Assembly (NCBI RefSeq): GCF_013387475.1
Contig: NZ_VWNB01000009.1
Location: 1 to 64,000, forward strand
Origin: Mariprofundus sp. KV
GTDB taxonomy: Bacteria; Pseudomonadota; Zetaproteobacteria; Mariprofundales; Mariprofundaceae
DNA length: 64,000 nt
Direction of reading: 5' to 3'
Part shown: positions 1 to 64,000 of the stretch, piece by piece
Layout of the letters: every line of letters begins with the position of its first letter
How positions within the stretch are numbered: position 1 is the stretch's first letter
The notes under the pieces: generated by a model
What the model was told of the DNA's origin: nothing
Database searches by the model: none
The model's input: the letters and a program-made list of their open reading frames with translations, nothing else
Made by a program: the position numbers and the translations under genes

Positions 1-1
1 T

Positions 2-124
2 ACCAGTGTGCTGGAGGGGATGAACAATCGCATCAAAGTCATAAAGCGAATGGCATACGGATACCGTGATAACGAATACTTCTTTCTCAAAATCAAAGCA
101 GCTTTTCCCGGACTTCCGCGATGA
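2..124 (+). mobile_element. ISL3-family transposase, C-terminal end (partial)
   Basis: The window opens inside a reading frame of about 40 codons ending at a TGA at 122-124. Its residues include LEGMNNRIKVIKRMAYGYRD and then FFLKIKAAFPG. This is the characteristic C-terminus of DDE transposases of the ISL3 (IS204/IS1001/IS1165) family, with the terminal catalytic Glu in LEG. The rest of the element lies upstream of the window. The right end cannot be fixed exactly. It falls between the stop codon and about 141, where GAGCC would match the GGCTC terminus common in this family when read on the other strand. Family assignment is from recalled motifs, not from a search. Confidence 0.75.
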
Positions 125-127
125 ACC

Positions 128-706
128 AAAATTTTTGAGCCACTATTCACAACCAAGGCCAGGGGCGAGGGAACAGGTCTTGGTCTTTCCACGGTGAAAG
201 GGATTGTTCAGTCATTCGGCGGTTGCATTGAACTGGTGAGTGGTGGCCCCGATAAGGGCGCATGCTTTAGCTTGTTGTTGCCTTTGATTGAGGGACGGAC
301 GGCTCTGATCAAATCCAACGTTATGCAGCCGGTTGAAGGAGATGGAGCGTGGATTCTTCTCGTGGATGACAGAGAGGATGTTCTTGAAACATATACACTA
401 ATACTTGAATCTCTTAATTATCAGGTGATCGCTGCTGCTGGAGGAGAAAAGGCCATTGAGCTCTTTACCCTACACAGGGAGAGGATTGCGCTTCTTGTTA
501 CAGACGTGGTTATGCCAAAAATGAGCGGTCCGGCTTTGGCAGGAGAGCTTCGAAGGATGAAGCCTGAACTTCCAGTTATATTTGTCTCGGCGAATAGTTT
601 TGCTGATGATCAATCCCTTGTTGTGGAGAATAGTAGCTTCATCAGGAAACCGTTTTCTATTGAGGATATCAGTTATCAAATAGCGACCATTTTAAATGTG
701 GCGTGA
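128..706 (+). pseudogene. Hybrid sensor histidine kinase, 3' remnant (HATPase end plus receiver domain)
   Basis: From about 131 the frame reads IFEPLFTTKARGEGTGLGLS. This joins the F-box and G2 box of a histidine-kinase ATPase domain and is followed by the STVKGIVQSFGG helix. A CheY-like receiver starts near nucleotide 345, with acidic residues in LLVDDRED, the phosphoacceptor Asp in LLVTDVVMPKMSG, a Thr/Ser-type switch position and Lys in FIRKPFS. The upstream dimerisation, sensor and N-box parts are absent because an ISL3-type element abuts the fragment. A GTG at 194 could start a 170-residue protein, but it would begin inside the G2 box, so this is best read as an inactivated gene. The receiver half could still fold if translated. 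Confidence 0.8.
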
Positions 707-790
707 GTGATTATTTCTGGATGAACCTCAGTATTATCTAACTTCCTTGATTTCGATTAAGGCGGTGGCATTATTCGCCTCCGTTTTGCA

Positions 791-822
791 GAGGGGTAAG
801 GCTCGGTCTTACTCCTTTTTTG
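791..822 (+). terminator. Rho-independent terminator
   Basis: The stem AGGGGTAAG pairs with CTTACTCCT (one G-U pair) around a 7-nt loop and is followed by six T. It lies after the kinase remnant and directly before tRNA-Leu, so it insulates the tRNA. Confidence 0.75.
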
Positions 823-834
823 TTAAAACGCTGT

Positions 835-918
835 GCGAGGATGGCGGAATTGGTAGACGCGCTGGTTTTAGGTACCAGTACCTTTGGTGTGGGGGTTCGA
901 GTCCCCCTCCTCGTACCA
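835..918 (+). tRNA. tRNA-Leu (UAG anticodon)
   Basis: An 84-nt type II tRNA with CCA encoded. The acceptor GCGAGGA pairs with TCCTCGT (one G-U). The anticodon arm is CTGGT-TTTAGGT-ACCAG with TAG in the loop, and the T arm contains GGTTCGAGTCC. The anticodon reads CUA-type leucine codons. It follows a terminator and precedes a run of stem-loops. Confidence 0.95.
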
Positions 919-933
919 TGTTTTAGGAAAGAT

Positions 934-1049
934 CTGAAAAACTACTTCCATGTGGTTTTTCAGTAAGCCAAGGTAAAAGTGTCGTTTTACCTTGGCTTAC
1001 AAAATCAATCACCTATGTGCTTGATTTTGGCAGGCCATCCGTGGCCTGC
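934..1049 (+). repeat. Four contiguous stem-loops downstream of tRNA-Leu
   Basis: Four hairpins follow each other almost without spacing. (1) 934-963: 12 bp stem CTGAAAAACTAC with one G-U. (2) 963-1000: perfect 16 bp stem GTAAGCCAAGGTAAAA with a 6-nt loop. (3) 1000-1029: CAAAATCAA/TTGATTTTG with an inner CAC/GTG. (4) 1030-1049: GCAGGCCA/TGGCCTGC. No long T-tract follows any of them, so they are not ordinary terminators. They could form a structured tRNA trailer, a small RNA or a palindromic repeat unit. No coding frame of note is seen here. Confidence 0.7.
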
Positions 1050-1160
1050 ATGGATGCTCTGAATCATTAAGGGTGTCCTATTATATAGTAGAAGGTGATC
1101 CTGCCCTCTGCTTGTTCAGTGATCAGTAGCAGGTGAGACCCTGCATATTTGGAGATGGCA

Positions 1161-2486
1161 ATGATTCAGACAGAAGTGAAATCCCTCGGTAATAATGAGC
1201 ATGAAGTGCACGTGGTAGTGGCGCAGAGCGAATATGATCGCATCTATGCTGAGCAGACCAAAAAGGTGATGCAGAAAGCGAAACTTCCGGGATTTCGTCC
1301 GGGCAAAACCCCCAATGGCGTGATTAACAAGCAGTTCGGCCCCCAGATTCGTGAGGATACCATCTCTGAATTGATTCAGGCGCACTTTATCGCTGCCATT
1401 GAGTCATCCGGTCTGACCCCCGCTGTGCAGCCACAGCTGCAGATTGTACCTGCACCGGCTGAGGGTGGGTTCGCATTCACCATGAAGGTCACCACATGGC
1501 CTGATGTCTCCCTGAATGCCCTGGATAAGCTGAAATTTGAGACAACCACCGTTGAAGTGCATGACGCTGATATTGATCAGGTGATTGAGCGTCTGCAGAA
1601 GTCGCAGGTGAAGTTTGAGGCAGAGGCAGAGCGTCCTGCACAGACAGGTGATCAGCTGCATATCGATTTCGTAGGCTCCATTGATGGTGAAGAGTTTGCA
1701 GGTGGTAAGGGTGAGGATGTGCCGCTGGTACTCGGCGAGGGTCGTTTTATCCCCGGTTTTGAAGAGCAGCTGACTGGCAAAAAAGCCGGTGATGATGTGA
1801 TGATTGAAGTCACTTTCCCGGCCGACTATCAGGCTGCCCATCTGGCAGGCAAAGCCGCAAGCTTTGCTACTACTGTTAAATCTGTAGGTAAACCGCTCAC
1901 CGCTGACAATGAAGATGAGCTGGCCAAGATGCTCGGTTTTGATGATGCGGCCGCGCTGCGTGAAGATGCCCTCAACCGTCTGACTGAAGAGGCGAAAGAG
2001 GCCTCTTATCAGACGACCCGTGAAGCGGCACTTGATGCGCTGCTTGAAGCCAATGCCATTGAGCTGCCTGAGGCGCTGATTGAGCAGGATGTGAAAGAGA
2101 CTGCAGTGCGCGTGGGTCAGAACATGAAGCAGCAGGGGCTGGAAGTTACCCCTGAAATGTTTAAAGACGAAGCCTTCAATGCTGAGATTCGCACGCGCTC
2201 CGAGCGTGGCCTGAAGCTCTCCGTGCTACTGCAGGAGGTGCGTGACGCAGGTGCTTTGACGCTTGATGATGAGGCAGTTGAAGAAGAAATTGATCGCCAG
2301 TCCAGCCAGTATCCTGAGGCCCAGCGTGGCCAGTTTAAAGCGTGGATCAAGTCACAGAAGGATCAGATGGCTTCTCTGCGTGATGCGCTGCTGGAGCGTC
2401 GTTGTGTCGATTATATTGTTGCCCAGGCCAAGACAAAAGCTGTGACCAAGCCACTTTCTGTCTGGCAGGCAGAACTGGAACAGTAA
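1161..2486 (+). CDS. tig: Trigger factor (ribosome-bound chaperone / peptidyl-prolyl isomerase)
   Basis: Trigger factor binds ribosomal protein L23 at the exit tunnel, shields nascent chains and isomerises proline bonds. The product of 441 residues is close to the usual 430-450. The ribosome-binding signature GFRPGKTP is at residues 44-51. The FKBP-type PPIase region is around 150-240 (GDQLHIDFVG, GEGRFIPGFEEQL), followed by the helical chaperone C-domain. The ATG at 1161 is preferred because GGAG lies 6 nt upstream at 1151-1154. An in-frame ATG at 1155 and a TTG at 1149 overlap that site. The downstream order clpP-clpX-lon is the classical quality-control cluster. Confidence 0.96.
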   Translation: MIQTEVKSLGNNEHEVHVVVAQSEYDRIYAEQTKKVMQKAKLPGFRPGKTPNGVINKQFGPQIREDTISELIQAHFIAAIESSGLTPAVQPQLQIVPAPAEGGFAFTMKVTTWPDVSLNALDKLKFETTTVEVHDADIDQVIERLQKSQVKFEAEAERPAQTGDQLHIDFVGSIDGEEFAGGKGEDVPLVLGEGRFIPGFEEQLTGKKAGDDVMIEVTFPADYQAAHLAGKAASFATTVKSVGKPLTADNEDELAKMLGFDDAAALREDALNRLTEEAKEASYQTTREAALDALLEANAIELPEALIEQDVKETAVRVGQNMKQQGLEVTPEMFKDEAFNAEIRTRSERGLKLSVLLQEVRDAGALTLDDEAVEEEIDRQSSQYPEAQRGQFKAWIKSQKDQMASLRDALLERRCVDYIVAQAKTKAVTKPLSVWQAELEQ

Positions 2487-2492
2487 CAGTCC

Positions 2493-2532
2493 AGGCACCC
2501 TGTCTCTGAAAAGGGCCAGGGTGTTCTTTTTT
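2493..2532 (+). terminator. Terminator after tig
   Basis: GGCACCCTG pairs with CAGGGTGTT (with G-U pairs) across a 14-nt loop, and CTTTTTT follows. It separates tig from clpP, so clpP is likely to have its own promoter in the 110 bp that follow. Confidence 0.65.
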
Positions 2533-2645
2533 ATCATAGTGGACGGCTTTGCGAGCCTTTGGCAAGCTGCGTGCTATGACTTTTGCCAGCCTATGCCTTA
2601 TGCTGGGCCGCAAAATTGTTGATCGATTGTGATAAAGGAGAGTTT

Positions 2646-3266
2646 ATGAATCTGGTTCCGGTAGTTGTGGAGCAAACTGCACGGGGAGAGCGTTCCTACG
2701 ATATCTACTCCCGTCTGTTGAAAGAGCGGATCATTTTCCTTAATGGTCCGGTTGACGATCACATGTCCAATCTGATTATCGCGCAGCTTCTGTTTCTGGA
2801 GTCTGAAGGGCCGGATAAGGATATCTTTATCTATATCAACAGCCCCGGCGGACTGGTGACTGCCGGTCTGGCTATCTACGATACCATGAACTATATCCGC
2901 TGTGATGTATCAACGCTCTGTGTTGGTCAGGCAGCGAGCATGGGAGCGCATCTGCTCTCAGCCGGCACCAAGGGCAAACGTTACGCACTGCCCAATGCCC
3001 GTATTATGATCCATCAGCCACTGGGTGGTTTTCAGGGTCAGGCGACCGATATCGAAATTCATGCGCGTGAAATTCTTAAGCTGAAAGATCGCCTGAATGA
3101 GATGATGGCTGAACATACCGGCCAGCCGCTGGAGAAGATTACAGATGATGTGGAGAGGGATTACTTCCTCACTGCACAGGAAGCGGAAACATACGGTTTG
3201 ATTGATAAGGTGCTGACTTCACGCGGTGAAGTGGCTACTGGAGGTTCTGATGGCGTCACAGAGTAA
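2646..3266 (+). CDS. clpP: ATP-dependent Clp protease proteolytic subunit
   Basis: ClpP forms the tetradecameric serine-protease barrel that degrades substrates unfolded by ClpX or ClpA. The product has 206 residues. The catalytic triad is visible as Ser98 in GQAASMGA, His123 in MIHQPLGG and Asp172 in ERDYFL. The ATG at 2646 follows AAAGGAGAG at optimal distance. The frame stays open further upstream to 2583, but that extension lacks a ribosome-binding site and homologous sequence. The short N-terminal stretch before the mature region resembles the autocleaved propeptide. The gene overlaps clpX by 17 nt, which suggests translational coupling. Confidence 0.97.
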
Positions 3267-4521
3267 CGGGGGAGATAACACGCTCTACTGCTCGTTCTGT
3301 GGTAAATCACAGCACGATGTAAAGAAGCTGATTGCCGGCCCAACTGTTTTCATCTGTGATGAGTGCATCGAGCTGTGTAACGAAATTATCGTTGAAGAGC
3401 TCTCCGGTGAGCCGAAAGAGGGTAAAGAAGAGGGCGGCCTGCCCAGGCCGCATGAGATTAAAGCCTTTCTGGATGAGTATGTCATTGGACAGGAGTCATC
3501 CAAGCGCCTGCTCTCGGTAGCGGTCTATAACCACTATAAACGCATTGCGCACAATGAGAACTCTGATGTTGAGATCTCCAAATCCAATGTGCTGCTGCTG
3601 GGGCCGACCGGTTGCGGTAAAACACTGCTGGCTCAGACGCTGGCGCGTGTGTTTGATGTGCCGTTTGTGATGGCGGATGCCACAACGCTGACTGAAGCCG
3701 GTTATGTGGGCGAAGATGTCGAGAATATCATTCTCAAGTTGCTGCAGGCAGCCGATTACGATGTTGAAAAGGCGCAGCGTGGTATTATCTATATTGATGA
3801 GGTGGATAAGCTTTCCCGTAAGGCTGAAGGACCATCGATTACGCGCGATGTCTCCGGCGAGGGTGTACAGCAGGCACTGCTCAAGCTGATTGAAGGCACG
3901 GTTGCTGCCGTACCTCCGCAGGGTGGCCGCAAACATCCTCAGCAGGAGTTTATGCAGGTTGATACAACCAATATTCTGTTTATTCTCGGTGGTGCATTTG
4001 CCGGCCTGGAGAAGCTGATAGAGGTGAAGGGTAAACCCCGCTCCATCGGTTTTGGTGCCGATGTGGTGGCTGATAGCGAGAAAGATATCGGTGTGATCTT
4101 GAGCCAGGTGGAACCGGAAGATCTGATCAAGTTCGGCCTGATTCCTGAACTGGTGGGGCGTCTGCCTGCTGTGGCAACGCTGAGTCAGCTCGATAAGGAT
4201 GCACTGCTGCGCATTCTGACCGAGCCGAAAAATGCACTGGTAAAGCAGTATGCTGCACTGATGAAGTATGATGATGTTGACCTCTCCTTTACCGATGACG
4301 CGCTTGAGGCGATTGCCGAAAAGGCGATTCTGCGTAAAACAGGCGCACGTGGCCTGCGCGCTATCATGGAGTCGGTGATGCTGGATGTGATGTATGATAT
4401 TCCAAGCATGACCAATGTTGAGAAGTGTGTGGTTAATCGCGAAGCTGTTGAAAACAAAAGTAAACCGGTTCTGATGCTCAAAGGAGATCAGGATGATCAG
4501 GTGGCAGAGGCTGCTTCCTGA
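3250..4521 (+). CDS. clpX: ClpX AAA+ unfoldase
   Basis: ClpX is the hexameric ATPase that recognises ssrA-tagged and other substrates and feeds ClpP. The 423 residues match the family. The zinc-binding domain uses Cys14, Cys17, Cys36 and Cys39. Walker A is GPTGCGKT (118-125), Walker B is IIYIDEVDK, the RKH loop is in [10 protein letters not shown], and sensor 2 is in [12 protein letters not shown]. The ClpP-docking loop reads SIGFGAD. The ATG at 3250 has GGAGGT just upstream, inside clpP. An in-frame ATG at 3226 gives only a spurious extension. Confidence 0.97.
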
Positions 4522-4552
4522 TCTGTCACTGTAATTGATTATGGTTTTCATT

Positions 4553-4575
4553 CCCTGCGGCTTGCCGCAGGGTTT
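4553..4575 (+). terminator. Stem-loop between clpX and lon
   Basis: A perfect 9 bp stem CCCTGCGGC/GCCGCAGGG with a 2-nt spacer is followed by a broken T-tract (TTTGTGTTT). It is probably an attenuating or partial terminator. lon starts only 26 nt later. Confidence 0.5.
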
Positions 4576-4600
4576 GTGTTTCTGGCTTAAGGAGTAACAG

Positions 4601-7033
4601 GTGGCTGAATTTTCCAAAGAGAAGCAAGTTGAGGTGACGCAGGAGGTAGAAGATATTCTGCCGGTACTGCCGCTCAGAGACATTGTGGTCTTTCCGCACA
4701 TGATCGTGCCGCTTTTTGTCGGACGTGAAAAATCGGTCAAGGCGCTGGAAGATGTGATGGGTAGCGGCAAGAAGATTGTGCTGCTGGCGCAGAAAGATGC
4801 CCAGCATGATGATCCCGGTGCCGATGATCTCTATCAGATCGCAACGATCGGTAATATTCTGCAACTGCTTAAACTGCCTGATGGTACCATCAAGGTGCTG
4901 GTTGAAGGTGGCGAGCGTATCTGCATTGATGAGATGTTTGTTGAGGGTGATTTTCTGCGTGCCCGCTTCTCCCCGATGCAGGAGATGGCTGAAGATGAGC
5001 AGGAGCTTGATGCTGTAGCCCGCTCATTGGTCAATAAATTCGAATCCTATGTGAAGCTGAATAAGAAGTTGCCTCCTGAGGTGATGGTCTCTGTATCTGC
5101 CGTGGATGAGGTGGACAAGCTTGCCGATACCATCGCAGCACACCTGAACCTGAAGCTTGAAGATAAGCAGGAGCTGCTGGAGCTGCGCAGTGTCACCGGT
5201 CGCCTTGAACGCCTGTATGGTCATATGGAAGATGAGATGGAGCTGCTGCAGGTGGATAAACGCATCCGTGGCCGCGTTAAGCGTCAGATGGAGAAGAGCC
5301 AGCGCGAGTATTATCTCTCTGAGCAGATGAAGGCGATTCAGAAAGAGCTCGGTGATGAAGATGGTGAGAGCGATCTGCTCAAGCTGGAAGAGAAGATCGA
5401 GAAGCTGGGCCTGAGCAAGGAGGCCAAGGCCAAGGCTGAGGCTGAGTTTAAACGTCTGAAGATGATGCCTGCGATGAGTGCTGAAGCGACAGTGGTGCGC
5501 AACTATCTCGACTGGCTGATCGATATCCCATGGAAGAAGCGCTCCAGGGTAAGCAAGGATATCAGTGCGGCTGAGAAGGTTCTGGAGAACGACCACTACG
5601 GACTGGAGAAGGTGAAGGAGCGTATCCTTGAGCATCTGGCGGTGCTGCACCTGGTACGTAAAATGAAAGGGCCGATTCTCTGCTTTGTAGGCCCTCCGGG
5701 TGTGGGTAAAACCTCACTGGCGCGCTCTATTGCGCGGGCAACCAAACGTGAATATGTGCGCATGAGTCTGGGCGGTGTGCGTGATGAGGCCGAGATTCGC
5801 GGCCATCGTCGCACCTATATTGGCTCGATGCCCGGTAAAGTGATTCAGTCGATGAAGAAGGCAGGCACGAAAAACCCGCTCTTCCTGCTCGATGAGATCG
5901 ATAAGCTGGGCGCTGATTTCCGGGGTGATCCATCCTCCGCACTGCTTGAGGTGCTGGATCCGGAGCAGAACAGCACCTTTAATGACCACTACCTGGAGGT
6001 TGATTACGACCTCTCCGACGTGATGTTTATTACCACGGCCAACAGTTACAATATTCCCGGGCCTCTGCTTGATCGTATGGAGATCATCTCTATCTCCGGG
6101 TATACCGAACATGAGAAGCTGGAGATCGGCCGTCGTTATCTGCTGGAGAAGCAGCTTAAGAATCATGGTCTGGATGAGAGTCAGCTGGTGATCGAAGATG
6201 ATGTGCTGACAGAGATTATCCGTTACTACACGCGTGAAGCCGGCGTGCGCGGCCTCTCCCGTGAACTGGCCAAGCTCTGTCGCAAAGTAGCGCGCAAGCT
6301 GGTTCAGTCAGCAGGAAAAGAGCCTATTCGTGTTGCGGCAAGTGATGTTGAGGAGTTCCTTGGTGTTCGTAAATACCGTTTCGGTCTGGCTGAAGAGCTG
6401 GATCAGGTGGGTGTGGTGACCGGACTTGCCTGGACTGAAGTTGGCGGCGAACTGTTGCAGATTGAAACCGCACTGATGCCGGGTAAGGGTAAGCTTACAG
6501 TGACAGGGCAGCTTGGCGATGTGATGCAGGAGTCGATTCAGGCAGCGCTGACCTACGTGCGCTCACGCGCCTCTGAACTCGGGTTGAAGCCTGATTTTCA
6601 TCAGAAAGTGGACATCCATGTGCATGTGCCTGAAGGCGCTATTCCTAAGGATGGTCCTTCAGCAGGTCTGGCCATGGCAACCTCCATTGTTTCAGCGCTG
6701 ACGGGCATTCCTGTTAAACGCAATGTCTGCATGACAGGGGAGATTACACTGCGTGGCAAGGCGCTGCCGATTGGTGGCCTGAAAGAGAAGCTGCTGGCTG
6801 CCCATCGCGGTGGTTTGACCGAAGCGATTATCCCTGAAGAGAATGAAAAAGACCTGAAAGATATTCATAAGGATATTTTGCAGGGATTGAGCATTCATAT
6901 AGTGCCAAACATGGATAAAGTGCTAGAACACGCCTTGACTCGCTTGCCTGCAGGTATGAGTATGTCCGGGAATTTTGTGCCGGGGAGCGTTGGCGATATC
7001 TATCTGGATGACAGCTCAACGGTGGCGCATTGA
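4601..7033 (+). CDS. lon: Lon protease (ATP-dependent, S16 family)
   Basis: Lon degrades damaged and regulatory proteins as a hexameric AAA+ protease. The order is an N-terminal substrate-binding domain ([19 protein letters not shown]), a coiled-coil linker, Walker A GPPGVGKT near residue 364, Walker [10 protein letters not shown], and the protease domain with catalytic Ser687 in PKDGPSAG and Lys730 in [11 protein letters not shown]. At 810 residues it is slightly longer than the E. coli enzyme, with extra charged C-terminal residues. The start is a GTG at 4601 preceded by TAAGGAG. Confidence 0.97.
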
Positions 7034-7061
7034 AAATAGAGAAATAAATCAAAAATACTGG

Positions 7062-7092
7062 TTGACAGGATATGGGGTCTATTGCTTATAGT
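7062..7092 (+). promoter_or_regulatory. Putative sigma-70 promoter of the HU gene
   Basis: TTGACA at 7062-7067 is followed after 19 nt by TATAGT at 7087-7092. A shifted reading, CTTATA, would give a 17-nt spacer. It lies in the 91 bp between lon and the HU gene, consistent with independent strong expression of HU. No experimental start is available. Confidence 0.55.
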
Positions 7093-7124
7093 TCGCGACC
7101 CATTGAACGCAGCGGGAGGAATGA

Positions 7125-7397
7125 ATGAATAAAGCAGATTTGGTAAACCACGTGGCCGCATCAGCGGACCTTAGCAAGAGTGCAGCCGGTGATGCTGTCG
7201 AAGCAGTTCTGAGCGGCATTTCAGGCGCTCTGGCTGGCGGCGATTCAGTAAGCATCGTTGGTTTTGGTACTTTCTCAGTAGCGGAGCGCGCAGCACGTAC
7301 AGCACGCAACCCACGTACTGGCGAAACTATCGAAGTAGGTCCTTCTAAGGCTCCTAAGTTTAAAGCCGGTAAAGCTCTTAAAGACGCAGTTAAGTAA
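7125..7397 (+). CDS. hupB: DNA-binding protein HU
   Basis: HU is a small dimeric nucleoid protein that bends and compacts DNA. The 90 residues show the N-terminal helix pair ([19 protein letters not shown]), the glycine-rich GFGTFSV turn, and the DNA-clasping beta arm [14 protein letters not shown] with the conserved intercalating Pro in NPRTG. The ATG follows GGAGGAATGA. Position after lon is the conserved proteobacterial arrangement. Its own promoter and terminator make it a single-gene unit. Confidence 0.95.
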
Positions 7398-7423
7398 TAT
7401 CTGAGAGCAGCACATTTTGAGAG

Positions 7424-7450
7424 GCAAGGGCTTTAAGCCCTTGCTTTTTT
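7424..7450 (+). terminator. Terminator of the HU gene
   Basis: A perfect 9 bp stem GCAAGGGCT/AGCCCTTGC with a TTA loop and six T. tRNA-Val starts at once after it. Confidence 0.9.
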
Positions 7451-7451
7451 C

Positions 7452-7527
7452 GGGCGCTTAGCTCAGCTGGGAGAGCAACGGCCTTACAAGCCGTAGGTCG
7501 CAGGTTCGAACCCTGCAGCGCCCACCA
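7452..7527 (+). tRNA. tRNA-Val (UAC anticodon), copy 1
   Basis: 76 nt with encoded CCA. The acceptor is GGGCGCT/AGCGCCC, the anticodon arm is ACGGC-CTTACAA-GCCGT with TAC, and the T arm contains GGTTCGAACCC. The sequence is identical to the copy at 7769-7844. Confidence 0.97.
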
Positions 7528-7534
7528 TATATTA

Positions 7535-7566
7535 GGCTCTGTGCATCTGATGCAGAGCCTTTTTTC
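7535..7566 (+). terminator. Terminator-like stem-loop after tRNA-Val
   Basis: The GGCTCT...AGAGCC stem is extended by TGCAT/ATGCA with a small bulge, then a run of T. It lies between tRNA-Val and the first tRNA-Asp, so the two tRNAs may be separate transcripts. Confidence 0.8.
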
Positions 7567-7627
7567 TGGTCAACTTATTATTAGTTGATTTTAGGGGAGT
7601 AAGTTATTACTTTGCGCCCCGACCGCT

Positions 7628-7704
7628 GGAGCGGTAGTTCAGTTGGTTAGAATGCCGGCCTGTCACGCCGGAGGTCGCGGGTTCGAGTCCCGTCCGCTCC
7701 GCCA
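7628..7704 (+). tRNA. tRNA-Asp (GUC anticodon), copy 1
   Basis: 77 nt with CCA. The acceptor GGAGCGG pairs with CCGCTCC, the anticodon loop is CTGTCAC inside a CCGGC/GCCGG stem, and the T arm contains GGTTCGAGTCC. It is identical to the copy at 7871-7947. Confidence 0.97.
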
Positions 7705-7710
7705 CATAGT

Positions 7711-7738
7711 GAGCCCCTGTTCGCGGGGGCTCTTTTTT
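7711..7738 (+). terminator. Terminator after tRNA-Asp copy 1
   Basis: GAGCCCC pairs with GGGGCTC around a short loop, followed by TTTTTT. Confidence 0.85.
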
Positions 7739-7768
7739 AATCCGGCAGAAGTTTTTTCTGCTGAAGAT

Positions 7769-7844
7769 GGGCGCTTAGCTCAGCTGGGAGAGCAACGGCC
7801 TTACAAGCCGTAGGTCGCAGGTTCGAACCCTGCAGCGCCCACCA
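7769..7844 (+). tRNA. tRNA-Val (UAC anticodon), copy 2
   Basis: Identical over all 76 nt to the copy at 7452-7527. Here only 26 bp separate it from the next tRNA-Asp and no terminator lies between them, so this pair probably forms one transcript, unlike the first pair. Confidence 0.97.
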
Positions 7845-7870
7845 TCTTGAAAAGCACTGATTACCACTAC

Positions 7871-7947
7871 GGAGCGGTAGTTCAGTTGGTTAGAATGCCG
7901 GCCTGTCACGCCGGAGGTCGCGGGTTCGAGTCCCGTCCGCTCCGCCA
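7871..7947 (+). tRNA. tRNA-Asp (GUC anticodon), copy 2
   Basis: Identical over 77 nt to the copy at 7628-7704. It closes the four-tRNA cluster and is followed directly by a strong terminator. Confidence 0.97.
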
Positions 7948-7950
7948 CAT

Positions 7951-7992
7951 AAAAAAAGGCCCCCGATGCACTAGCATCGGGGGCCTTTTTTT
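7951..7992. terminator. Bidirectional terminator
   Basis: A perfect 12 bp stem GGCCCCCGATGC/GCATCGGGGGCC with an ACTA loop is flanked by seven A on one side and seven T on the other. It can stop the tRNA transcript on the plus strand and the Mla operon on the minus strand. Confidence 0.92.
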
Positions 7993-8033
7993 ATATTGCT
8001 GCTCGGATGACGATGAGAACCTGATTGGGTCGA

Positions 8034-8100
8034 CGAATTGGCAGGAAAGCCAATTCGAACGTCACTAAGTGACGGCCCGAAGGGTGGAGGGCAGGAACCC
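8034..8100 (+). repeat. Structured repeat, copy 1 (AGGA-loop hairpins)
   Basis: A run of small hairpins: CGAATTGGC/GCCAATTCG with an AGGAAA loop (8034-8057), GTCACT/AGTGAC (8061-8073), CCC-GAA-GGG (8076-8084), and GGG-CAGGAA-CCC (8089-8100). The same order of elements, with different stem sequences but shared CCCGAAGGGTG and AGGA-type loop, occurs in reverse orientation at 36383-36452. It lies just downstream of the minus-strand TPR gene. Confidence 0.55.
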
Positions 8101-8154
8101 GACATTGTCCCGTCCGTTCTATGGCACATTAAGCTTCAGGCTTTTATCTCGGGT

Positions 8155-8973
8155 TTATTTGCTTTCCGGCTTCAAATTACTGTGTGTATCCAACCCGCGC
8201 TGAATCTGATCAGCACGCTGCTTGTAACCAAGTGAACGAAGTGTGCTGATGAGCTGCTGACGGGTTTGTTTAGAGGGGTCTATAGCCAGACTACGCTGGT
8301 AGGCGGTGAGCGCCTTCTGCTGCATTCTGGAGTCGCGCAGGATATCGCCATAAATGCGCCAGCAGGGGGCGCAATCGGGTAGCAGCCTTGTGGCTTTGTC
8401 TCCCTGTTTTATGCCATGGTCTGCAAGTTTGTGGCGTGACTGGAATGCCGCATAGTGAAGGTAGGCGTAACCGTTAAGCGGATCAGCTTTCAAGGCTTTG
8501 CGATGTTGTGTCGTGGCTTGGGTAATGTTGCCCTGCTGCTCAGAGATTGCTGCCAGCATATACCACGGTGTCGCCTCATGTTTTAGCACAGTGGTTCCCT
8601 TCTCAAGCCACTGCTGTGCCTCGCTGGTTTTGCCTGACTCTTTCAGTGCTGATGCAAGATTGGCCAGGCTGGGCAGATGCCAGCTGGTGGCTAAATTCTC
8701 ACGGTATAGAGATATGGCATCGGATGTGTGGCCGGACTGTTCCAGGAGAATGGCCAGATTGTAGCGGGCTTCGACATTATCCGGCCGTATACGAAGCTCT
8801 GATTCAAGGGCGCGGCGTGCTTCTGTTGTCTGTCCTGTTTCAATGAACCGTTGAGATGCCTGGAAGGGGGGGTCTGCCTGCGCTGAGAGGGGCGCAAGTG
8901 CAACAATGAAAAAGGGCGCAGCCAGTGCAAAGGCACTTAACCACCAGCTTGATTTATTTGTGCGAAGGCGCAA
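8155..8973 (-). CDS. Exported TPR-repeat protein of the Mla operon
   Basis: The 272-residue product starts with a signal peptide or anchor (basic MRLRTNK, hydrophobic stretch about 10-30, AQA-D cleavage-like site). About five tetratricopeptide repeats follow, for example ARYNLAILLEQSGHTSDAIS and AYLHYAAFQSRHK. TPR domains mediate protein contacts, so a periplasmic scaffold role is likely. It overlaps the end of mlaD by 20 nt and is the last gene of that operon. A partner or substrate cannot be deduced. MlaC and MlaB, usually found with MlaFED, are not seen here. Confidence 0.8.
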   Translation of the reverse strand: MRLRTNKSSWWLSAFALAAPFFIVALAPLSAQADPPFQASQRFIETGQTTEARRALESELRIRPDNVEARYNLAILLEQSGHTSDAISLYRENLATSWHLPSLANLASALKESGKTSEAQQWLEKGTTVLKHEATPWYMLAAISEQQGNITQATTQHRKALKADPLNGYAYLHYAAFQSRHKLADHGIKQGDKATRLLPDCAPCWRIYGDILRDSRMQQKALTAYQRSLAIDPSKQTRQQLISTLRSLGYKQRADQIQRGLDTHSNLKPESK

Positions 8974-9862
8974 TGCCCATCCTGCCTGTAGTCATCAGCA
9001 TCTCTTCCATCTTCTCCTGTCTGGCCCGTTTGCTGGCTTTGATCTCGGGTTTCTCGGCCATCAGTTTCCATGGATTGCGTCTGATATCATCGGAGAAGTT
9101 TTCAAGGTTTTCAGATGTTTTGCGCAGCTCGAACAGGGTGCGATAGAGGTTTTCACGGTTATCAAGCAGCGTGGTATTCAGGGCTTCAGAAGCCTTTGCC
9201 CCCTCTTCAAAGAATTTTCGGCTGGCACGGGTTGTTTGTGGCAGATCATGCTCCAGTTTCTGCAGCAGGCGCTGAAGAGATGTGGTGACCTCTTTTACTT
9301 GTGATCTGTTCTCTTTGATCATCAAGGTCATCTCCTGAGTCGCGGTATTGATATTGGCAATGACCTGCTGGAAGGATTCGCGACCCTGGCTGTTTCTGCT
9401 GCCGGTCAGCGACTGGGTAAGTTGTTTGATATCATCGGTAATGCCCGATGCTTTAGCGATGAAGGTGTTGATATCACCGGCCGGATCAGAAGGAATAATG
9501 GCGCCATCTGGAAGCGTCTCCTTATCTCCGGGAGTAGCAGTAAGGCCGAGATTCTTTTCACCAACAAGGCCGCGACCGATAATGCTGGCGCGGGTCGACG
9601 CGGGCAGCAGAACACCGGGATTCAGTGCGATTTTAACAACAGCACGACCACCCCTGAGATCGATCTCCTGTACAACACCGACCTTCACACCGGCCATGCG
9701 CACGGGGGACTGGATATCAAGACCCAGAATATCATCAAACTCAGCCTCTACGATATTGTCGTCCTGTTTCGGCCATGCGATATCACCGATTTTTCCAGTG
9801 GCGAAAGCGAGAAGCAGCAGGGCGGCAAGTACAAAGGCACCAAGGCGTGCGTGGGGATTCAT
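8954..9862 (-). CDS. mlaD: MlaD-type MCE domain protein
   Basis: MCE proteins form hexameric rings in the periplasm that carry phospholipids between membranes. The protein of 302 residues has one N-terminal membrane helix (about 7-27) and an MCE domain about 35-115 with SPVRMAGVKVGVV and IIGRGLVGEKNLGL. A long C-terminal helical region about 130-270 is rich in charged residues and probably coiled-coil. That tail is longer than in E. coli MlaD (183 residues) and resembles Ttg2C-like or longer MCE proteins that form a needle. It overlaps mlaF by 4 nt. Confidence 0.9.
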   Translation of the reverse strand: MNPHARLGAFVLAALLLLAFATGKIGDIAWPKQDDNIVEAEFDDILGLDIQSPVRMAGVKVGVVQEIDLRGGRAVVKIALNPGVLLPASTRASIIGRGLVGEKNLGLTATPGDKETLPDGAIIPSDPAGDINTFIAKASGITDDIKQLTQSLTGSRNSQGRESFQQVIANINTATQEMTLMIKENRSQVKEVTTSLQRLLQKLEHDLPQTTRASRKFFEEGAKASEALNTTLLDNRENLYRTLFELRKTSENLENFSDDIRRNPWKLMAEKPEIKASKRARQEKMEEMLMTTGRMGIAPSHK

Positions 9863-10659
9863 CGTTGAATGGCCTCCTCCATCTGTTTGCCCCAGCCGCT
9901 GCAGTTGATCGGCCCTTCAGCGCGTCCCTCAACGAGCTGGCGGAGCATGGGATCCTGATCCGAGTCTAGCTGGTCAGAGGGGATTTGCCTATGCACACGA
10001 CCATGACAGAGCAGGGCGATCTGATCGCTGATCATGGCGGCGCTCTTCATGTCGTGGGTGATGCTGAGGATGGTGGTGCCGGAATCTTTGTGCAGGCGCA
10101 AGATCAAGCGGTTGATCACGTCGGACATAATCGGATCAAGCCCTGTTGTCGGTTCATCAAGAAAAACGATATCCGGTTTGTGGCAGATGGTGCGCGCAAG
10201 GCCGACGCGTTTGGCCATGCCACCGGAGAGTTCAGAAGGCATGAGATCCTCAATCTTGTGCAGTCCGACCCACTCCAGTACCTCAATGGCACGCTGTTTG
10301 GCTGTTTTTTTATCTACACCCTGACGCAACAGGGCAAAGGAGACATTCTCCCAGACAGGCAGTGAGTCGAACAGCGCAGCGCCCTGAAAGAGCATGCCGA
10401 TACGTCTCATGCGTGCCAGATGTTCGTGCTCAGTAAGGGTTAGCCAGTTTTCTCCATCTACGAGAATCTCACCTGCATCAGGCTTGAGAATGCCAAGAAT
10501 GCATTTAATCAATACGCTTTTTCCGGTTCCTGACATGCCGATGACGGTGGTGGAGCGGCCCGGCATGATGTCGAGATCGACACCATCAAGAATAACCTTC
10601 TCACCAAAGCGTTTGGATAGGCCGCGAATGCTGATGCGGGGAAGCTGGCTTTGGTTCAT
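9859..10659 (-). CDS. mlaF: MlaF-type ABC transporter ATPase
   Basis: This is the cytoplasmic ATPase that powers phospholipid transport with MlaE and MlaD. The 266 residues carry Walker A GMSGTGKS (41-48), signature LSGGMAKR, Walker [14 protein letters not shown] and the H-loop SITHD. It overlaps both neighbours by 4 nt (ATGA), the mark of tight translational coupling. The C-terminal tail after the ABC fold (VEGRAEGPINCSGW) resembles the MlaF extension that contacts the partner subunit. Confidence 0.93.
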   Translation of the reverse strand: MNQSQLPRISIRGLSKRFGEKVILDGVDLDIMPGRSTTVIGMSGTGKSVLIKCILGILKPDAGEILVDGENWLTLTEHEHLARMRRIGMLFQGAALFDSLPVWENVSFALLRQGVDKKTAKQRAIEVLEWVGLHKIEDLMPSELSGGMAKRVGLARTICHKPDIVFLDEPTTGLDPIMSDVINRLILRLHKDSGTTILSITHDMKSAAMISDQIALLCHGRVHRQIPSDQLDSDQDPMLRQLVEGRAEGPINCSGWGKQMEEAIQR

Positions 10660-11474
10660 CCGAACATCCAGGCGGTGAGGAAGTAGTCGGCAATCAGGAT
10701 GCTCATGCAGGAGATGACCACAGCACGGGTGGTGGCGATGCCGACGCCTTCAGCGCCACCCTTGCAGTTAAAGCCCTCAGTGCAGCCGACAATGCCAATC
10801 AGCAGGCCAAAGAATGCAGCCTTTACGAGGCCGGAGTAGAAATCGGAAAGCTCCATATACTGTGTGGTGTTCTCAATATAAACAGCCGGATTCTGGTCAA
10901 GCAGATGGACGCTGATGGCATAACCGCCATAGATGCCGACAAAATCTGCAACAATGACCAGCAGCGGCATCATCAGGGTAACAGCGATCAGGCGTGGAAT
11001 GATCAGATAACGAACCGGGTCGGTGGAGAGAGTCCAGAGTGCATCGATCTGCTCGGATACGCGCATGGTGCCCAACTCCGCAGCAAAGGAGGCGCCGATT
11101 CTGCCTGCCACCATAAGTCCTACCAGAACCGGGCCGAGTTCACGCACGACCGACATCGAAACAACAAGGCCGGTCAGGCTTTCGGCAGAAAAACGGTGGA
11201 AGACAATGTAGGACTGCAGTGCCAGCACCATACCGGTGAACAGGGCGGTGAGCAGTACAACCGGCAGGGATTGCACGCCAACCTGCTCAGCCTGCTGCAG
11301 GAGCATACGCAGGTGCCAGGGTCTGGTGCTCATTCTGCTGACCGCGCGGGCAAAGGTGTGGGCATAGAGCCCCAATCTGATGCAGAGACCCTCAACGACT
11401 TTACCGGTTGCCGTCAGCATATTGATCACACTAGGGCCTGTTAACGCTGATTTTGCTTGCAGCGGCGAGGTCAT
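10656..11474 (-). CDS. mlaE: MlaE-type ABC transporter permease
   Basis: This is the membrane subunit of the lipid transporter. It is recognised by LPVVLLTALFTGMVLALQSY, RELGPVLVGLMVAGRIGAS, and the C-terminal ATTRAVVISCMSILIADYFL. Five to six membrane helices are expected. The start is uncertain. The ATG at 11474 has GGAG 8 nt upstream but lies inside the inverted-repeat element at 11433-11700. An internal ATG at 11420 lies outside the element but has no ribosome-binding site, and an ATG at 11522 is further into the element. The element thus appears to supply the translation start and the first dozen residues. It overlaps mlaF by 4 nt. Confidence 0.9.
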   Translation of the reverse strand: MTSPLQAKSALTGPSVINMLTATGKVVEGLCIRLGLYAHTFARAVSRMSTRPWHLRMLLQQAEQVGVQSLPVVLLTALFTGMVLALQSYIVFHRFSAESLTGLVVSMSVVRELGPVLVGLMVAGRIGASFAAELGTMRVSEQIDALWTLSTDPVRYLIIPRLIAVTLMMPLLVIVADFVGIYGGYAISVHLLDQNPAVYIENTTQYMELSDFYSGLVKAAFFGLLIGIVGCTEGFNCKGGAEGVGIATTRAVVISCMSILIADYFLTAWMFG

Positions 11475-11700
11475 TTTTTCGCTCCTGCAAGGCATTGTGA
11501 GCGTAATGTGCTTGTTGCACATCAGCGAGCAATAACACAGCAGGATGGGAAAATGGCCCGCCCCGTAGGGCTGCGTGCCAAATGAGGCTATTCAGCGTTC
11601 CTCGTTGTTCATTTGGATTTACCAAACTGCACTCCTCGCGCCTTGACTGGCCTCATTTATCACTGCAGCGCTTCAATCAAAATCAGTATTAACAGGCCCT
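11433..11700. mobile_element. 268 bp inverted-repeat element (MITE-like) between mlaE and alr
   Basis: Both ends carry a 23 bp terminal inverted repeat that matches at 21 positions: AGGGCCTGTTAACGCTGA... at 11433-11455 and ...AACAGGCCCT at 11678-11700. Inside is a palindrome CCAAATGA/TCATTTGG (11578-11616) with nested GAGG/CCTC. No transposase is encoded. The minus-strand frame of 64 codons inside has no recognisable domain. The right repeat provides the last codons and TAA of alr, and the left part provides a ribosome-binding site and ATG for mlaE. A clear target duplication is not seen. The flanks read CT and TA. Confidence 0.8.
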
Positions 11701-12759
11701 TACTCTCCTTACCCGTTCGCCAATGCCGGTGAACAGGGTATAACTTATCGTGTCGATCAGTGTAGCCACGTCATTGGCAGAGATGTGTTCACCCCAGAAC
11801 TCCACCTTATCCCCCGCTTGCACCTCACTGTTACTGATATCAACCATAGTATAGTCCATGCAGACGCGTCCGATAACCGGATATTTCCGGCCACGAATAA
11901 AAACAGCGCCCTTATTGGATAGTGAGCGAGGAATACCATCAGCATACCCCATGCCGATAACGGCAATGCTCATCGGTTGCTCTGCAGTGAAACTGGCACC
12001 ATAGGAGACTGCATCACCGGGTTGTATGTCGCGGCGCTGCATCACCTCGCCGGTCAGAGTCATTACCGGTTTTAGTCCCATGGCTTGATCTGCAACAGGC
12101 TCTGCACCATAGAGTGCAATGCCCGGCCTGACCACTTCAAAGGTGTAATCAGGCAGGGAGATTAAACCCGCACTGTTGAGCAGTGATTTCGGTGTCTCTG
12201 GTGCGAGATGATTACAGATCTCGAGGAAGCTGTTGGCCTGCGCGAGATTCATCGGATGCTCCACTTCATCGGCACAGGCAAGGTGTGACATGAATCCGCA
12301 GATGTTCACTCCGGTCTGTCGGGCTAAAGCGAACAGTGCAGCAGGGTTCTCAGCGCCAAGCCGGTTCATGCCGGAATCAAATTTCAGCCAGATTTCACCG
12401 CTGAAGCCGACACTGGTCAGTAATTTAATCTGGTGTGACTCGGTGATGACAGGCGTGAGGTTGTGGTCGATGCATAGTTCGGCATCATCCATGTCGAACA
12501 GCCCGGAGAGCAGGGTGATTGCGGCGGTTTCCGATTCACCAATGATGGCACGCAGCTCCGAACCCTCGCTGGCATCGGTAACGCCGAAGTTTCTGCACCC
12601 CTCTTCAAACAGGGTGGGGGCAACCAGATACTGCTCGTGTCCATAGGCATTGGCTTTCACCACGGCCATGATTTTACTGCTGCCAGCTCTTCTCTTGAGC
12701 AGGCGATAGTTATAGCGCAGGTGATCGAGATTAATTTGTGCAATGGCAGGGCGTGACAT
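11689..12759 (-). CDS. alr: Alanine racemase
   Basis: This PLP enzyme interconverts L- and D-alanine for peptidoglycan synthesis. The 356 residues show the PLP-binding Lys35 in VVKANAYGH, the fold-type III barrel, and the catalytic Tyr in GMGYADGIPR. RVCMDYTMVDIS is a conserved C-domain motif. Residues ERVRR at the end are typical of the family. The following codons and the TAA at 11689-11691 come from the terminal repeat of the adjacent element, so the native C-terminus has been replaced or extended by a few residues. The ATG start is internal to a conserved MSRPAIAQINL sequence. Confidence 0.95.
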   Translation of the reverse strand: MSRPAIAQINLDHLRYNYRLLKRRAGSSKIMAVVKANAYGHEQYLVAPTLFEEGCRNFGVTDASEGSELRAIIGESETAAITLLSGLFDMDDAELCIDHNLTPVITESHQIKLLTSVGFSGEIWLKFDSGMNRLGAENPAALFALARQTGVNICGFMSHLACADEVEHPMNLAQANSFLEICNHLAPETPKSLLNSAGLISLPDYTFEVVRPGIALYGAEPVADQAMGLKPVMTLTGEVMQRRDIQPGDAVSYGASFTAEQPMSIAVIGMGYADGIPRSLSNKGAVFIRGRKYPVIGRVCMDYTMVDISNSEVQAGDKVEFWGEHISANDVATLIDTISYTLFTGIGERVRRVRAC

Positions 12760-12969
12760 GCTGGAATCATGTCTGAAATCCTCGCTGCGTTAAAGACGTT
12801 TGTATGATGAAGAGATCTTCAATGCCTTAATTGGGGGATAACGGAGGGTTCTAAATCTGTTATCATTCGCTGAAGTTATTCAGGCGATCATGTGATGAGG
12901 AATACATTTATTAGCCGTGTTTACATCAAACTGCATGCCTGATGATTTTACTCTTGAGCGGATGCCTGC

Positions 12970-12998
12970 TTGTTGCGTAATGTTTTCTCGACTATAAA
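12970..12998 (+). promoter_or_regulatory. Putative promoter of the rml/polysaccharide locus
   Basis: TTGTTG at 12970-12975, a 17-nt spacer and TATAAA at 12993-12998, 33 nt before the TTG start of rmlA. The -10 match is good and the -35 match is weak. Confidence 0.4.
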
Positions 12999-13030
12999 TA
13001 GACATGGAATGTGGATGGTCAGGAGGGGCT

Positions 13031-13903
13031 TTGAAAGGGATTATATTAGCGGGAGGATCAGGTACACGCCTGCATCCATTAACGCTCTCAGTCAGTAAAC
13101 AGCTGATGCCGGTGTATGACAAACCAATGATCTACTACCCGCTCTCCACCCTGATGCTGGCAGGTATACGTGAAATCTTGATTATATCGACGCCAACAGA
13201 TTTATCGAACTTTGAGCGACTACTTGGCGATGGCTCGCAATGGGGCGTGAAGCTCTCATATGCTGAACAGCCTAGCCCTGATGGGCTGGCACAGGCATTT
13301 ACCATAGGCCGGGATTTTATTGGGGATGATTCTGTCGCCCTGATCTTGGGGGACAATATTTTCTACGGACAGGGCATGGTCAAACAGCTGCAGCTTGCTG
13401 CCGGGCAGTCTTCAGGCGCGACGGTTTTTGCATATCGGGTGAGGGACCCTGAGCGCTATGGTGTGGTCGAGTTCAAGGATGGGCATAAAGCCGTCTCTAT
13501 TGAGGAGAAACCGGAAAAGCCTAAGAGCCACTGGGCGGTTACAGGCCTCTATTTTTATGATAATAGTGTTGTTGATATCGCTGCAGCATTGAAGCCATCT
13601 GCTCGCGGTGAACTGGAAATAACCGATGTTAATCGCGCCTATCTGGCGAACGGGACGCTGCGGGTTGAACCCCTTGGTCGCGGTGTTGCATGGCTGGATA
13701 CAGGCACCCATGAATCACTGCTGGATGCAGCTCGTTATGTTGAAATTATTGAGAAACGACAGGGGTTGAAAATTGCCTGTCCGGAAGAGATTGCATGGGA
13801 GGAGGGTTATATCTCTGATAAAGAGTTGGCGGAACTTGCTGAACCTCTGAAAAAAAATGCATATGGGCAGTATCTAATCCGCCGTTTGACTGAGGGTAAG
13901 TGA
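13031..13903 (+). CDS. rmlA: Glucose-1-phosphate thymidylyltransferase
   Basis: First step of dTDP-L-rhamnose synthesis: it joins dTTP and glucose-1-phosphate. The product of 290 residues begins [18 protein letters not shown], the nucleotide-binding motif, and contains [19 protein letters not shown]. The start is a TTG at 13031 with AGGAGGGG directly upstream. The frame is open to an ATG at 13004, but those extra residues do not fit the family. The gene leads a four-gene rhamnose cassette. Confidence 0.95.
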
Positions 13904-14457
13904 TGAATGTGATAGAGACAGCCCTTCCAGGCGTGCTGATTATTGAGCCGGAGGTGTTCGGGGATGCGCGCGGTTTTTTTCTCGAAACCTTTCATAAACA
14001 GAGATATGAAGAGGTGGGCATCCCGGGTGAGGGGCTGGAGTTTGTGCAGGATAATCACTCGCGTTCAAGAAAAGGGGTGTTGCGTGGCCTGCATTTTCAG
14101 CTAGAAAACCCTCAGGGCAAGCTCGTTTCGGCCGGAACCGGGGCGGTGTTTGATGTCGCAGCTGATGTGAATCCTGATTCACCTACCTTTGGTCAATGGG
14201 TGGGTGTTGAGTTGTCGGAAGAGAATCACAGGCAGTTGTGGATTCCGCCTGGTTATGCGCATGGATTCTGCGTACTCTCAGATATTGCTGATTTTCAGTA
14301 TAAGTGTACGGCACTGTATCATCCCGAATCCGATGCAGGCGTGGCCTGGAATGACCCTGATCTGGATATTAAGTGGCCAATTGAAAGCCCGCTTCTGTCT
14401 GAGAAGGACAGGGCGCTGCCCAAATTGACTGAGGCCAAAAGAGAACTGCTGCCGTGA
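13903..14457 (+). CDS. rmlC: dTDP-4-dehydrorhamnose 3,5-epimerase
   Basis: Third enzyme of the rhamnose pathway. The 184-residue cupin shows RGFFLETFHKQRYEE, QDNHSRSRKGVLRGLHFQ with the catalytic His, and WIPPGYAHGFCVLSD. It starts at an ATG overlapping the rmlA stop (TGATG). A GTG at 13900 is also in frame. It overlaps rmlD by 4 nt. Confidence 0.95.
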   Translation: MNVIETALPGVLIIEPEVFGDARGFFLETFHKQRYEEVGIPGEGLEFVQDNHSRSRKGVLRGLHFQLENPQGKLVSAGTGAVFDVAADVNPDSPTFGQWVGVELSEENHRQLWIPPGYAHGFCVLSDIADFQYKCTALYHPESDAGVAWNDPDLDIKWPIESPLLSEKDRALPKLTEAKRELLP

Positions 14458-15326
14458 GACTTCTGATTACCGGATCAAAAGGCCAGCTTGGTACTGAATT
14501 GATCCGCCTTGGTTCAGACCATGAGCTACTGGCTGTGGACTATGATACACTGGATATCACAGATGCAGATGCTGTTATGCGTTGCATGGATAACTTTCAT
14601 CCTGACGTAGTCATCAACGCGGCAGCCTATACTGCCGTGGACAAGGCTGAGATGGATGTGGATATCTGTTTTGCTGTCAATCGTGATGGCCCGGAAAATC
14701 TAGCCAAAGCCTGCGAACAGGCTGGAATTCCTCTTGTTCATGTCTCCACCGATTATGTCTTTGATGGTTCTAGGCAGGCTGCTTATGTTGAGTCTGATGC
14801 TGTGGCGCCACTGGGCGTCTATGGGGCAAGTAAACTGGCAGGTGAATTGGCGGTACAGCACTGTTGCTCGCGCCACATTATTCTGCGTACCAGCTGGGTG
14901 TTTTCGGCGCATGGTAATAATTTTGTTAAAACGATGCTGCGACTTGGATCTGAAAGGTCTGAGCTGGGCATTGTTGGTGATCAGCATGGCTGTCCGACTT
15001 CAGCATCTGAGCTGGCCCGTGCCATCTATGCGCTAGTGGAATCAGATCCGAATGAGTCTGTCTGGGGTGTTTACCACTTCTCTCAGCCTGCGCCGACGAC
15101 ATGGTTCGGATTTGCCGAGGCTATATTTTCTGAAGCCAGTGGGCAGGGTATGGATATGAAAGTTTCAACCCTGAAGGCCATTGCCACAAGTGAATATCCT
15201 ACGCCTGCAAAACGACCGGTTAATTCAGTGATGGATTGCTCAAGGTTTTCTCAGGCATTCGATTTTACCATCAAGCCATGGTCTGAATCATTACAGGAAG
15301 TAATTAAGGAATTGAAACATGTCTGA
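14454..15326 (+). CDS. rmlD: dTDP-4-dehydrorhamnose reductase
   Basis: The last step of dTDP-L-rhamnose synthesis is an NAD(P)H-dependent reduction. The 290 residues have the Rossmann motif GSKGQLGTEL at 7-16, DYVFDG with STDYV, and the catalytic YGASKLAGE. The start is a GTG overlapping the rmlC stop, and the 3' end overlaps rmlB by 8 nt. Confidence 0.95.
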   Translation: MRLLITGSKGQLGTELIRLGSDHELLAVDYDTLDITDADAVMRCMDNFHPDVVINAAAYTAVDKAEMDVDICFAVNRDGPENLAKACEQAGIPLVHVSTDYVFDGSRQAAYVESDAVAPLGVYGASKLAGELAVQHCCSRHIILRTSWVFSAHGNNFVKTMLRLGSERSELGIVGDQHGCPTSASELARAIYALVESDPNESVWGVYHFSQPAPTTWFGFAEAIFSEASGQGMDMKVSTLKAIATSEYPTPAKRPVNSVMDCSRFSQAFDFTIKPWSESLQEVIKELKHV

Positions 15327-16341
15327 CTTTAAACCCAAGAGCATACTGGTTACAGGTGGCGCCGGCTTTATCGGCTGCAACTATGTGCGTTATATGCTGG
15401 CCAGTGATCCGAGCGTTCGTATCGTCAATCTTGATCTGCTTACTTATGCAGGCTCTCTGGATAATCTGAAAGATTTGCCAGACGAAGACCGTCATACCTT
15501 TGTTCAGGGTGATATTTGTGATCGGAAGTTGATCGACCGGCTGCTGCGCGAACATGAGATTGATACCATTGTCCACTTTGCCGCTGAATCACATGTCGAC
15601 AATTCGATTTCCGGCCCTGAAATCTTTGTCAAAACCAATGTTCTGGGCACCTTTACGCTGCTTGAAGCAGCACGACAATACTGGTTGGTCGAAAAAACCC
15701 TGGCAGCTACTGAGTGTCGCTTTCACCATATCTCTACTGATGAGGTGTACGGGACGCTTACAGCTGATGATCCAGCATTTAGTGAAACCACACCCTATGC
15801 ACCGAATTCGCCCTACTCAGCCAGCAAAGCGGGCTCTGACCATCTGGTGCGCGCCTATTTCCATACCTATGGGATGAGCGTGACAACGACCAACTGCTCG
15901 AACAACTACGGTCCTTTCCAGCACAGTGAAAAGCTGATTCCGACCATTATCCGTAACTGTGTAAATGGCACTCCAATTCCTGTTTATGGCGATGGCTCCA
16001 ATATCCGTGACTGGCTCTATGTTGAGGATCACTGCTCAGGAATTGATGCTGTTATCCGTAGAGGAACATCGGGTGAGGTGTATAATATCGGCGGTATCAA
16101 TGAGTGGAGTAATATTGATATTGTGAAATGTATTTGCGGGCTGATGGATGAATATAGGCCTGAGCATGCACCGCATGAGGAGCTAATTGTATTTGTCACA
16201 GATCGGCCAGGTCATGATTGGCGTTATGCTATTGATGCCACAAAGATGGATCATAATCTGAGCTGGACGCCAGCCGAGACTTTTGAGATGGGGGTCAGGA
16301 AAACAGTTGAATGGTATTGCAAGGCAGGGTCCTCATTGTAG
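15319..16341 (+). CDS. rmlB: dTDP-glucose 4,6-dehydratase
   Basis: Second step of the pathway: it oxidises and dehydrates dTDP-glucose. The 340 residues show [24 protein letters not shown] (catalytic Thr-Asp-Glu) and [14 protein letters not shown] (Tyr-x-x-x-Lys). The order A-C-D-B differs from the common B-D-A-C. It is the last intact gene before pseudogene debris. Confidence 0.96.
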
Positions 16342-16412
16342 ATGTTTACTAATTGCAGTTACGATTTGTTATTTTGTAGTCTACAATCAGATGATTGTGA
16401 AAGGATGGGTTT

Positions 16413-16680
16413 GTGACGATAGCATTGATTACTCAGGTCAAGATGGGTCTTATCTGGCAGAGTTGCTACTCTCCAAGGGTTATGAGGTGCATGGCATTAA
16501 ACGCCGCGCTTCATCTTTCAAGACTCAGAGAGTGGGGCATATCTATCAGGATACGCATGTTGAAAAGATGAACGTTGTACTCCATTGCGGTGATCTGACT
16601 GACATATCAATGCAATTACTCAAGATGAAACAAGATACGGTGCCGTTCCGGCTGATATACTTTGCGGTCTTGGTCTGAGA
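16413..16680 (+). pseudogene. GDP-mannose 4,6-dehydratase (gmd) 5' remnant
   Basis: A GTG at 16413 opens with TIALIT. The frame then shifts, and [20 protein letters not shown] followed by IKRRASSF and HIYQDTHVE appears in the next frame. This is the gmd N-terminus. Compared with the expected ALITGITGQDGSY, about 7 nt are missing in the glycine motif, which breaks the frame. Recognisable sequence ends after LHCGDLTD. The remaining three quarters of the gene are gone. It lies between rmlB and fcl debris. Confidence 0.75.
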
Positions 16681-16751
16681 AGGGTGGTTGGTGATTTTGT
16701 ATCAGTGAATGGTCACAGTCCACCGTTCATTTTTTTTGGAGGGGGCTATCC

Positions 16752-16934
16752 ATGTCTCTGCATGTCGATGATATGGCAGGCGCGTGGATCTTCCTGATGC
16801 CTAATCATATGTCACAAGTGATTTATTATCACCTTTTCAATGTAGGCAGCGGATCGGATGCCACGATTTGTGAGTTGGCTGGATTTGAAAAGAAGTGCTT
16901 ACTTGATATCCAAATAGTAATAAGGAGAAAATGA
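16752..16934 (+). pseudogene. GDP-fucose synthase (fcl) 3' remnant
   Basis: The frame reads SLHVDDMAGAWIFLM and later HLFNVGSGSDATICELA, which matches the C-terminal part of GDP-L-fucose synthase (LHVDDMA, NVGTG-D-TI-ELA). The N-terminal three fifths are missing, and the end EKKCLLDIQ is a decayed RKLLDV segment. With the gmd remnant just upstream, it marks a former gmd-fcl cassette collapsed by deletion. Confidence 0.7.
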
Positions 16935-18040
16935 CATTTATGATATCCAAACCACCAAGCTTTCAGCAACATCAAGATGACCCATTTAAAAGTGTGGACA
17001 GTGGGGTCCTAGATTTATGGGGTTGCATTGTAGCGCAAAAGAAGATGGTTTTATTGGTTGCAGCTCTTGTTGCCTTAGGGGCGTTGGCATTTTCATTCCT
17101 GATTAGCCCTGTGTATCAAGCTTCCATTACAATTTTTCCACCGTTGTTGTCGAATGTTCAGCAACTCGATGGTGTGAGTATCAAAAAGGCAGGGGTGGGG
17201 GCGAAAGTTGATGAAGTTGATGAAGTTGATGAAGTTGAAGATCCGACTGAAATGGCATTCAATGCTTTTAAGAGAAATATTCATTCTAAAATGTTGATGA
17301 AGGGATTTTTCGAAGATCGTCAGCTTCTGAAAGGTTATTTGGGAGGAGATATAGGAGAAGTCGGCCACTTTTCAGAAGAGAAAATTCTTAATGAATTTTA
17401 TGGTTCATTTTTGATCGAGGTTTCACCAAAAAATGCTACTTATGATTCAATAAAGGTTGATTTTTTATTCAAGGATAAAGATAAAGCTGCAAGCATATTG
17501 AATGACTTTGTTGGTTATGTCCTGAATGCAACCAGGGATCAGTTAGTAGATGAGCGGTTGTCGAAATTAGCCGCTATGAAATCACAACTGGAGCTTCAAG
17601 TGCAAAGTATGCAATTTGGTGCAAAAAGAACTCGAGAAGATAGGATTGCAAAATTGGAAGAAGCCTTGTTGATTGCTAGGCAGTCAGGGATTGTTGATTC
17701 GGAAATCAATGGGGCTGCAAATGATCTCTCTATGGAGTATATGCGTGGTGCTAAAGCGATATATGCCGAAATTCAAATCCTGAAAAACCGTAAGGCTGAT
17801 GACCCTTTTATCGAAGGTCTAAGAGAAATTCAGGGTGAGGTTGCATACTTGGCGTTAATTTCAATAGATCCAAGTCGGATTCTCCCTGCTCGAGTAGATA
17901 TGGCTGCAGCAATTCCAGATTCACCTATAAAGCCTAAAAAAATGTTAATTGTTGGGGCAGCTGTAGTTGTTGGGCTGATGTTAGGGATCTTTTTAGTATT
18001 GGTTCGGGGTGTTATGCAAAAACGTCGCGATCAGTTGTAG
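16931..18040 (+). CDS. wzz: Wzz-type polysaccharide chain-length regulator
   Basis: Wzz sits in the inner membrane and sets O-antigen modal length with Wzy. The 369 residues have a membrane helix about 38-58, a periplasmic helical region about 60-320 and a second helix near 336-360 preceded by the proline-rich IPDSPIKPKK. This is the standard Wzz topology. An Asp-Glu-Val repeat lies after the first helix (17207-17242). The ATG at 16931 follows TAAGGAGAAA. Although the gene directly adjoins fcl debris, it is intact. Confidence 0.85.
   Translation: MTFMISKPPSFQQHQDDPFKSVDSGVLDLWGCIVAQKKMVLLVAALVALGALAFSFLISPVYQASITIFPPLLSNVQQLDGVSIKKAGVGAKVDEVDEVDEVEDPTEMAFNAFKRNIHSKMLMKGFFEDRQLLKGYLGGDIGEVGHFSEEKILNEFYGSFLIEVSPKNATYDSIKVDFLFKDKDKAASILNDFVGYVLNATRDQLVDERLSKLAAMKSQLELQVQSMQFGAKRTREDRIAKLEEALLIARQSGIVDSEINGAANDLSMEYMRGAKAIYAEIQILKNRKADDPFIEGLREIQGEVAYLALISIDPSRILPARVDMAAAIPDSPIKPKKMLIVGAAVVVGLMLGIFLVLVRGVMQKRRDQL
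17207..17242 (+). repeat. 9 bp tandem repeat in wzz
   Basis: Three exact copies of GTTGATGAA and a fourth diverged unit (GTTGAAGAT), encoding VDEVDEVDEVED in the periplasmic domain. Unit length 9 keeps the frame when copies are gained or lost. Confidence 0.85.
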
Positions 18041-18090
18041 TAAGAGGGAATTGGTGATTTTAGTTTTCTCTTTATCTCTTTTTTTTAACC

Positions 18091-19410
18091 ATGGAAGTAA
18101 GGTCTGATAGTAAAATGAGATTTTCACCTTCATTATTGTTGAAGCAGGCAGCAGGTGGCTTTGTTGCTAAAGTGGTTGGTGCGGGAATCGCATTTTTAGT
18201 AAGTGTGTTATTTGCTAGACATCTAGGGCCGGAGGGTTTTGGCGTGTATGCGATGACCATGACTACGGTAAATATTATTGCCACGATTGCAATGCTCGGA
18301 TTGCCTATGCTATTGGCACGCCAAGTTGCTATTTATTCGGAAAGTGAACAATGGGGCTTATTGAAAGGTATTGTGCTAAGGGGGCATCAGTGGGTAATCG
18401 TCGCGGTTGCGATTATTGTTGTACTGTGTGCCATCGGGATGTTTTTTTTCGTGCCCCAATCATGGTTGCTGGTTTCAATGTTGGGGATGCTTTTCTTGCC
18501 TTTGCTCGCTCTTAATCAGATCAGGGCAGGGGTGTTGCGAGGGCTGCACTTTGTAGTATTAGCTGATATTCCAGAGCTTTTTCTTCGTCATTGTTTGGTT
18601 CTGGTGTTGATTTGTACGGTGGTTTATTTTACAGAATGGGATATTTCTGCTTCAGGGGCAATTGGGATCCAGTTAATAGCAGTGCTGATTACCTATTTGT
18701 TTGGTATATGGTTGCTGAGAGAGAAAATGCCTGTGCAGATAGCCCATGTTTCCGCAGATTTTGAGGATAGAAGATGGTTTAGTGCGGGAGCAACATTTTT
18801 AGTTATAGCGCTCGTAACTGTAGTAGAAGGACAACTTTCTTTGTTGATTTTAGGAGGTCTTGCAGGGCCTGAGTTTGCAGGCCTATATCAGGCTGCCGTT
18901 CAACTTGTGAGTCTGGTGGTTTTTGGTCTGTTTGCGGTTAATATGTCGCTACAACCGAAACTTGCTGCAGCATGGTCAGTCGGCGATAAGCAAAAGGTGC
19001 AGGGGTTGGCTAGTGAGGCTTCTCGCCTAGGGGTGCTGGTTGCATTGCTAGCAGGGGGAGGGTTGTTAGTGTTCTCGGAACAGGCTCTAGCTCTATTTGG
19101 AGCCTCATATCTGGATGCTGCTCCGGCATTGAGGGTTTTGGTGATAGGGCATATTCTCAATGCATTTGCTGGTTCATGTGGGATGGTCTTGGTGATGACA
19201 GGATATCAGCGAGAGTTTTTACGGGGTATTTTGATTGCATTAATGGTCAATGTGACATTGTGTTTTGTTCTAATTCCTTATTGGGGTGTTATTGGTGGAG
19301 CTGTGGCTGCATCAGCTGGGTTGGTTACATGGAATGCATACCTTATGGTTCGGGCATTACAGTTAACGGGAATAAGGACTGCTTTTTCTATGAGGAAGAA
19401 TTATGTATAA
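18091..19410 (+). CDS. wzx: Wzx-type polysaccharide flippase
   Basis: A hydrophobic protein of 439 residues (431 if the ATG at 18115 is used) with about 12 to 14 predicted membrane helices. The N-terminal GFVAKVVGAGIAFLVSVLFA and HLGPEGFGVYAMT are typical of oligosaccharide flippases (MOP superfamily). Wzx moves undecaprenyl-linked repeat units across the inner membrane. Neither start has a strong ribosome-binding site. The gene overlaps the sulfotransferase gene by 8 nt. Confidence 0.88.
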   Translation: MEVRSDSKMRFSPSLLLKQAAGGFVAKVVGAGIAFLVSVLFARHLGPEGFGVYAMTMTTVNIIATIAMLGLPMLLARQVAIYSESEQWGLLKGIVLRGHQWVIVAVAIIVVLCAIGMFFFVPQSWLLVSMLGMLFLPLLALNQIRAGVLRGLHFVVLADIPELFLRHCLVLVLICTVVYFTEWDISASGAIGIQLIAVLITYLFGIWLLREKMPVQIAHVSADFEDRRWFSAGATFLVIALVTVVEGQLSLLILGGLAGPEFAGLYQAAVQLVSLVVFGLFAVNMSLQPKLAAAWSVGDKQKVQGLASEASRLGVLVALLAGGGLLVFSEQALALFGASYLDAAPALRVLVIGHILNAFAGSCGMVLVMTGYQREFLRGILIALMVNVTLCFVLIPYWGVIGGAVAASAGLVTWNAYLMVRALQLTGIRTAFSMRKNYV

Positions 19411-20263
19411 GCGATTGAAGGCCATGATGCCTGATTGGGTGAAGCATGCGTACCGAAAGATCTTTGGGAAACATGGAGTGCAAGGTGTAGGCAGGCCTCT
19501 AACCGTTCGTGAATCAGATGTGTTTATTGTATCTTACCCCAAATCAGGGAATACCTGGACCAGATTTATTATTGGTAACCTTATATCTGAAGACGAAGTG
19601 AACTTTTTGAATGTGGAGAGTCGTGTTCCGGATATCTATGTGTTGCCCGATTCTGATTTGAAGAAGTTGAAAGGTCCGCGTATTATAAAGAGTCATGAAT
19701 ACTTTGATCCGCGATATAAAAAGGTCATTTGTATTGTTAGGGATCCACGAGATATTGCTGTGTCTTATATGCATTTTCTCAGGAAAATGGGTTGGATTCC
19801 TGCTGATTCTTCCATGGAAGCGTTTATAGATAAGTTTTTGGATGGAAGTTTAGACTCCTACGGTTCGTGGGGGGATAATGTGGGCAGCTGGTTGGGAGCA
19901 AGGGCTGACGATGATGGCTTTTTGTTGCTTCGTTATGAAGATATGTTGGCTGCGCCAGGAGAAGCTTTAGAATCAATTTCTTTATTCTTGGGCTTGAATG
20001 CAAGCCAGGAGCGAATTGAGAGAGCAATTGAGCTGAGCTCATTTGATCGGATGAGATCGCTGGAGAAAGATTGGAAAATCATGAGTCAATCCGACAGTAA
20101 AACTTCATTCATGCGTGCGGGAAAAAAAGGGGAAGGGGTAAAAGAACTCCCTAGGTCTACAATAAATGAGATTGAAGAAAAGTGGGGGGGCATTATGGGC
20201 AAGCTCGGGTATTTACCTGTGGGTGTTCAGGATTCACCCTCACAGCTTAAAAAGGAAAGTTAG
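19403..20263 (+). CDS. Sulfotransferase domain protein
   Basis: The 286 residues show the PAPS 5'-phosphosulfate loop SYPKSGNTWTRFIIGN (about 45-60) and the 3'-phosphate motif VRDPRDIAVSYMH (about 113-125), which together define sulfotransferases of the Sulfotransfer_1 family. RYEDMLAAPGEAL and the C-terminal LGY segment also fit. Inside an O-antigen locus the likely acceptor is a sugar of the repeat unit, giving a sulfated polysaccharide. The acceptor is inferred. No PAPS-synthesis genes are in the window. Confidence 0.88.
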   Translation: MYKRLKAMMPDWVKHAYRKIFGKHGVQGVGRPLTVRESDVFIVSYPKSGNTWTRFIIGNLISEDEVNFLNVESRVPDIYVLPDSDLKKLKGPRIIKSHEYFDPRYKKVICIVRDPRDIAVSYMHFLRKMGWIPADSSMEAFIDKFLDGSLDSYGSWGDNVGSWLGARADDDGFLLLRYEDMLAAPGEALESISLFLGLNASQERIERAIELSSFDRMRSLEKDWKIMSQSDSKTSFMRAGKKGEGVKELPRSTINEIEEKWGGIMGKLGYLPVGVQDSPSQLKKES

Positions 20264-20419
20264 AGGCTGTCTCACCTATGAAGCTGTTCTGAGGACTTGA
20301 GAAAGGAATATACTTTTCGTTTAAAGCAGAGTGATAATTTTGTAACTAGTTTGGGTTTATGAATAGATGATGAATGAGAAGCCCATTTTATTGATTGCTT
20401 GTTGGCTAGGATAATTATT

Positions 20420-21373
20420 ATGTTGAATAAAGATAAGGTGCATCCTGTTGCGGATTCATACTGCCCATCGTGCCATTCAGATGATGTTACCTGCATAGGT
20501 AAAATACCGGCTAGTGGTTCTTTTGGTGGCCGAGTATTGGAACATGCTATTGCCGGGGCTTATTTATTTCGATGTGAATCATGCCAATTGTATTTCCGAT
20601 ATCCAAAGCTTCCCACTCAAAAACTGGAAGAATTATATCAATTGGCAGTTAATGAAAGCTGGTCGACAACCTTTACGGAGAGAGTTGACTGGGTGATTGC
20701 CTCTCAATGGATTGGGGGCTCTCATGAGTTTGGTGATGTGCTTGATATCGGATGTAATGATGGGGTTTTCTTAACAGGATTAGGGGATGAGTATTCTCGA
20801 TATGGTATAGAGCTAAATGCTGATTCTGCAAAGCGGGCAGAAGAGAGAGGGGTACAAATAATTGGCCAGCATTTTGAAGATGTAATGAAGCAAACGAGAC
20901 ATGGATTTGATGTAATTACAGCATTTGATGTTATTGAACATGTTGAGGATCCTTTGTATTTCATGCAATTGATTGCTGATAAGCTGAATGAAAATGGTGA
21001 GATTGTTATTTCAACTGGCAATACTGCATCAAAGACTTGGACCTTTATGGGAAGTAAATATTGGTACTGTCACTATCCCGAACATATAACTTTTATTAAC
21101 CCTGAATGGGTCAATGGTGCGGCTCAGAAGCTGGGCTTAAGGGTTGTCGATATGGCTCTTTTTTCTCACTCACGATCTTCAATGTTGTTTAAGGTGTCTG
21201 AAGTATTAAAGAATTTAATGTACATGTGTTTTCCATCTTTAACTGGCTGGTTGAGAATCAAAGGTTTCGGTGCAGTTAACGTAACAAATCATCGGGAGTT
21301 GGTTGATCAGCCCCCAGGCTGGGTTTCGGCAAAGGATCACATTATTATCAGGCTCCAAAAAATGACTAACTAG
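20420..21373 (+). CDS. SAM-dependent methyltransferase with N-terminal zinc ribbon
   Basis: The 317 residues begin with a Cys4 ribbon (CPSCHS and CESCQ) and continue into a class I methyltransferase fold. Motif I is VLDIGCNDGVFL, and the post-I acidic residue is in YGIELNAD. The domain layout resembles sugar C- or O-methyltransferases in polysaccharide loci. The ATG at 20420 has AGGA 9 nt upstream. A TTG at 20399 is in frame. A 156 bp gap separates it from the sulfotransferase gene. Acceptor unknown. Confidence 0.8.
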   Translation: MLNKDKVHPVADSYCPSCHSDDVTCIGKIPASGSFGGRVLEHAIAGAYLFRCESCQLYFRYPKLPTQKLEELYQLAVNESWSTTFTERVDWVIASQWIGGSHEFGDVLDIGCNDGVFLTGLGDEYSRYGIELNADSAKRAEERGVQIIGQHFEDVMKQTRHGFDVITAFDVIEHVEDPLYFMQLIADKLNENGEIVISTGNTASKTWTFMGSKYWYCHYPEHITFINPEWVNGAAQKLGLRVVDMALFSHSRSSMLFKVSEVLKNLMYMCFPSLTGWLRIKGFGAVNVTNHRELVDQPPGWVSAKDHIIIRLQKMTN

Positions 21374-21430
21374 TAAACATGCTTTAATGTATCGTAAATA
21401 TAATATCATTCAGGAACTTAATGAAAATCT

Positions 21431-22156
21431 ATGCATATAAATGAAGTTATAAAAAAAATATTACGTAAATTTGGAGTCGAGGTTCACAGGTTTTCCCCTG
21501 CGTCTTCTCCTACAGCCCAGCTTGTTGCTTCATTGCAGAAATTTGACATTGATCTTGTTTTCGATGTGGGGGCTAATGCTGGGCAGTTCGTGACTGAGAT
21601 GCGAGATGGGGGATTTGAAGGGAATGTGCTCTCATTTGAGCCGCTCACGTCTGCTTATGATGACTTACAGAAGGTTAGTGAAAGAGACTCAAAGTGGGAT
21701 CTTTATCCTCGCTGTGCTTTAGGTGATAAGGACGGAGAGATTGAGATCAACATAGCAGGAAATTCAGCAAGCAGTTCAGTGCTTCCAATGCTTGATAGTC
21801 ATTTATCTGCAGCCCCACATACTGCCTATGTGGGGAAAGAGTCAGTGCCTTTACTGACTCTCGACGGGGTTGCTCCGACCTATATTGAAAAATATCAGAA
21901 TCCATTTCTGAAAATAGATACCCAAGGATTTGAATGGGCAGTGTTGGATGGCGCATCGAATATCCTTCCGCAAATACGCGGCGTACTATTAGAGCTTTCG
22001 CTCATCCCTCTTTATGAGGGGCAGTATTTATGGGAAGATGTTGTCTCAAGGATGAAGCAGGAAGGTTTTACTTTGTGGGCGATTCAGCCCGGATTTACTG
22101 ACCCTCATGATGGCCGTACATTGCAGTGCGACGGAATATTTTTCAGGTTACCATAA
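21431..22156 (+). CDS. FkbM-family methyltransferase
   Basis: The 241 residues contain VFDVGANAGQFVTEMR (motif I), VLSFEPLTSAYDDL (post I) and FLKIDTQGFEWAVLDGA, the signature of FkbM-type O-methyltransferases that cap or decorate sugars. The end DGIFFRLP is also typical. Inferred acceptor is a hydroxyl of the O-unit. Confidence 0.88.
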   Translation: MHINEVIKKILRKFGVEVHRFSPASSPTAQLVASLQKFDIDLVFDVGANAGQFVTEMRDGGFEGNVLSFEPLTSAYDDLQKVSERDSKWDLYPRCALGDKDGEIEINIAGNSASSSVLPMLDSHLSAAPHTAYVGKESVPLLTLDGVAPTYIEKYQNPFLKIDTQGFEWAVLDGASNILPQIRGVLLELSLIPLYEGQYLWEDVVSRMKQEGFTLWAIQPGFTDPHDGRTLQCDGIFFRLP

Positions 22157-22179
22157 TTTTTAAAACAAGAGAGAATAAC

Positions 22180-23136
22180 GTGATTTCTTTAAAGAATATG
22201 ATAAAAAATCTTTTTGTGATCTTGGATCCAGTCATTGCCTTATTGGGCCTGATTGGTTATCTGGGCGTCTTTGCAAGGCGAGCAATGGCATCATCCAAGA
22301 AGTCTTTACCATTTACGCGTTGGGTTTTTTGTAAGTTGGGCTATTTGCCTATTCGGGATCACTACTATGAACCTTTAACCTTTGATGCAGCCGGCTCTAA
22401 GTATAGGGGAAGGATTGCTCAGCGCCTGTTTAATGGAGAGAAGGATTATGATTTTTTTCGTTCCATTGCTCGACCTGAGGAATTCAAACTAAATTATACT
22501 GAGGGTGGCATAAACGAAGCCGGGTTTAAATTTAATAATGGGTCTTTTGAGTCAGGAGACGCTGAAGCACTGTATTACTTCGTGCGCAGTCTAAAGCCCA
22601 ATAGAATCATTGAGATTGGGGCTGGTCATTCCAGTCTGATTGTCCATGCCGCCATGAAGTTGAATGCTGCTGAAGGTGCTCAAGGAGAGCATGTTATCAT
22701 TGAGCCATATGAAAACCCTTGGTTAGATAAACTTGGGGCAACGGTGATTCGTGAGCGGGTCGAGTTGGTTGATGATTCAGTATTTCAGGACCTTGGGGAA
22801 GGGGATATTTTGTTTATCGACTCCAGCCATGTCGTGAGGGCGCAAAATGATTGTGTGTTTGAGTACACTGAATTACTTCCAAGCTTAGGCTCTGGCGTAG
22901 TTGTTCACATTCACGATATTTTTTCCCCTTTTGATTATCCCGAAGAGTGGCTGAATCAGACGTTCCATTTGTGGGCTGAGCAGTATCTATTGGAAGCGAT
23001 GCTGGCAAATGGAAACGATTGGAAGGTGCTGGCTCCATTGAATTGGTTGTCTAAAGACACTGAGCAATTCAGTGAACTCTGTCCGTTTTTTGAAGAAGGA
23101 CGTATGCCTGGCTCAATGTGGATTAAGAAGGCGTGA
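22180..23136 (+). CDS. Class I SAM-dependent methyltransferase
   Basis: A protein of about 318 residues with an N-terminal hydrophobic helix (VIALLGLIGYLGVFA) and a Rossmann core with IIEIGAGHSSLIVHAAMK (motif I), EHVIIEPYENPWL and ILFIDSSHV. This layout fits the Methyltransf_24 group. The GTG at 22180 follows AGAGAGAA. An ATG at 22198 is possible, and the frame is open upstream to 22126 inside the FkbM gene. The acceptor is unknown. Confidence 0.75.
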   Translation: MISLKNMIKNLFVILDPVIALLGLIGYLGVFARRAMASSKKSLPFTRWVFCKLGYLPIRDHYYEPLTFDAAGSKYRGRIAQRLFNGEKDYDFFRSIARPEEFKLNYTEGGINEAGFKFNNGSFESGDAEALYYFVRSLKPNRIIEIGAGHSSLIVHAAMKLNAAEGAQGEHVIIEPYENPWLDKLGATVIRERVELVDDSVFQDLGEGDILFIDSSHVVRAQNDCVFEYTELLPSLGSGVVVHIHDIFSPFDYPEEWLNQTFHLWAEQYLLEAMLANGNDWKVLAPLNWLSKDTEQFSELCPFFEEGRMPGSMWIKKA

Positions 23137-23885
23137 GCCTTGGGCTGGGACAGGGGAAATTGCTGACCATCGTTTGTGCTACAAAAAATGCTGGTTCGAC
23201 AGTTGAAAGTTTTCTACTGTCGTATGGTGAGCAAAAAACGGATAAGACTGAGTTGGTCATTGTTGATTCGTGTTCGAAGGACGATACCTTACTTATCCTT
23301 AATCGACATCAGGATCAAATAGATCAGATGCTTGTTGAGGGTGACCGTGGCATCTATGAAGCTTGGAACAAGGGCATTAGGTTGGCTAGTGGGGATTTTG
23401 TTTGTTTTATTGGTGCGGATGACATAATAGCTGACGGAGCAATTGATGAGATCCTGTCAATTATCAAGTCAATGCAAAAAGTTGATTATATTCATGGTTA
23501 CAATGTTTCAACTGAGAATGGTGTGCCCAAGGGTATAGTCGGACGTCCTTATGATTCATATACCATAGAAAAGTACATGCCAATGGCCCATGTGATGTCT
23601 GCACATCGTAAAGCATGGCTGATTAAAAGTGGGATGTTCGATGAGACCTATAAGTCATCAGGCGACTATGAGTTTTTGTTAAGAGTCAAGGATTCCATGT
23701 GTGTTGTAGAGTCAAAAAAAATATTCTCTTATGTTGAAGACAATGGCATAAGCCGGGGGAGCACGATGCCAATATATGAGGCATTCCGTGCGAAACGAAG
23801 TCATGGCGTAGGGATGGCTAGATCGGTTACTTGGTTGGCTAGAGGGTTGATAGGGCATTACATTAGGTGTTTGTTCGAAAGGTGA
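23133..23885 (+). CDS. Glycosyltransferase family 2
   Basis: The 250 residues of a GT-A enzyme show TIVCATKNAGSTVESFL, VIVDSCSKDDTL and EGDRGIYEAWNKGIRLASGD. FIGADD provides the metal-binding acidic pair. The last is typical of WcaA-like or WbbD-like sugar transferases. It starts at a GTG overlapping the previous stop and overlaps the next gene, so the genes are cotranscribed. Confidence 0.88.
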   Translation: MSLGLGQGKLLTIVCATKNAGSTVESFLLSYGEQKTDKTELVIVDSCSKDDTLLILNRHQDQIDQMLVEGDRGIYEAWNKGIRLASGDFVCFIGADDIIADGAIDEILSIIKSMQKVDYIHGYNVSTENGVPKGIVGRPYDSYTIEKYMPMAHVMSAHRKAWLIKSGMFDETYKSSGDYEFLLRVKDSMCVVESKKIFSYVEDNGISRGSTMPIYEAFRAKRSHGVGMARSVTWLARGLIGHYIRCLFER

Positions 23886-25135
23886 ATAAACTATCATTGA
23901 GTCTCGTAGCATTTTTGCTGTTGGATGAGCTTGTGAATCTGTTTTCCCCATTTTCCAGTGGTTTAGGGCTATTTGTTTTTTTAATATTTTTTGTATTTAT
24001 GCACCCACTCCCTTTGAGGTTAAGATTTAATGATATGGCGGGCAACATGGAGAGTTACCTTCATACTGGGCTTGCTGCCATATTACTCATCTTTTGCTAT
24101 TCATTATTAGCTTCAGCAAATTCACCATGTCAGGGTGATTATGTTTTTTCTTTTGCTACAATGTTTATTTTTACGATTTCGTGGTTATTGTTTGAAATCT
24201 ATACCCCTTCCTTATCCAAGACGAAGCTTATTGAGCCGAGTCATGCACTGGTGGGTTTGACTCTAGTCGCTGTCTTTTTGCTTATTTCTACGCTTGGCCT
24301 CGATCTGTATGAGTTGTTATTGAAGGGGAAGGTCAACCGGCCATCGGGTCTTTATTTAGAACCAAGCCATCTTATATTGTATAGTGCTCCATTGATGTTT
24401 TTATCCATTGGTGATCAGAAAACTCGGCCTCTAGCTGTATTGCTGATACTTTTAATATGTGTCTTGGCTTTTTCTGCCACTGTTGCCGTATTGTTTAGCT
24501 TGACTGTGATTCTGGCCATGATACATAAAGCGATGAACTCGAGTGTAGGATTCAGTAGAAAGAACAAGTTGATTATGGTTGTCGTCAGTATTGTGCTGTT
24601 GGCATTTTATCTGAAATATGAAGTATATTTAGTAGATAGACTATACGGGCTGTTGGATTATGAGCATACAACCAACTGGAGTTCTCTCGTGTATTTGAAC
24701 GGTTGGCTTTTGGCCTACTCATCGGTTTATCATACCTCCGGGTTAGGGTTGGGGTTGGGGAGTATGGGGTGTTCTGAACTTATTAATTACGATAGGGTGA
24801 CTTTGGCAGATATCATGTATCCAGGGAGTGGTGGGCTTATAACAAATTTACGAGACGGCTCTTTTCTTGTTTCTAAGATAATTTCTGAATTGGGATTCTT
24901 GGGTATAATGTTGTTGCTTTTGGCACTTCTTCGTTTATTGCAAATATTGTTGCTGGGATTTAAAGGGAAGTTTGATTTAGAATTGGTTGGTATAATCGCG
25001 TTAGTGTTTACAATATTGTTTGTTCGAGGTTTGCCATACTTCTCAGCCGTTATTGTTTATAGTTGGTTGTTGTTGAGGGTATTTGTTTGGAATAATCAAT
25101 CTCGATATTATCCTGTTCATGTGGATGGGAAATAA
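23882..25135 (+). CDS. wzy: Candidate O-antigen polymerase (Wzy)
   Basis: A very hydrophobic protein of about 417 residues with ten or more membrane helices. A large loop near 245-300 contains YEHTTNWSSLVYLNGW and HTSGLGLGLGSMGC. That pattern of a large periplasmic loop with GLG is usual for Wzy proteins, which have little sequence conservation. It is the only polymerase candidate between wzx and the ligase gene. The GTG at 23882 overlaps the previous stop. A GTG at 23867 is also in frame. Confidence 0.65.
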   Translation: MNKLSLSLVAFLLLDELVNLFSPFSSGLGLFVFLIFFVFMHPLPLRLRFNDMAGNMESYLHTGLAAILLIFCYSLLASANSPCQGDYVFSFATMFIFTISWLLFEIYTPSLSKTKLIEPSHALVGLTLVAVFLLISTLGLDLYELLLKGKVNRPSGLYLEPSHLILYSAPLMFLSIGDQKTRPLAVLLILLICVLAFSATVAVLFSLTVILAMIHKAMNSSVGFSRKNKLIMVVVSIVLLAFYLKYEVYLVDRLYGLLDYEHTTNWSSLVYLNGWLLAYSSVYHTSGLGLGLGSMGCSELINYDRVTLADIMYPGSGGLITNLRDGSFLVSKIISELGFLGIMLLLLALLRLLQILLLGFKGKFDLELVGIIALVFTILFVRGLPYFSAVIVYSWLLLRVFVWNNQSRYYPVHVDGK

Positions 25136-25193
25136 AGCTCCTGCTGTTTTGTGGAACGTTATCTAATACGCAGTTATATTAAAGTCATTGAAA

Positions 25194-26030
25194 ATGATAA
25201 ATGAGGTGGTTAACTTGAATCCAAAGCTTCAAAGAGTCCAGCAGGTGCTTCGTCAATCAGGATTGCTAACTATTACAGAGAAGTTGCGCTACTGGTTGAG
25301 TGTGGTTCGATATAATCAAAGTAACAAAACGTTTATTTCCAAACATCCTGATTTCAAGGTCCCACCTCAAGCATTGGCATATGATGCTTATTCGGCACCG
25401 GACTGGGAATATTACATGGCTAGTGGGCTTAGTACTGCAAAAGCATTGTTTGATATTGCCGAGAAGAACTTGGATGTTATGCCTGCAAAGGTGCTTGAAT
25501 GGGGCTGTGGCCCTGCGCGCGTCGTTCGTCATATGCCTGCTGTTTTTGGACCTGGAACAGAAGTTTATGGCTCTGATTATAATTCAGATTCAATCGGCTG
25601 GTGCGCGTCAAATGTTCCCGATGTGAAGTTTGTGAAGAATGAACTTAATCCTCCTTTTTCATTTGATTCAGAATGTTTTGATCTTGTTTATTCTATATCA
25701 GTATTTACACACCTTTCAGAAGCCGTTAGCTATGAATGGATTGATGAATTGATTCGTGTTGTTAGGCTGGGTGGAATTCTAATTATATCAACAAATGGAG
25801 ACTCCAGGCTTGGTGTTATGCTTCCAGAAGAAGTTGATGCCTATAACGCAACTGGAATTGTTATTCGAGATAAATTTGAAGAGGGGAAAAAGATGTTTTG
25901 GGCGTGTCATTCTCCTGATTACCTTAGAATGAAACTTTTTAAAGATTTGGAAGTTTTAGATCATAAACCTGCGGGCTTCCCTCATACTGGACAGGACATG
26001 TGGGTGCTTAGGAAGCCTAAGCTCGTTTAG
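25194..26030 (+). CDS. SAM-dependent methyltransferase
   Basis: The 278 residues show VLEWGCGPARVVRHMP (motif I), VYGSDYNSDSIGWC (post I), and FDLVYSISVFTHLSE (motif II-like). GGILIISTNGD is a motif III region. It is a class I methyltransferase of the type found in O-antigen and glycopeptidolipid clusters. The ATG at 25194 is taken as the start, and a TTG at 25188 precedes it. It is the fourth methyltransferase in the locus. The acceptor is not deducible. Confidence 0.78.
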   Translation: MINEVVNLNPKLQRVQQVLRQSGLLTITEKLRYWLSVVRYNQSNKTFISKHPDFKVPPQALAYDAYSAPDWEYYMASGLSTAKALFDIAEKNLDVMPAKVLEWGCGPARVVRHMPAVFGPGTEVYGSDYNSDSIGWCASNVPDVKFVKNELNPPFSFDSECFDLVYSISVFTHLSEAVSYEWIDELIRVVRLGGILIISTNGDSRLGVMLPEEVDAYNATGIVIRDKFEEGKKMFWACHSPDYLRMKLFKDLEVLDHKPAGFPHTGQDMWVLRKPKLV

Positions 26031-26050
26031 CGATAGGCTGTAAATACTGT

Positions 26051-26653
26051 ATGCTTATAATAGACAAATTGGAATCTTATGGTTTTCTTGGGTTCGCAAG
26101 GTTGTGTTTTCAATTGATGAAAACGCGTCTTTTTTATTCTCCAGCCAGATTAATACGAGGTCCTTTTTGTCTGCGTGGTAGATCCAGAATTGTATGGGGG
26201 AAAGGTTTTACAACTGGAGTTGGGGTGCGTTTGGATGCTTTTGGAGAAGGGCGTGGAAAATGTTTACGTATTGGAAAAAATGTTCAGCTAAATGATTATG
26301 TTCATATAGCAGGCATTGAGTCTATTGATATTGGAGATGATACACTTATTGCCAGTCGAGTATTTATTAGTGACCATAATCATGGAGCTTACGATACCAA
26401 AGATGCCTTGTCTTCTCCCGATGTGGCCCCCGCTACTCGGCCTTTGATATCTTGCCCGGTCTCAATAGGGAAAAAAGTATGGATTGGTGAAAACGTATGT
26501 ATTTTACCAGGTGTTACCATTGGAGATGGCGCAATAATTGGTGCGGGAGCTGTGGTGACCAAGGCAGTTCCAGCAAGAAGTATTGCTATTGGAAACCCCG
26601 CTAGAGTTGTGAGAATTTTTAATGATGATATGGGCGAATGGGGTCGAGTGTGA
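26051..26653 (+). CDS. Left-handed beta-helix acyltransferase (WbbJ/maltose O-acetyltransferase type)
   Basis: The 200 residues form hexapeptide repeats, for example LRIGKNVQLNDYVHI and IGDDTLIASRVFISDHNHG with the catalytic His. IGKKVWIGENVCILPGVTIG and IIGAGAVVTKAV follow, the hallmark of trimeric O-acetyltransferases. It probably acetylates the O-unit. It overlaps the next gene by 4 nt if that starts at GTG 26650. Confidence 0.88.
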   Translation: MLIIDKLESYGFLGFARLCFQLMKTRLFYSPARLIRGPFCLRGRSRIVWGKGFTTGVGVRLDAFGEGRGKCLRIGKNVQLNDYVHIAGIESIDIGDDTLIASRVFISDHNHGAYDTKDALSSPDVAPATRPLISCPVSIGKKVWIGENVCILPGVTIGDGAIIGAGAVVTKAVPARSIAIGNPARVVRIFNDDMGEWGRV

Positions 26654-27747
26654 AAAAGAAAATTGTAATTTCTGCAATTAACTTTAGTGAAGGTGGCCCT
26701 TTAACAGTACTTCGTGATTGCACTTTGGCGGCAGCTGAATTGCTGAAAAATGAGTGGGAAATAATAGTTCTAGTACATAAAACATCTTTGATAGAAATAC
26801 CTGGTGTAACCCTTATCGAATTTCCGTTGTCGCGGAGATCGTGGTTTATTCGGCTTTATTATGAGTGGTTCTATTTTAAAAAGCTGTCTAAGGAAATTAA
26901 GCCAGATGTCTGGCTCTCACTTCATGATATTACTCCCAGAGTAATCGTTCCTCGGCAGGCTGTTTATTGCCACAATCCGGCTCCTTTTTATCAGATATCT
27001 TTACGTGAAGCATGGTTGGATCCAACGTTTCTTTTATTTAATCTTTTTTATCGTTATTTGTATGGGATAAGCATTCAACATAACAGATACGTTATTGTTC
27101 AGCAGCAATGGCTAAGGTCAGAGTTTAAGCGTTTGTTTGATGTGAAAGATGTAATTGTCGCACGTCCAGCGATCAGGCTTGGCAAGATTCAAGAGCAAGA
27201 GGCGAATGACAACAAAGATAAATACATATTTTTTTATCCAACCCTTCCCAGGGTATTTAAGAACGTTGAGCTTGTATGTGAATCAGTGCAGCTACTAAAT
27301 CAAGCTGGCATCTCTAATGTTGAAGTGAGGGTTACTTTAGATGGCAGTGAAAATAGATATGCTGCTTATCTGGTTCAACGTTACGCTTGCGTTGAAGGGG
27401 TTACTTTTATTGGTCGGAAAAATGCACAGGAAATGGCTCAACAATATTCTGAAAGTGATTGTGTTTTATTTCCCTCCAAGCTTGAAACTTGGGGGTTGCC
27501 TATTAGTGAGGCTAAGGCAATGAATAAGCCTCTGTTGATTGCTGATCTACCATATGCTCATGAAACAGTAGGAGAATATGATATGGTCAGCTTTGTGAAT
27601 GTATTTGATCCAGTTGGATTGTCAGAAATAATGAAATCCATAGTCGGAGGTGAATGGGAGTTCTCTCATGCAGGAGCTACTACCCCAGAAGAACCTTATG
27701 CTAGGAACTGGTGTGAACTGTTGTCGTTGTTGACTGCAAGCCACTGA
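26650..27747 (+). CDS. Glycosyltransferase family 4 (GT-B fold)
   Basis: The 365 residues start VKKKIVISAINFSEGGPLTV, a donor-site glycine motif. The C-terminal half has FFYPTLPRVFKNVELVCESV, FIGRKNAQEMAQQY and ETWGLPISEAKAMNKPLL, with the E-x7-E motif of retaining GT4 enzymes. The GTG at 26650 overlaps the acetyltransferase stop. An ATG at 26638 adds four residues. Confidence 0.88.
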   Translation: MKKKIVISAINFSEGGPLTVLRDCTLAAAELLKNEWEIIVLVHKTSLIEIPGVTLIEFPLSRRSWFIRLYYEWFYFKKLSKEIKPDVWLSLHDITPRVIVPRQAVYCHNPAPFYQISLREAWLDPTFLLFNLFYRYLYGISIQHNRYVIVQQQWLRSEFKRLFDVKDVIVARPAIRLGKIQEQEANDNKDKYIFFYPTLPRVFKNVELVCESVQLLNQAGISNVEVRVTLDGSENRYAAYLVQRYACVEGVTFIGRKNAQEMAQQYSESDCVLFPSKLETWGLPISEAKAMNKPLLIADLPYAHETVGEYDMVSFVNVFDPVGLSEIMKSIVGGEWEFSHAGATTPEEPYARNWCELLSLLTASH

Positions 27748-27963
27748 ATTTTCTGAGTAGGGTAATAAATGGGTTATGGTGACGCTGGCTTCAAATCGGT
27801 ATCTAGTTAGGGTGTCTGTCTAATAAAAGTTCTGGTTAAATGGAATTGGCCGGAAGTTTATTTTCATAATTATAAGTATAAAAGTGATGCATTCATTCTA
27901 TTGATCAGGGCCAATAGGATGATAAATTTTCTCAGGTTTTATTTCTGGTGAGGTGGATGGTTT

Positions 27964-28797
27964 ATGAGTGTATGCCAGGTTAATACCCTTTCGGTTTCAA
28001 TTGTTGTCTATTTTCCTGATGTTCCCATATTAGAGAGAACCTTTGCATCCTTAATTGATGCTGTTCTGCATGCACGGCTTGAAGGCGTGTTGTCTGATGT
28101 ACGTCTTGATATTATAGACAACACTTCGGTTGAGGCTGCGCCGATTGATGTAAGTATGTTTGACGTATTGCAGGATTTCGAGGTTTATTTAAAGCATGGC
28201 CATGGAAACGTAGGTTATGGACGAGGACATAATTTAGGAATCAATGAAACTAAGAGTCAAGTACACCTAGTTCTTAATCCGGATGTGTTTTTGGAGCAAG
28301 ATTCACTAGTTGTGGGGCTGCAATACTTGAATAAACACCACGATGTTGGACTGGTGGCCCCTAGGTCATTTGATGAAAATGGAAATGAGCAGTTTCTTTG
28401 CCGTAGATACCCAACTGTTTTAGTGCTCTTGTTCCGTGGTTTCTTACCAAATTTCAATAGCGCGTTTATTCGTAAAAAGCTGTTTTACTATGAAATGCGT
28501 GATGTTATTAATGATTCGGTTAATTCTATAGATGTCCCTATTGCAAGTGGTTGTTGCATGTTGTTTCGAACCGATAGCCTTAAAAAGGCAGGCGGATTCT
28601 CGGACGATTTCTTTATGTATTTTGAAGATTATGACCTTTCCTTGCGAATTGGAGAGTTTAACCGGGTTCTTTATTTGGGAAGCATGCGCATTGTTCACTT
28701 GGGAGGAGGGGCATCGCGCAAAGGGTTAGGGCATATCCGGATGTTTGCTAAATCAGCATTTTCCTTTTTTAGAAAGCATGGTTTAAAGTGGTTTTGA
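27964..28797 (+). CDS. Glycosyltransferase family 2, rhamnosyltransferase-like (WbbL type)
   Basis: The 277 residues show LSVSIVVYFPD, DIIDNTS, GNVGYGRGHNLGINET, and LVLNPDVFLEQD with the metal-binding Asp. FMYFEDYDLSLRIGE and HLGGGASRKG follow. The NVGYGRGHN and FMYFEDYDL pair is characteristic of WbbL-like rhamnosyltransferases. The nearby rmlACDB cassette provides a matching donor, but the specificity is inferred. A 216 bp gap without a recognisable gene precedes it. Confidence 0.85.
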   Translation: MSVCQVNTLSVSIVVYFPDVPILERTFASLIDAVLHARLEGVLSDVRLDIIDNTSVEAAPIDVSMFDVLQDFEVYLKHGHGNVGYGRGHNLGINETKSQVHLVLNPDVFLEQDSLVVGLQYLNKHHDVGLVAPRSFDENGNEQFLCRRYPTVLVLLFRGFLPNFNSAFIRKKLFYYEMRDVINDSVNSIDVPIASGCCMLFRTDSLKKAGGFSDDFFMYFEDYDLSLRIGEFNRVLYLGSMRIVHLGGGASRKGLGHIRMFAKSAFSFFRKHGLKWF

Positions 28798-28905
28798 ATG
28801 AAATGTCTTTTATAATGTTATGCATGGGATTGTTGACAGGATGAGCATCATTACATCTGAATTCCAGATGGATTCCATTCTTTTTTCACATGGAAGTATG
28901 AAGTT

Positions 28906-29865
28906 ATGAAGAATGTTCTGGTAACTGGGGCTACGGGCTTTATAGGTAAAAATTTGTGCGGCGTACTGTCTAGGAAACATGTTGATCTTAATGTTTTGGG
29001 GCGAAAAAAAACTGGATTTAATGCCAAATTTCACTTGTGGAATTTTGAGGGAGACTTAGATCCCGATTGTCTTCACGGTATCGATACAGTCTTTCATCTT
29101 GCAGGAAAGGCGCATGCTTTGGCAGAAACCAATCAAGATGTTGATCAATATTCTTACATCAATACCGACGCAACAGAAAGGCTCCTGCAAGCTTGTCAGA
29201 AAGCAGGTGTGAAAACCTTTGTTTATTTCAGTAGTGTGAAGGCTGCTGGAGACATTGAGGGTTCGATGGATGAGTTGGTTTCAGTTTTACCTGATACACC
29301 CTATGGACAATCCAAAAAAGCCTCGGAAGAGCTTGTTCTCGAAGGTGGTTATGTGCCGCATCCGGTTGTGATCAGGCCTACTATGGTTTACGGTAATACG
29401 GAAAAAGGGAATCTGCCTAAAATGATCAAGGCCATAGATTCCGGGAAGTTTCCGCCTCTGCCCGAGGTGAATAACCGACGCTCAATGGTGCATGTCGATG
29501 ATGTGGTTCAGGCCGCAATGCTTGCTGCTGAGCATGCGGAAGCTGCTGGCCAAATCTATATTGTGACTGATGGTGAAAGCTATTCGACCCGGCAGATGTA
29601 TGAGTGGATATGTGAGGCGCTGCATAAACCTCTGCCTGTATGGAACCTTCCTCTTTTTGTTCTGAAATTACTGGCAAAAGTCGGAGATTTAATTGGTGCT
29701 CTTCGTGGGCGGAGATTTGTTTTTGATTCCGATGGGCTGGATAAGCTGACTGGCTCCGCCAGCTATTCATCCGCCAAAATTGAACGGCAGCTTGGCTTTA
29801 AGGCGAATCGAAATTTAAGGGAAGCTCTGCCTGAAATCGCCCAATACCTTGGGGTCTTAAAGTGA
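28906..29865 (+). CDS. NAD-dependent epimerase/dehydratase
   Basis: The 319 residues of a short-chain dehydrogenase include VTGATGFIGKNL at 5-16, VFHLAGKAH, FSSVKAAG and PYGQSKKASEE (Ser-Tyr-x-x-x-Lys). Homologues next to WecA/WbpL genes are UDP-HexNAc 4-epimerases or 4-ketosugar reductases (WbpV/WbfT-like). This one overlaps such a transferase by 4 nt, so it probably makes the first sugar of the O-unit, for example UDP-QuiNAc/FucNAc. Exact chemistry is inferred. Confidence 0.82.
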   Translation: MKNVLVTGATGFIGKNLCGVLSRKHVDLNVLGRKKTGFNAKFHLWNFEGDLDPDCLHGIDTVFHLAGKAHALAETNQDVDQYSYINTDATERLLQACQKAGVKTFVYFSSVKAAGDIEGSMDELVSVLPDTPYGQSKKASEELVLEGGYVPHPVVIRPTMVYGNTEKGNLPKMIKAIDSGKFPPLPEVNNRRSMVHVDDVVQAAMLAAEHAEAAGQIYIVTDGESYSTRQMYEWICEALHKPLPVWNLPLFVLKLLAKVGDLIGALRGRRFVFDSDGLDKLTGSASYSSAKIERQLGFKANRNLREALPEIAQYLGVLK

Positions 29866-30839
29866 TTCTGTTGCTTGCATTTTCACTATCTTTGATGCTC
29901 TGTCTGCTGTTGGCATCAAGGCATACTCCGATAAAGATTCTCGATTTGCCGAATGAGCGTTCACTGCACAAAACGCCGACCCCGCATACCGGAGGTATCG
30001 GTATCATTTCTGCCATTTTCATAGCATGGGCTGTGTATGCTCTGATTTATGCGATGCCTGATGTGATGGGCTGGATTGCCGTTTCAGCTCTGCTGGTTGC
30101 CGGTATTTCTTTCATTGATGATTATCGCGAACTATCTCCGCTAATCCGGCTATCGGTACATGCTCTGTCTGCCGTGGTACTGCTAGCCGGTGGTCTGGTC
30201 ATGTTCGATGGCTGGATCGGCACGCTGCTGACCTGGTTCACCATCGTATGGATGCTTAATCTCTACAATTTCATGGACGGAATGGATGGCTTTGCTGGTG
30301 GTATGACCCTTTCAGGCTTTGGTTTTCTTGCCGCTGCAGGTTGGATGCAGGGTGCGAGTGAATATACAATCTCTACGCTGTTGGTTGCTGCTGCAGCGCT
30401 CGGTTTTCTCTGTGTTAATTTTCCTCCAGCCAGAATATTTATGGGTGATGTCGGTTCCGCCACACTTGGTCTGTTGGCCGCCGCCTTCAGTCTCTGGGGG
30501 ATTCAAAGTGGTCTATTCTCCTTGTGGTATCCACTGATTGTATTTTCGCCATTCGTGGTGGATGCAACGGTGACACTGATTCGACGCTTATTGAATCGGG
30601 AGCGTATCTGGGAAGCACACCGATCCCACTATTATCAGCGACTGGTTCAGCTGGGTTGGAGCCATAAAAAGACCGTGCTGGCTGAGTATGTGATCATGTT
30701 GCTGACGGGCGGTTCAGCCTTGGTGGTTCTGCAGATCAATTCAGTAGTTGCGACTGTTGCTATTTTGGTTGGCTGGAGTTGTATATATCTGATCATTGCC
30801 ATCTTGGTTCATCGCCTTGAGTTGGATGTGATAGAGTGA
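29862..30839 (+). CDS. Undecaprenyl-phosphate sugar-1-phosphate transferase (WecA/WbpL type)
   Basis: An integral membrane protein of 325 residues that starts O-unit synthesis by moving HexNAc-1-P to undecaprenyl phosphate. Visible features are ERSLHKTPTPHTGGIGI, FIDDYRELSP (the catalytic Asp-Asp), LYNFMDGMDGFAGG and FPPARIFMGDVGSATLG. It starts at a GTG overlapping the epimerase stop and overlaps the ligase gene by 4 nt. Confidence 0.92.
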   Translation: MILLLAFSLSLMLCLLLASRHTPIKILDLPNERSLHKTPTPHTGGIGIISAIFIAWAVYALIYAMPDVMGWIAVSALLVAGISFIDDYRELSPLIRLSVHALSAVVLLAGGLVMFDGWIGTLLTWFTIVWMLNLYNFMDGMDGFAGGMTLSGFGFLAAAGWMQGASEYTISTLLVAAAALGFLCVNFPPARIFMGDVGSATLGLLAAAFSLWGIQSGLFSLWYPLIVFSPFVVDATVTLIRRLLNRERIWEAHRSHYYQRLVQLGWSHKKTVLAEYVIMLLTGGSALVVLQINSVVATVAILVGWSCIYLIIAILVHRLELDVIE

Positions 30840-32077
30840 GCTTGTTAGCGCTAACCAATGGTTTACTCTGCATTGCTGCACTTGCATTCCCTTTCTCGGT
30901 AGCAGCATCTAACGTGGTGCTGGGACTTGCCTTGGCAGTGGGGCTACTTTCGGGGATCTGGTGGCAGGGTGCGAAAGCTTGCTGGTCCGATTTTCGAATA
31001 CTGAGTATTACATTCTCTGCCTACTTTGTTTTACTCCTATTGGGGGTGCTTTGGAGTCAGGACTTTGCATGGGGAATACATATACTTGGTCGGCACTGGT
31101 TTTGGCTGCTGTTGCCGATTCTTTGTTTCTCTTTAAAGGATGAGAAGTGGTGTAGATATTTTTTAATCGCTCTGTCGACAGGGCTTACACTTAATTTGCT
31201 GTACTGTGTTCTGCAATCGTTTGGTTATGTGCATGTGACAACAGATGGTTCGAGCGCAGATAATGCTACCGGACACATAGGCCATATAGGGTTTGGGACT
31301 GTATACGGCACATGGGCGGCATGGTTACTTTATATGGGTTGGCAAACACAAGGGAAGGTGAGCTGGGTATACTGGATAGTGGCTTCATGGGCATATTTGA
31401 TGGTGTTTTCTGCTCAAGGGCGGAGCGGTTATGTTGTCGCTACGGTTCTTGCTTGCGCCGTTCTTGTGAAGTGTTTTGTTGGTCATGCCCATTTGAAGAA
31501 AAACCTGCTTGTGACTGCTGCCGTGCTACTGCTATTTACTACACTACTTGCTGTAGGTCCGGCCAAGGAGCGCTTACAGGGAACCTGGATGCTTGTTTCC
31601 GGTCAGCAGCAAGATGCTGAAGGGTTTTGGCAAAAGAATGCAGTTGCAGCCGCGTCTTCTAGAATAGAGATGTGGCAGACCACCCTTGATATTTACATGG
31701 ATAATCCTGTGTTTGGCGTTGGGACGGGTGGTCTTCCAAGTGCAGTTGCCATGATAAAGGAGGAGGGGCGTTCGGCATCCCCGTTCACTTTCACACATCC
31801 GCACAATCAGTATTTACTTGCGCTGGTTCGATGGGGGCCGACAGGCCTTCTGCTGATGTTGGTTTTGTTCTTTGTCTGGGCACGGGAAGGGTGGCGGCTT
31901 GACTGGAGAGCATCGCCAACGGCTCCTCTTGTTTTCCTGCCTGCGTTGGCTCTTGTTATCCATGGTTTAAGCTCATCGTCTCTGGAAGAACATTTTTCTG
32001 CTATACTGGCTGTACTATTGCTTGGAACCGGATTGTCCGGCAACAGAGATCATAATAAACAAGGAGGAGAAAAATGA
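30836..32077 (+). CDS. waaL: O-antigen ligase family protein (WaaL/Wzy_C)
   Basis: The 413 residues have about 12 membrane helices and the Wzy_C signature region. The pattern GRSGYVVA, then ASSRIEMWQTTLDIYMDNPV with FGVGTGG, and HPHNQYLLALVRWG with the conserved His, is typical of WaaL ligases that attach O-antigen to lipid A-core. A polymerase role is possible, since the families overlap. It starts at a GTG overlapping the previous stop. Confidence 0.8.
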   Translation: MSLLALTNGLLCIAALAFPFSVAASNVVLGLALAVGLLSGIWWQGAKACWSDFRILSITFSAYFVLLLLGVLWSQDFAWGIHILGRHWFWLLLPILCFSLKDEKWCRYFLIALSTGLTLNLLYCVLQSFGYVHVTTDGSSADNATGHIGHIGFGTVYGTWAAWLLYMGWQTQGKVSWVYWIVASWAYLMVFSAQGRSGYVVATVLACAVLVKCFVGHAHLKKNLLVTAAVLLLFTTLLAVGPAKERLQGTWMLVSGQQQDAEGFWQKNAVAAASSRIEMWQTTLDIYMDNPVFGVGTGGLPSAVAMIKEEGRSASPFTFTHPHNQYLLALVRWGPTGLLLMLVLFFVWAREGWRLDWRASPTAPLVFLPALALVIHGLSSSSLEEHFSAILAVLLLGTGLSGNRDHNKQGGEK

Positions 32078-32280
32078 AAATAAAACATCTTCTTGTGTCT
32101 CTGTTTGTTGCAGTTTTTATGTTGGCTGGCCCCGTGTGGGCTGGAGAAAAGGTCAACCTCAATTCGTCAACAGTGACGGAACTACAGGCTGTGAAAGGTA
32201 TTGGTGAGGCAAAACTGGCCAAAATCAAGGGTGCTGTTGAAACAGACGACCATGATACAGGGGATAAGGCTAGTCATTAA
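32074..32280 (+). CDS. Small exported ComEA-like helix-hairpin-helix protein, shortened
   Basis: The 68 residues start with a clear signal peptide (MKIKHLLVSLFVAVFML, AGPVWA-G). The VNLNSSTVTELQAVKGIG opening of ComEA follows, then EAKLAKIKG and a polar tail. ComEA-type proteins bind DNA during uptake and usually have about 60 more residues between the first and second KGIG turn. Here the two halves are joined at the shared KGIG sequence, as if the intervening helices had been deleted. The ATG follows AAGGAGGAGAAAA and overlaps the ligase stop. Confidence 0.75.
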   Translation: MKIKHLLVSLFVAVFMLAGPVWAGEKVNLNSSTVTELQAVKGIGEAKLAKIKGAVETDDHDTGDKASH

Positions 32281-32298
32281 CAGGTTTAAAACGTATGG

Positions 32299-32342
32299 GG
32301 CTCGGCAGCTTCACGGATAGAGATTGCCGAGCCATCTTTTTT
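32299..32342 (+). terminator. Terminator after the O-antigen ligase/ComEA-like genes
   Basis: GGCTCGGCA pairs with TGCCGAGCC around a 17-nt loop, followed by a run of six T at 32337-32342. It ends the polysaccharide transcript before the WbpM-type gene. Confidence 0.8.
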
Positions 32343-32359
32343 GTGAAGCATGGCTACCC

Positions 32360-34225
32360 ATGAATAAGCTCAAGGTACTACGCAACCGTTCACTGGTGAT
32401 CATTCACGATGTGCTGTGGATTCCCCTTGCGGTATGGCTGGCATTCTGGCTGCGCTTTAACCTCGACACGATTCCGTCATTTCATCTGGAGGCTATCCAG
32501 CTTCTTGTTTTGCTCGCACTGCCATTGCAGGCGACTTGTTTCTGGTACTTTGGTCTCTACAGAGGCATCTGGCGCTTTGCCTCTATTCCCGACCTTATGC
32601 GGATTTTCAAAGCTGTATTTTTAGGTGCGATATTTGCTTTTATCGCCCTGTTTGTCTGGCAGCGTCTGGAGGGTCTGCCCCGCTCGGTGATGATTCTTTA
32701 TCCTGCAATTCTGGCTGTTGGTCTGGCTGCACCCAGACTGTTATATCGCTGGATCAAAGACAGACATCTCAATATTCGCTCCTTTGAACGTAAGCGGTCT
32801 CTGCTGATCGGGGCAGGTCAGGCTGGAGAGCTTCTGGTGCGTGATCTGCTCAAGTCGGGCCCATATGAGGCGGTTGGCTTTCTCGATGATGCCGAGCGAC
32901 GGCAAGGCCAGGAGATTCACGGGGTTCGGATTATCGGCATGATTGATGATCTGGGAGAGATTATTGAGCAGCGCGGTATTGAGGTGGTGCTACTGACTCT
33001 GCCGTCAGCATCGCATCAGCTTATTCAGCATGTCGTAGAGCAGTGCCAGCAGCATAATGTGGTGTGCAGAACACTGCCTTCGGTGTCCGATCTGGCCGAT
33101 GGCAAGGTTGAGGTATCCCGTCTGCGTCAGGTGCAGATTGAAGATCTGCTCGGACGTGAGACGGTGGAGCTGGATCAGAGCGGTATCCATCAGCTGCTGA
33201 CCGGTCGCTGTGTGCTGATTACCGGTGCCGGCGGCTCCATCGGCTCAGAACTCTGCCGTCAGGTTGTACGCCACAGACCAGCACACCTGCTTCTTCTCGA
33301 TCATGGCGAATTTAATCTCTACACCATTGAACAGGAGATCAGCGCCAAACTCCCGCTTGAAACACAACTACATGGTCTGCTCGGTGATATCCGGGACGAA
33401 TCACGCATGAGCTGGGTATTTGAGCAGTTCAGGCCTGATGTGGTATTTAATGCGGCGGCCTATAAACATGTGCCTCTGGTGGAGGAGAATCCGGCAGAAG
33501 GGGTGAAAACCAATGTTTTCGGCACCTGTAGTATCGCTGATCTGGCGGTGCAGTTTGGGGTTAAGAAATTTGTGCAGGTATCCACCGATAAAGCGGTGAA
33601 TCCGACCAATGTGATGGGCGCAACCAAACGCACGGCTGAGATCTACTGCCAGAATCTTAATCTTCGTGCCGATCATACCGCCTTTATCACCACCCGTTTT
33701 GGTAATGTGCTGGCATCTGCCGGTTCGGTGGTGCCGCTGTTTCGCAAACAGATTGAAGCCGGTGGTCCGGTCACTGTAACCCACCCTGATATCACCCGAT
33801 ATTTTATGACTATTCCCGAAGCTGCAAGCCTGATTCTGCAGGCTGGCAGCATGGGGCAAGGTGGCGAAATCTTTGTGCTTGATATGGGTGAGCCGGTGAA
33901 GATTGTTGATCTTGCTGAGCAGATGATCCGCCTTACCGGTCTTGAACCGGGCAAGGATATTGAGATCACTTTCACTGGTTTAAGACCCGGAGAGAAGCTC
34001 TATGAGGAGCTGTTCCACGAGTCTGAACAGCTTAGCGCTACCACTCACCCGAAGATCATGCTGTCGGGAAGCCGGGTGGTTGCATGGGATGAGATGAAGC
34101 AGGTGATGGACGAGCTTCGCGCTGCCTGTGGCAAGCGCGATATACGGCTTATCTATAAGGGTTTACAGCAGCTTGTACCCGAGGCTGATTTCACAGCAGC
34201 AGATGGGAATGGGCGCGCTGAGTAG
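32360..34225 (+). CDS. Membrane NDP-sugar 4,6-dehydratase (WbpM/PglF/CapD family)
   Basis: The 621 residues comprise four N-terminal membrane helices (about 8-110) and a first Rossmann-like domain with LLIGAGQAGELLVRDLL. The catalytic SDR domain contains VLITGAGGSIGSELCRQV, AAYKHVPLVEENP, STDKAVNPTNVMGATKR (Met-Lys catalytic pair typical of the family) and FGNVLASAGSVVPLF. It probably makes UDP-4-keto-6-deoxy-GlcNAc, the substrate for the epimerase at 28906. The ATG at 32360 lies just after the terminator and has only a weak ribosome-binding site. Confidence 0.92.
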   Translation: MNKLKVLRNRSLVIIHDVLWIPLAVWLAFWLRFNLDTIPSFHLEAIQLLVLLALPLQATCFWYFGLYRGIWRFASIPDLMRIFKAVFLGAIFAFIALFVWQRLEGLPRSVMILYPAILAVGLAAPRLLYRWIKDRHLNIRSFERKRSLLIGAGQAGELLVRDLLKSGPYEAVGFLDDAERRQGQEIHGVRIIGMIDDLGEIIEQRGIEVVLLTLPSASHQLIQHVVEQCQQHNVVCRTLPSVSDLADGKVEVSRLRQVQIEDLLGRETVELDQSGIHQLLTGRCVLITGAGGSIGSELCRQVVRHRPAHLLLLDHGEFNLYTIEQEISAKLPLETQLHGLLGDIRDESRMSWVFEQFRPDVVFNAAAYKHVPLVEENPAEGVKTNVFGTCSIADLAVQFGVKKFVQVSTDKAVNPTNVMGATKRTAEIYCQNLNLRADHTAFITTRFGNVLASAGSVVPLFRKQIEAGGPVTVTHPDITRYFMTIPEAASLILQAGSMGQGGEIFVLDMGEPVKIVDLAEQMIRLTGLEPGKDIEITFTGLRPGEKLYEELFHESEQLSATTHPKIMLSGSRVVAWDEMKQVMDELRAACGKRDIRLIYKGLQQLVPEADFTAADGNGRAE

Positions 34226-36386
34226 TTTGCAGGAAGCACTGACAGGCCAACATGTTGCAGTTGAGGTTGCGGTGTTTGCACCACTCCCCGGCAGCTTCAC
34301 CTACCTCTGGCCACAACTGCTTGGTCAGCCTCTCTGCGGTATCCGTGTTCAGATTCCATTCGGCAAAGGCACGCGCTTCGGGCTGTTGCTCTCGATTACA
34401 GAAGTTTCTGATGAGCAGAGTCAGACACTAAAAGCAGTCGCTGACCGACTCGATATTATGCCTCTACTGGATCAGTCGCGTCTGGCATGGCTTGAGCGGG
34501 TAGGGCGCTACTATCTTGCTGCACCGGGCGAGCTCTGGAGCAGTGCACTGGGCTGGGCCCTGCAGGATGATCTGCGCCGTTTTCGTGCTCCCGACCCGAG
34601 CCAGCTTGCCAATGATCCTCTGCTTGCCAATCTGTTCACAACGCGTGCCGCGGTCACCCTGAAAACTGTTTTGAAACGTGCGGCAGAGCAGGGGCTGACT
34701 TCAGGTGTTCGCTATGCGCTTCTGAGCGCTGTGGCATCGGGGGCTGTAGAGGTTGTGGCAACTGAACCATTCCAATCTGCCGAGCAGCAGGAGAGGGGTA
34801 TCGAATTTGCTGCCACCGCAGATCAGCAGAGGGCGATTGATGCGTTAATTACTCACCTCGATACCTTTAAACCCTATCTGCTTTTTGGTCGCACCGGATC
34901 GGGCAAAACCGAGGTCTACCTTAAAGCCGCTGAAACGGTGGTGGCACAGGGTGGGCAGGTATTGGTGTTGGTGCCGGAGATAGGGCTCACACCGATGTGG
35001 CTTTCGCGCCTGACCGCGCGTTTTAATCATGTATCGATCTGGCATTCAGCACTTAGTGGTGGTGATCGATTGTCGGTACGTCAACACCTTGAGAAGGCAG
35101 ATGTATTGATCGGCACGCGCTCGGCTCTTTTTCTGCCGCTGCCAAGGCTGAAGATGATTGTGGTTGATGAGGAGCACGATGCCAGCTTTAAACAGCAGGA
35201 GGGCATGACCTATTCGGCTCGTGATATGGCTGTGCTGCTGGCGCAGGAGCTGAACATTCCGATTGTGCTCGGCTCAGCCACGCCCAGCCTTGAGAGCTGG
35301 TCTCAGGTTGAGGCTGGTCGCTACCAACGTCTTGATCTTCCGCTGCGTGTCGCCTCCCATGATATGCCAATGCAGAGCCAGATCGTTGATATGCGCGGTA
35401 TCGAAAATCCTCTCTCCGAACCACTGCTTACAGCCATGCGTGAAAACCTTGAGCGCGGCGATCAGACCATCCTGTTTCTTAATCGGCGCGGTTATGCCCC
35501 GGCGCTGCAGTGCACGGCCTGCGGTGATGTGCCGGAGTGTCCCGGCTGTTCGATCCGGCTCACCCTGCACAGGCGGGCAGGCCAGTTGCGTTGCCACACC
35601 TGCGGCTTCCGCCGTCGGGTGCCCAAAACCTGTGAGTCGTGTGGTGAAGATGCCTTTATGCCGCTGGGAGAGGGCACTGAGAAGCTGGAGGAGTATCTGC
35701 AAGCTTCAATCCCTGAGCTGCGCTTCTGCCGTTTTGATCGTGATGTCATTACCAGCCACACGCGTTTGACCGAAACACTCGCCGCCTTTGAGGGTGGAGA
35801 GCTTGATTGCCTGATCGGTACGCAGATGCTGGTGAAGGGGCATGACTTCCCCAATGTGACACTGGTGGGCGTGGTCAACGCCGATCTCGGCGTCAGCCTG
35901 CCTGATTTCAGGGCCGGAGAGCGCTGGTGGCAGCAGATGACGCAGGTGACCGGCAGGGCAGGGCGCGGCCATAAAGCCGGGCGGGTCATTATTCAGACGA
36001 GAATGCCTGAAGCTGACTGGCTGACGCGCATCTCTGAAGATGATGCCATGCAGACACTGACCGAAGAGCTGAAACTGCGTGAGATGCTCAGCTATCCACC
36101 CTATGCCCGCTGGGTGCGGCTGGTCTTCTCATCTACAAAGATTGAGCGGGCAACCGAGATTGCCATGCTCTTTGCCGGTCACTGTGAAAAACTCGAAGGG
36201 GTCAATGTTACCGGCCCGATGCCTTGCCCGTTGGAGCGGTTGGCTGGCAAATATCGCATCGAGGTGCTGCTGCGTGATGCCTCACGCAAGTTGCTGCCGT
36301 GGAAGCTGCAGCCGCTGCTCTCCGGCATGGTACCACCCAGAGATGTGCGTATTCGGGTTGATGTTGATCCGCAAGATATGATGTGA
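34203..36386 (+). CDS. priA: Primosomal replication-restart helicase PriA
   Basis: PriA recognises stalled forks and reloads the replisome. The 727 residues show the N-terminal DNA-binding domain (VFAPLPGSFTYLWP, GIRVQIPFGKGTRFG), Walker A LFGRTGSGKTEVY, DEEHDASFKQQ, and LGSATPSLES. The zinc-binding cysteines lie in CTACGDVPECPGCS and CHTCGFRRRVPKTCESC, and motif V/VI is GTQMLVKGHDFPNV. Start ATG at 34203 or 34209 overlaps the end of the dehydratase gene. Neither has a clear ribosome-binding site. Confidence 0.94.
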   Translation: MGMGALSSLQEALTGQHVAVEVAVFAPLPGSFTYLWPQLLGQPLCGIRVQIPFGKGTRFGLLLSITEVSDEQSQTLKAVADRLDIMPLLDQSRLAWLERVGRYYLAAPGELWSSALGWALQDDLRRFRAPDPSQLANDPLLANLFTTRAAVTLKTVLKRAAEQGLTSGVRYALLSAVASGAVEVVATEPFQSAEQQERGIEFAATADQQRAIDALITHLDTFKPYLLFGRTGSGKTEVYLKAAETVVAQGGQVLVLVPEIGLTPMWLSRLTARFNHVSIWHSALSGGDRLSVRQHLEKADVLIGTRSALFLPLPRLKMIVVDEEHDASFKQQEGMTYSARDMAVLLAQELNIPIVLGSATPSLESWSQVEAGRYQRLDLPLRVASHDMPMQSQIVDMRGIENPLSEPLLTAMRENLERGDQTILFLNRRGYAPALQCTACGDVPECPGCSIRLTLHRRAGQLRCHTCGFRRRVPKTCESCGEDAFMPLGEGTEKLEEYLQASIPELRFCRFDRDVITSHTRLTETLAAFEGGELDCLIGTQMLVKGHDFPNVTLVGVVNADLGVSLPDFRAGERWWQQMTQVTGRAGRGHKAGRVIIQTRMPEADWLTRISEDDAMQTLTEELKLREMLSYPPYARWVRLVFSSTKIERATEIAMLFAGHCEKLEGVNVTGPMPCPLERLAGKYRIEVLLRDASRKLLPWKLQPLLSGMVPPRDVRIRVDVDPQDMM

Positions 36387-36452
36387 GCCCATCGTGGGCT
36401 CACACCCTTCGGGCTCGCTGAAGCGAGTCCAATTTCTCTATCCTGAGAAATT
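36383..36452 (-). repeat. Structured repeat, copy 2 (reverse orientation)
   Basis: Read on the minus strand: AATTTCTC-AGGATA-GAGAAATT, then CTCGCT/AGCGAG, then CCC-GAA-GGG, then a 9 bp stem GTGAGCCCA/TGGGCTCAC. The order and spacing equal those of 8034-8100 while the stem sequences differ. The priA stop codon lies in the first stem as read on the plus strand. It occupies much of the 214 bp gap after priA. The rest of the gap shows nothing I recognise. Confidence 0.55.
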
Positions 36453-36600
36453 GTGATGTGATCATTTCCAACTAAATGTCCCGATTAAAGGAGCGGTCAT
36501 CCGGGATTTGAGTCCGAGAGTTTAAAAGAGCTGAATTATTGGGCTACTGCTGAAATTTGAATTGGCGATAGTATCGGCAGCCGATGAATCAGGAGCAGTG

Positions 36601-37266
36601 ATGAAAAAAGGTTTCATGAAGTTGGTTAAGGATGTAACCGCTGCTCGGGAAGCGTGGGATGAGTTGCCGCTGAAATTTGCGCTGAGCATGGTGCTGGCTG
36701 TTGTGGTCTGTGAAATGGCTGCAGGGGCTTTGCTGGCGGGCTATGCGTTGCAGACGCAGTTGCTGATTCTGCGGCTGGCCGAACTGGTTGTGATCGGACT
36801 GCTTATTATCTATTTCAACGTGGGGGATAACCTCGGACTGCGCAGACCCGATGCTGAAGGTGTGCGGGTCTTTGCGCTGCTGGCCGGTATGACGCTGGTT
36901 CTGTTTACGGCGCTTCTGCTGGTTTTCCGCTTGCTGGACTACCCACTGCTTGCGCATCTTACTGCACCGCCATGGCTTGCAGGTCTGGCCGGGCTGCTGC
37001 TTATGGTGCTGTTGGCACCTGTGGTGGAGGAGCTGCTGTTTCGCGGTCTGATCTTTCGCCTGCTGCGCCGATCTTTCGGCATGGTTTTGTCGGTGTTGCT
37101 GAGTGCAGGCTGCTTTGCCCTGATGCATGGGCAGCCTGAGCTGCCACAAATCTTCGGCGGTATTGTTTTTGCACTGGCTTATGAGTGGAGTCGCAATCTA
37201 TGGGTTGCTGTTGCCCTCCACGCTGCTGGCAATGGCGCCATTCTGCTACTGGCTCTGTTTCATTAG
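36601..37266 (+). CDS. CPBP-family intramembrane metalloprotease
   Basis: The 221 residues have about six to seven membrane helices and the three CPBP (CAAX protease, bacteriocin-processing) motifs: [11 protein letters not shown] with the EExxxR core, FALMHGQPE, and VALHAAGN. These hold the putative zinc ligands. Natural substrate unknown. The ATG at 36601 has GGAG 6 nt upstream. An ATG at 36562 is also in frame. A GGCTCT/AGAGCC stem overlaps its stop codon, and a T-run lies about 15 nt later. Confidence 0.85.
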
Positions 37267-37343
37267 AGCCAGCAGTGACAGGCCGTTTCTTTTTTGCGCT
37301 TGCTTCATAGAGTGGGTCGTCTGAAATTGCAGATGGAGAAGTG

Positions 37344-40178
37344 ATGAGTGAGCCGGTGATTCGTGTCGAAGGGGCGCGGGTACATAATCTGAAAAATATC
37401 AGTCTGGAGATCCCCCGCGAAAAGCTGGTGGTGATCACCGGCGTATCCGGTTCGGGTAAATCCTCTCTGGCTTTTGATACCCTCTATGCTGAGGGGCAGC
37501 GGCGTTATGTTGAGTCACTCTCGGCCTATGCACGTCAGTTCCTCGGTATGATGGAGCGCCCCGATGTTGATGCTATCGAGGGGCTATCACCTGCCATCTC
37601 GATTGAGCAGAAGACCACCAGCCGTAATCCGCGCTCCACTGTCGGCACCATCACCGAAGTGTATGACTATCTGCGCCTGCTCTTTGCCCGTATTGGTCAG
37701 CCCTACTGCCACGGCTGTGGCAAACCGATCACCTCGCAGCCGGCCAGTGTGATTATTGATCAGCTGGAGAAGCTGGATGAGGGGGCCAAGGTGCAGCTGC
37801 TGGCCCCGATTGCACGCAATAAGAAGGGTGAATTTCGTAAAGAGCTGGAGAAGGCGGGCAAAGATGGTTTTGTGCGCGTGCGTATTGATGGCGAAGTGAT
37901 GCCAATTGAAGATGCGCCGGAGCTGCAGAAGCATATCAAACATAATATCGAGCTGGTGGTTGACCGGCTGGTGATCCGCGATGGTATCCGCACACGCCTG
38001 GCCGATTCGGTGGAGACTGCCCTGCGTTTCGGCGAAGGCATGATGATCGCGCTGATTGCCCACTCTTCAAATCAACCCGAGGAGCAGCTCTTCTCTGAGC
38101 GCTTTGCCTGCCCGGATTGCAATATCTCCTATCCCGAAATTGAGCCGCGTCTCTTCTCGTTTAACTCACCGGTGGGTGCCTGCCCCGCCTGTGATGGTCT
38201 GGGCAGTACAACGGTGTTTGATCCGGCACTGGTGGTGCCGGATGAGATGCTGTCGATCGCCGATGGTGCGATTGAGCCGTGGGCCGGTCGTGAAACATTT
38301 ATGTATCGCCAGACACTGGAGGCGGTAGCAGCGTTTGTCGGCTGTGATATGGAGACTCCGTTTAACCAGCTCTCCGAGGCTGCCCGCAAGGTCTTTCTCT
38401 ACGGCAGTGGTCGCGAAAAGATCCAGTTTATCTATGAGACACCGGGGCAGAATCGTACGGTTGAGCGTCCGTTTGAGGGGGTGATCCCCAACCTGGAGCG
38501 GCGCTGGCGCGAAACCGGTTCCGATGATGTGCGTGAGGCGCTCGCCAAATATATCGATACCATCAACTGCCCGAGCTGTGCCGGGTCACGACTGACAAGG
38601 GCGGCACGCCATGTGCGTATTAATGACAGATCACTGCCTGAGATTGTGGCCATGCCGCTGCGTGAAGCTGTGCAGTGGATCAATGCACTGACACTCTCCG
38701 AGCAGCAGACGACGATTGCCGAGAAGGTGGTTGAAGAGATCTCTGCTCGACTCGGATTTATGATCGAGGTGGGGCTGGATTATCTCTCGCTGGAGCGCAC
38801 ATCCGGTACACTCTCCGGTGGTGAGGCGCAGCGAATACGCTTGGCCACACAGATCGGTTCTGCACTGGTTGGCGTGTTGTATATCCTTGATGAGCCCTCT
38901 ATCGGCCTGCATCAGCGGGATAATGATCGCCTGCTGGCCACACTCAGGCGTTTAAGAGATCTCGGTAACAGTGTGATTGTGGTTGAGCATGATGAGGATG
39001 CGATCCGCAGTGCTGATTGGGTGATCGATATGGGGCCACTGGCCGGTGAGCATGGCGGTGAAGTGGTCGCGCAGGGCAGGTTGAACGATATTCTTAAGGC
39101 GAAAACATTGACCGCCGACTACCTCAGTGGCGTCAAAGCGATCAAGGTCCCCAAACGCCGTAAGGTGCTGAAAAAACATGATATGATCGGTGTTGAGGGT
39201 GCCAGTGAGCATAATCTGAAACAGGTCACGGCGCAGTTTCCGCTTGCCCGCTTCTCCTGTGTGACAGGGGTCTCCGGTTCCGGGAAATCGACACTGACCA
39301 ACGATACCCTGTTTCGCGCTTTGGCTCGCGCCAAGGGTTTGAAAACCGAGCGGGTTGGCAGTCATGCCGGGCTGATCGGGGATAGTCTGATCGACAAAAT
39401 TATCGATATCGATCAGGGGCCGATCGGTCGCACGCCACGCTCCAATCCGGCCACCTATACCGGCATCTTCACTCCGATTCGTGAGCTGTTTGCACATGTG
39501 CCTGAATCACGTGCCCGGGGTTATAAGCCGGGTCGTTTCTCTTTTAATGTCAAAGGGGGGCGCTGTGAGGCTTGTCAGGGTGATGGCATCATCAAGGTGG
39601 AGATGCATTTTCTGCCTGATGTCTATGTGCACTGTGAAACCTGTCAGGGTAAACGTTATAACCGCGAAACCCTCGATATCCGCTACAAGGGCAAAACCAT
39701 CGATGAGGTGCTGCACATGACGGTGGAGGAGGGGCTTGAGTTCTTTGCCGCCATTCCATCCCTGAAAAACCGGCTGACCACGCTCTCTCAGGTGGGGCTG
39801 GGTTACATTCAGCTCGGGCAATCGGCCACCACCCTCTCCGGTGGCGAAGCCCAGCGTGTCAAACTCTCCAAGGAGCTGGCCCGCAAGGCGACCGGTGACA
39901 CCCTCTATATCCTTGATGAGCCGACCACAGGCCTGCATTTTCATGATGTCGCCAAACTGCTTGATGTGCTGCATGCGCTGGTGGATCGCGGTAATACGGT
40001 GATTGTCATTGAACACAATCTCGATGTAATCAAAACCGCCGACTGGATTGTTGATATGGGACCGGAGGGTGGCGATAAGGGTGGTACGGTTGTGGTTGCC
40101 GGAACCCCTGAGCAGGTCGCTGCCTGTGATCAGTCGTGGACAGGCAGGTATTTGAAGGAGCACATTGCGGTCAATTGA
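37344..40178 (+). CDS. uvrA: UvrABC excision nuclease subunit A
   Basis: UvrA is the damage-sensing ATPase of nucleotide excision repair. The 944 residues have two ABC ATPase modules, each with GVSGSGKS, and signature LSGGEAQR in both halves. Zinc sites are CPDC/CPAC and CEAC/CETC. The ATG at 37344 has GGAG 5 nt upstream. A GTG at 37341 adds one residue. Length matches the family. Confidence 0.97.
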
Positions 40179-40202
40179 GTTCGTTTAATGTCGTCATAAG
40201 GG

Positions 40203-41759
40203 ATGAATAAGATGAGTATGAAGGGCAATCTTTTTGGTGGTATGACGGCGGCGGTGATCGCGCTGCCGCTGGCTCTGGCCTTTGGTGTTGCAAGTGGAAT
40301 GGGAGCTACTGCCGGCTTGTATGGCGCTATTGTTCTCGGGTTTGTGGCGGCATTGGTTGGTGGAACAGCAACGCAGATCTCCGGCCCGACCGGCCCGATG
40401 ACGGTCATGATCGCCTCAGCAGTTGTCGCGCTCAATGGTGATGCAGGCATGATTGCGGCCACTGTTTTTCTGGCCGGCCTTTTTCAGCTGCTGTTTGGTT
40501 TTGCCAGAGTCGGGGAGTTCGTTCGATATATCCCCTATCCGGTAATCTCCGGGTTCATGAGCGGTATCGGTGTCATCATTGTTGTCTTGCAGCTCAATCC
40601 GTTTCTCGGCGTGGCAAGCGAAGCTTCCGTATTGCATGTGCTGGCCTCACTGCCGCAGAGTGTTGCAGAGACCAATATGGATGCCTTTGTGCTGGCTCTG
40701 CTCTCTCTGGCGATCGTTTTTTTTACGCCTTCATCACTCAGTCGTTGGCTGCCATCACCCTTGATCGCACTGCTGGTGTTGACTCCGGTAAGCGCACTGT
40801 TCGATTTGCAGGTCGCCACGATTGGCAATATTCCTGCCGGGCTACCTGATTTCGTGATGCCTTCATTCTCACTGGCTCAGATCAGTGTCATCATGCCGCT
40901 TGCTTTTACGCTGGCCGTGCTGGGAACCATCGATTCGCTCCTCACCTCGATTGTCGCAGATTCATTGACTCAGACGCGCCATCGCCCCAATCGGGAGCTG
41001 TTTGGGCAAGGGCTTGGTAATGCGTTATGTGCTTTTGTCGGCGCTATTCCCGGTGCGGGGGCTACGATGCGTACGGTGATCAACATCAAAAGCGGCGGCA
41101 CCACCCACCTCTCAGGGATGTTTCACGCGCTGGTTTTGCTGCTGATCATTATCTTTTTTGCACCGCTGGCCTCAGCAATTCCACTTGCTGTACTGGCAGG
41201 TATTCTGATCAAAGTCGGAATCGATATTCTTGATTATCGCTTTATCGAGGTGTGGCGCGAAAGTCCGCGTCACGATCTGGCGATCATGGGCGCGGTCTTT
41301 TTCGTTACTGTCTTCATTGATCTGATTACGGCTGTGCTGATCGGGGTGGTTCTTGCATCACTCTCCATTGTCTACCGCATCACGCAGGCCACTCAGATCA
41401 ATCTGGTCAGCAAGGGGGCTGCCGGAGAGACGGTGGAGTTACCCGATCATACCCGGCTGATTCGTGTTGAGGGGGCTTTCTTCTTTGGCTCCAGCAGTGC
41501 TTTTGAACATCAGGTGAATATGGCGCTTGATACCAAAACCATGATTATCGATATATCCGCCGTTCCATTCCTCGATATCACTGCCATCTTTACGCTTAAG
41601 GATCTTCTGGCAACCCTGAAACGGAGTGGTGTTGAGGTTTATATCGTTGCCAGGAGCGAGCATCAGGATCAGTTGAAGCGGTTGAATATCGGCAGGCTGT
41701 TCGATATCGATAACTTCTCTCTGTCGCTCGAGGAAGTGACCGGAAGATTGAAGCTGTAG
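40203..41759 (+). CDS. SulP-family anion transporter, BicA-like
   Basis: The 518 residues include about 12 membrane helices and a C-terminal STAS domain (about 420-515, FFFGSSSAFEHQ and MIIDISAVPFLDITA). The segments FGGMTAAVIALPLALAFGVA, SGPTGPMTVMIASAV, ISGFMSGIGVIIVVLQLNPF, and TSIVADSLTQTRH resemble, from memory, cyanobacterial BicA sodium/bicarbonate symporters more than sulfate carriers. Bicarbonate uptake is therefore the favoured guess. Sulfate remains possible. It is 24 nt after uvrA. Confidence 0.85.
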   Translation: MNKMSMKGNLFGGMTAAVIALPLALAFGVASGMGATAGLYGAIVLGFVAALVGGTATQISGPTGPMTVMIASAVVALNGDAGMIAATVFLAGLFQLLFGFARVGEFVRYIPYPVISGFMSGIGVIIVVLQLNPFLGVASEASVLHVLASLPQSVAETNMDAFVLALLSLAIVFFTPSSLSRWLPSPLIALLVLTPVSALFDLQVATIGNIPAGLPDFVMPSFSLAQISVIMPLAFTLAVLGTIDSLLTSIVADSLTQTRHRPNRELFGQGLGNALCAFVGAIPGAGATMRTVINIKSGGTTHLSGMFHALVLLLIIIFFAPLASAIPLAVLAGILIKVGIDILDYRFIEVWRESPRHDLAIMGAVFFVTVFIDLITAVLIGVVLASLSIVYRITQATQINLVSKGAAGETVELPDHTRLIRVEGAFFFGSSSAFEHQVNMALDTKTMIIDISAVPFLDITAIFTLKDLLATLKRSGVEVYIVARSEHQDQLKRLNIGRLFDIDNFSLSLEEVTGRLKL

Positions 41760-41837
41760 TGGCGATCCGGCCATTATCTGAATATGCACCTGTAATTGCG
41801 AATGGATTGCATTAAGGCTCGCTGCTAGGTTGCTGGC

Positions 41838-42989
41838 ATGGGTGATCTGGAAGAGAAACTGAACGAATTACGCGTTGCGATTGATGCGGTTGATGATGAG
41901 GTGCTGGATCTGATCCGCAAGCGTGCGCAACTGGCCGCGCAGGTGGGTGAGGCCAAGCAGAACAAGGGCAATGCGCCATTTTATGTGCCGAGCCGTGAGG
42001 CCTCGATTATTCGCCGACTGCTGGCACGCAACGCTGTTGCTGCAGAGGCATCACACGAAACCAAGATTTCCGATGAGGCGATCCACGGTATCTACCGCGA
42101 GATCATCGGTGCCTGCCTGGCACTGGAGCATCCGATGACCATCGCCTACCTCGGCCCTGAAGGCACCTTTAGCCATACCGCTGCTACGCGTCAGTTTGGT
42201 GCAACACCAAAGTATCTGCCCTGCAGTTCGCTGGAGCTGGTGTTTGATGAAGTTGAAGCAGGCCGTGCCACCTATGGCGTTGTACCTGTCGAAAATGCGT
42301 TTGAGGGGGCGGTAACGCCAACGCTGGATCTCTTTGCTGATATGGAGCGCAACGTATTCATTTGTGCTGAAGTGCAGCTCTCGATCCACCATCATCTCTT
42401 CACCTATGCCGATTCACTTGATGAGATTGAGGTGGTGCTTTCGCATCCGCAGCCGCTGGGTCAGTGCCGTAACTGGCTGGCCTCACACCTGCCGAATGCG
42501 CAGATGATGGACTCATCCTCCACCATTCGTGCCGCGCAGATTGTCGAAGATGCAAAAGCTCACGGTTCCGGTTCGCTGGACTGGAAAAAGTGTGCTGTCA
42601 TTGGCCCCTACTCGATTGTTGACCGGTCGGAGCTGCCGCTGGTAGAGCGCAATATTGAAGATTATCATGATAATACGACCCGTTTTTATGTGATCGGTCA
42701 GCACGATTCACCGGCCTCAGGTGAGGATAAGACATCACTGGTGATGTCGATCAAGGATGAGCCGGGTGTACTGCATAACCTGATCGCATCCTTTGCCGGT
42801 CGCGGCATCGGCCTGACCCGTATTGAGTCCAGACCATCGAAGAAGAAGCTCTGGGAGTATGTCTTCTTTGTTGATGTGCAGGGCCATCGTGATGATACAA
42901 ATGTAGCTGAAGCGATAGCCGAGATTCAGGCTAAACCGGGCGGATTTATTAAGGTGCTGGGTTCCTATCCGGTCTCCAAACCTCTGTAA
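41838..42989 (+). CDS. pheA: Bifunctional chorismate mutase / prephenate dehydratase (P-protein)
   Basis: It makes phenylpyruvate from chorismate. The 383 residues have an AroQ chorismate mutase domain at 5-90 (LRVAIDAVDDEVLDLIRKRA), a dehydratase domain at about 98-285 (AYLGPEGTFSHTAA, VVPVENAFEGAV) and an ACT domain with GVLHNLIASFAGRGIGLTRI and ESRPSKKKLWEY, the phenylalanine-sensing ESRP motif. It leads the aromatic/histidinol gene run that continues into tyrA and aroA. Confidence 0.96.
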   Translation: MGDLEEKLNELRVAIDAVDDEVLDLIRKRAQLAAQVGEAKQNKGNAPFYVPSREASIIRRLLARNAVAAEASHETKISDEAIHGIYREIIGACLALEHPMTIAYLGPEGTFSHTAATRQFGATPKYLPCSSLELVFDEVEAGRATYGVVPVENAFEGAVTPTLDLFADMERNVFICAEVQLSIHHHLFTYADSLDEIEVVLSHPQPLGQCRNWLASHLPNAQMMDSSSTIRAAQIVEDAKAHGSGSLDWKKCAVIGPYSIVDRSELPLVERNIEDYHDNTTRFYVIGQHDSPASGEDKTSLVMSIKDEPGVLHNLIASFAGRGIGLTRIESRPSKKKLWEYVFFVDVQGHRDDTNVAEAIAEIQAKPGGFIKVLGSYPVSKPL

Positions 42990-43003
42990 AATTCATTTTT
43001 TTT

Positions 43004-43131
43004 ACCACTAAGACACTAAGGCACAAAGAAAACCTGGGAATAAAGGGCTTATTAAGCAGTGAGTAGAGTAGTGACATGTCTCAATACAAACAAAACAGAA
43101 GATTATCTTTGTCTCTCTGTACCTTTGTGGT
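43004..43131. repeat. 128 bp inverted-repeat element (ACCAC/GTGGT ends)
   Basis: The left end ACCACTAAGACACTAAGGCA and the right end, read in reverse, ACCACAAAGGTACAGAGAGA form a 25 bp inverted repeat with 18 matches. Each end itself shows a short period of about 8 nt (ACtAAGrC). Such ACCACNNAGRCAC ends recur as small non-coding elements in many bacterial genomes, from memory. Nothing is encoded inside. It fills the pheA-hisC gap. Confidence 0.65.
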
Positions 43132-43150
43132 TCAGGGATAGGGTTGGGTT

Positions 43151-44257
43151 ATGAGTATGGATTGGATGGCACGGGCTGTGCCGCAAACTGCAGGGCTATA
43201 CCCCTACGTGCCGGGCAAACCGGTGGAGACACTGTTGCGCGAAAAGGGGCTCTCCCGTGCCGTGAAACTGGCCTCCAATGAGAACCCTTATGGCCCCTCT
43301 CCCAAGGCAGTCATCGCCATGCAAAATGCTGCAGCGGGTGTGAATCGCTACCCCGATGGTGATGCCAATCTGTTGAAAGAGGCACTGGCCGCATTCCACC
43401 ATGTGAATCGCGATCAGCTGCTGCTGGGCAATGGCTCCAATGAGGTGCTGGATATCCTGATCCGTACCTTTGCCGGCGCCGGTGATGAGGTGGTCTTCTC
43501 CAGTCGCGGTTTTATTGTCTATGCGCTGGCTGCGCAGGCGGCAGGAGCTACTTCGGTGTCGATACCCGAGGCGGACGGCCTGACGCACGATCTGGATGCC
43601 ATGGCTGCAGCCGTGACTGAGAAGACCAAAGTGGTCTGTGTTGCCAATCCGAATAATCCGACCGGCACGCTGCATGGCAACAGCGCACTGCAGGCCTTTC
43701 TCGACAAGTTGCCGCGCAATGTGGTGGTGATTATCGATGAGGCCTATTACGAGTTTGTTGCAGATGAACAGGGTGATTCGGTGCATGAGCTTTCCCATCC
43801 CGGCCTGGTGATCAGCCGCACCTTCTCCAAGGCCTATGGGCTGGCGGGATGCAGAGTCGGCTATGCTATTGCAGATGCTCAGATCGTGGCGCTGGCCAAC
43901 CGTTACCGTGAACCGTTTAATCTTAATCTTCTGGCTCAGGTTGCAGCTGTTGCGGCACTGGATGATCGTGAGTGGGTGATGGCACGCGTGGCGGATAACA
44001 ATAGCCAGCGAGAGCGGCTTGAGTCTGCTCTCAAGACACTGGGGCTGCTTGGTGGCCGCTGCTTCGGCAACTTTGTGCTGTTGCAGCACAGCCAGTGCGC
44101 TGAAATTTTGCGCAGGCTGGAAGATAGGGGCATCATCCCACGCCCGCTGGCACCTTATGGCATGGCAGATTATCTGCGCATCTCGGTAGGCAGCGCAGAA
44201 GAGAATAGCGAATTTCTGCAGGGCTTGAATCTCATTCTTGCAGAGCTTCAGGAGTAG
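43151..44257 (+). CDS. hisC: Histidinol-phosphate aminotransferase (broad aromatic transaminase possible)
   Basis: A fold-type I PLP enzyme of 368 residues with NPNNPTGT, IDEAYYEF and SRTFSKAYGLAGCRVGY (PLP-binding Lys in FSKAYGL). LASNENPYGPSPKA is the HisC N-terminal motif. Its place between pheA and tyrA suggests it also transaminates phenylpyruvate or prephenate-derived acids, as seen for HisC-like AroJ enzymes. That role is an inference from position. It is 3 nt from tyrA. Confidence 0.93.
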   Translation: MSMDWMARAVPQTAGLYPYVPGKPVETLLREKGLSRAVKLASNENPYGPSPKAVIAMQNAAAGVNRYPDGDANLLKEALAAFHHVNRDQLLLGNGSNEVLDILIRTFAGAGDEVVFSSRGFIVYALAAQAAGATSVSIPEADGLTHDLDAMAAAVTEKTKVVCVANPNNPTGTLHGNSALQAFLDKLPRNVVVIIDEAYYEFVADEQGDSVHELSHPGLVISRTFSKAYGLAGCRVGYAIADAQIVALANRYREPFNLNLLAQVAAVAALDDREWVMARVADNNSQRERLESALKTLGLLGGRCFGNFVLLQHSQCAEILRRLEDRGIIPRPLAPYGMADYLRISVGSAEENSEFLQGLNLILAELQE

Positions 44258-44260
44258 TTT

Positions 44261-45157
44261 GTGTCCAACGCCAATAAACCACTGATTGGTCATCTTGTCA
44301 TTATCGGCGTCGGTCTTATCGGCGGCTCGGTAAGCCTTGCCCTGCAACGGGCGGGTATTGTCGGTCGTGTCACCGGCGTTGGTCGCAGTCGCGACAATCT
44401 TGAGCTGGCACAGAAGCTCGGTGTTGTTGATGGCTGGAGCCACGATGTGGCTGAGGCGGTGCGTGACGCTGATGTGGTGCTGCTGGCGGTGCCGATGAAC
44501 GCCTACGCCGCTGTTTTTTCTGCCATGGCTGATTCACTACCCGCATCTGCTGTGGTCACCGATGCCGGTAGCACCAAACAGAGTGCTATTACAGCTGCCC
44601 ACGCCTGCCTGCCAAATCCACAGCGTTTTATCGCTGCCCATCCGATTGCCGGAACAGAACAGTCCGGTGCCGGTGCCGCTTTTGCCGAACTGTTTGATAG
44701 GCGTCTGACGGTGATCACACCCGAGCAGGATTCTGATGCAGAGGCTCTGGCACTGGTTCAGCAACTCTGGGAGCAGACAGGTAGCCGCGTGGTCACTATG
44801 GATGCGTCAGAGCATGATGAGTTTCTCGCTTCGGTCAGCCATCTGCCGCATCTGGCAGCCTTTGCACTGGTTAATGCCGTGAGCAGGCAGAAACGGGACG
44901 GGCATGACCCTTTCTGTTTTGCCGCCGGTGGCTTCCGCGATTTTACCCGCATCGCTTCATCCTCGCCTGAGATGTGGCGCGATATCGCGTTGAGTAACCG
45001 CGATGCACTGTTGAGTCAGCTTGATGCCTTTCAGCAGGAGTTAAACGGACTGCGAGAGGCGCTGCTGGCCGATGATGCTGAGAGACTGTTGAATGAATTT
45101 ACTGCCGCCAGAGAAGCACGCGAAACGTGGCTGGCCAAACATGGGGAAGGTTTATAA
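44261..45157 (+). CDS. tyrA: Prephenate/arogenate dehydrogenase
   Basis: NAD(P)-dependent step to tyrosine. The 298 residues have the Rossmann start VIIGVGLIGGSVSLAL, VTDAGSTKQSAI and AAHPIAGTEQSGAGAA with the catalytic His, and the helical dimer domain. The start is GTG at 44261. The stop TAA overlaps the aroA ATG (TAATG). Confidence 0.95.
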   Translation: MSNANKPLIGHLVIIGVGLIGGSVSLALQRAGIVGRVTGVGRSRDNLELAQKLGVVDGWSHDVAEAVRDADVVLLAVPMNAYAAVFSAMADSLPASAVVTDAGSTKQSAITAAHACLPNPQRFIAAHPIAGTEQSGAGAAFAELFDRRLTVITPEQDSDAEALALVQQLWEQTGSRVVTMDASEHDEFLASVSHLPHLAAFALVNAVSRQKRDGHDPFCFAAGGFRDFTRIASSSPEMWRDIALSNRDALLSQLDAFQQELNGLREALLADDAERLLNEFTAAREARETWLAKHGEGL

Positions 45158-46500
45158 TGGAGATCGGTGGAACACTGATTGCAGGTCCTGCCAAAGGGCC
45201 ACTGAAAGGGGAGATTACTGTCCCCGGAGATAAATCGATGTCGCACCGTTCGGTGATGCTCGCCGCACTTGCCGATGGCGTCACAGAGATTCACGGCTTT
45301 CTGCCCGGTGATGACAACGTCGCTACCGCGCAGATGTTTATCGACATGGGTGTGAAGATCGAGTGGCTCAACAGTGAGAGAACTGCTCTGCGTGTGTTTG
45401 GTGTTGGTCTGCACGGGCTGCAACAACCTGAGAAGATGCTTGATGCCGGTAATGCAGGCACCTGCGTGCGGCTGATGACCGGCATTCTGGCTGGTCAGGA
45501 GTTTGAGAGTACGGTGACTGGTGATGCCAGCTTGTGTAAGCGCCCGATGAAGCGTGTGGTTGATCCCGTGCGCAAGATGGGAGCAACGGTAACTGGCAAC
45601 GATGACGGCAATCTGCTGCCGATCACCATCTGCGGTGGCAAGTTGAAGGCGATTCACCATGTTTCCGAGGTGGCCAGTGCGCAGGTGAAGTCGTGCGTGC
45701 TGCTGGCAGGCCTCTACGCCGATGGTGTAACAAAAGTAAATGAGCCGAAACCGACACGCGATCATACCGAGCGTATGCTGCCGCTGTTTGGGCAGCCGGT
45801 AGATGTGGCTGAAGATGGCACGATATCAATCGATCCGAACAACAGACTGACTGCCCCAGAGAGTGTGGTCGATATCCCTGCAGATCCATCCTCGGCCTGC
45901 TTCTTTGCAGTGGCGGCAAGCCTGGTGGATGGCTCGGATGTGACGCTGAAATCGATTGGTATCAATCCTCGCCGTGATGGCTGGCGTCGGGTGATGGCGG
46001 ATATGGGCGCTAAGCTCACGCTGGAGAATGAGGCGAAAGTGGGCGAAGAGCCTGTCGCTGATGTTCGTGTTCATTCCGGTGGTCTGCATGGCATGCATGT
46101 GGATGCCGATGATGTGCCGGATGCCATTGATGAGTTTCCGGTGATCTTTGCAGCAGCGGCTCTGGCCGATGGTGAGTTCGTGCTTGAGGATGCTGAAGAG
46201 TTGAGGGTGAAAGAGTCCGACCGCATCAGTGCTATGGCCGATGCCCTGAGTGCAGCAGGCGCTGATATTGATGAGCGTCCGGATGGCGCACGCATTCGCG
46301 GTCTGGCACAGCTGAAAGGTGGCGCCGATGTTGATGCGCTCGGTGATCACCGTATCGCCATGGCGATGGCCGTGGCGGCACAGCGGGCTGAGGGTGAGAT
46401 TCGTATCCATAATGCTGCGGCGATTGCCACCAGTTTCCCCAATTTTGTGGCGCTGGCACAGAGTATTGGCATGAATGTGCGCTGGCAGGATGAGGTGTAA
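45157..46500 (+). CDS. aroA: 3-phosphoshikimate 1-carboxyvinyltransferase (EPSP synthase)
   Basis: Sixth step of the shikimate pathway. The 447 residues include GEITVPGDKSMSHRSVMLAA (phosphate-binding), LDAGNAGTCVRLMTG and KRPMKRVVDPVRKMGA. The C-terminal motifs are RVKESDRISAMA and LGDHRIAMAMAVA. The LDAGNAGTC sequence and the GDKSMSHR start place it among AroA types of uncertain class; the class was not analysed further. It overlaps tyrA by one base and is 3 nt from cmk. Confidence 0.96.
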   Translation: MEIGGTLIAGPAKGPLKGEITVPGDKSMSHRSVMLAALADGVTEIHGFLPGDDNVATAQMFIDMGVKIEWLNSERTALRVFGVGLHGLQQPEKMLDAGNAGTCVRLMTGILAGQEFESTVTGDASLCKRPMKRVVDPVRKMGATVTGNDDGNLLPITICGGKLKAIHHVSEVASAQVKSCVLLAGLYADGVTKVNEPKPTRDHTERMLPLFGQPVDVAEDGTISIDPNNRLTAPESVVDIPADPSSACFFAVAASLVDGSDVTLKSIGINPRRDGWRRVMADMGAKLTLENEAKVGEEPVADVRVHSGGLHGMHVDADDVPDAIDEFPVIFAAAALADGEFVLEDAEELRVKESDRISAMADALSAAGADIDERPDGARIRGLAQLKGGADVDALGDHRIAMAMAVAAQRAEGEIRIHNAAAIATSFPNFVALAQSIGMNVRWQDEV

Positions 46501-46503
46501 CGC

Positions 46504-47190
46504 GTGAGCCGGTGGCAGTTAACACCTGGCCTGCAGCTTGCCCTTGATGGCCCTTCGGGTTCAGGCAAAGGCACGGTGGCTAAAATGGTGGCTCGGGAGC
46601 TTGGTCTGCCGGTGCTCGATACAGGGCTGCTCTACCGCCTGATAGGCGGGCTTGCCCTGCAGCGCAATATCGCACTGGATGATGAGCAGGCGCTGGTGGC
46701 ACTGGTTGAGGAGATGCTGCAGAAGGTGGAGTGGAGTGTGCACGGCATCGCTTTTGATGGTGAAAACTGGACAGATCGCCTGCGCAGTGAGGCGATTGGT
46801 CATGCCGCCTCAAGTGTGGCTGCGCTGCAGCAGGTGCGTGACAGGCTGCTCGGATTGCAGCGAAAAATTGCCCAATCCGGCTGTGTGATGGATGGCCGTG
46901 ATGTGGGTACGGTTGTGCTGCCCGATGCGCAGGCAAAGTTCTTTCTTACCGCTTCTGTACGTGAGCGGGCGCGGCGGCGCTGGGCGCAATTGAAAGATGA
47001 TGGCGGTAGCTCGCTTGATGCAGTGGTGAATGAGCTTAAAGTGCGTGACCAACGCGATAGAGAGCGTCAGCATGCACCACTTAGGCAGGCTGATGATGCG
47101 ATTGTCATCGACTCGACAACAATGCGGGTGGATGAAGTGGTAGATCGGATGCTGGGGGTTCTGGAGCGGCGGGGTTTGATCAGCTCCTGA
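46504..47190 (+). CDS. cmk: Cytidylate kinase
   Basis: It phosphorylates CMP and dCMP. The 228 residues show the P-loop LDGPSGSGKGTVAKMVA, DTGLLYRLIGGLAL, MDGRDVGTVVLPDA and the LID region RERARRRWAQL. It starts at GTG 46504. The location before rpsA is conserved in proteobacteria. Confidence 0.95.
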   Translation: MSRWQLTPGLQLALDGPSGSGKGTVAKMVARELGLPVLDTGLLYRLIGGLALQRNIALDDEQALVALVEEMLQKVEWSVHGIAFDGENWTDRLRSEAIGHAASSVAALQQVRDRLLGLQRKIAQSGCVMDGRDVGTVVLPDAQAKFFLTASVRERARRRWAQLKDDGGSSLDAVVNELKVRDQRDRERQHAPLRQADDAIVIDSTTMRVDEVVDRMLGVLERRGLISS

Positions 47191-47254
47191 AAATAGAAAA
47201 CGAACACAATACTGAATAACAATTCGCATGAATTGAACTAGGATGGATAACGAT

Positions 47255-49126
47255 ATGAGTGAAGCCAAAACATTGGAAGTAGCAGCTGAAGTGGCTGAAG
47301 TGGCTGAAGTGGCTGAAGTGGCTGAAGTAGCTGAAGTAGCTGAAGTAGCTGAAGTGGCTGAAGTGGCTGAAGTGGCTGAAGTAGCTGAAGTAGCTGAAGT
47401 AGCTGAAGTAGCTGAAGTAGCTGAAGTAGCTGAAGTAGCTGAAGTAGCTGAAAATGAAGAAGAGTCGTTCAAACAGATGTTTGAGGCTTCACTGAAAGAG
47501 CATCCTGAAGTTCGTCGCGGTGAGATGGTCACCGGTATGATTGTTGGTATCAACGCTGATGCTGTGATTATGGATGTAGGCGCCAAAGCCGAAGGTTCGA
47601 TTCCCAGGGCTGAATTTAGCGAAGCCGGTATGGAACTGCCTGCGGTTGGCGACATGATCAGTGCCATGGTGCAGTCCGTTGGTGGTTCAGCCGGTGTGAA
47701 GCTCTCGGTGCTCTCGGCACGCAAGATTGAAGCCTGGGGCGCGATTGAGGCGGCAGCAGCAAGTGGTGAAGCGATTGATGCTGTGATTACTGCAGAGGTT
47801 AAAGGCGGTTTCCGTGTTAATCTCAACGGTCTCTCTGCATTCATGCCTCGCTCTGAAGCTGATACCGATATGCATGTGAATTCCGAAGCACTGGTAGGCC
47901 AGAAATGCAAGGTGGCTGTGCTTGAGGCGCGTCGTAAACCTGAAAATGTTGTTGTCTCACGTAAAAAGCCGATGGCTGTTGAGGTTGAGGCGCAGCGTGA
48001 GAAGTTCTTTGAGGGCAAAGCCGTTGGTGACAAGCTCTCCGGTGTAGTGCGTCGCATGACCGATTTTGGTGCATTTATCGATCTTGGCGGCGTTGATGCG
48101 CTGCTGCATGTCTCTGATATCTCCTGGCGTCGCATCCAGAAACCTTCTGAGATGCTCACTGTTGGTCAGAAAGTAACCGTTGAAATTGTGAAGCTGAATG
48201 CAGAGACCGGCAAGGTATCTGTGTCGATGAAAGCGCTGCAGTCAGACCCGTGGGAGAGCGTGGCAAGCACCTATGAAACTGGCATGCGCCTGACCGGTAC
48301 TGTACGCCGTCTGCTCGATTTCGGTGCTGTTATTGAACTTGAGCCGGGCATTGAGGGTATGATTCACCGCTCTGAGCTGAGCTGGACCAAGAAAGATGTC
48401 AAACCTGCGCAGGCCCTCTCTGAAGGCGATGTGGTTGATGTGGCTGTACTGGAAGTGGATGCGGATGCGCGTCGTATCCGCCTGAGTCTGAAAGCGGTCA
48501 GTGATAACCCGTGGCAGCTCTGGTTGGCTGACAACCCGATCGGCTCTCACGTGAAAGGCAAGGTCAAGAATATCACCGATTTCGGCTTCTTTGTGCCGGT
48601 AGGTGCTGATCTTGATGGTCTGGTTCACATGGAGAACCTCTCATGGGAGAAACATGGTGCCGAGGCACTGGCAGATTTCAGTAAAGGCCAGGAGGTTGAG
48701 TGTGTGGTGCTGGGTGTGGATGTTGAGAAACAGCGCATTGCACTGGGTATCAAACAGCTCTCCAGTGATCCGTTCGAACTCTTCCTGGAAAATGTAAAAC
48801 GTGGCGACAGCGTCAATGGTAAAGTCCTTGAGATGAAACCAAGTGGTGCAGTGATCTCACTCAGTGAGCATGTCACCGCATTCCTCTCCAAACGTGAAAT
48901 TCCGCGTGATCATGCGGAGCTGAAAGAGGGAAGTGAGATCGAAGCGAAAGTGATCGATGTTAATCGCAAGCGCAGGCAGGTGGATCTCTCCATCAGTCAG
49001 CAGATTCGCGATGAAGAGCGTGATGCAATGCGTAACTATTCACAGCAGGCCGCAGGCAACTCGACGCCTTCAGCGCTGGCGCTGGAGCTGCAGCGTAAAC
49101 TGCTGGGTAAAATTGACGCAAAATAA
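47255..49126 (+). CDS. rpsA: 30S ribosomal protein S1 with N-terminal (Ala-Glu-Val) repeat
   Basis: S1 binds mRNA and helps initiate translation. The protein has six S1/OB motifs, for example RGEMVTGMIVGINADAVIMD, RRMTDFGAFIDLGGVDALLH, and ITDFGFFVPVGADLDGLVHM. Before the first motif lies an unusual low-complexity stretch of 18 Ala-Glu-Val units, followed by ENEEESFKQMFEASL, the usual S1 N-terminus. The ATG at 47255 is preferred because AGGATGG lies at suitable distance. An ATG at 47243 is in frame. Without the repeat the length matches family norm (about 560-570). Confidence 0.96.
   Translation: MSEAKTLEVAAEVAEVAEVAEVAEVAEVAEVAEVAEVAEVAEVAEVAEVAEVAEVAEVAEVAEVAENEEESFKQMFEASLKEHPEVRRGEMVTGMIVGINADAVIMDVGAKAEGSIPRAEFSEAGMELPAVGDMISAMVQSVGGSAGVKLSVLSARKIEAWGAIEAAAASGEAIDAVITAEVKGGFRVNLNGLSAFMPRSEADTDMHVNSEALVGQKCKVAVLEARRKPENVVVSRKKPMAVEVEAQREKFFEGKAVGDKLSGVVRRMTDFGAFIDLGGVDALLHVSDISWRRIQKPSEMLTVGQKVTVEIVKLNAETGKVSVSMKALQSDPWESVASTYETGMRLTGTVRRLLDFGAVIELEPGIEGMIHRSELSWTKKDVKPAQALSEGDVVDVAVLEVDADARRIRLSLKAVSDNPWQLWLADNPIGSHVKGKVKNITDFGFFVPVGADLDGLVHMENLSWEKHGAEALADFSKGQEVECVVLGVDVEKQRIALGIKQLSSDPFELFLENVKRGDSVNGKVLEMKPSGAVISLSEHVTAFLSKREIPRDHAELKEGSEIEAKVIDVNRKRRQVDLSISQQIRDEERDAMRNYSQQAAGNSTPSALALELQRKLLGKIDAK
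47285..47446 (+). repeat. 9 bp variable-number tandem repeat, 18 copies, in rpsA
   Basis: 162 bp of GCTGAAGTR without indels, encoding (Ala-Glu-Val)18. The only variation is the third base of the Val codon: units run 4 x GTG, 3 x GTA, 3 x GTG, 8 x GTA. Units 2-7 and 8-13 have the same GTG3-GTA3 pattern, so a 54 bp block has itself been duplicated. The low divergence points to recent slippage or unequal exchange. Confidence 0.97.
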
Positions 49127-49198
49127 GCGGCGAATCAAAAGCGAAACTTGCGAATCGCGATTGATCTCTTATGCTCATGGGTTCAATCGGAGGGTGTT

Positions 49199-49483
49199 AT
49201 GACGAAATCGGAACTGGTAGAGATTATTGCTGAGAAACAGGGCGGTATTACACGTCGTGAAGCTGAGGTGGTGGTCAATACCATTCTGTCGGTCATTGGT
49301 GATGCACTCGCCTCAGGTGGTCATGTGGAGCTGCGCGGTTTTGGCAGCTTCTCCACCAAGCAGCGCAATGCCCGTCTGGGACGCAATCCGAAAACAGGTG
49401 ATTCAGTCGTTGTACCCGCTAAAACAGTACCCCACTTTAAACCGGGTAAAGAGCTGCGCGAGCGGGTAGGAAGCGCTGCCTGA
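49199..49483 (+). CDS. ihfB: Integration host factor beta subunit
   Basis: IHF bends DNA at specific sites. The 94 residues show MTKSELVEIIAEKQGGITRR, the GFGSFSTKQRNAR turn, and the clasp arm RNPKTGDSVVVPAKTVPHF. The product is of the HU/IHF family. The IhfB assignment rests on its rpsA-linked position and the KTVPHFKPGKELRERV end. The ATG at 49199 follows CGGAGGGTGTT. Confidence 0.93.
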   Translation: MTKSELVEIIAEKQGGITRREAEVVVNTILSVIGDALASGGHVELRGFGSFSTKQRNARLGRNPKTGDSVVVPAKTVPHFKPGKELRERVGSAA

Positions 49484-49500
49484 GGATCGATCGCTTAACC

Positions 49501-49812
49501 ATGCAGGGGCTTAACTCTGTAAACTGGATCAACGTTCTGCTGGTGATCGTACTCTCATCGTTTGCAACGATGTTTGCCATGGCCAATCTGACGCCGATTC
49601 AGCTTCACTTTCTCGGTGTCAGCAGTGGTTCTGTTCCGCTCTATATCCCGGTATTTTCTGCTTTTATGCTCGGCTTCTTTGGCGGTGTACTGGCGCTTAC
49701 ATTTTCCCGGCGCAAACATAAACATGAGATAGCCAGGCTTAAGCAGGAGAATGAGCGCCTGCAGCGTGAAGTGGATAATCTGCGCAATATCCCGCTGCAA
49801 GACGACGTATGA
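49501..49812 (+). CDS. lapA: LapA-domain membrane protein
   Basis: A small inner-membrane protein of 103 residues with two membrane helices (about 9-29 and 46-67) and a charged coiled-coil tail (HEIARLKQENERLQREVDNL). In E. coli, LapA acts with LapB in control of LpxC turnover and lipopolysaccharide assembly. It overlaps lapB by 4 nt. Confidence 0.88.
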   Translation: MQGLNSVNWINVLLVIVLSSFATMFAMANLTPIQLHFLGVSSGSVPLYIPVFSAFMLGFFGGVLALTFSRRKHKHEIARLKQENERLQREVDNLRNIPLQDDV

Positions 49813-50948
49813 ATACACTGCTGTTAGCCATTACCGCCATTGCGCTGGTAGTGCTGGTGGCGCTGGTGCTGCGACCGCTGCAGGAGCCGGAAAAAGCGGA
49901 ACCTGAAGAGGATGAGCGCATCTCACCACTGCTGCGCGGTATCAACTATCTTCTCTCTGATGAACCCGATCTTGCCCTGCAGGAGATGGTGCAGGTGGCC
50001 CGATTGCGTTCGGAAGCGGCCGATGTCTATATGGCACTTGGTGAGATGTTCCGCTCCAAAGGTGAGATTGGTCGTGCAGTGCGTATCCATCAGAATCTGT
50101 TGGCACGCCCTGATCTGCCGCGCTCGCTACATCTGCAGGCGCATCTGGCACTTGCACTCGATTTTCAAACCGGCGGTCTGCTTGATCGTGCTTTGATGCA
50201 GTATCAGAAGGCGCTCGATATCCGTTCTGATCATGCCGGTGCTCTGGAGGCGAGTTTGAGAATTCGCGAGCAGAGCAGCGAGTGGTTGCTGGCTGAAGAG
50301 CTGCTATCGCGCTTGGAGCGGGTACGCAACGAATCCTATAGCTCGCATCGTGCTTACCTCTTTTCAGAGATGGCCAGCCAATGCTGCAGAGAGAAAGATC
50401 GCGATGGTGCAGCAGAGTATGCAGCCAGAGCACTGGAGCTGGATTCTGCCTGTGCGCCAGCCCGTATGGTTGAGATTGAGCTGGCACTGCAGGCGGCCGA
50501 TGATAAGGCCGCAGAGGCGGGTGTTGGCGCACTGTGGCAGCACTCCCGTGAACACTTTCCGCTGGTTATCTCGTTGCTGGTTACCTATGAAACATTCTAT
50601 AAAAAGCGTGGCATCGATCTGTTGCGGAGATTTTGTCAGCAGGGCAGGGATGCCGAGCTGGTTCTGACCTGGCTGGAAGTGGTGGCCAATCGTTTCTCGC
50701 GTCAGCAGGCCATGGCGCTCTGTAGTGAGCTGGCCTTTGTGCCGGGCACACTGCGCGAGTCGCTCCGGCTGCAGGCGTTGATGGGTGAGGAGGCTGATCC
50801 GCACGCCGAGTTTTCGCGGCAGTGGCGGCTGACCGCCAAGAATTACAGTTGTGAAGAGTGTGGAGTTGAGGTGGTTGCGGTGCGCTGGCAGTGCCCGCAG
50901 TGCCACGCCTGGGGAACACTGCACCCGAAACAGAAGGAGAAGGTTTGA
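49809..50948 (+). CDS. lapB: LapB (YciM) LPS-assembly TPR protein with rubredoxin-like domain
   Basis: The 379 residues have an N-terminal membrane anchor, about nine TPR-like repeats (about 40-340), and a C-terminal metal knuckle CEECGVEV...CPQCHAW. E. coli LapB directs FtsH to LpxC and so balances LPS with phospholipid. Together with the nearby O-antigen and Mla loci, it is part of the envelope-maintenance genes here. It is cotranscribed with lapA and pyrF. Confidence 0.92.
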   Translation: MNTLLLAITAIALVVLVALVLRPLQEPEKAEPEEDERISPLLRGINYLLSDEPDLALQEMVQVARLRSEAADVYMALGEMFRSKGEIGRAVRIHQNLLARPDLPRSLHLQAHLALALDFQTGGLLDRALMQYQKALDIRSDHAGALEASLRIREQSSEWLLAEELLSRLERVRNESYSSHRAYLFSEMASQCCREKDRDGAAEYAARALELDSACAPARMVEIELALQAADDKAAEAGVGALWQHSREHFPLVISLLVTYETFYKKRGIDLLRRFCQQGRDAELVLTWLEVVANRFSRQQAMALCSELAFVPGTLRESLRLQALMGEEADPHAEFSRQWRLTAKNYSCEECGVEVVAVRWQCPQCHAWGTLHPKQKEKV

Positions 50949-51619
50949 TGCAGGATCGGTTGATGGTCGCGCTTGACGTGGATGATCGTGAAAAAGCACT
51001 GCTAATGCGTGACAGGGTTGGTGATTCGGTGGGCTGGCTGAAGGTGGGTCTGCGTCTGTTTGTGGCTGAAGGGCCTGAGTTGGTACGCGAACTGAACCGC
51101 ACCCATAAACTGTTTCTCGATCTGAAATTTCATGATATCCCGAACACCGTGGCACAGGCGATTGAGAGTGCCGGTGGTCTGGGTGTGGATATGGTTAATG
51201 TGCATGCCGGTGGTGGTGAAGAGATGCTGGCTGCCGCTGCAGCTGCTGCCAAAGCCTTTCCGGATATGAAGCTGATCGCCGTGACCGTGCTGACCAGTGA
51301 TCCGATGCCCAAAGCGCAGGCGCGGGAAGTCGCCTTGCAGCGTGCGAAGATGGCGCTGGATGCAGGACTTGATGGTGTGGTCTGTAGTGTGCATGAGGCG
51401 CGTGCCATCAAAGATCTCTGTGGCGACGATTTTATCACCGTAACACCTGGTATCCGCTGGGGCGGGCAGGATGTTCAGGATCAGAAACGGGTTGCCGACC
51501 CGGCCTCTGCCATTGCCAATGGTTCCGACTATCTGGTGGTTGGCCGTCCTATCCTGCATGCGGAAAACCCGGCTCAGGCGGCACAGGAAGCTGTGGCGAT
51601 GATGCAGTCAGCAGCCTGA
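50948..51619 (+). CDS. pyrF: Orotidine 5'-phosphate decarboxylase
   Basis: Last step of UMP synthesis. The 223 residues have MVALDVDDREKAL, the catalytic DLKFHDIPNTV (Asp-x-Lys-x-x-Asp) and VTPGIRWGGQDVQDQKR. The ATG overlaps the lapB stop (TGATG). An upstream ATG at 50891 belongs to the lapB frame shadow. Confidence 0.95.
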   Translation: MQDRLMVALDVDDREKALLMRDRVGDSVGWLKVGLRLFVAEGPELVRELNRTHKLFLDLKFHDIPNTVAQAIESAGGLGVDMVNVHAGGGEEMLAAAAAAAKAFPDMKLIAVTVLTSDPMPKAQAREVALQRAKMALDAGLDGVVCSVHEARAIKDLCGDDFITVTPGIRWGGQDVQDQKRVADPASAIANGSDYLVVGRPILHAENPAQAAQEAVAMMQSAA

Positions 51620-51623
51620 AATT

Positions 51624-52805
51624 GTGACTGCTCCTGCTGATTACGAATCGATTCTGGCCCCCTATGCCTGCCGCAGTATTCATTCGCGAGGCAGGGTCCA
51701 TCCCGAGCCTGAATCTCCGCATCGAAATGCCTATCAACGCGATCGTGATCGCATTATTCACTCGGCATCATTTCGCAGGCTGGAGTACAAAACTCAGGTT
51801 TTCGTTAATCACGAAGGCGATCACTACCGCACACGTCTGACCCACTCCATTGAGGTGGCTCAGATCGCTCGCTCCATCTGTCGCTCGATGCATCTGCATG
51901 AAGATCTGGCAGAGGCGGTAGCACTGGCCCACGATCTTGGTCATACCCCGTTTGGTCACTCAGGCCAGGATGCGCTCGATGAGATGATGAAACCCTATGG
52001 TGGTTTTGAGCATAACCGTCAGTCCTTGCGGGTGGTTGAGCAGCTGGAGCACAAATATGCGGCTTTTACCGGCCTGAATCTCAGCTATGAAACCCGCGAA
52101 GGCATTGTTAAACATCACTCGGCCTACGACACCCCCAAAAATCGCGATCTGGCCCATTTCAATCTGCATGAGCAGCCGCCACTGGAGGCGCAGATCGGTA
52201 ATCTGGCCGATGAGATCGCCTACAATAATCACGATATCGATGATGGCTATCGCGCCGGCATGCTCACTGTTGATGGTCTGCTACAGCTTGAGCTGTTTCG
52301 CATTCACTATGAGCAGGTGCAACAGGAGTTCCCTGATGCCAGTGAGCGACTGAAGGTGAACGAGACGGTTCGCCACATGATCAATTTTCTCATTGTTGAT
52401 GTGATTAAAGAGACGTTGCGCCGCATCGATGAGGCTGGTGTAAAGAGTTTTGATGATGTGCGTGCCGCTTCAAAAACGCTGGTAAGTTTAAGCAAGCCGG
52501 TGCGCCAGATGAACGGTGAGATGAAAAAGTTCCTCTTCAAAAACATGTATCGCCACTACCGGGTGGCACGCATGTCCAACAAAGCTGAACGGGTGATTCG
52601 CGAAATCTTTGAGGTCTACATGCAGCATCCGGCCATGCTGCCGGAGAATCAGCAGCTTGAACTTGAGGCTGCAGCCGCACTGCCAGATGGCGGGCTGACC
52701 CCCAACCGGCAGGCAAGAATCATCGCCGACTACATCGCCGGTATGACCGACCGTTACGCACACGAAGAGTACGATCGCCTTTTCAACGTCAGCGCCCGCC
52801 CTTAA
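51624..52805 (+). CDS. dgt: Deoxyguanosinetriphosphate triphosphohydrolase (dGTPase, HD domain)
   Basis: It hydrolyses dGTP to deoxyguanosine and triphosphate. The 393 residues carry the HD metal site: RTRLTHSIEVAQI, ALAHDLGHTPFGHSGQDAL and, later, DEIAYNNHDIDD. DRIIHSASFRRLEYKTQVF is the family N-terminal motif. The start is a GTG at 51624, 4 nt after pyrF. It is the last gene of the long plus-strand run. Confidence 0.93.
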   Translation: MTAPADYESILAPYACRSIHSRGRVHPEPESPHRNAYQRDRDRIIHSASFRRLEYKTQVFVNHEGDHYRTRLTHSIEVAQIARSICRSMHLHEDLAEAVALAHDLGHTPFGHSGQDALDEMMKPYGGFEHNRQSLRVVEQLEHKYAAFTGLNLSYETREGIVKHHSAYDTPKNRDLAHFNLHEQPPLEAQIGNLADEIAYNNHDIDDGYRAGMLTVDGLLQLELFRIHYEQVQQEFPDASERLKVNETVRHMINFLIVDVIKETLRRIDEAGVKSFDDVRAASKTLVSLSKPVRQMNGEMKKFLFKNMYRHYRVARMSNKAERVIREIFEVYMQHPAMLPENQQLELEAAAALPDGGLTPNRQARIIADYIAGMTDRYAHEEYDRLFNVSARP

Positions 52806-53283
52806 TTCATCCCCTTTAACTCGGCTGTGCGGTCACCGCTGTGCAGCTCTCGGTGCCGGTCTCTTTGTGGTGATGAACGGCCACATCTTCCGCTGGGATG
52901 ATGTCAGCAAGAATCGCGGTGAAGGCATTTTTCAACGGGCTTATCTTTAAGGCAGGTGGAATGACTCCAAGGCACCAAATGCTGCATTGCAAGACCTGAC
53001 CCTCCAGTTGACTCCAGTGTGTTTTATATATCGGGTCGGACCAAGTTAAAGCATTGATTCGGTTGTGTTAGTGCAGAAATTGGCGCTGTTTTTCGGGCTT
53101 AAAAGTACCTTTTCAGGGGTGAAATGGCAGTTGTAAGAAAGCTCCGGAGACAGATTTAGACTCCGCATGCCAAGCCTGCGCCCATCAATGCATGATGAAT
53201 TATTTGCGCTTCACTGCTTTTAAAAATATGTTCCTACCTATGATATCTAACCACCTGCAGGTAGAGCCAATCAGTTCATTGAT
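52806..53283. other. 478 bp spacer between dgt and relA
   Basis: No intact gene is seen. A plus-strand frame with no start of note reads VVMNGHIFRWDDVSKNRGEG and then IFQRAYL, ending at about 52950. It could be the tail of a lost gene, but I cannot name it. After 52975 the sequence becomes patchy, with CATTGCAAGACCTGACCCTC and a CTCCAG direct repeat that look like repeat debris. A promoter for relA must lie in the last 150 bp but no convincing -35/-10 pair was found. Confidence 0.4.
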
Positions 53284-55449
53284 ATGAAGAATACAAAGCA
53301 ACAGCAAAGTATTACATCGCAATACTCTGTCTCAGCGTATATCGATATGCTCATTGCCAATTCAGCGCATCTGAACCAGAGCTCTGCCCTGCTTGAAAAG
53401 GCATGTCAGCATGTTTGGGATGCACAAGATGTTGATTCAGAGATGCCAAGCAGTCTGGATGTCGCCATCTTGCTTAGTCAGTTAAGTGCTGATGAGACGA
53501 CGATTATTGTATGTCTGCTCAGTGACATTCGTTTGCGCTCCGCTGCCTTTCACAAGGTGATTCAACATGAATTTTCTGACGAAGTGCTGCATATGGTTCT
53601 GAGTCTGGAGAAGCTGCATGGGTTTAAAGCAACGCAATCCGATGGCCATGTACAGTCTGAGCGGCTGAGAAGAATGTTGTTGGCCATGGTTGATGATGTG
53701 CGCGTGGTACTCATCAAGCTTGCCTACAGGGTACAGCGGCTCAGGGAGCTATCCAGAGCCGATGAAGAGACGCAAAAGCGCATTGCATCCGAATCACTTG
53801 AGATCTTTTCACCCATCGCCAACCGCCTGGGTATCGGACAACTGAAATGGGAGCTCGAAGATCTATCCTTTCGCTATCTGCAGCCTGAGACCTATAAGCG
53901 CATTGCCAAGATGCTTGAGGAGAAAAGAGGCGGACGTGAGAGCTATATCAGACAGGTTGTCACAGAAATTGATGCGCTGCTCAAAAGTTCCGAGATCGAT
54001 GCCAGGGTTTATGGCAGGCCAAAGCATATCTATAGCATCTGGGCAAAAATGACGCATAAAGACAAACAGTTCTCAGAACTGTTTGATGTTCAGGCCATCA
54101 GAGTCACGGTCACCACCATTGCAGAGTGTTATGCCGCACTCGGGTTGATCCATGGTCGCTGGCACCATATTCCTAAAGAGTTTGATGATTATATCGCCAA
54201 CACCAAACCCAATGGCTATCAAAGCCTGCATACAGCCGTTTACGGGCCTGAGGGGAAACCGGTCGAAATTCAGATCAGAACCAAAGACATGCACGAGTTT
54301 GCAGAATTCGGTGTGGCAGCACACTGGCGTTATAAAGAGCGCACCAAACAGGATGCTGTGCTGCAAAAAACGATTCATTCGATCCGCAAGCTGTTGGAAA
54401 CACCGGAAAGTGATGATGAGGAGTTTTTAGACAGCTTTAAAACAGAGCTCTTCTCTGACCGTGTATTTGTCTTAAGCCCTGATGGCAAAATCATTGATTT
54501 GCCGCAAGGCGCAACGCCGCTTGATTTTGCCTACGGTATTCATACAGAAGTCGGGCACAGATGTCGAGGCGCAAAAGTGAACGGTCAGATCGTACCGCTC
54601 ACCACGCAACTGCAAAATGGCATGCAGGTCGAAATTTTAACCACCAATCAAGCCGCACCAAGCAGAGACTGGCTCAATCCGAATCTGGGTTACATCACCA
54701 GCAACAGGGCGCGCGCAAAAATCAAAGCCTGGTTCAGACAGCAGAATTATGAGCAAAATGTGATCGATGGAAAAACGGCAATCGACCGCGAACTCAAACG
54801 CATGCACATCTCAAATCCTGATACGCAAAAAGCCCTCACTCACTTTAAAGTGAATAGTGAAAAAGAGTGGTACGCTAAAGTCGGGCGTGGCGACATCACA
54901 TCAGCGCAGTTAACGCAGGGTTTAATCCAGATTTATGCCAATGAATCATTGAACGCCCTGCCCAATAAACCCAAAGCGAAAAAGAGAGGCAGTGCAGATC
55001 CGGCGATTAATGTTTGTGGCGTAGGTAACCTCTTATCCTATATGGCCAACTGCTGCAGACCCGTTCCCGGTGATGAGATCATTGGCTTTATTACTCAGGG
55101 CAAAGGGATTTCGGTGCATCGCCCTGATTGTATCAACATACTCAACCTGGAACATGATAAGCAGAAGCGACTCATTGCTGTTGAGTGGGCAGATCATGAG
55201 TATCAGACATTTGAGATCAATCTTGCAATCGAAGCCATCGATCGTACAGGTCTGCTAAAAGATGTGACAAGTATCCTTTCCGACCTGAAGGTCAACGTGC
55301 TGAGTGTTCAGACCTTATCCAACAGAGATACGCAAATGGCAGACATGCAGATCATGATGGAGATAAAGGACTTGGAGCAACTGCAAAAAGTGACTGATAA
55401 AATAATGCAGTTGCCCAATGTGCTGAAGGTTTATCGCCAGAATTCATAA
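53284..55449 (+). CDS. relA: (p)ppGpp synthetase RelA
   Basis: It makes the stringent-response alarmone on starved ribosomes. The 721 residues have a degenerate HD domain at about 50-170 (LLSDIR in place of the HDxxED core), a synthetase domain with RVYGRPKHIYSIWAKM and the RelA-type EFDDYIANTKPNGYQSLH, TGS (RVFVLSPDGKIIDLPQGATP), the zinc-finger region (NCCRPVPGDEIIGF) and an ACT domain (TGLLKDVTSILSDLKVN). Lack of hydrolase residues indicates synthesis only, so a SpoT-type hydrolase should exist elsewhere. Confidence 0.95.
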   Translation: MKNTKQQQSITSQYSVSAYIDMLIANSAHLNQSSALLEKACQHVWDAQDVDSEMPSSLDVAILLSQLSADETTIIVCLLSDIRLRSAAFHKVIQHEFSDEVLHMVLSLEKLHGFKATQSDGHVQSERLRRMLLAMVDDVRVVLIKLAYRVQRLRELSRADEETQKRIASESLEIFSPIANRLGIGQLKWELEDLSFRYLQPETYKRIAKMLEEKRGGRESYIRQVVTEIDALLKSSEIDARVYGRPKHIYSIWAKMTHKDKQFSELFDVQAIRVTVTTIAECYAALGLIHGRWHHIPKEFDDYIANTKPNGYQSLHTAVYGPEGKPVEIQIRTKDMHEFAEFGVAAHWRYKERTKQDAVLQKTIHSIRKLLETPESDDEEFLDSFKTELFSDRVFVLSPDGKIIDLPQGATPLDFAYGIHTEVGHRCRGAKVNGQIVPLTTQLQNGMQVEILTTNQAAPSRDWLNPNLGYITSNRARAKIKAWFRQQNYEQNVIDGKTAIDRELKRMHISNPDTQKALTHFKVNSEKEWYAKVGRGDITSAQLTQGLIQIYANESLNALPNKPKAKKRGSADPAINVCGVGNLLSYMANCCRPVPGDEIIGFITQGKGISVHRPDCINILNLEHDKQKRLIAVEWADHEYQTFEINLAIEAIDRTGLLKDVTSILSDLKVNVLSVQTLSNRDTQMADMQIMMEIKDLEQLQKVTDKIMQLPNVLKVYRQNS

Positions 55450-55601
55450 GGCTTCGGCCTAGAGAAGAATGGTTTCTAATCAAGAGGTTTGGGGCAACAG
55501 GCCTGTCATTGTGTTCACACCATCTTGTTGCTTCACTTAAATGCCCCTTTCCAGAGCAGCTGCAAGCGACCGGAAGTTGCCGTTCGGGATAATGAGGCGG
55601 A

Positions 55602-56420
55602 CTATTTGCCTAACATGCGAGAGAAGAAACCACCGGACTTTTTGACGGCTTCGGCTTTCTTGCTTGCTTCGATAAGGATAACCGAGATGTTATCGGGGCC
55701 ACCGGCTGCGTTGGCGAGGCGGATCAACTCATCGGCTGCTTTGTTCATATCTTTACCAAAGCGGGTGAGGGTCTGTTCAATGATCTCATCGGAGACCACA
55801 TCGGTGAGGCCATCAGAGCACATCAGATAGAGGTCGCCGGGGAAGACGATGTCTTCAACAATGTCGGGATCGACACCTTTGCCTACACCAAGCGCACGGG
55901 TGACCAGATTTTTGATGGTGGAGTTGCGGGCATCTTGAGCGGTAACAAGGCCGCGACGCACCTGTTCATGGATCAGTGAGTGATCCTCGGTGACATGGGT
56001 CAGTTCACCATCACGCTGGCGGTACATGCGCGAATCACCGACATGGGCTGCGGTGATGCGATCACTGTAGAAAACGGCAGCCAGCACGGTGGTGCCCATG
56101 CCTGCACATCCGGCTTTTCTCTGTGCGGTATCATAGATTGAATCGTTGGCGTGGCGGATAGCGTTGCGCACCAGAATCGATTCACTGGTGAAGCCGGTAT
56201 CACTATCAATCTGGGCGGCAGGAATATCGAGTACTTTGGCTTTGATCTCGTTGGTGATGATCTCAACCGCCATGGCGCTGGCCACTTCACCGGCGTTGTA
56301 ACCGCCCATGCCATCAGCCAGTACGGCAATGCCGTGGCTTGGTGTGGTGCCGACAAAATCTTCATTATGTTTGCGCCGGATGCCGACATCGGTTTTGGCT
56401 AACATCTTTAATTTCATCAT
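55602..56420 (-). CDS. PP2C-type Ser/Thr protein phosphatase
   Basis: The 272 residues show the PPM metal-binding motifs: RKHNEDFVG, VLADGMGGYNAGEVAS, AAHVGDSRMYR, CSDGLTDVV and GGPDNISVIL. It lacks membrane segments. The ATG at 56420 overlaps the kinase stop (TGATG), with GGGAGG upstream. Its adjacency implies it reverses the kinase or acts on its substrates. Confidence 0.93.
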   Translation of the reverse strand: MMKLKMLAKTDVGIRRKHNEDFVGTTPSHGIAVLADGMGGYNAGEVASAMAVEIITNEIKAKVLDIPAAQIDSDTGFTSESILVRNAIRHANDSIYDTAQRKAGCAGMGTTVLAAVFYSDRITAAHVGDSRMYRQRDGELTHVTEDHSLIHEQVRRGLVTAQDARNSTIKNLVTRALGVGKGVDPDIVEDIVFPGDLYLMCSDGLTDVVSDEIIEQTLTRFGKDMNKAADELIRLANAAGGPDNISVILIEASKKAEAVKKSGGFFSRMLGK

Positions 56421-58819
56421 CAGCGGCCTCCCTGGCTTCTGCTCTGTTGCAGGCACTGCTGGATTCGCTCAAGTGCCTCACCAGCTGAGCCGATGCGATG
56501 ATCAGCTTTTTTGGCAAGCAGACTGTTTATTAGATCGGCCACACAATCGGGTGTATCGGCATTGAGCTTGCGCACATCGACATGTGGTTCTTTAGCAATT
56601 TTAAACATCAACTTGGAGATCGATTCGGCCTTGAAGGGGCGTACGCCAGCCACCATCTCATAGAGCATGACGCCGAGTGAAAAGAGATCTGAGCGGCCAT
56701 CAATCGGTTTGCCCGAGAGCTGCTCCGGTGACATGTAGGATGGAGTTCCCAGTACCGTGCCGGCCTTGCTTTTACTTGATTCGGTAATGTGGGCGATGCC
56801 GAAGTCGGTCACCTTCACCGCTTTGTTTTTCAGAATCATGATGTTGGCCGGTTTAATGTCGCGATGAATCACGCCATTGTTGTGGGCGTACTGCAGCGCT
56901 TCGGCGACCTTGGCGATAATTTTCAGGGTCGTGGGAATCGGCAGGGTTTTACCCTCTTTGGTGTAGGGGATGAGATCGATGCCATCGAGATACTCCATGG
57001 CGATGTAGGCGAGATCATGTTCATCACCGGCATCAAAGATGGTGACGATGTTGGGGTGATTGAGCATGCCGGCAATCTCAGCTTCGTGGAAGAAGCGCTC
57101 TTTCACCTCTTCCAGCTGATCAGGTTCAAACTCTTTGGAGAGGGCGAGTGTTTTGATGGCAACCTGACGGTTAATTTTAGGGTCTCTGCCCAGATAGACC
57201 GTGCCCATCGCGCCTTTACCCAGCTCGCTGACAATCTCGTAGCGGCCAAGCGTCGGTTTGTTGTCACCGCTGGCCAGCAGGCTGGAAATGCCTGCATTGG
57301 AGCCTTTGTCAGAGAGCGTGTCTCTGGCATTTTTTGCGCTGATAATGCGGGTCTGAATATCGCGGAAGGTGCTGTTGTGACCCGCCATATGCTGGTAGAC
57401 ACTGATGGCATCATCAAACTGGCGTTTACGTTCAAAGGCCAGGCCCAGGTCATAAAGAATGGCGAGCAGATCTTCATTCATCGGGCAGGTGAGGAACTTC
57501 GCATAGGCATTTTCCAGCATGCCCTGGCTTTGAAAGGAGAGACCCAGCATCTTATTGGTTTCATTGGGATCGCTAGCCGTGGTTGGCTGCTTCTCTTTGA
57601 TCACCAGGTACTGCTTAATGCTGATGCCAAGCTGCCCGATGATCAGTAGCAGACAGCATATGGCCGTCTGAATCCAGAGACTGAATGCAGATATGAAGAT
57701 ATAGCCTGTTATCAGCAGGATGAGGCTTATGGCAACCGTGGCAATGACGCCGACAAGTGGTGTGAGGCGTGGTAGCACGAGCGTCAGGTAGAGCCCGGCC
57801 AGCAGCAGTAGTGCCAACTCGGCATAGAGCGCCCAGTCAGGGCGAATCACAGACTCCTCCTTGAGGATGCTCTGCAGGCTATGGGCAGCAAACTCACTGC
57901 GAGACATGTTGGCTTTCAGTGGTGTATCTACGCCGTTGGCTGAACTGCCAATGAGTACGATTTTACCTTTGAAAAGGTTGGCGGGGATTTCGTCGGCAAG
58001 AAGCTGGGATAAGTTGTATCTTGTGAAGCTGTTGCCGCTGCTGTCTGCATGAAAGGCAGGGAAAATACGCAGTTGCTGATCGGTCGCCACATTGATTGCA
58101 CCGAGCTCTATATCGGTGCCGAGATTCAGGCGTACGTCACTTAAGGGGATGTTCATCGTTCCGGCAGCAAGCGTAAGCACCATGGATGGATAATACAGGC
58201 CTGAAAAGGTGACGGCCAAAGGCAGTGAGCGAAGTGTCTCATCCTGATTGAGCGGGAAATTGAAGTGGCCAAAGCCTGCAGCGCCCTCTGAGAGCGTGTT
58301 GTAGGGGTGGCGAAGCATAAAAGCATGCATTGGTGAAGCGCTGCTATTGCTGAAGTTGATCTGCCTGATAGCCGAACGGCGGATATAGTTAGGGGCGAGG
58401 ATGTTGCTGCGGTTCTCTTCACTGGCGAATTCGAAAAAGAGCGGTAGCAGCACATTGCCGGCCTGATGCACCTTTTCTGCCAGCATGTCATGCTGTGTGG
58501 TCTCATTCAGCGTGGCAGGTTTCAATTCGGCCTCACTGTAGAGCATGTCCAGCGCAATCAGTTTGGCACCGGCATTGGAGAGCTTCTCTATGGTTGCGGC
58601 AATGCTGCTCTGGGGAGTCTGGTCATTGCCTTTTGAATCAACGTTAACAAGTACAATGCGATCATCTGCCGGCAGACTGTTTGTGCTGGCGGTAAAATCA
58701 TAGAGGGCGTTATCAACGCTCTGCAAAGGGGAGAGTTGGCTGCTGTATCCGACCAGAACAAGTAACGAAACCAGGACACCAACAGACCAGTCCGATTTCC
58801 AGATAGTGCCATAGTTCAA
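56420..58819 (-). CDS. CHASE2-sensor Ser/Thr protein kinase
   Basis: The 799 residues have an N-terminal membrane helix, an extracytoplasmic CHASE2 domain (about 40-330; VLVNVDSKGNDQTPQSSI, ALDMLYSEAELKP, KGKIVLIGSSANGVDTPLKA), a cluster of three membrane helices (about 338-415), a helical linker, and a Hanks-type kinase domain (about 525-790). Kinase features are GKGAMGTVYLGRD, VAIKTL, HRDIKPANIMILK, DFGIAH and the APE-like SPEQLSG. The start is a TTG with AGGGG upstream. It probably senses an envelope or environmental signal. Confidence 0.93.
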   Translation of the reverse strand: MNYGTIWKSDWSVGVLVSLLVLVGYSSQLSPLQSVDNALYDFTASTNSLPADDRIVLVNVDSKGNDQTPQSSIAATIEKLSNAGAKLIALDMLYSEAELKPATLNETTQHDMLAEKVHQAGNVLLPLFFEFASEENRSNILAPNYIRRSAIRQINFSNSSASPMHAFMLRHPYNTLSEGAAGFGHFNFPLNQDETLRSLPLAVTFSGLYYPSMVLTLAAGTMNIPLSDVRLNLGTDIELGAINVATDQQLRIFPAFHADSSGNSFTRYNLSQLLADEIPANLFKGKIVLIGSSANGVDTPLKANMSRSEFAAHSLQSILKEESVIRPDWALYAELALLLLAGLYLTLVLPRLTPLVGVIATVAISLILLITGYIFISAFSLWIQTAICCLLLIIGQLGISIKQYLVIKEKQPTTASDPNETNKMLGLSFQSQGMLENAYAKFLTCPMNEDLLAILYDLGLAFERKRQFDDAISVYQHMAGHNSTFRDIQTRIISAKNARDTLSDKGSNAGISSLLASGDNKPTLGRYEIVSELGKGAMGTVYLGRDPKINRQVAIKTLALSKEFEPDQLEEVKERFFHEAEIAGMLNHPNIVTIFDAGDEHDLAYIAMEYLDGIDLIPYTKEGKTLPIPTTLKIIAKVAEALQYAHNNGVIHRDIKPANIMILKNKAVKVTDFGIAHITESSKSKAGTVLGTPSYMSPEQLSGKPIDGRSDLFSLGVMLYEMVAGVRPFKAESISKLMFKIAKEPHVDVRKLNADTPDCVADLINSLLAKKADHRIGSAGEALERIQQCLQQSRSQGGR

Positions 58820-59041
58820 AAACAGTTCCCCTTAATGAGATGTTGCTCGCCTGAGATGCTCTGATCTGCTCAGAACTTTCCTGCAGTTGATGGATGCACA
58901 AGCATGTCTGCCACGCAAGTAACTGCTTTATATGCAAGAATAAAACCGTATCTGTTATCCTGCGCATTGATTGTTTGGCATGAGCCGGTTAATCAGTATC
59001 TCCCTAGCGATCAGGCATATTGGCGATAATGGCAAAGCGAT

Positions 59042-59075
59042 GCAATAGCGAGGGTAATATTCCCTGCACTATTGC
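59042..59075. other. Imperfect palindrome between the kinase gene and tRNA-Asn
   Basis: GCAATAG...CTATTGC encloses AGGG...CCCT. It could be a protein-binding site or a stem-loop. No T-run follows. It lies in the 324 bp gap between the divergently placed kinase and tRNA genes, which otherwise shows no gene. Confidence 0.45.
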
Positions 59076-59101
59076 CCCTGAAATTTTCACTGATTAGGCA
59101 G

Positions 59102-59130
59102 TTGACAGGGCAGGGGTCGCTCACTACGGT
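59102..59130 (+). promoter_or_regulatory. Putative promoter of tRNA-Asn
   Basis: A perfect TTGACA at 59102-59107, 17-nt spacer and weak TACGGT at 59125-59130. Predicted start lies about 7 nt before the mature tRNA. The GC-rich stretch after the -10 region fits a stringent discriminator. Confidence 0.5.
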
Positions 59131-59143
59131 TCGGCCTCGATTT

Positions 59144-59219
59144 TCCCCGATAGTTCAGTTGGTAGAACGGTGGACTGTTAATCCATATGTCGCAGGTTCG
59201 AGTCCTGCTCGGGGAGCCA
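59144..59219 (+). tRNA. tRNA-Asn (GUU anticodon)
   Basis: 76 nt with CCA. The acceptor TCCCCGA pairs with TCGGGGA, the anticodon loop is CTGTTAA with stem TGGA/TCCA, and the T arm contains GGTTCGAGTCC. It has its own promoter-like sequence and terminator. Confidence 0.96.
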
Positions 59220-59224
59220 CATAC

Positions 59225-59252
59225 AAAGGCCGGCACATTGCCGGCCTTTTTT
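59225..59252 (+). terminator. Terminator of tRNA-Asn
   Basis: A perfect stem AAAGGCCGGC/GCCGGCCTTT with a 5-nt loop running into TTTT. Confidence 0.9.
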
Positions 59253-59632
59253 CGTTTTGGGCAGAGATGGTGTGCAGGCGAATGTGTTTCAATGTTGTCT
59301 CTTTTTTCGGGCAGTTTATGCCTGTATGTCGAATCTCCCGGGTGGCCGGTTTGTTTTAAGCATGGTTGTGAAATAGTTCACGCGATCTGCGCGCGCTCCC
59401 TTATACTGTTGCCGCGAATATATTGGGGAGTTTGTTGTGGCTGGTCAGGCCGTGGCCTGCTGCCGGCAGGCTGGTAAAATTTACGCTTCAATAACAGTAG
59501 TATAAAAGGGTTTTTCCCCGTATTTGCCTCCTTGATAATGGAGGGGTAAGCGGCTACTGTACGTTCGTTAGATTTCTGTAATGACGGGAAGCAGGGCAGA
59601 TCTATTTTTTTAAGCAGTATGGGACGGGAACT
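59253..59632 (+). promoter_or_regulatory. 380 bp leader/spacer before the BcsB-like gene
   Basis: No coding sequence is seen. It holds several palindromes: GTGAA/TTCAC, CAGGCC/GGCCTG and CTGCCGGCAG close together, and CCTCC/GGAGG further on. It also has two TATA-like hexamers (TATACT near 59404, TATAAA near 59500). This suggests a regulated, possibly structured leader. It does not fit a riboswitch class I know. Confidence 0.35.
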
Positions 59633-62086
59633 ATGAAAGCTTACTTTTGGCTCACAAAAAAACTGAATAATATATTGATATTTAGCTCACTATTGTTGCT
59701 GCTGGGTGCTTTAGTCCCTGCATCTGCAGGGGCGGCAATTGGTGACCGTCTGGAGGTTGCATCCGGCGGAGCGATGCTTTACGCCGGTCCTGCATCCTCT
59801 GCGGCCAGGGTTTCGCGCCTTGCCAGTGGTGATCAGATGGTGGAGATGGAGCGCCAGGGTGGCTGGGTTTTCGTCTCGGTGAAACAGAGTGGCGCACAGG
59901 GCTGGGTTGACTCCAGCGCCGTACGTAAGGCGGTGATGAAGCCCCGACCTGTTGAGAAGAGCCGGGTAATCAAGAAAGGTAAAACAGTTGTTGTGAAGAA
60001 GATTGCCGAGACGCCGATCAAGGTTCCTGATCTGCCGGTAGTTACCCGCACTGTTGCGCTTAAAGAGCTGGGTTATCGTAAGGGCATCATGTTTGAAGGG
60101 GCCTATATCCACTCCAAGACCGTCTTCTTCGATGCGCCTATGGACTCGCAGATCGCGTATGGATCTTTCAAGATGCTTTTCCGGGCCACTCCTACGTTGC
60201 ATAAGCTGGCCAACATTCGAGTATCTATTAATGACATGCCCTATAAACAGATCAATATTCCTTCCGGTGAAGGTCTGCATGAGATGGATGTGCTGCTGCC
60301 CTCATCTGCATTTCGCGGCAAACTGGTTAAGGTCACCATTGTCACTTCGCTGCCTGTCTCCGATGACCGCTGCTTTGATGACCGTCTGAACGATGTCTTC
60401 CTGCATGTGCTGCCGGAATCAACACTGAATATCTCCTATCAGCCGGTGGAGAAGTCCATCCGTGATGCCTGGCGCCTGCTGCCGCAGGATGTGACCATCA
60501 GTCTCTCCAGTGGCGCCCTGGGCAAGAGTCAGTTTGCTTCAGCGCTGGCGCTGATGGCGATGCTGGTTGATAACGAGAAGCGTGTGAAGATCGTTCGTCT
60601 GCCAGAGGTTGGTAATATTGTTATTGCTCCGAAGTCGGAGATCGAGTCGCTGATTCGCCAGAAGCTGCTGCTTCAGGATGATGGTAAGCCGATGGCTGAG
60701 GCCGGAGAGTCTCTGGATCATGTCAGTAATCTGGCCCTGATGCGTCTGCCGAACCGTTCCGTACTCGTGGTGACTGATCCTTATGATATTCAGCCGATGT
60801 ATCTGCTTAATGATGCCTGGAAACTGACCGCTGCAGGCGATCACTACCGCGTCTTCAAGCCTGATAATCTTCTGGCCTACAGTGAAATGCTGGGTACAGA
60901 GGGGGATGCCGGTTACTACTCGTTGCCACTGGATAAGCTGGGTATGAATCTGGAAGCCAAGGCTCTGACCCGCGAGGTAAGCTGGCAGACTATTATAAGC
61001 CCGTTTGTGGTTCCTCTGGGGACGCGTCCGGACTTTATGCTGTTGAATGTGGTGGCGCCCGTTCGCTGGGAGAAAGACCCTACCTATGAGCTTTATGTAT
61101 TCCTTAATGATGTACTGGTGAAATCTGCCCGTCTTGAGAATACAGGCCTGAAACAGCAGTTTACCATTAACCTGCCAACTGAGTATCAGAAGCAGTACAA
61201 CGATATTCGTGTGGTGGTTCAGCATGATATTGAGATTGGTGATTGCCGTGCTGTTATGCCGCACGACTATGTTCAGGTTACGCCTGACAGTGCGCTGGTT
61301 GTGAAGCGTGAAGAGAGTGCAGCTCCGAAGAAATTCTCTGATCTCTCGCGTTACTTCCTGCACGGTTTCGACACCTATCTCTCCTTCGATTATCTCGAGA
61401 AACCTGAGCATGTGCTGCAGTTGATGGCGCGTTTGGCAGCTGATTTCCCGCTGATGATCGACCACACGCGTGTTCATTTTGTCGAGAAGGGATCCATGCT
61501 TAAACCTGAAGGGCCATTCGTGGCGGTTGGTAACTTCCCGCTCAGCGAAGAGATCGAAGCACCTGTGCGTTTTGATCAGGGGCGTGTGAAAATTGTCTCT
61601 CCTGGCGGTGAGTCCTATTTCGATGTCAACAGACTACCCAATATTACAGTGGCTGAGATTGCCAAGTCGTTCGACTCTTATGGACTCTGGATCAATCCAT
61701 CTGACTCTGTTGAAGGGCCTCCGATGATTGAGAGGATTGAGCTGGCAGAGGATGACGTCGCCTTTATCGATGCCAACGGTGTCATCAAAACCATGGATAG
61801 CAGTGAGCCATCACTGGCTCAGGTCTACTACCCTGATGTTGAGAACTGGTTCGATGTGCTCGGTAAATACCGTTTCTGGTTGATGGTGCTGTTGTGGTTC
61901 CTGCTGACGATGGTTGTGGTATACCTCTACCGTATGTCCAGAGCCAACAAGATGGCGCGTGAAGAGGATGATGCGCTCTATCAGGAAGAGGAAGCCAGAA
62001 TGCAGGGTGGGCATGCAGCGCACCTGCATGAAGATCATACCATCCATCCAACCGATTCCCTGGATCATCTTGATGAGAAAAGGTGA
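59633..62086 (+). CDS. bcsB: BcsB-like exopolysaccharide synthase regulatory subunit with SH3 domain
   Basis: The 817 residues begin with a signal peptide (about 1-34), then a bacterial SH3 domain (about 36-98; LEVASGGAMLYAGPASSAAR and GGWVFVSVKQ-GAQGWVDSSA). A BcsB-type beta-rich core follows about 150-730 (VSINDMPYKQINIPSG, LPVSDDRCFDDRLND, and DCRAVMPHDYVQ). A C-terminal membrane helix near 745-765 ends in an acidic, His-rich tail. BcsB guides cellulose through the periplasm. The SH3 addition is unusual and could bind peptidoglycan. The next gene encodes a cellulose-synthase-like enzyme 8 nt later. Confidence 0.85.
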   Translation: MKAYFWLTKKLNNILIFSSLLLLLGALVPASAGAAIGDRLEVASGGAMLYAGPASSAARVSRLASGDQMVEMERQGGWVFVSVKQSGAQGWVDSSAVRKAVMKPRPVEKSRVIKKGKTVVVKKIAETPIKVPDLPVVTRTVALKELGYRKGIMFEGAYIHSKTVFFDAPMDSQIAYGSFKMLFRATPTLHKLANIRVSINDMPYKQINIPSGEGLHEMDVLLPSSAFRGKLVKVTIVTSLPVSDDRCFDDRLNDVFLHVLPESTLNISYQPVEKSIRDAWRLLPQDVTISLSSGALGKSQFASALALMAMLVDNEKRVKIVRLPEVGNIVIAPKSEIESLIRQKLLLQDDGKPMAEAGESLDHVSNLALMRLPNRSVLVVTDPYDIQPMYLLNDAWKLTAAGDHYRVFKPDNLLAYSEMLGTEGDAGYYSLPLDKLGMNLEAKALTREVSWQTIISPFVVPLGTRPDFMLLNVVAPVRWEKDPTYELYVFLNDVLVKSARLENTGLKQQFTINLPTEYQKQYNDIRVVVQHDIEIGDCRAVMPHDYVQVTPDSALVVKREESAAPKKFSDLSRYFLHGFDTYLSFDYLEKPEHVLQLMARLAADFPLMIDHTRVHFVEKGSMLKPEGPFVAVGNFPLSEEIEAPVRFDQGRVKIVSPGGESYFDVNRLPNITVAEIAKSFDSYGLWINPSDSVEGPPMIERIELAEDDVAFIDANGVIKTMDSSEPSLAQVYYPDVENWFDVLGKYRFWLMVLLWFLLTMVVVYLYRMSRANKMAREEDDALYQEEEARMQGGHAAHLHEDHTIHPTDSLDHLDEKR

Positions 62087-62094
62087 TTTGAGGT

Positions 62095-64000
62095 ATGAGC
62101 CAGCCGGAAGCGGGCGCTAAACTCCGCATTGGTGAACTGCTGGTGAGCCGCGGGCTCATCAGCAGTGACCAGTTGCAGGAGGCGCTTGATCAGCAGCAGG
62201 CGGAGGGAGGACGGCTTGGAGATATCCTGCTTTCCCGCCGTGCCATCACAACTGTCGCATTTTACGATGCCCTGACAGATCACTTCCGTCGCGGACGGAT
62301 TGGTGATCTGCTGGTTGAGAGGGAGCTGATCACTGAGTACCAGCTACAGGATATTCTTGAAACCCAGAAGCAGTGGGGTACTCGCTTTGGTGACATTATT
62401 CTGGCCAAGGGGTTGGTGAAACCCTTCTTTCTGAGTCAGGTTCTGGCCGATCACTTCGATAAACCGAATATCGATATGCTTAAAGAGAGGCTGGACACGA
62501 GCATTCTTGATCGTGACAACCTCTCCACCTATTCAGAGAACCTGTTTGTGCCGTGGCGCAGAGAGAATGGATTACTGAAGGTGGCCGTGGTTGATGTCAC
62601 CCCTGAGCTGTTACAGATCGTCGACCGTGTGGTTGGCGAGCCGTTTGATTTTGTTATCACTTCAAAATTTGACATTATCTGGACGCTGCAGGAGATCGGT
62701 AATCAGTTCTATACGGAAAAAGCTGTACATGAGCTTGCCAATATTATGCCGCAGTTCTCAGCCAGTGAGGTGTTTACGCCCAGACAGCTGATCTTTGTCT
62801 TTATCTGGATGACCCTGAGTGTGGCTGCACTGGCACTCTGGCCGATCAACTCCATCATTGCCCTGAATCTGGCGATTTCGATCTTCCTGCTGCTCAACTT
62901 TGCGCTACGTATGGTGTTGACCTGGGTGGGTGGCGATAAGTACTTTGATAATCTGGTAACCGATGAAGAGGTGAATGCGATTGATGAGCGGACGCTGCCG
63001 GTCTACTCCATTCTGCTGCCAATGTACCATGAGTCGGCAACACTGCCGAATATCGCACAGGCACTTCGCTCCCTCGATTACCCGCTCTCCAAGCTCGATA
63101 TTAAACTGATTCTTGAGCAGGATGATGATGAGACTATTGAGACGGCAAAAGAGCTCGGTCTTGAGGGAATCTTTGAGATTATCCGTGTGCCGGAGTCATT
63201 CCCGAGAACCAAACCCAAAGCGTGTAACTATGCCCTGCACTTCTGCCGAGGTGAGCTTGCCACAATTTACGATGGTGAGGATGCACCGGAGCCTGATCAG
63301 CTGAAAAAGGTTGTGATCGCCTTCCAGAAAGCTCCCGAGAATACGGCGGTGATTCAGGCCAGGCTCAACTACTTTAATGTGGCAGAGAACTGGCTGACCC
63401 GTATGTTCACCATGGAGTACTCCCTCTGGTTTGATTTCTATCTGCCTGCTCTTGATGCACTGCGCATTCCAATTCCGCTTGGTGGCACCTCCAACCACTT
63501 CAAGATGAATGTTCTGCGTGAAATGCAGGGCTGGGATCCCTATAACGTAACCGAGGATTGCGATCTTGGCGTGCGTCTGACCCAGCGTTTCTATCGTGTG
63601 GGTGTTGTGAATTCGACCACCTATGAAGAGGCCAACAACTCCATTCCTAACTGGATTCGCCAGCGTTCGCGCTGGTTGAAGGGTTATATGCAGAGTTATC
63701 TGGTGCATATGCGCGCGCCGCTAAAACTCTATGGCGAGTTGGGTCATATCGGCTTCTGGGGGTTCCAGTTCTTTATCGGCGGAACGATTGTGAGTGCGCT
63801 GGTGACCCCGATCCTGTTCCTCATGTATATCCTCTGGCTGATCACGCAGACGATGGTGTTTGACCCCTATTTCCCCTCCATGGTGCTCTACATCAATCTG
63901 TTTAATCTGCTTATCGCCAATGGTTTCCTGATCTACCTGTTTATGCTCAGTGGCTTTAAACGCAGATATTTCGATCTGATTCCATGGGCTCTTACCGTTC
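62095..64000 (+). CDS. CesA-like glycosyltransferase 2 with tandem MshEN-type domains (partial)
   Basis: 635 codons are visible; the gene runs off the window. Residues about 10-125 contain four related motifs: RIGELLVSRGLISSDQL, RLGDILLSRRAIT, RIGDLLVERELITEYQL and RFGDIILAKGLVK. These form two MshEN (T2SSE-N) domains, a fold known to bind c-di-GMP. Two membrane helices (about 225-275) precede a processive GT2 core: LLPMYHES, EQDDDE (near 343), RTKPKACNYAL, DGEDAPEPDQL, TEDCDLG (near 485) and QRSRWLKG (near 522), then more membrane helices. No PilZ domain is seen in the visible part. The ATG has a GAGG just upstream. Confidence 0.9.
   Translation, partial: MSQPEAGAKLRIGELLVSRGLISSDQLQEALDQQQAEGGRLGDILLSRRAITTVAFYDALTDHFRRGRIGDLLVERELITEYQLQDILETQKQWGTRFGDIILAKGLVKPFFLSQVLADHFDKPNIDMLKERLDTSILDRDNLSTYSENLFVPWRRENGLLKVAVVDVTPELLQIVDRVVGEPFDFVITSKFDIIWTLQEIGNQFYTEKAVHELANIMPQFSASEVFTPRQLIFVFIWMTLSVAALALWPINSIIALNLAISIFLLLNFALRMVLTWVGGDKYFDNLVTDEEVNAIDERTLPVYSILLPMYHESATLPNIAQALRSLDYPLSKLDIKLILEQDDDETIETAKELGLEGIFEIIRVPESFPRTKPKACNYALHFCRGELATIYDGEDAPEPDQLKKVVIAFQKAPENTAVIQARLNYFNVAENWLTRMFTMEYSLWFDFYLPALDALRIPIPLGGTSNHFKMNVLREMQGWDPYNVTEDCDLGVRLTQRFYRVGVVNSTTYEEANNSIPNWIRQRSRWLKGYMQSYLVHMRAPLKLYGELGHIGFWGFQFFIGGTIVSALVTPILFLMYILWLITQTMVFDPYFPSMVLYINLFNLLIANGFLIYLFMLSGFKRRYFDLIPWALTV

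Follow-up and report, generated by a model that had tools for sequence, protein, structure and literature searches.

The window analysed in this work is a 64,000-nucleotide stretch of DNA from a Mariprofundus species, which begins at the first base of a 141,366-base contig in a 2.53 Mb genome (99.95% complete), and the remainder of the operon that begins near its end is readable past the window end. Two real and intact open reading frames, starting at positions 59633 and 62095 (Table 1), open a run of ten genes, viz. sfz1 (BcsB), sfz2 (MshEN-GT2), sfz3 (a 499-aa polytopic membrane protein whose start overlaps the sfz2 stop, ATGA), sfz4 (a GH113 hydrolase; PF22612, E=1.5e-43), sfz5 (321 aa with a signal peptide), sfz6 (1507 aa, containing multiple SH3_3 domains plus a CotH domain), and genes for an ATP/ADP antiporter, a mannose-1-phosphate guanylyltransferase/phosphomannose isomerase (ManC), an AMIN-amidase and an MsbA-type ABC protein. 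Sfz3 matched no Pfam or NCBIfam family, its hydropathy indicating several TM segments only, and no BcsC, BcsZ or NfrA-like gene is found in the ten-gene run. Further upstream in the window (55602-58819, minus strand), two neighbouring genes were read by eye, from the translation, as encoding a phosphatase of the PP2C type and, apparently, a sensor Ser/Thr kinase of the CHASE2 type (799 aa).

Table 1. Features of the sfz1-sfz2 region (window coordinates; residue numbers refer to the encoded protein).
Feature	Position	Strand	Basis or remark
tRNA-Asn(GTT)	59144..59219	+	directly upstream of leader; not part of the machine
Terminator of tRNA-Asn	59225-59249		strong hairpin, the "palindrome" ascribed to the leader
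sfz1 leader	59250..59632	+	last ~130 nt alone similar in sister species
sfz1, BcsB-like periplasmic subunit, 817 aa	59633..62086	+	PF03170; ortholog of PV-1 sfz1, 60%
SH3b domain of Sfz1, aa 48-97	59774..59923	+	weak SH3_3 match and conservation
sfz2, predicted MshEN-GT2 processive synthase	62095..64000	+	runs on to contig position 64164, 689 aa in total
MshEN_N unit A, aa 11-63	62125..62283	+	NF053729, key residues, four-helix bundle; half-motifs at 11, 40
MshEN_N unit B, aa 68-120	62296..62454	+	half-motifs at 68, 97; matches MshE crystal sequence 5htl
MshEN_C subdomain, aa 126-201	62470..62697	+	PF05157; alpha/beta fold in model
Cytoplasmic GT2 domain, aa 304-541	63004..63717	+	TED, DxD, QxxRW; between TM helices 229-279 and 542-655

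Twisted stalks figure in the discussion of biomarkers for iron oxidation by microbes, and the literature treats the genes behind them as an unresolved matter (PMC8250860). A candidate stalk cluster, sfz1-sfz6, has been reported from the Zetaproteobacteria (Koeksoy 2021, PMC8250860), where its presence correlates with the stalk phenotype in 11 isolates, and the same cluster was earlier named the xag-like cassette (Kato 2015, PMC4643136). The locus described here has the same genes, gene order, protein lengths and catalytic motif numbers as the published cluster, including its flanking cassette (antiporter, phosphomannose isomerase, amidase and MsbA), with all ten genes (sfz1-6 and the four cassette genes) in the published order. 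The six sfz genes are syntenic 1:1 and in identical order in PV-1, ET2 and P3, and the protein identities to PV-1, from Sfz1 to Sfz6, are 60, 77, 67, 57, 49 and 43%. When an sfz cluster is defined as six genes in shared order with at least 50-70% identity among stalk-formers, the predicted products of this locus conform to the definition in order and identity, those of sfz5 and sfz6 lying slightly below 50% to PV-1. Judged from the gene content, the sfz (stalk formation in Zetaproteobacteria) operon of this Mariprofundus species begins in this region of the window. An initial sequence-only reading of the window had guessed, in case the host was an iron oxidiser, at a role in stalk or sheath fibre production; the guess, made without citation, coincides with the published cluster and appears to be right, but it is not new.

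The same reading had held that a long palindrome-rich leader before sfz1 fits regulated expression. The one strong inverted repeat found there is the terminator of tRNA-Asn, the remainder of the leader is no more stable than shuffled sequences (folding z-score -0.34), an Rfam search of the leader identified no riboswitch, and the leader aligns poorly beyond sister species. A palindrome-rich regulated leader was accordingly rejected, and the case for regulation gains nothing from this segment.

The product of sfz1 shows both characteristics by which the BcsB family is recognised, viz. the PF03170 architecture (E=4e-16) and a C-terminal TM helix (aa 745-769), and hydropathy additionally places a signal or TM segment at its N-terminus (aa 10-38); a PDB sequence search with this protein gave no match. 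The extra SH3 domain that had been ascribed to it matches SH3_3 weakly (E=9e-5, 23 bits, below the Pfam cut-off of 27), but it lies in a genus-conserved segment, which is kept in those compared Mariprofundus Sfz1 copies whose N-terminus is complete, as well as in G038, a genome from another family of the same order. SH3_3 is matched by 7/17 members, and the segment is absent from Thiobacillus and alphaproteobacterial BcsB relatives. In PV-1 a shorter second sfz1-like BcsB gene (L035:3779-5536; 586 aa) without the SH3 segment lies directly upstream of sfz1 and represents a partial duplication.

The N-terminal region of Sfz2 is matched in two stretches by NF053729, the curated NCBIfam model for the c-di-GMP domain of MshE (111 bits vs a cut-off of 38, E=1.4e-32), well above chance level. 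Each MshEN_N unit comprises 53 residues, and the RxG half-motifs reproduce exactly the 24 + 5 + 24 spacing of MshE, i.e., the two 24-residue motifs and 5-residue spacer that characterise this receptor; the PDB matches of the protein include MshE (5htl) and the c-di-GMP domains of PilF. The two N-terminal MshEN-type domains with four RxGxxL-type motifs that had been noticed from the letters alone are thus borne out. The catalytic motifs of the glycosyltransferase (TED 486-488, DxD 488-490, QxxRW 523-527) carry the same residue numbers as those reported for Sfz2 (PMC8250860). A confident AF2 model (pLDDT 87.5) consists of two four-helix bundles, an alpha/beta subdomain, a pair of TM helices, the GT domain, more TM helices and a disordered tail, and its Foldseek matches include hyaluronan synthases and, among the best, BcsA. 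A PilZ domain in the then unseen C-terminus, which would have spoken against the sequence-only reading, is absent from the full 689-aa protein, where the last TM helix is followed only by the mostly disordered tail of ~30 aa. Eight PilZ domains, all on other contigs, and 26 GGDEF matches are present in the genome. The rest of the operon, which that reading had proposed to examine for an outer-membrane porin, a hydrolase and PilZ, contains a hydrolase (the GH113 protein Sfz4) and a predicted outer-membrane barrel (Sfz5) and lacks PilZ.

The ligand contacts of MshE can be followed through 20 Sfz2 orthologs. The equivalents of Gly11, Gly40 and Gln32 do not vary in either unit (20/20), and Arg9/Arg38 and the stacking Leu positions show either no change or conservative substitutions. 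The equivalent of Gln61, which closes the second half-motif, is His in 20/20 orthologs in unit B and in 18/20 in unit A. The turn glycines Gly18/Gly47 vary among orthologs, and two of them are replaced in this species by R49 and E77. Hence, of the R, L, G, L, L, Q contacts of each motif, R, G and L are kept or conservative, and Q is either invariant (Gln32) or a conserved His (Gln61). Loss of key MshEN residues had been named beforehand as an outcome that would tell against a receptor; the glycines and Gln32 have not been lost, whereas Gln61 and the turn glycines depart from MshE. Among 80 named relatives, both base-contacting glycines of the conserved unit are kept in 5/5 Mariprofundus (window protein included), 10/10 Bacillota and 12/14 mixed other sequences, in 7/18 from Alphaproteobacteria and in 0/30 from Bacteroidota, and the ligand residues are kept in most Chloroflexota-type relatives. 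Bacteroidota mostly lack c-di-GMP, and the loss of the motif in this phylum therefore fits a site that is kept for its ligand, as a correlation and not as a sign of binding. Most outside relatives with the motif have one MshEN unit, Mariprofundus has two, and G038 has three (six half-motifs; L021/L126).

Different interpretations of this N-terminal region have to be weighed. In the original description of the cluster it was assigned to InterPro IPR007831 and read as a T2SS domain resembling EpsE that might function in translocation, a role which the authors themselves called questionable, and short RxxxR and RxxD motifs of Sfz2 were given for c-di-GMP (PMC8250860). The assignment is favoured by MshEN being the N-terminal domain of such ATPases; however, the RxxxR motif at 522-526 shares residues with the catalytic QxxRW, and an EpsE-like ATPase was rejected because no ATPase domain is present and the match stops at aa ~201, to be followed by TM helices and GT2, making this interpretation exceedingly improbable. 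It is distinctly unlikely that the MshEN units are structural relics that do not bind c-di-GMP, in a synthase that is constitutive or regulated through its expression. Such relics would account for the change of Gln61 to His in both units, the loss, in this species, of a turn glycine (the Gly18 or Gly47 equivalent) from one of the halves of either unit, and the loss of the motif from an enzyme that is otherwise kept in many relatives from Alphaproteobacteria and in all those examined from Bacteroidota. His does not belong to the relaxed motif that Wang et al. give for the Gln61 position (PMC5013675). However, within Mariprofundus the base-contacting glycines, Gln32 and the hydrophobic stacking positions are invariant or conservative, the key positions are more conserved than the rest of the region (0.85 vs 0.66), the unit has been duplicated, and triplicated in G038, rather than decaying, and in MshE single changes of Arg9 or Gln32 cost at most 5-fold (PMC5013675). 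The comparisons thus support a reassignment of the Sfz2 N-terminus from an EpsE-like domain to a predicted tandem MshEN c-di-GMP receptor, and the proposal that c-di-GMP control is exerted through a receptor other than PilZ is supported at the sequence level by the tandem MshEN units and the lack of PilZ.

Fusions of MshEN to glycosyltransferases were already known (PMC5013675), and the sfz cluster itself is published. What is new here is the reassignment of the Sfz2 N-terminus, for which a literature search found no paper, accompanied by further observations on Sfz5, Sfz4 and the division into two clades described below; the available portions of the sfz papers (PMC8250860, PMC4643136) recognise neither the tandem MshEN in Sfz2 nor the SH3 in Sfz1, the GH113 name for Sfz4 or the Sfz5 barrel. 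The MshEN reading makes a vague connection to c-di-GMP directly testable with one soluble domain of ~200 aa, one ligand and one enzyme.

Several known systems resemble the sfz machine in part. NfrB of E. coli, for which c-di-GMP binding through MshEN has been demonstrated and is required (PMC8669469, PMC8669472), is an MshEN-switched GT2 synthase, as Sfz2 is proposed to be, and a BcsB homolog is clustered in Achromobacter. However, the MshEN of NfrB is C-terminal and single, whereas that of Sfz2 is N-terminal and tandem (positions 474-631 of the profile correspond to Sfz2 aa 59-216), and the sfz operon showed no gene for a TPR porin of the NfrA type; membership of Sfz2 in the NfrB family was rejected on domain order (NfrB model 43 bits vs a cut-off of 1170). 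In Xanthomonas, XagB-XagC-XagD align in order with Sfz2-Sfz3-Sfz4 (55%, 31% and 34%), and XagA may be a barrel remotely resembling Sfz5 (hhalign 55%), whereas the Xag locus has a single MshEN unit with one imperfect half-motif and a weak BcsB-like match, and an SH3/CotH protein was not found in it. Within the best 80 relatives of Sfz2, which include no Ferriphaselus loci, profile searches located a BcsB-like gene near 62/80 and an Sfz3-like gene near most; these profiles were trained on some of the same loci, with Mucilaginibacter and other Bacteroidota loci left out of the training. BcsB, MshEN-GT2 and Sfz3 (in some cases with GH113) occur together in Alphaproteobacteria, Chloroflexota, Bacteroidota and other groups, and GT2-Sfz3-GH113 occurs in Xanthomonas; the first three constitute a widespread predicted synthase core that recurs across phyla. 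Clusters of this kind also occur in bacteria for which stalk formation is not known, so that the core machine is not specific to stalks. One such locus (L044), from the alphaproteobacterium Aurantimonas manganoxydans, whose name suggests manganese oxidation, combines BcsB, MshEN-GT2, Sfz3 and GH113 with a largely degenerate MshEN motif.

The spread of this core, and the GT2-Sfz3-GH113 genes of Xanthomonas, are points in favour of a general, Xag-like biofilm or capsule polysaccharide in place of a stalk matrix, as is a paralogous clade found in two closed genomes that may be those of the dread-formers CP-5 and CP-8. Among the tested Zetaproteobacteria, however, the cluster is restricted to the genus (G038 excepted), its published correlation with stalks also argues for a stalk matrix, and sfz1 is the sole BcsB gene of the genome, so that a general polysaccharide appears rather unlikely. 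A canonical cellulose synthase with an atypical N-terminus would share with Sfz2-Sfz1 the GT2 and BcsB partnership, the TED, DxD and QxxRW motifs and the fold of BcsA; unlike BcsA-BcsB, the sfz proteins have an N-terminal MshEN for PilZ, an SH3 on BcsB and, for BcsZ, GH113, in which the members characterised so far act as beta-mannanases. Such a synthase is very improbable: Sfz2 scores 37 bits with the CelA model (cut-off 699), and the candidate was rejected as PilZ is lacking and the ten-gene run has no BcsC/BcsZ.

We consider it likely that Sfz2 is a synthase switched by c-di-GMP through its tandem MshEN units and that the sfz machine makes the stalk matrix. Sfz2 would sit in the inner membrane as a GT2 synthase, both polymerising a polysaccharide and extruding it, with the tandem MshEN units as c-di-GMP receptors in place of the PilZ switch of BcsA; at high c-di-GMP the four-helix bundles would be bound and the synthase allosterically switched on. 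Sfz1 would take the chain in the periplasm, Sfz4 would trim the product, Sfz3 would serve as a conserved membrane partner, and the twisted iron stalk would most likely have this polymer as its organic matrix. For the outer-membrane exit the best candidate, as a prediction, is Sfz5, a protein left without an assignment in the published description (PMC8250860): the Sfz5 model (pLDDT 70) has a signal peptide and a roughly 12-stranded barrel, and its predicted fold is shared, at 13% identity, with the COG4313 channel (4rl8, E=5e-12) and the amyloid secretion pore FapF (2e-11). Sfz5 would thereby gain a likely role, that of the missing outer-membrane exit.

Strong Sfz2 matches are present in 19/23 Mariprofundus genomes and in 0/14 genomes from other genera of the family, and the Mariprofundus sequences form two supported clades in a tree. 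The stalk clade contains the window Sfz2 and those of PV-1 (G003), ET2 (G020) and P3 (G002), whereas the second clade contains two single-contig genomes (G008 and G012; 2,301,665 and 2,537,610 bases), a second cluster of ET2 (L125) and others. Between the clades Sfz2 is 66-68% identical, Sfz1 about 42% and Sfz5 about 25%, and Sfz6 lacks its N-terminal part. If G008 and G012 are the dread-formers CP-8 and CP-5, the identity of 'below 40%' given for dread-formers (PMC8250860) would not hold for Sfz2. The window genome carries the stalk-type copy only. The second, divergent sfz-type cluster is found at L125 (G020:C3, M. micogutta ET2), L123, L124 and L128; ET2, a strain of ambiguous filament/stalk morphology, carries both cluster types, and G008 and G012 the second type only. 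A stalk-type and a putative dread-type cluster can be separated in this manner, allowing the phenotype to be predicted from sequence.

A more far-reaching proposal, which combines direct gating of the stalk synthase by c-di-GMP through tandem N-terminal MshEN, exit via a FapF/COG4313-type Sfz5 and not a BcsC/NfrA-type TPR porin, beta-linked mannose in the polymer, and two paralogous machines behind the stalk and dread morphologies, is offered tentatively and is doubtful as a whole. Its beta-linked mannose is suggested because Sfz4 belongs to GH113 and a GDP-mannose gene is adjacent, and the manC-like neighbours give a hint of a mannose-containing polymer. Mannose-1-phosphate guanylyltransferase-like genes lie near the synthase, as in Mariprofundus, in 11/80 loci (L041, L046, L078, L081, L089, L094-L096 and L106-L108), a count that carries no background estimate.
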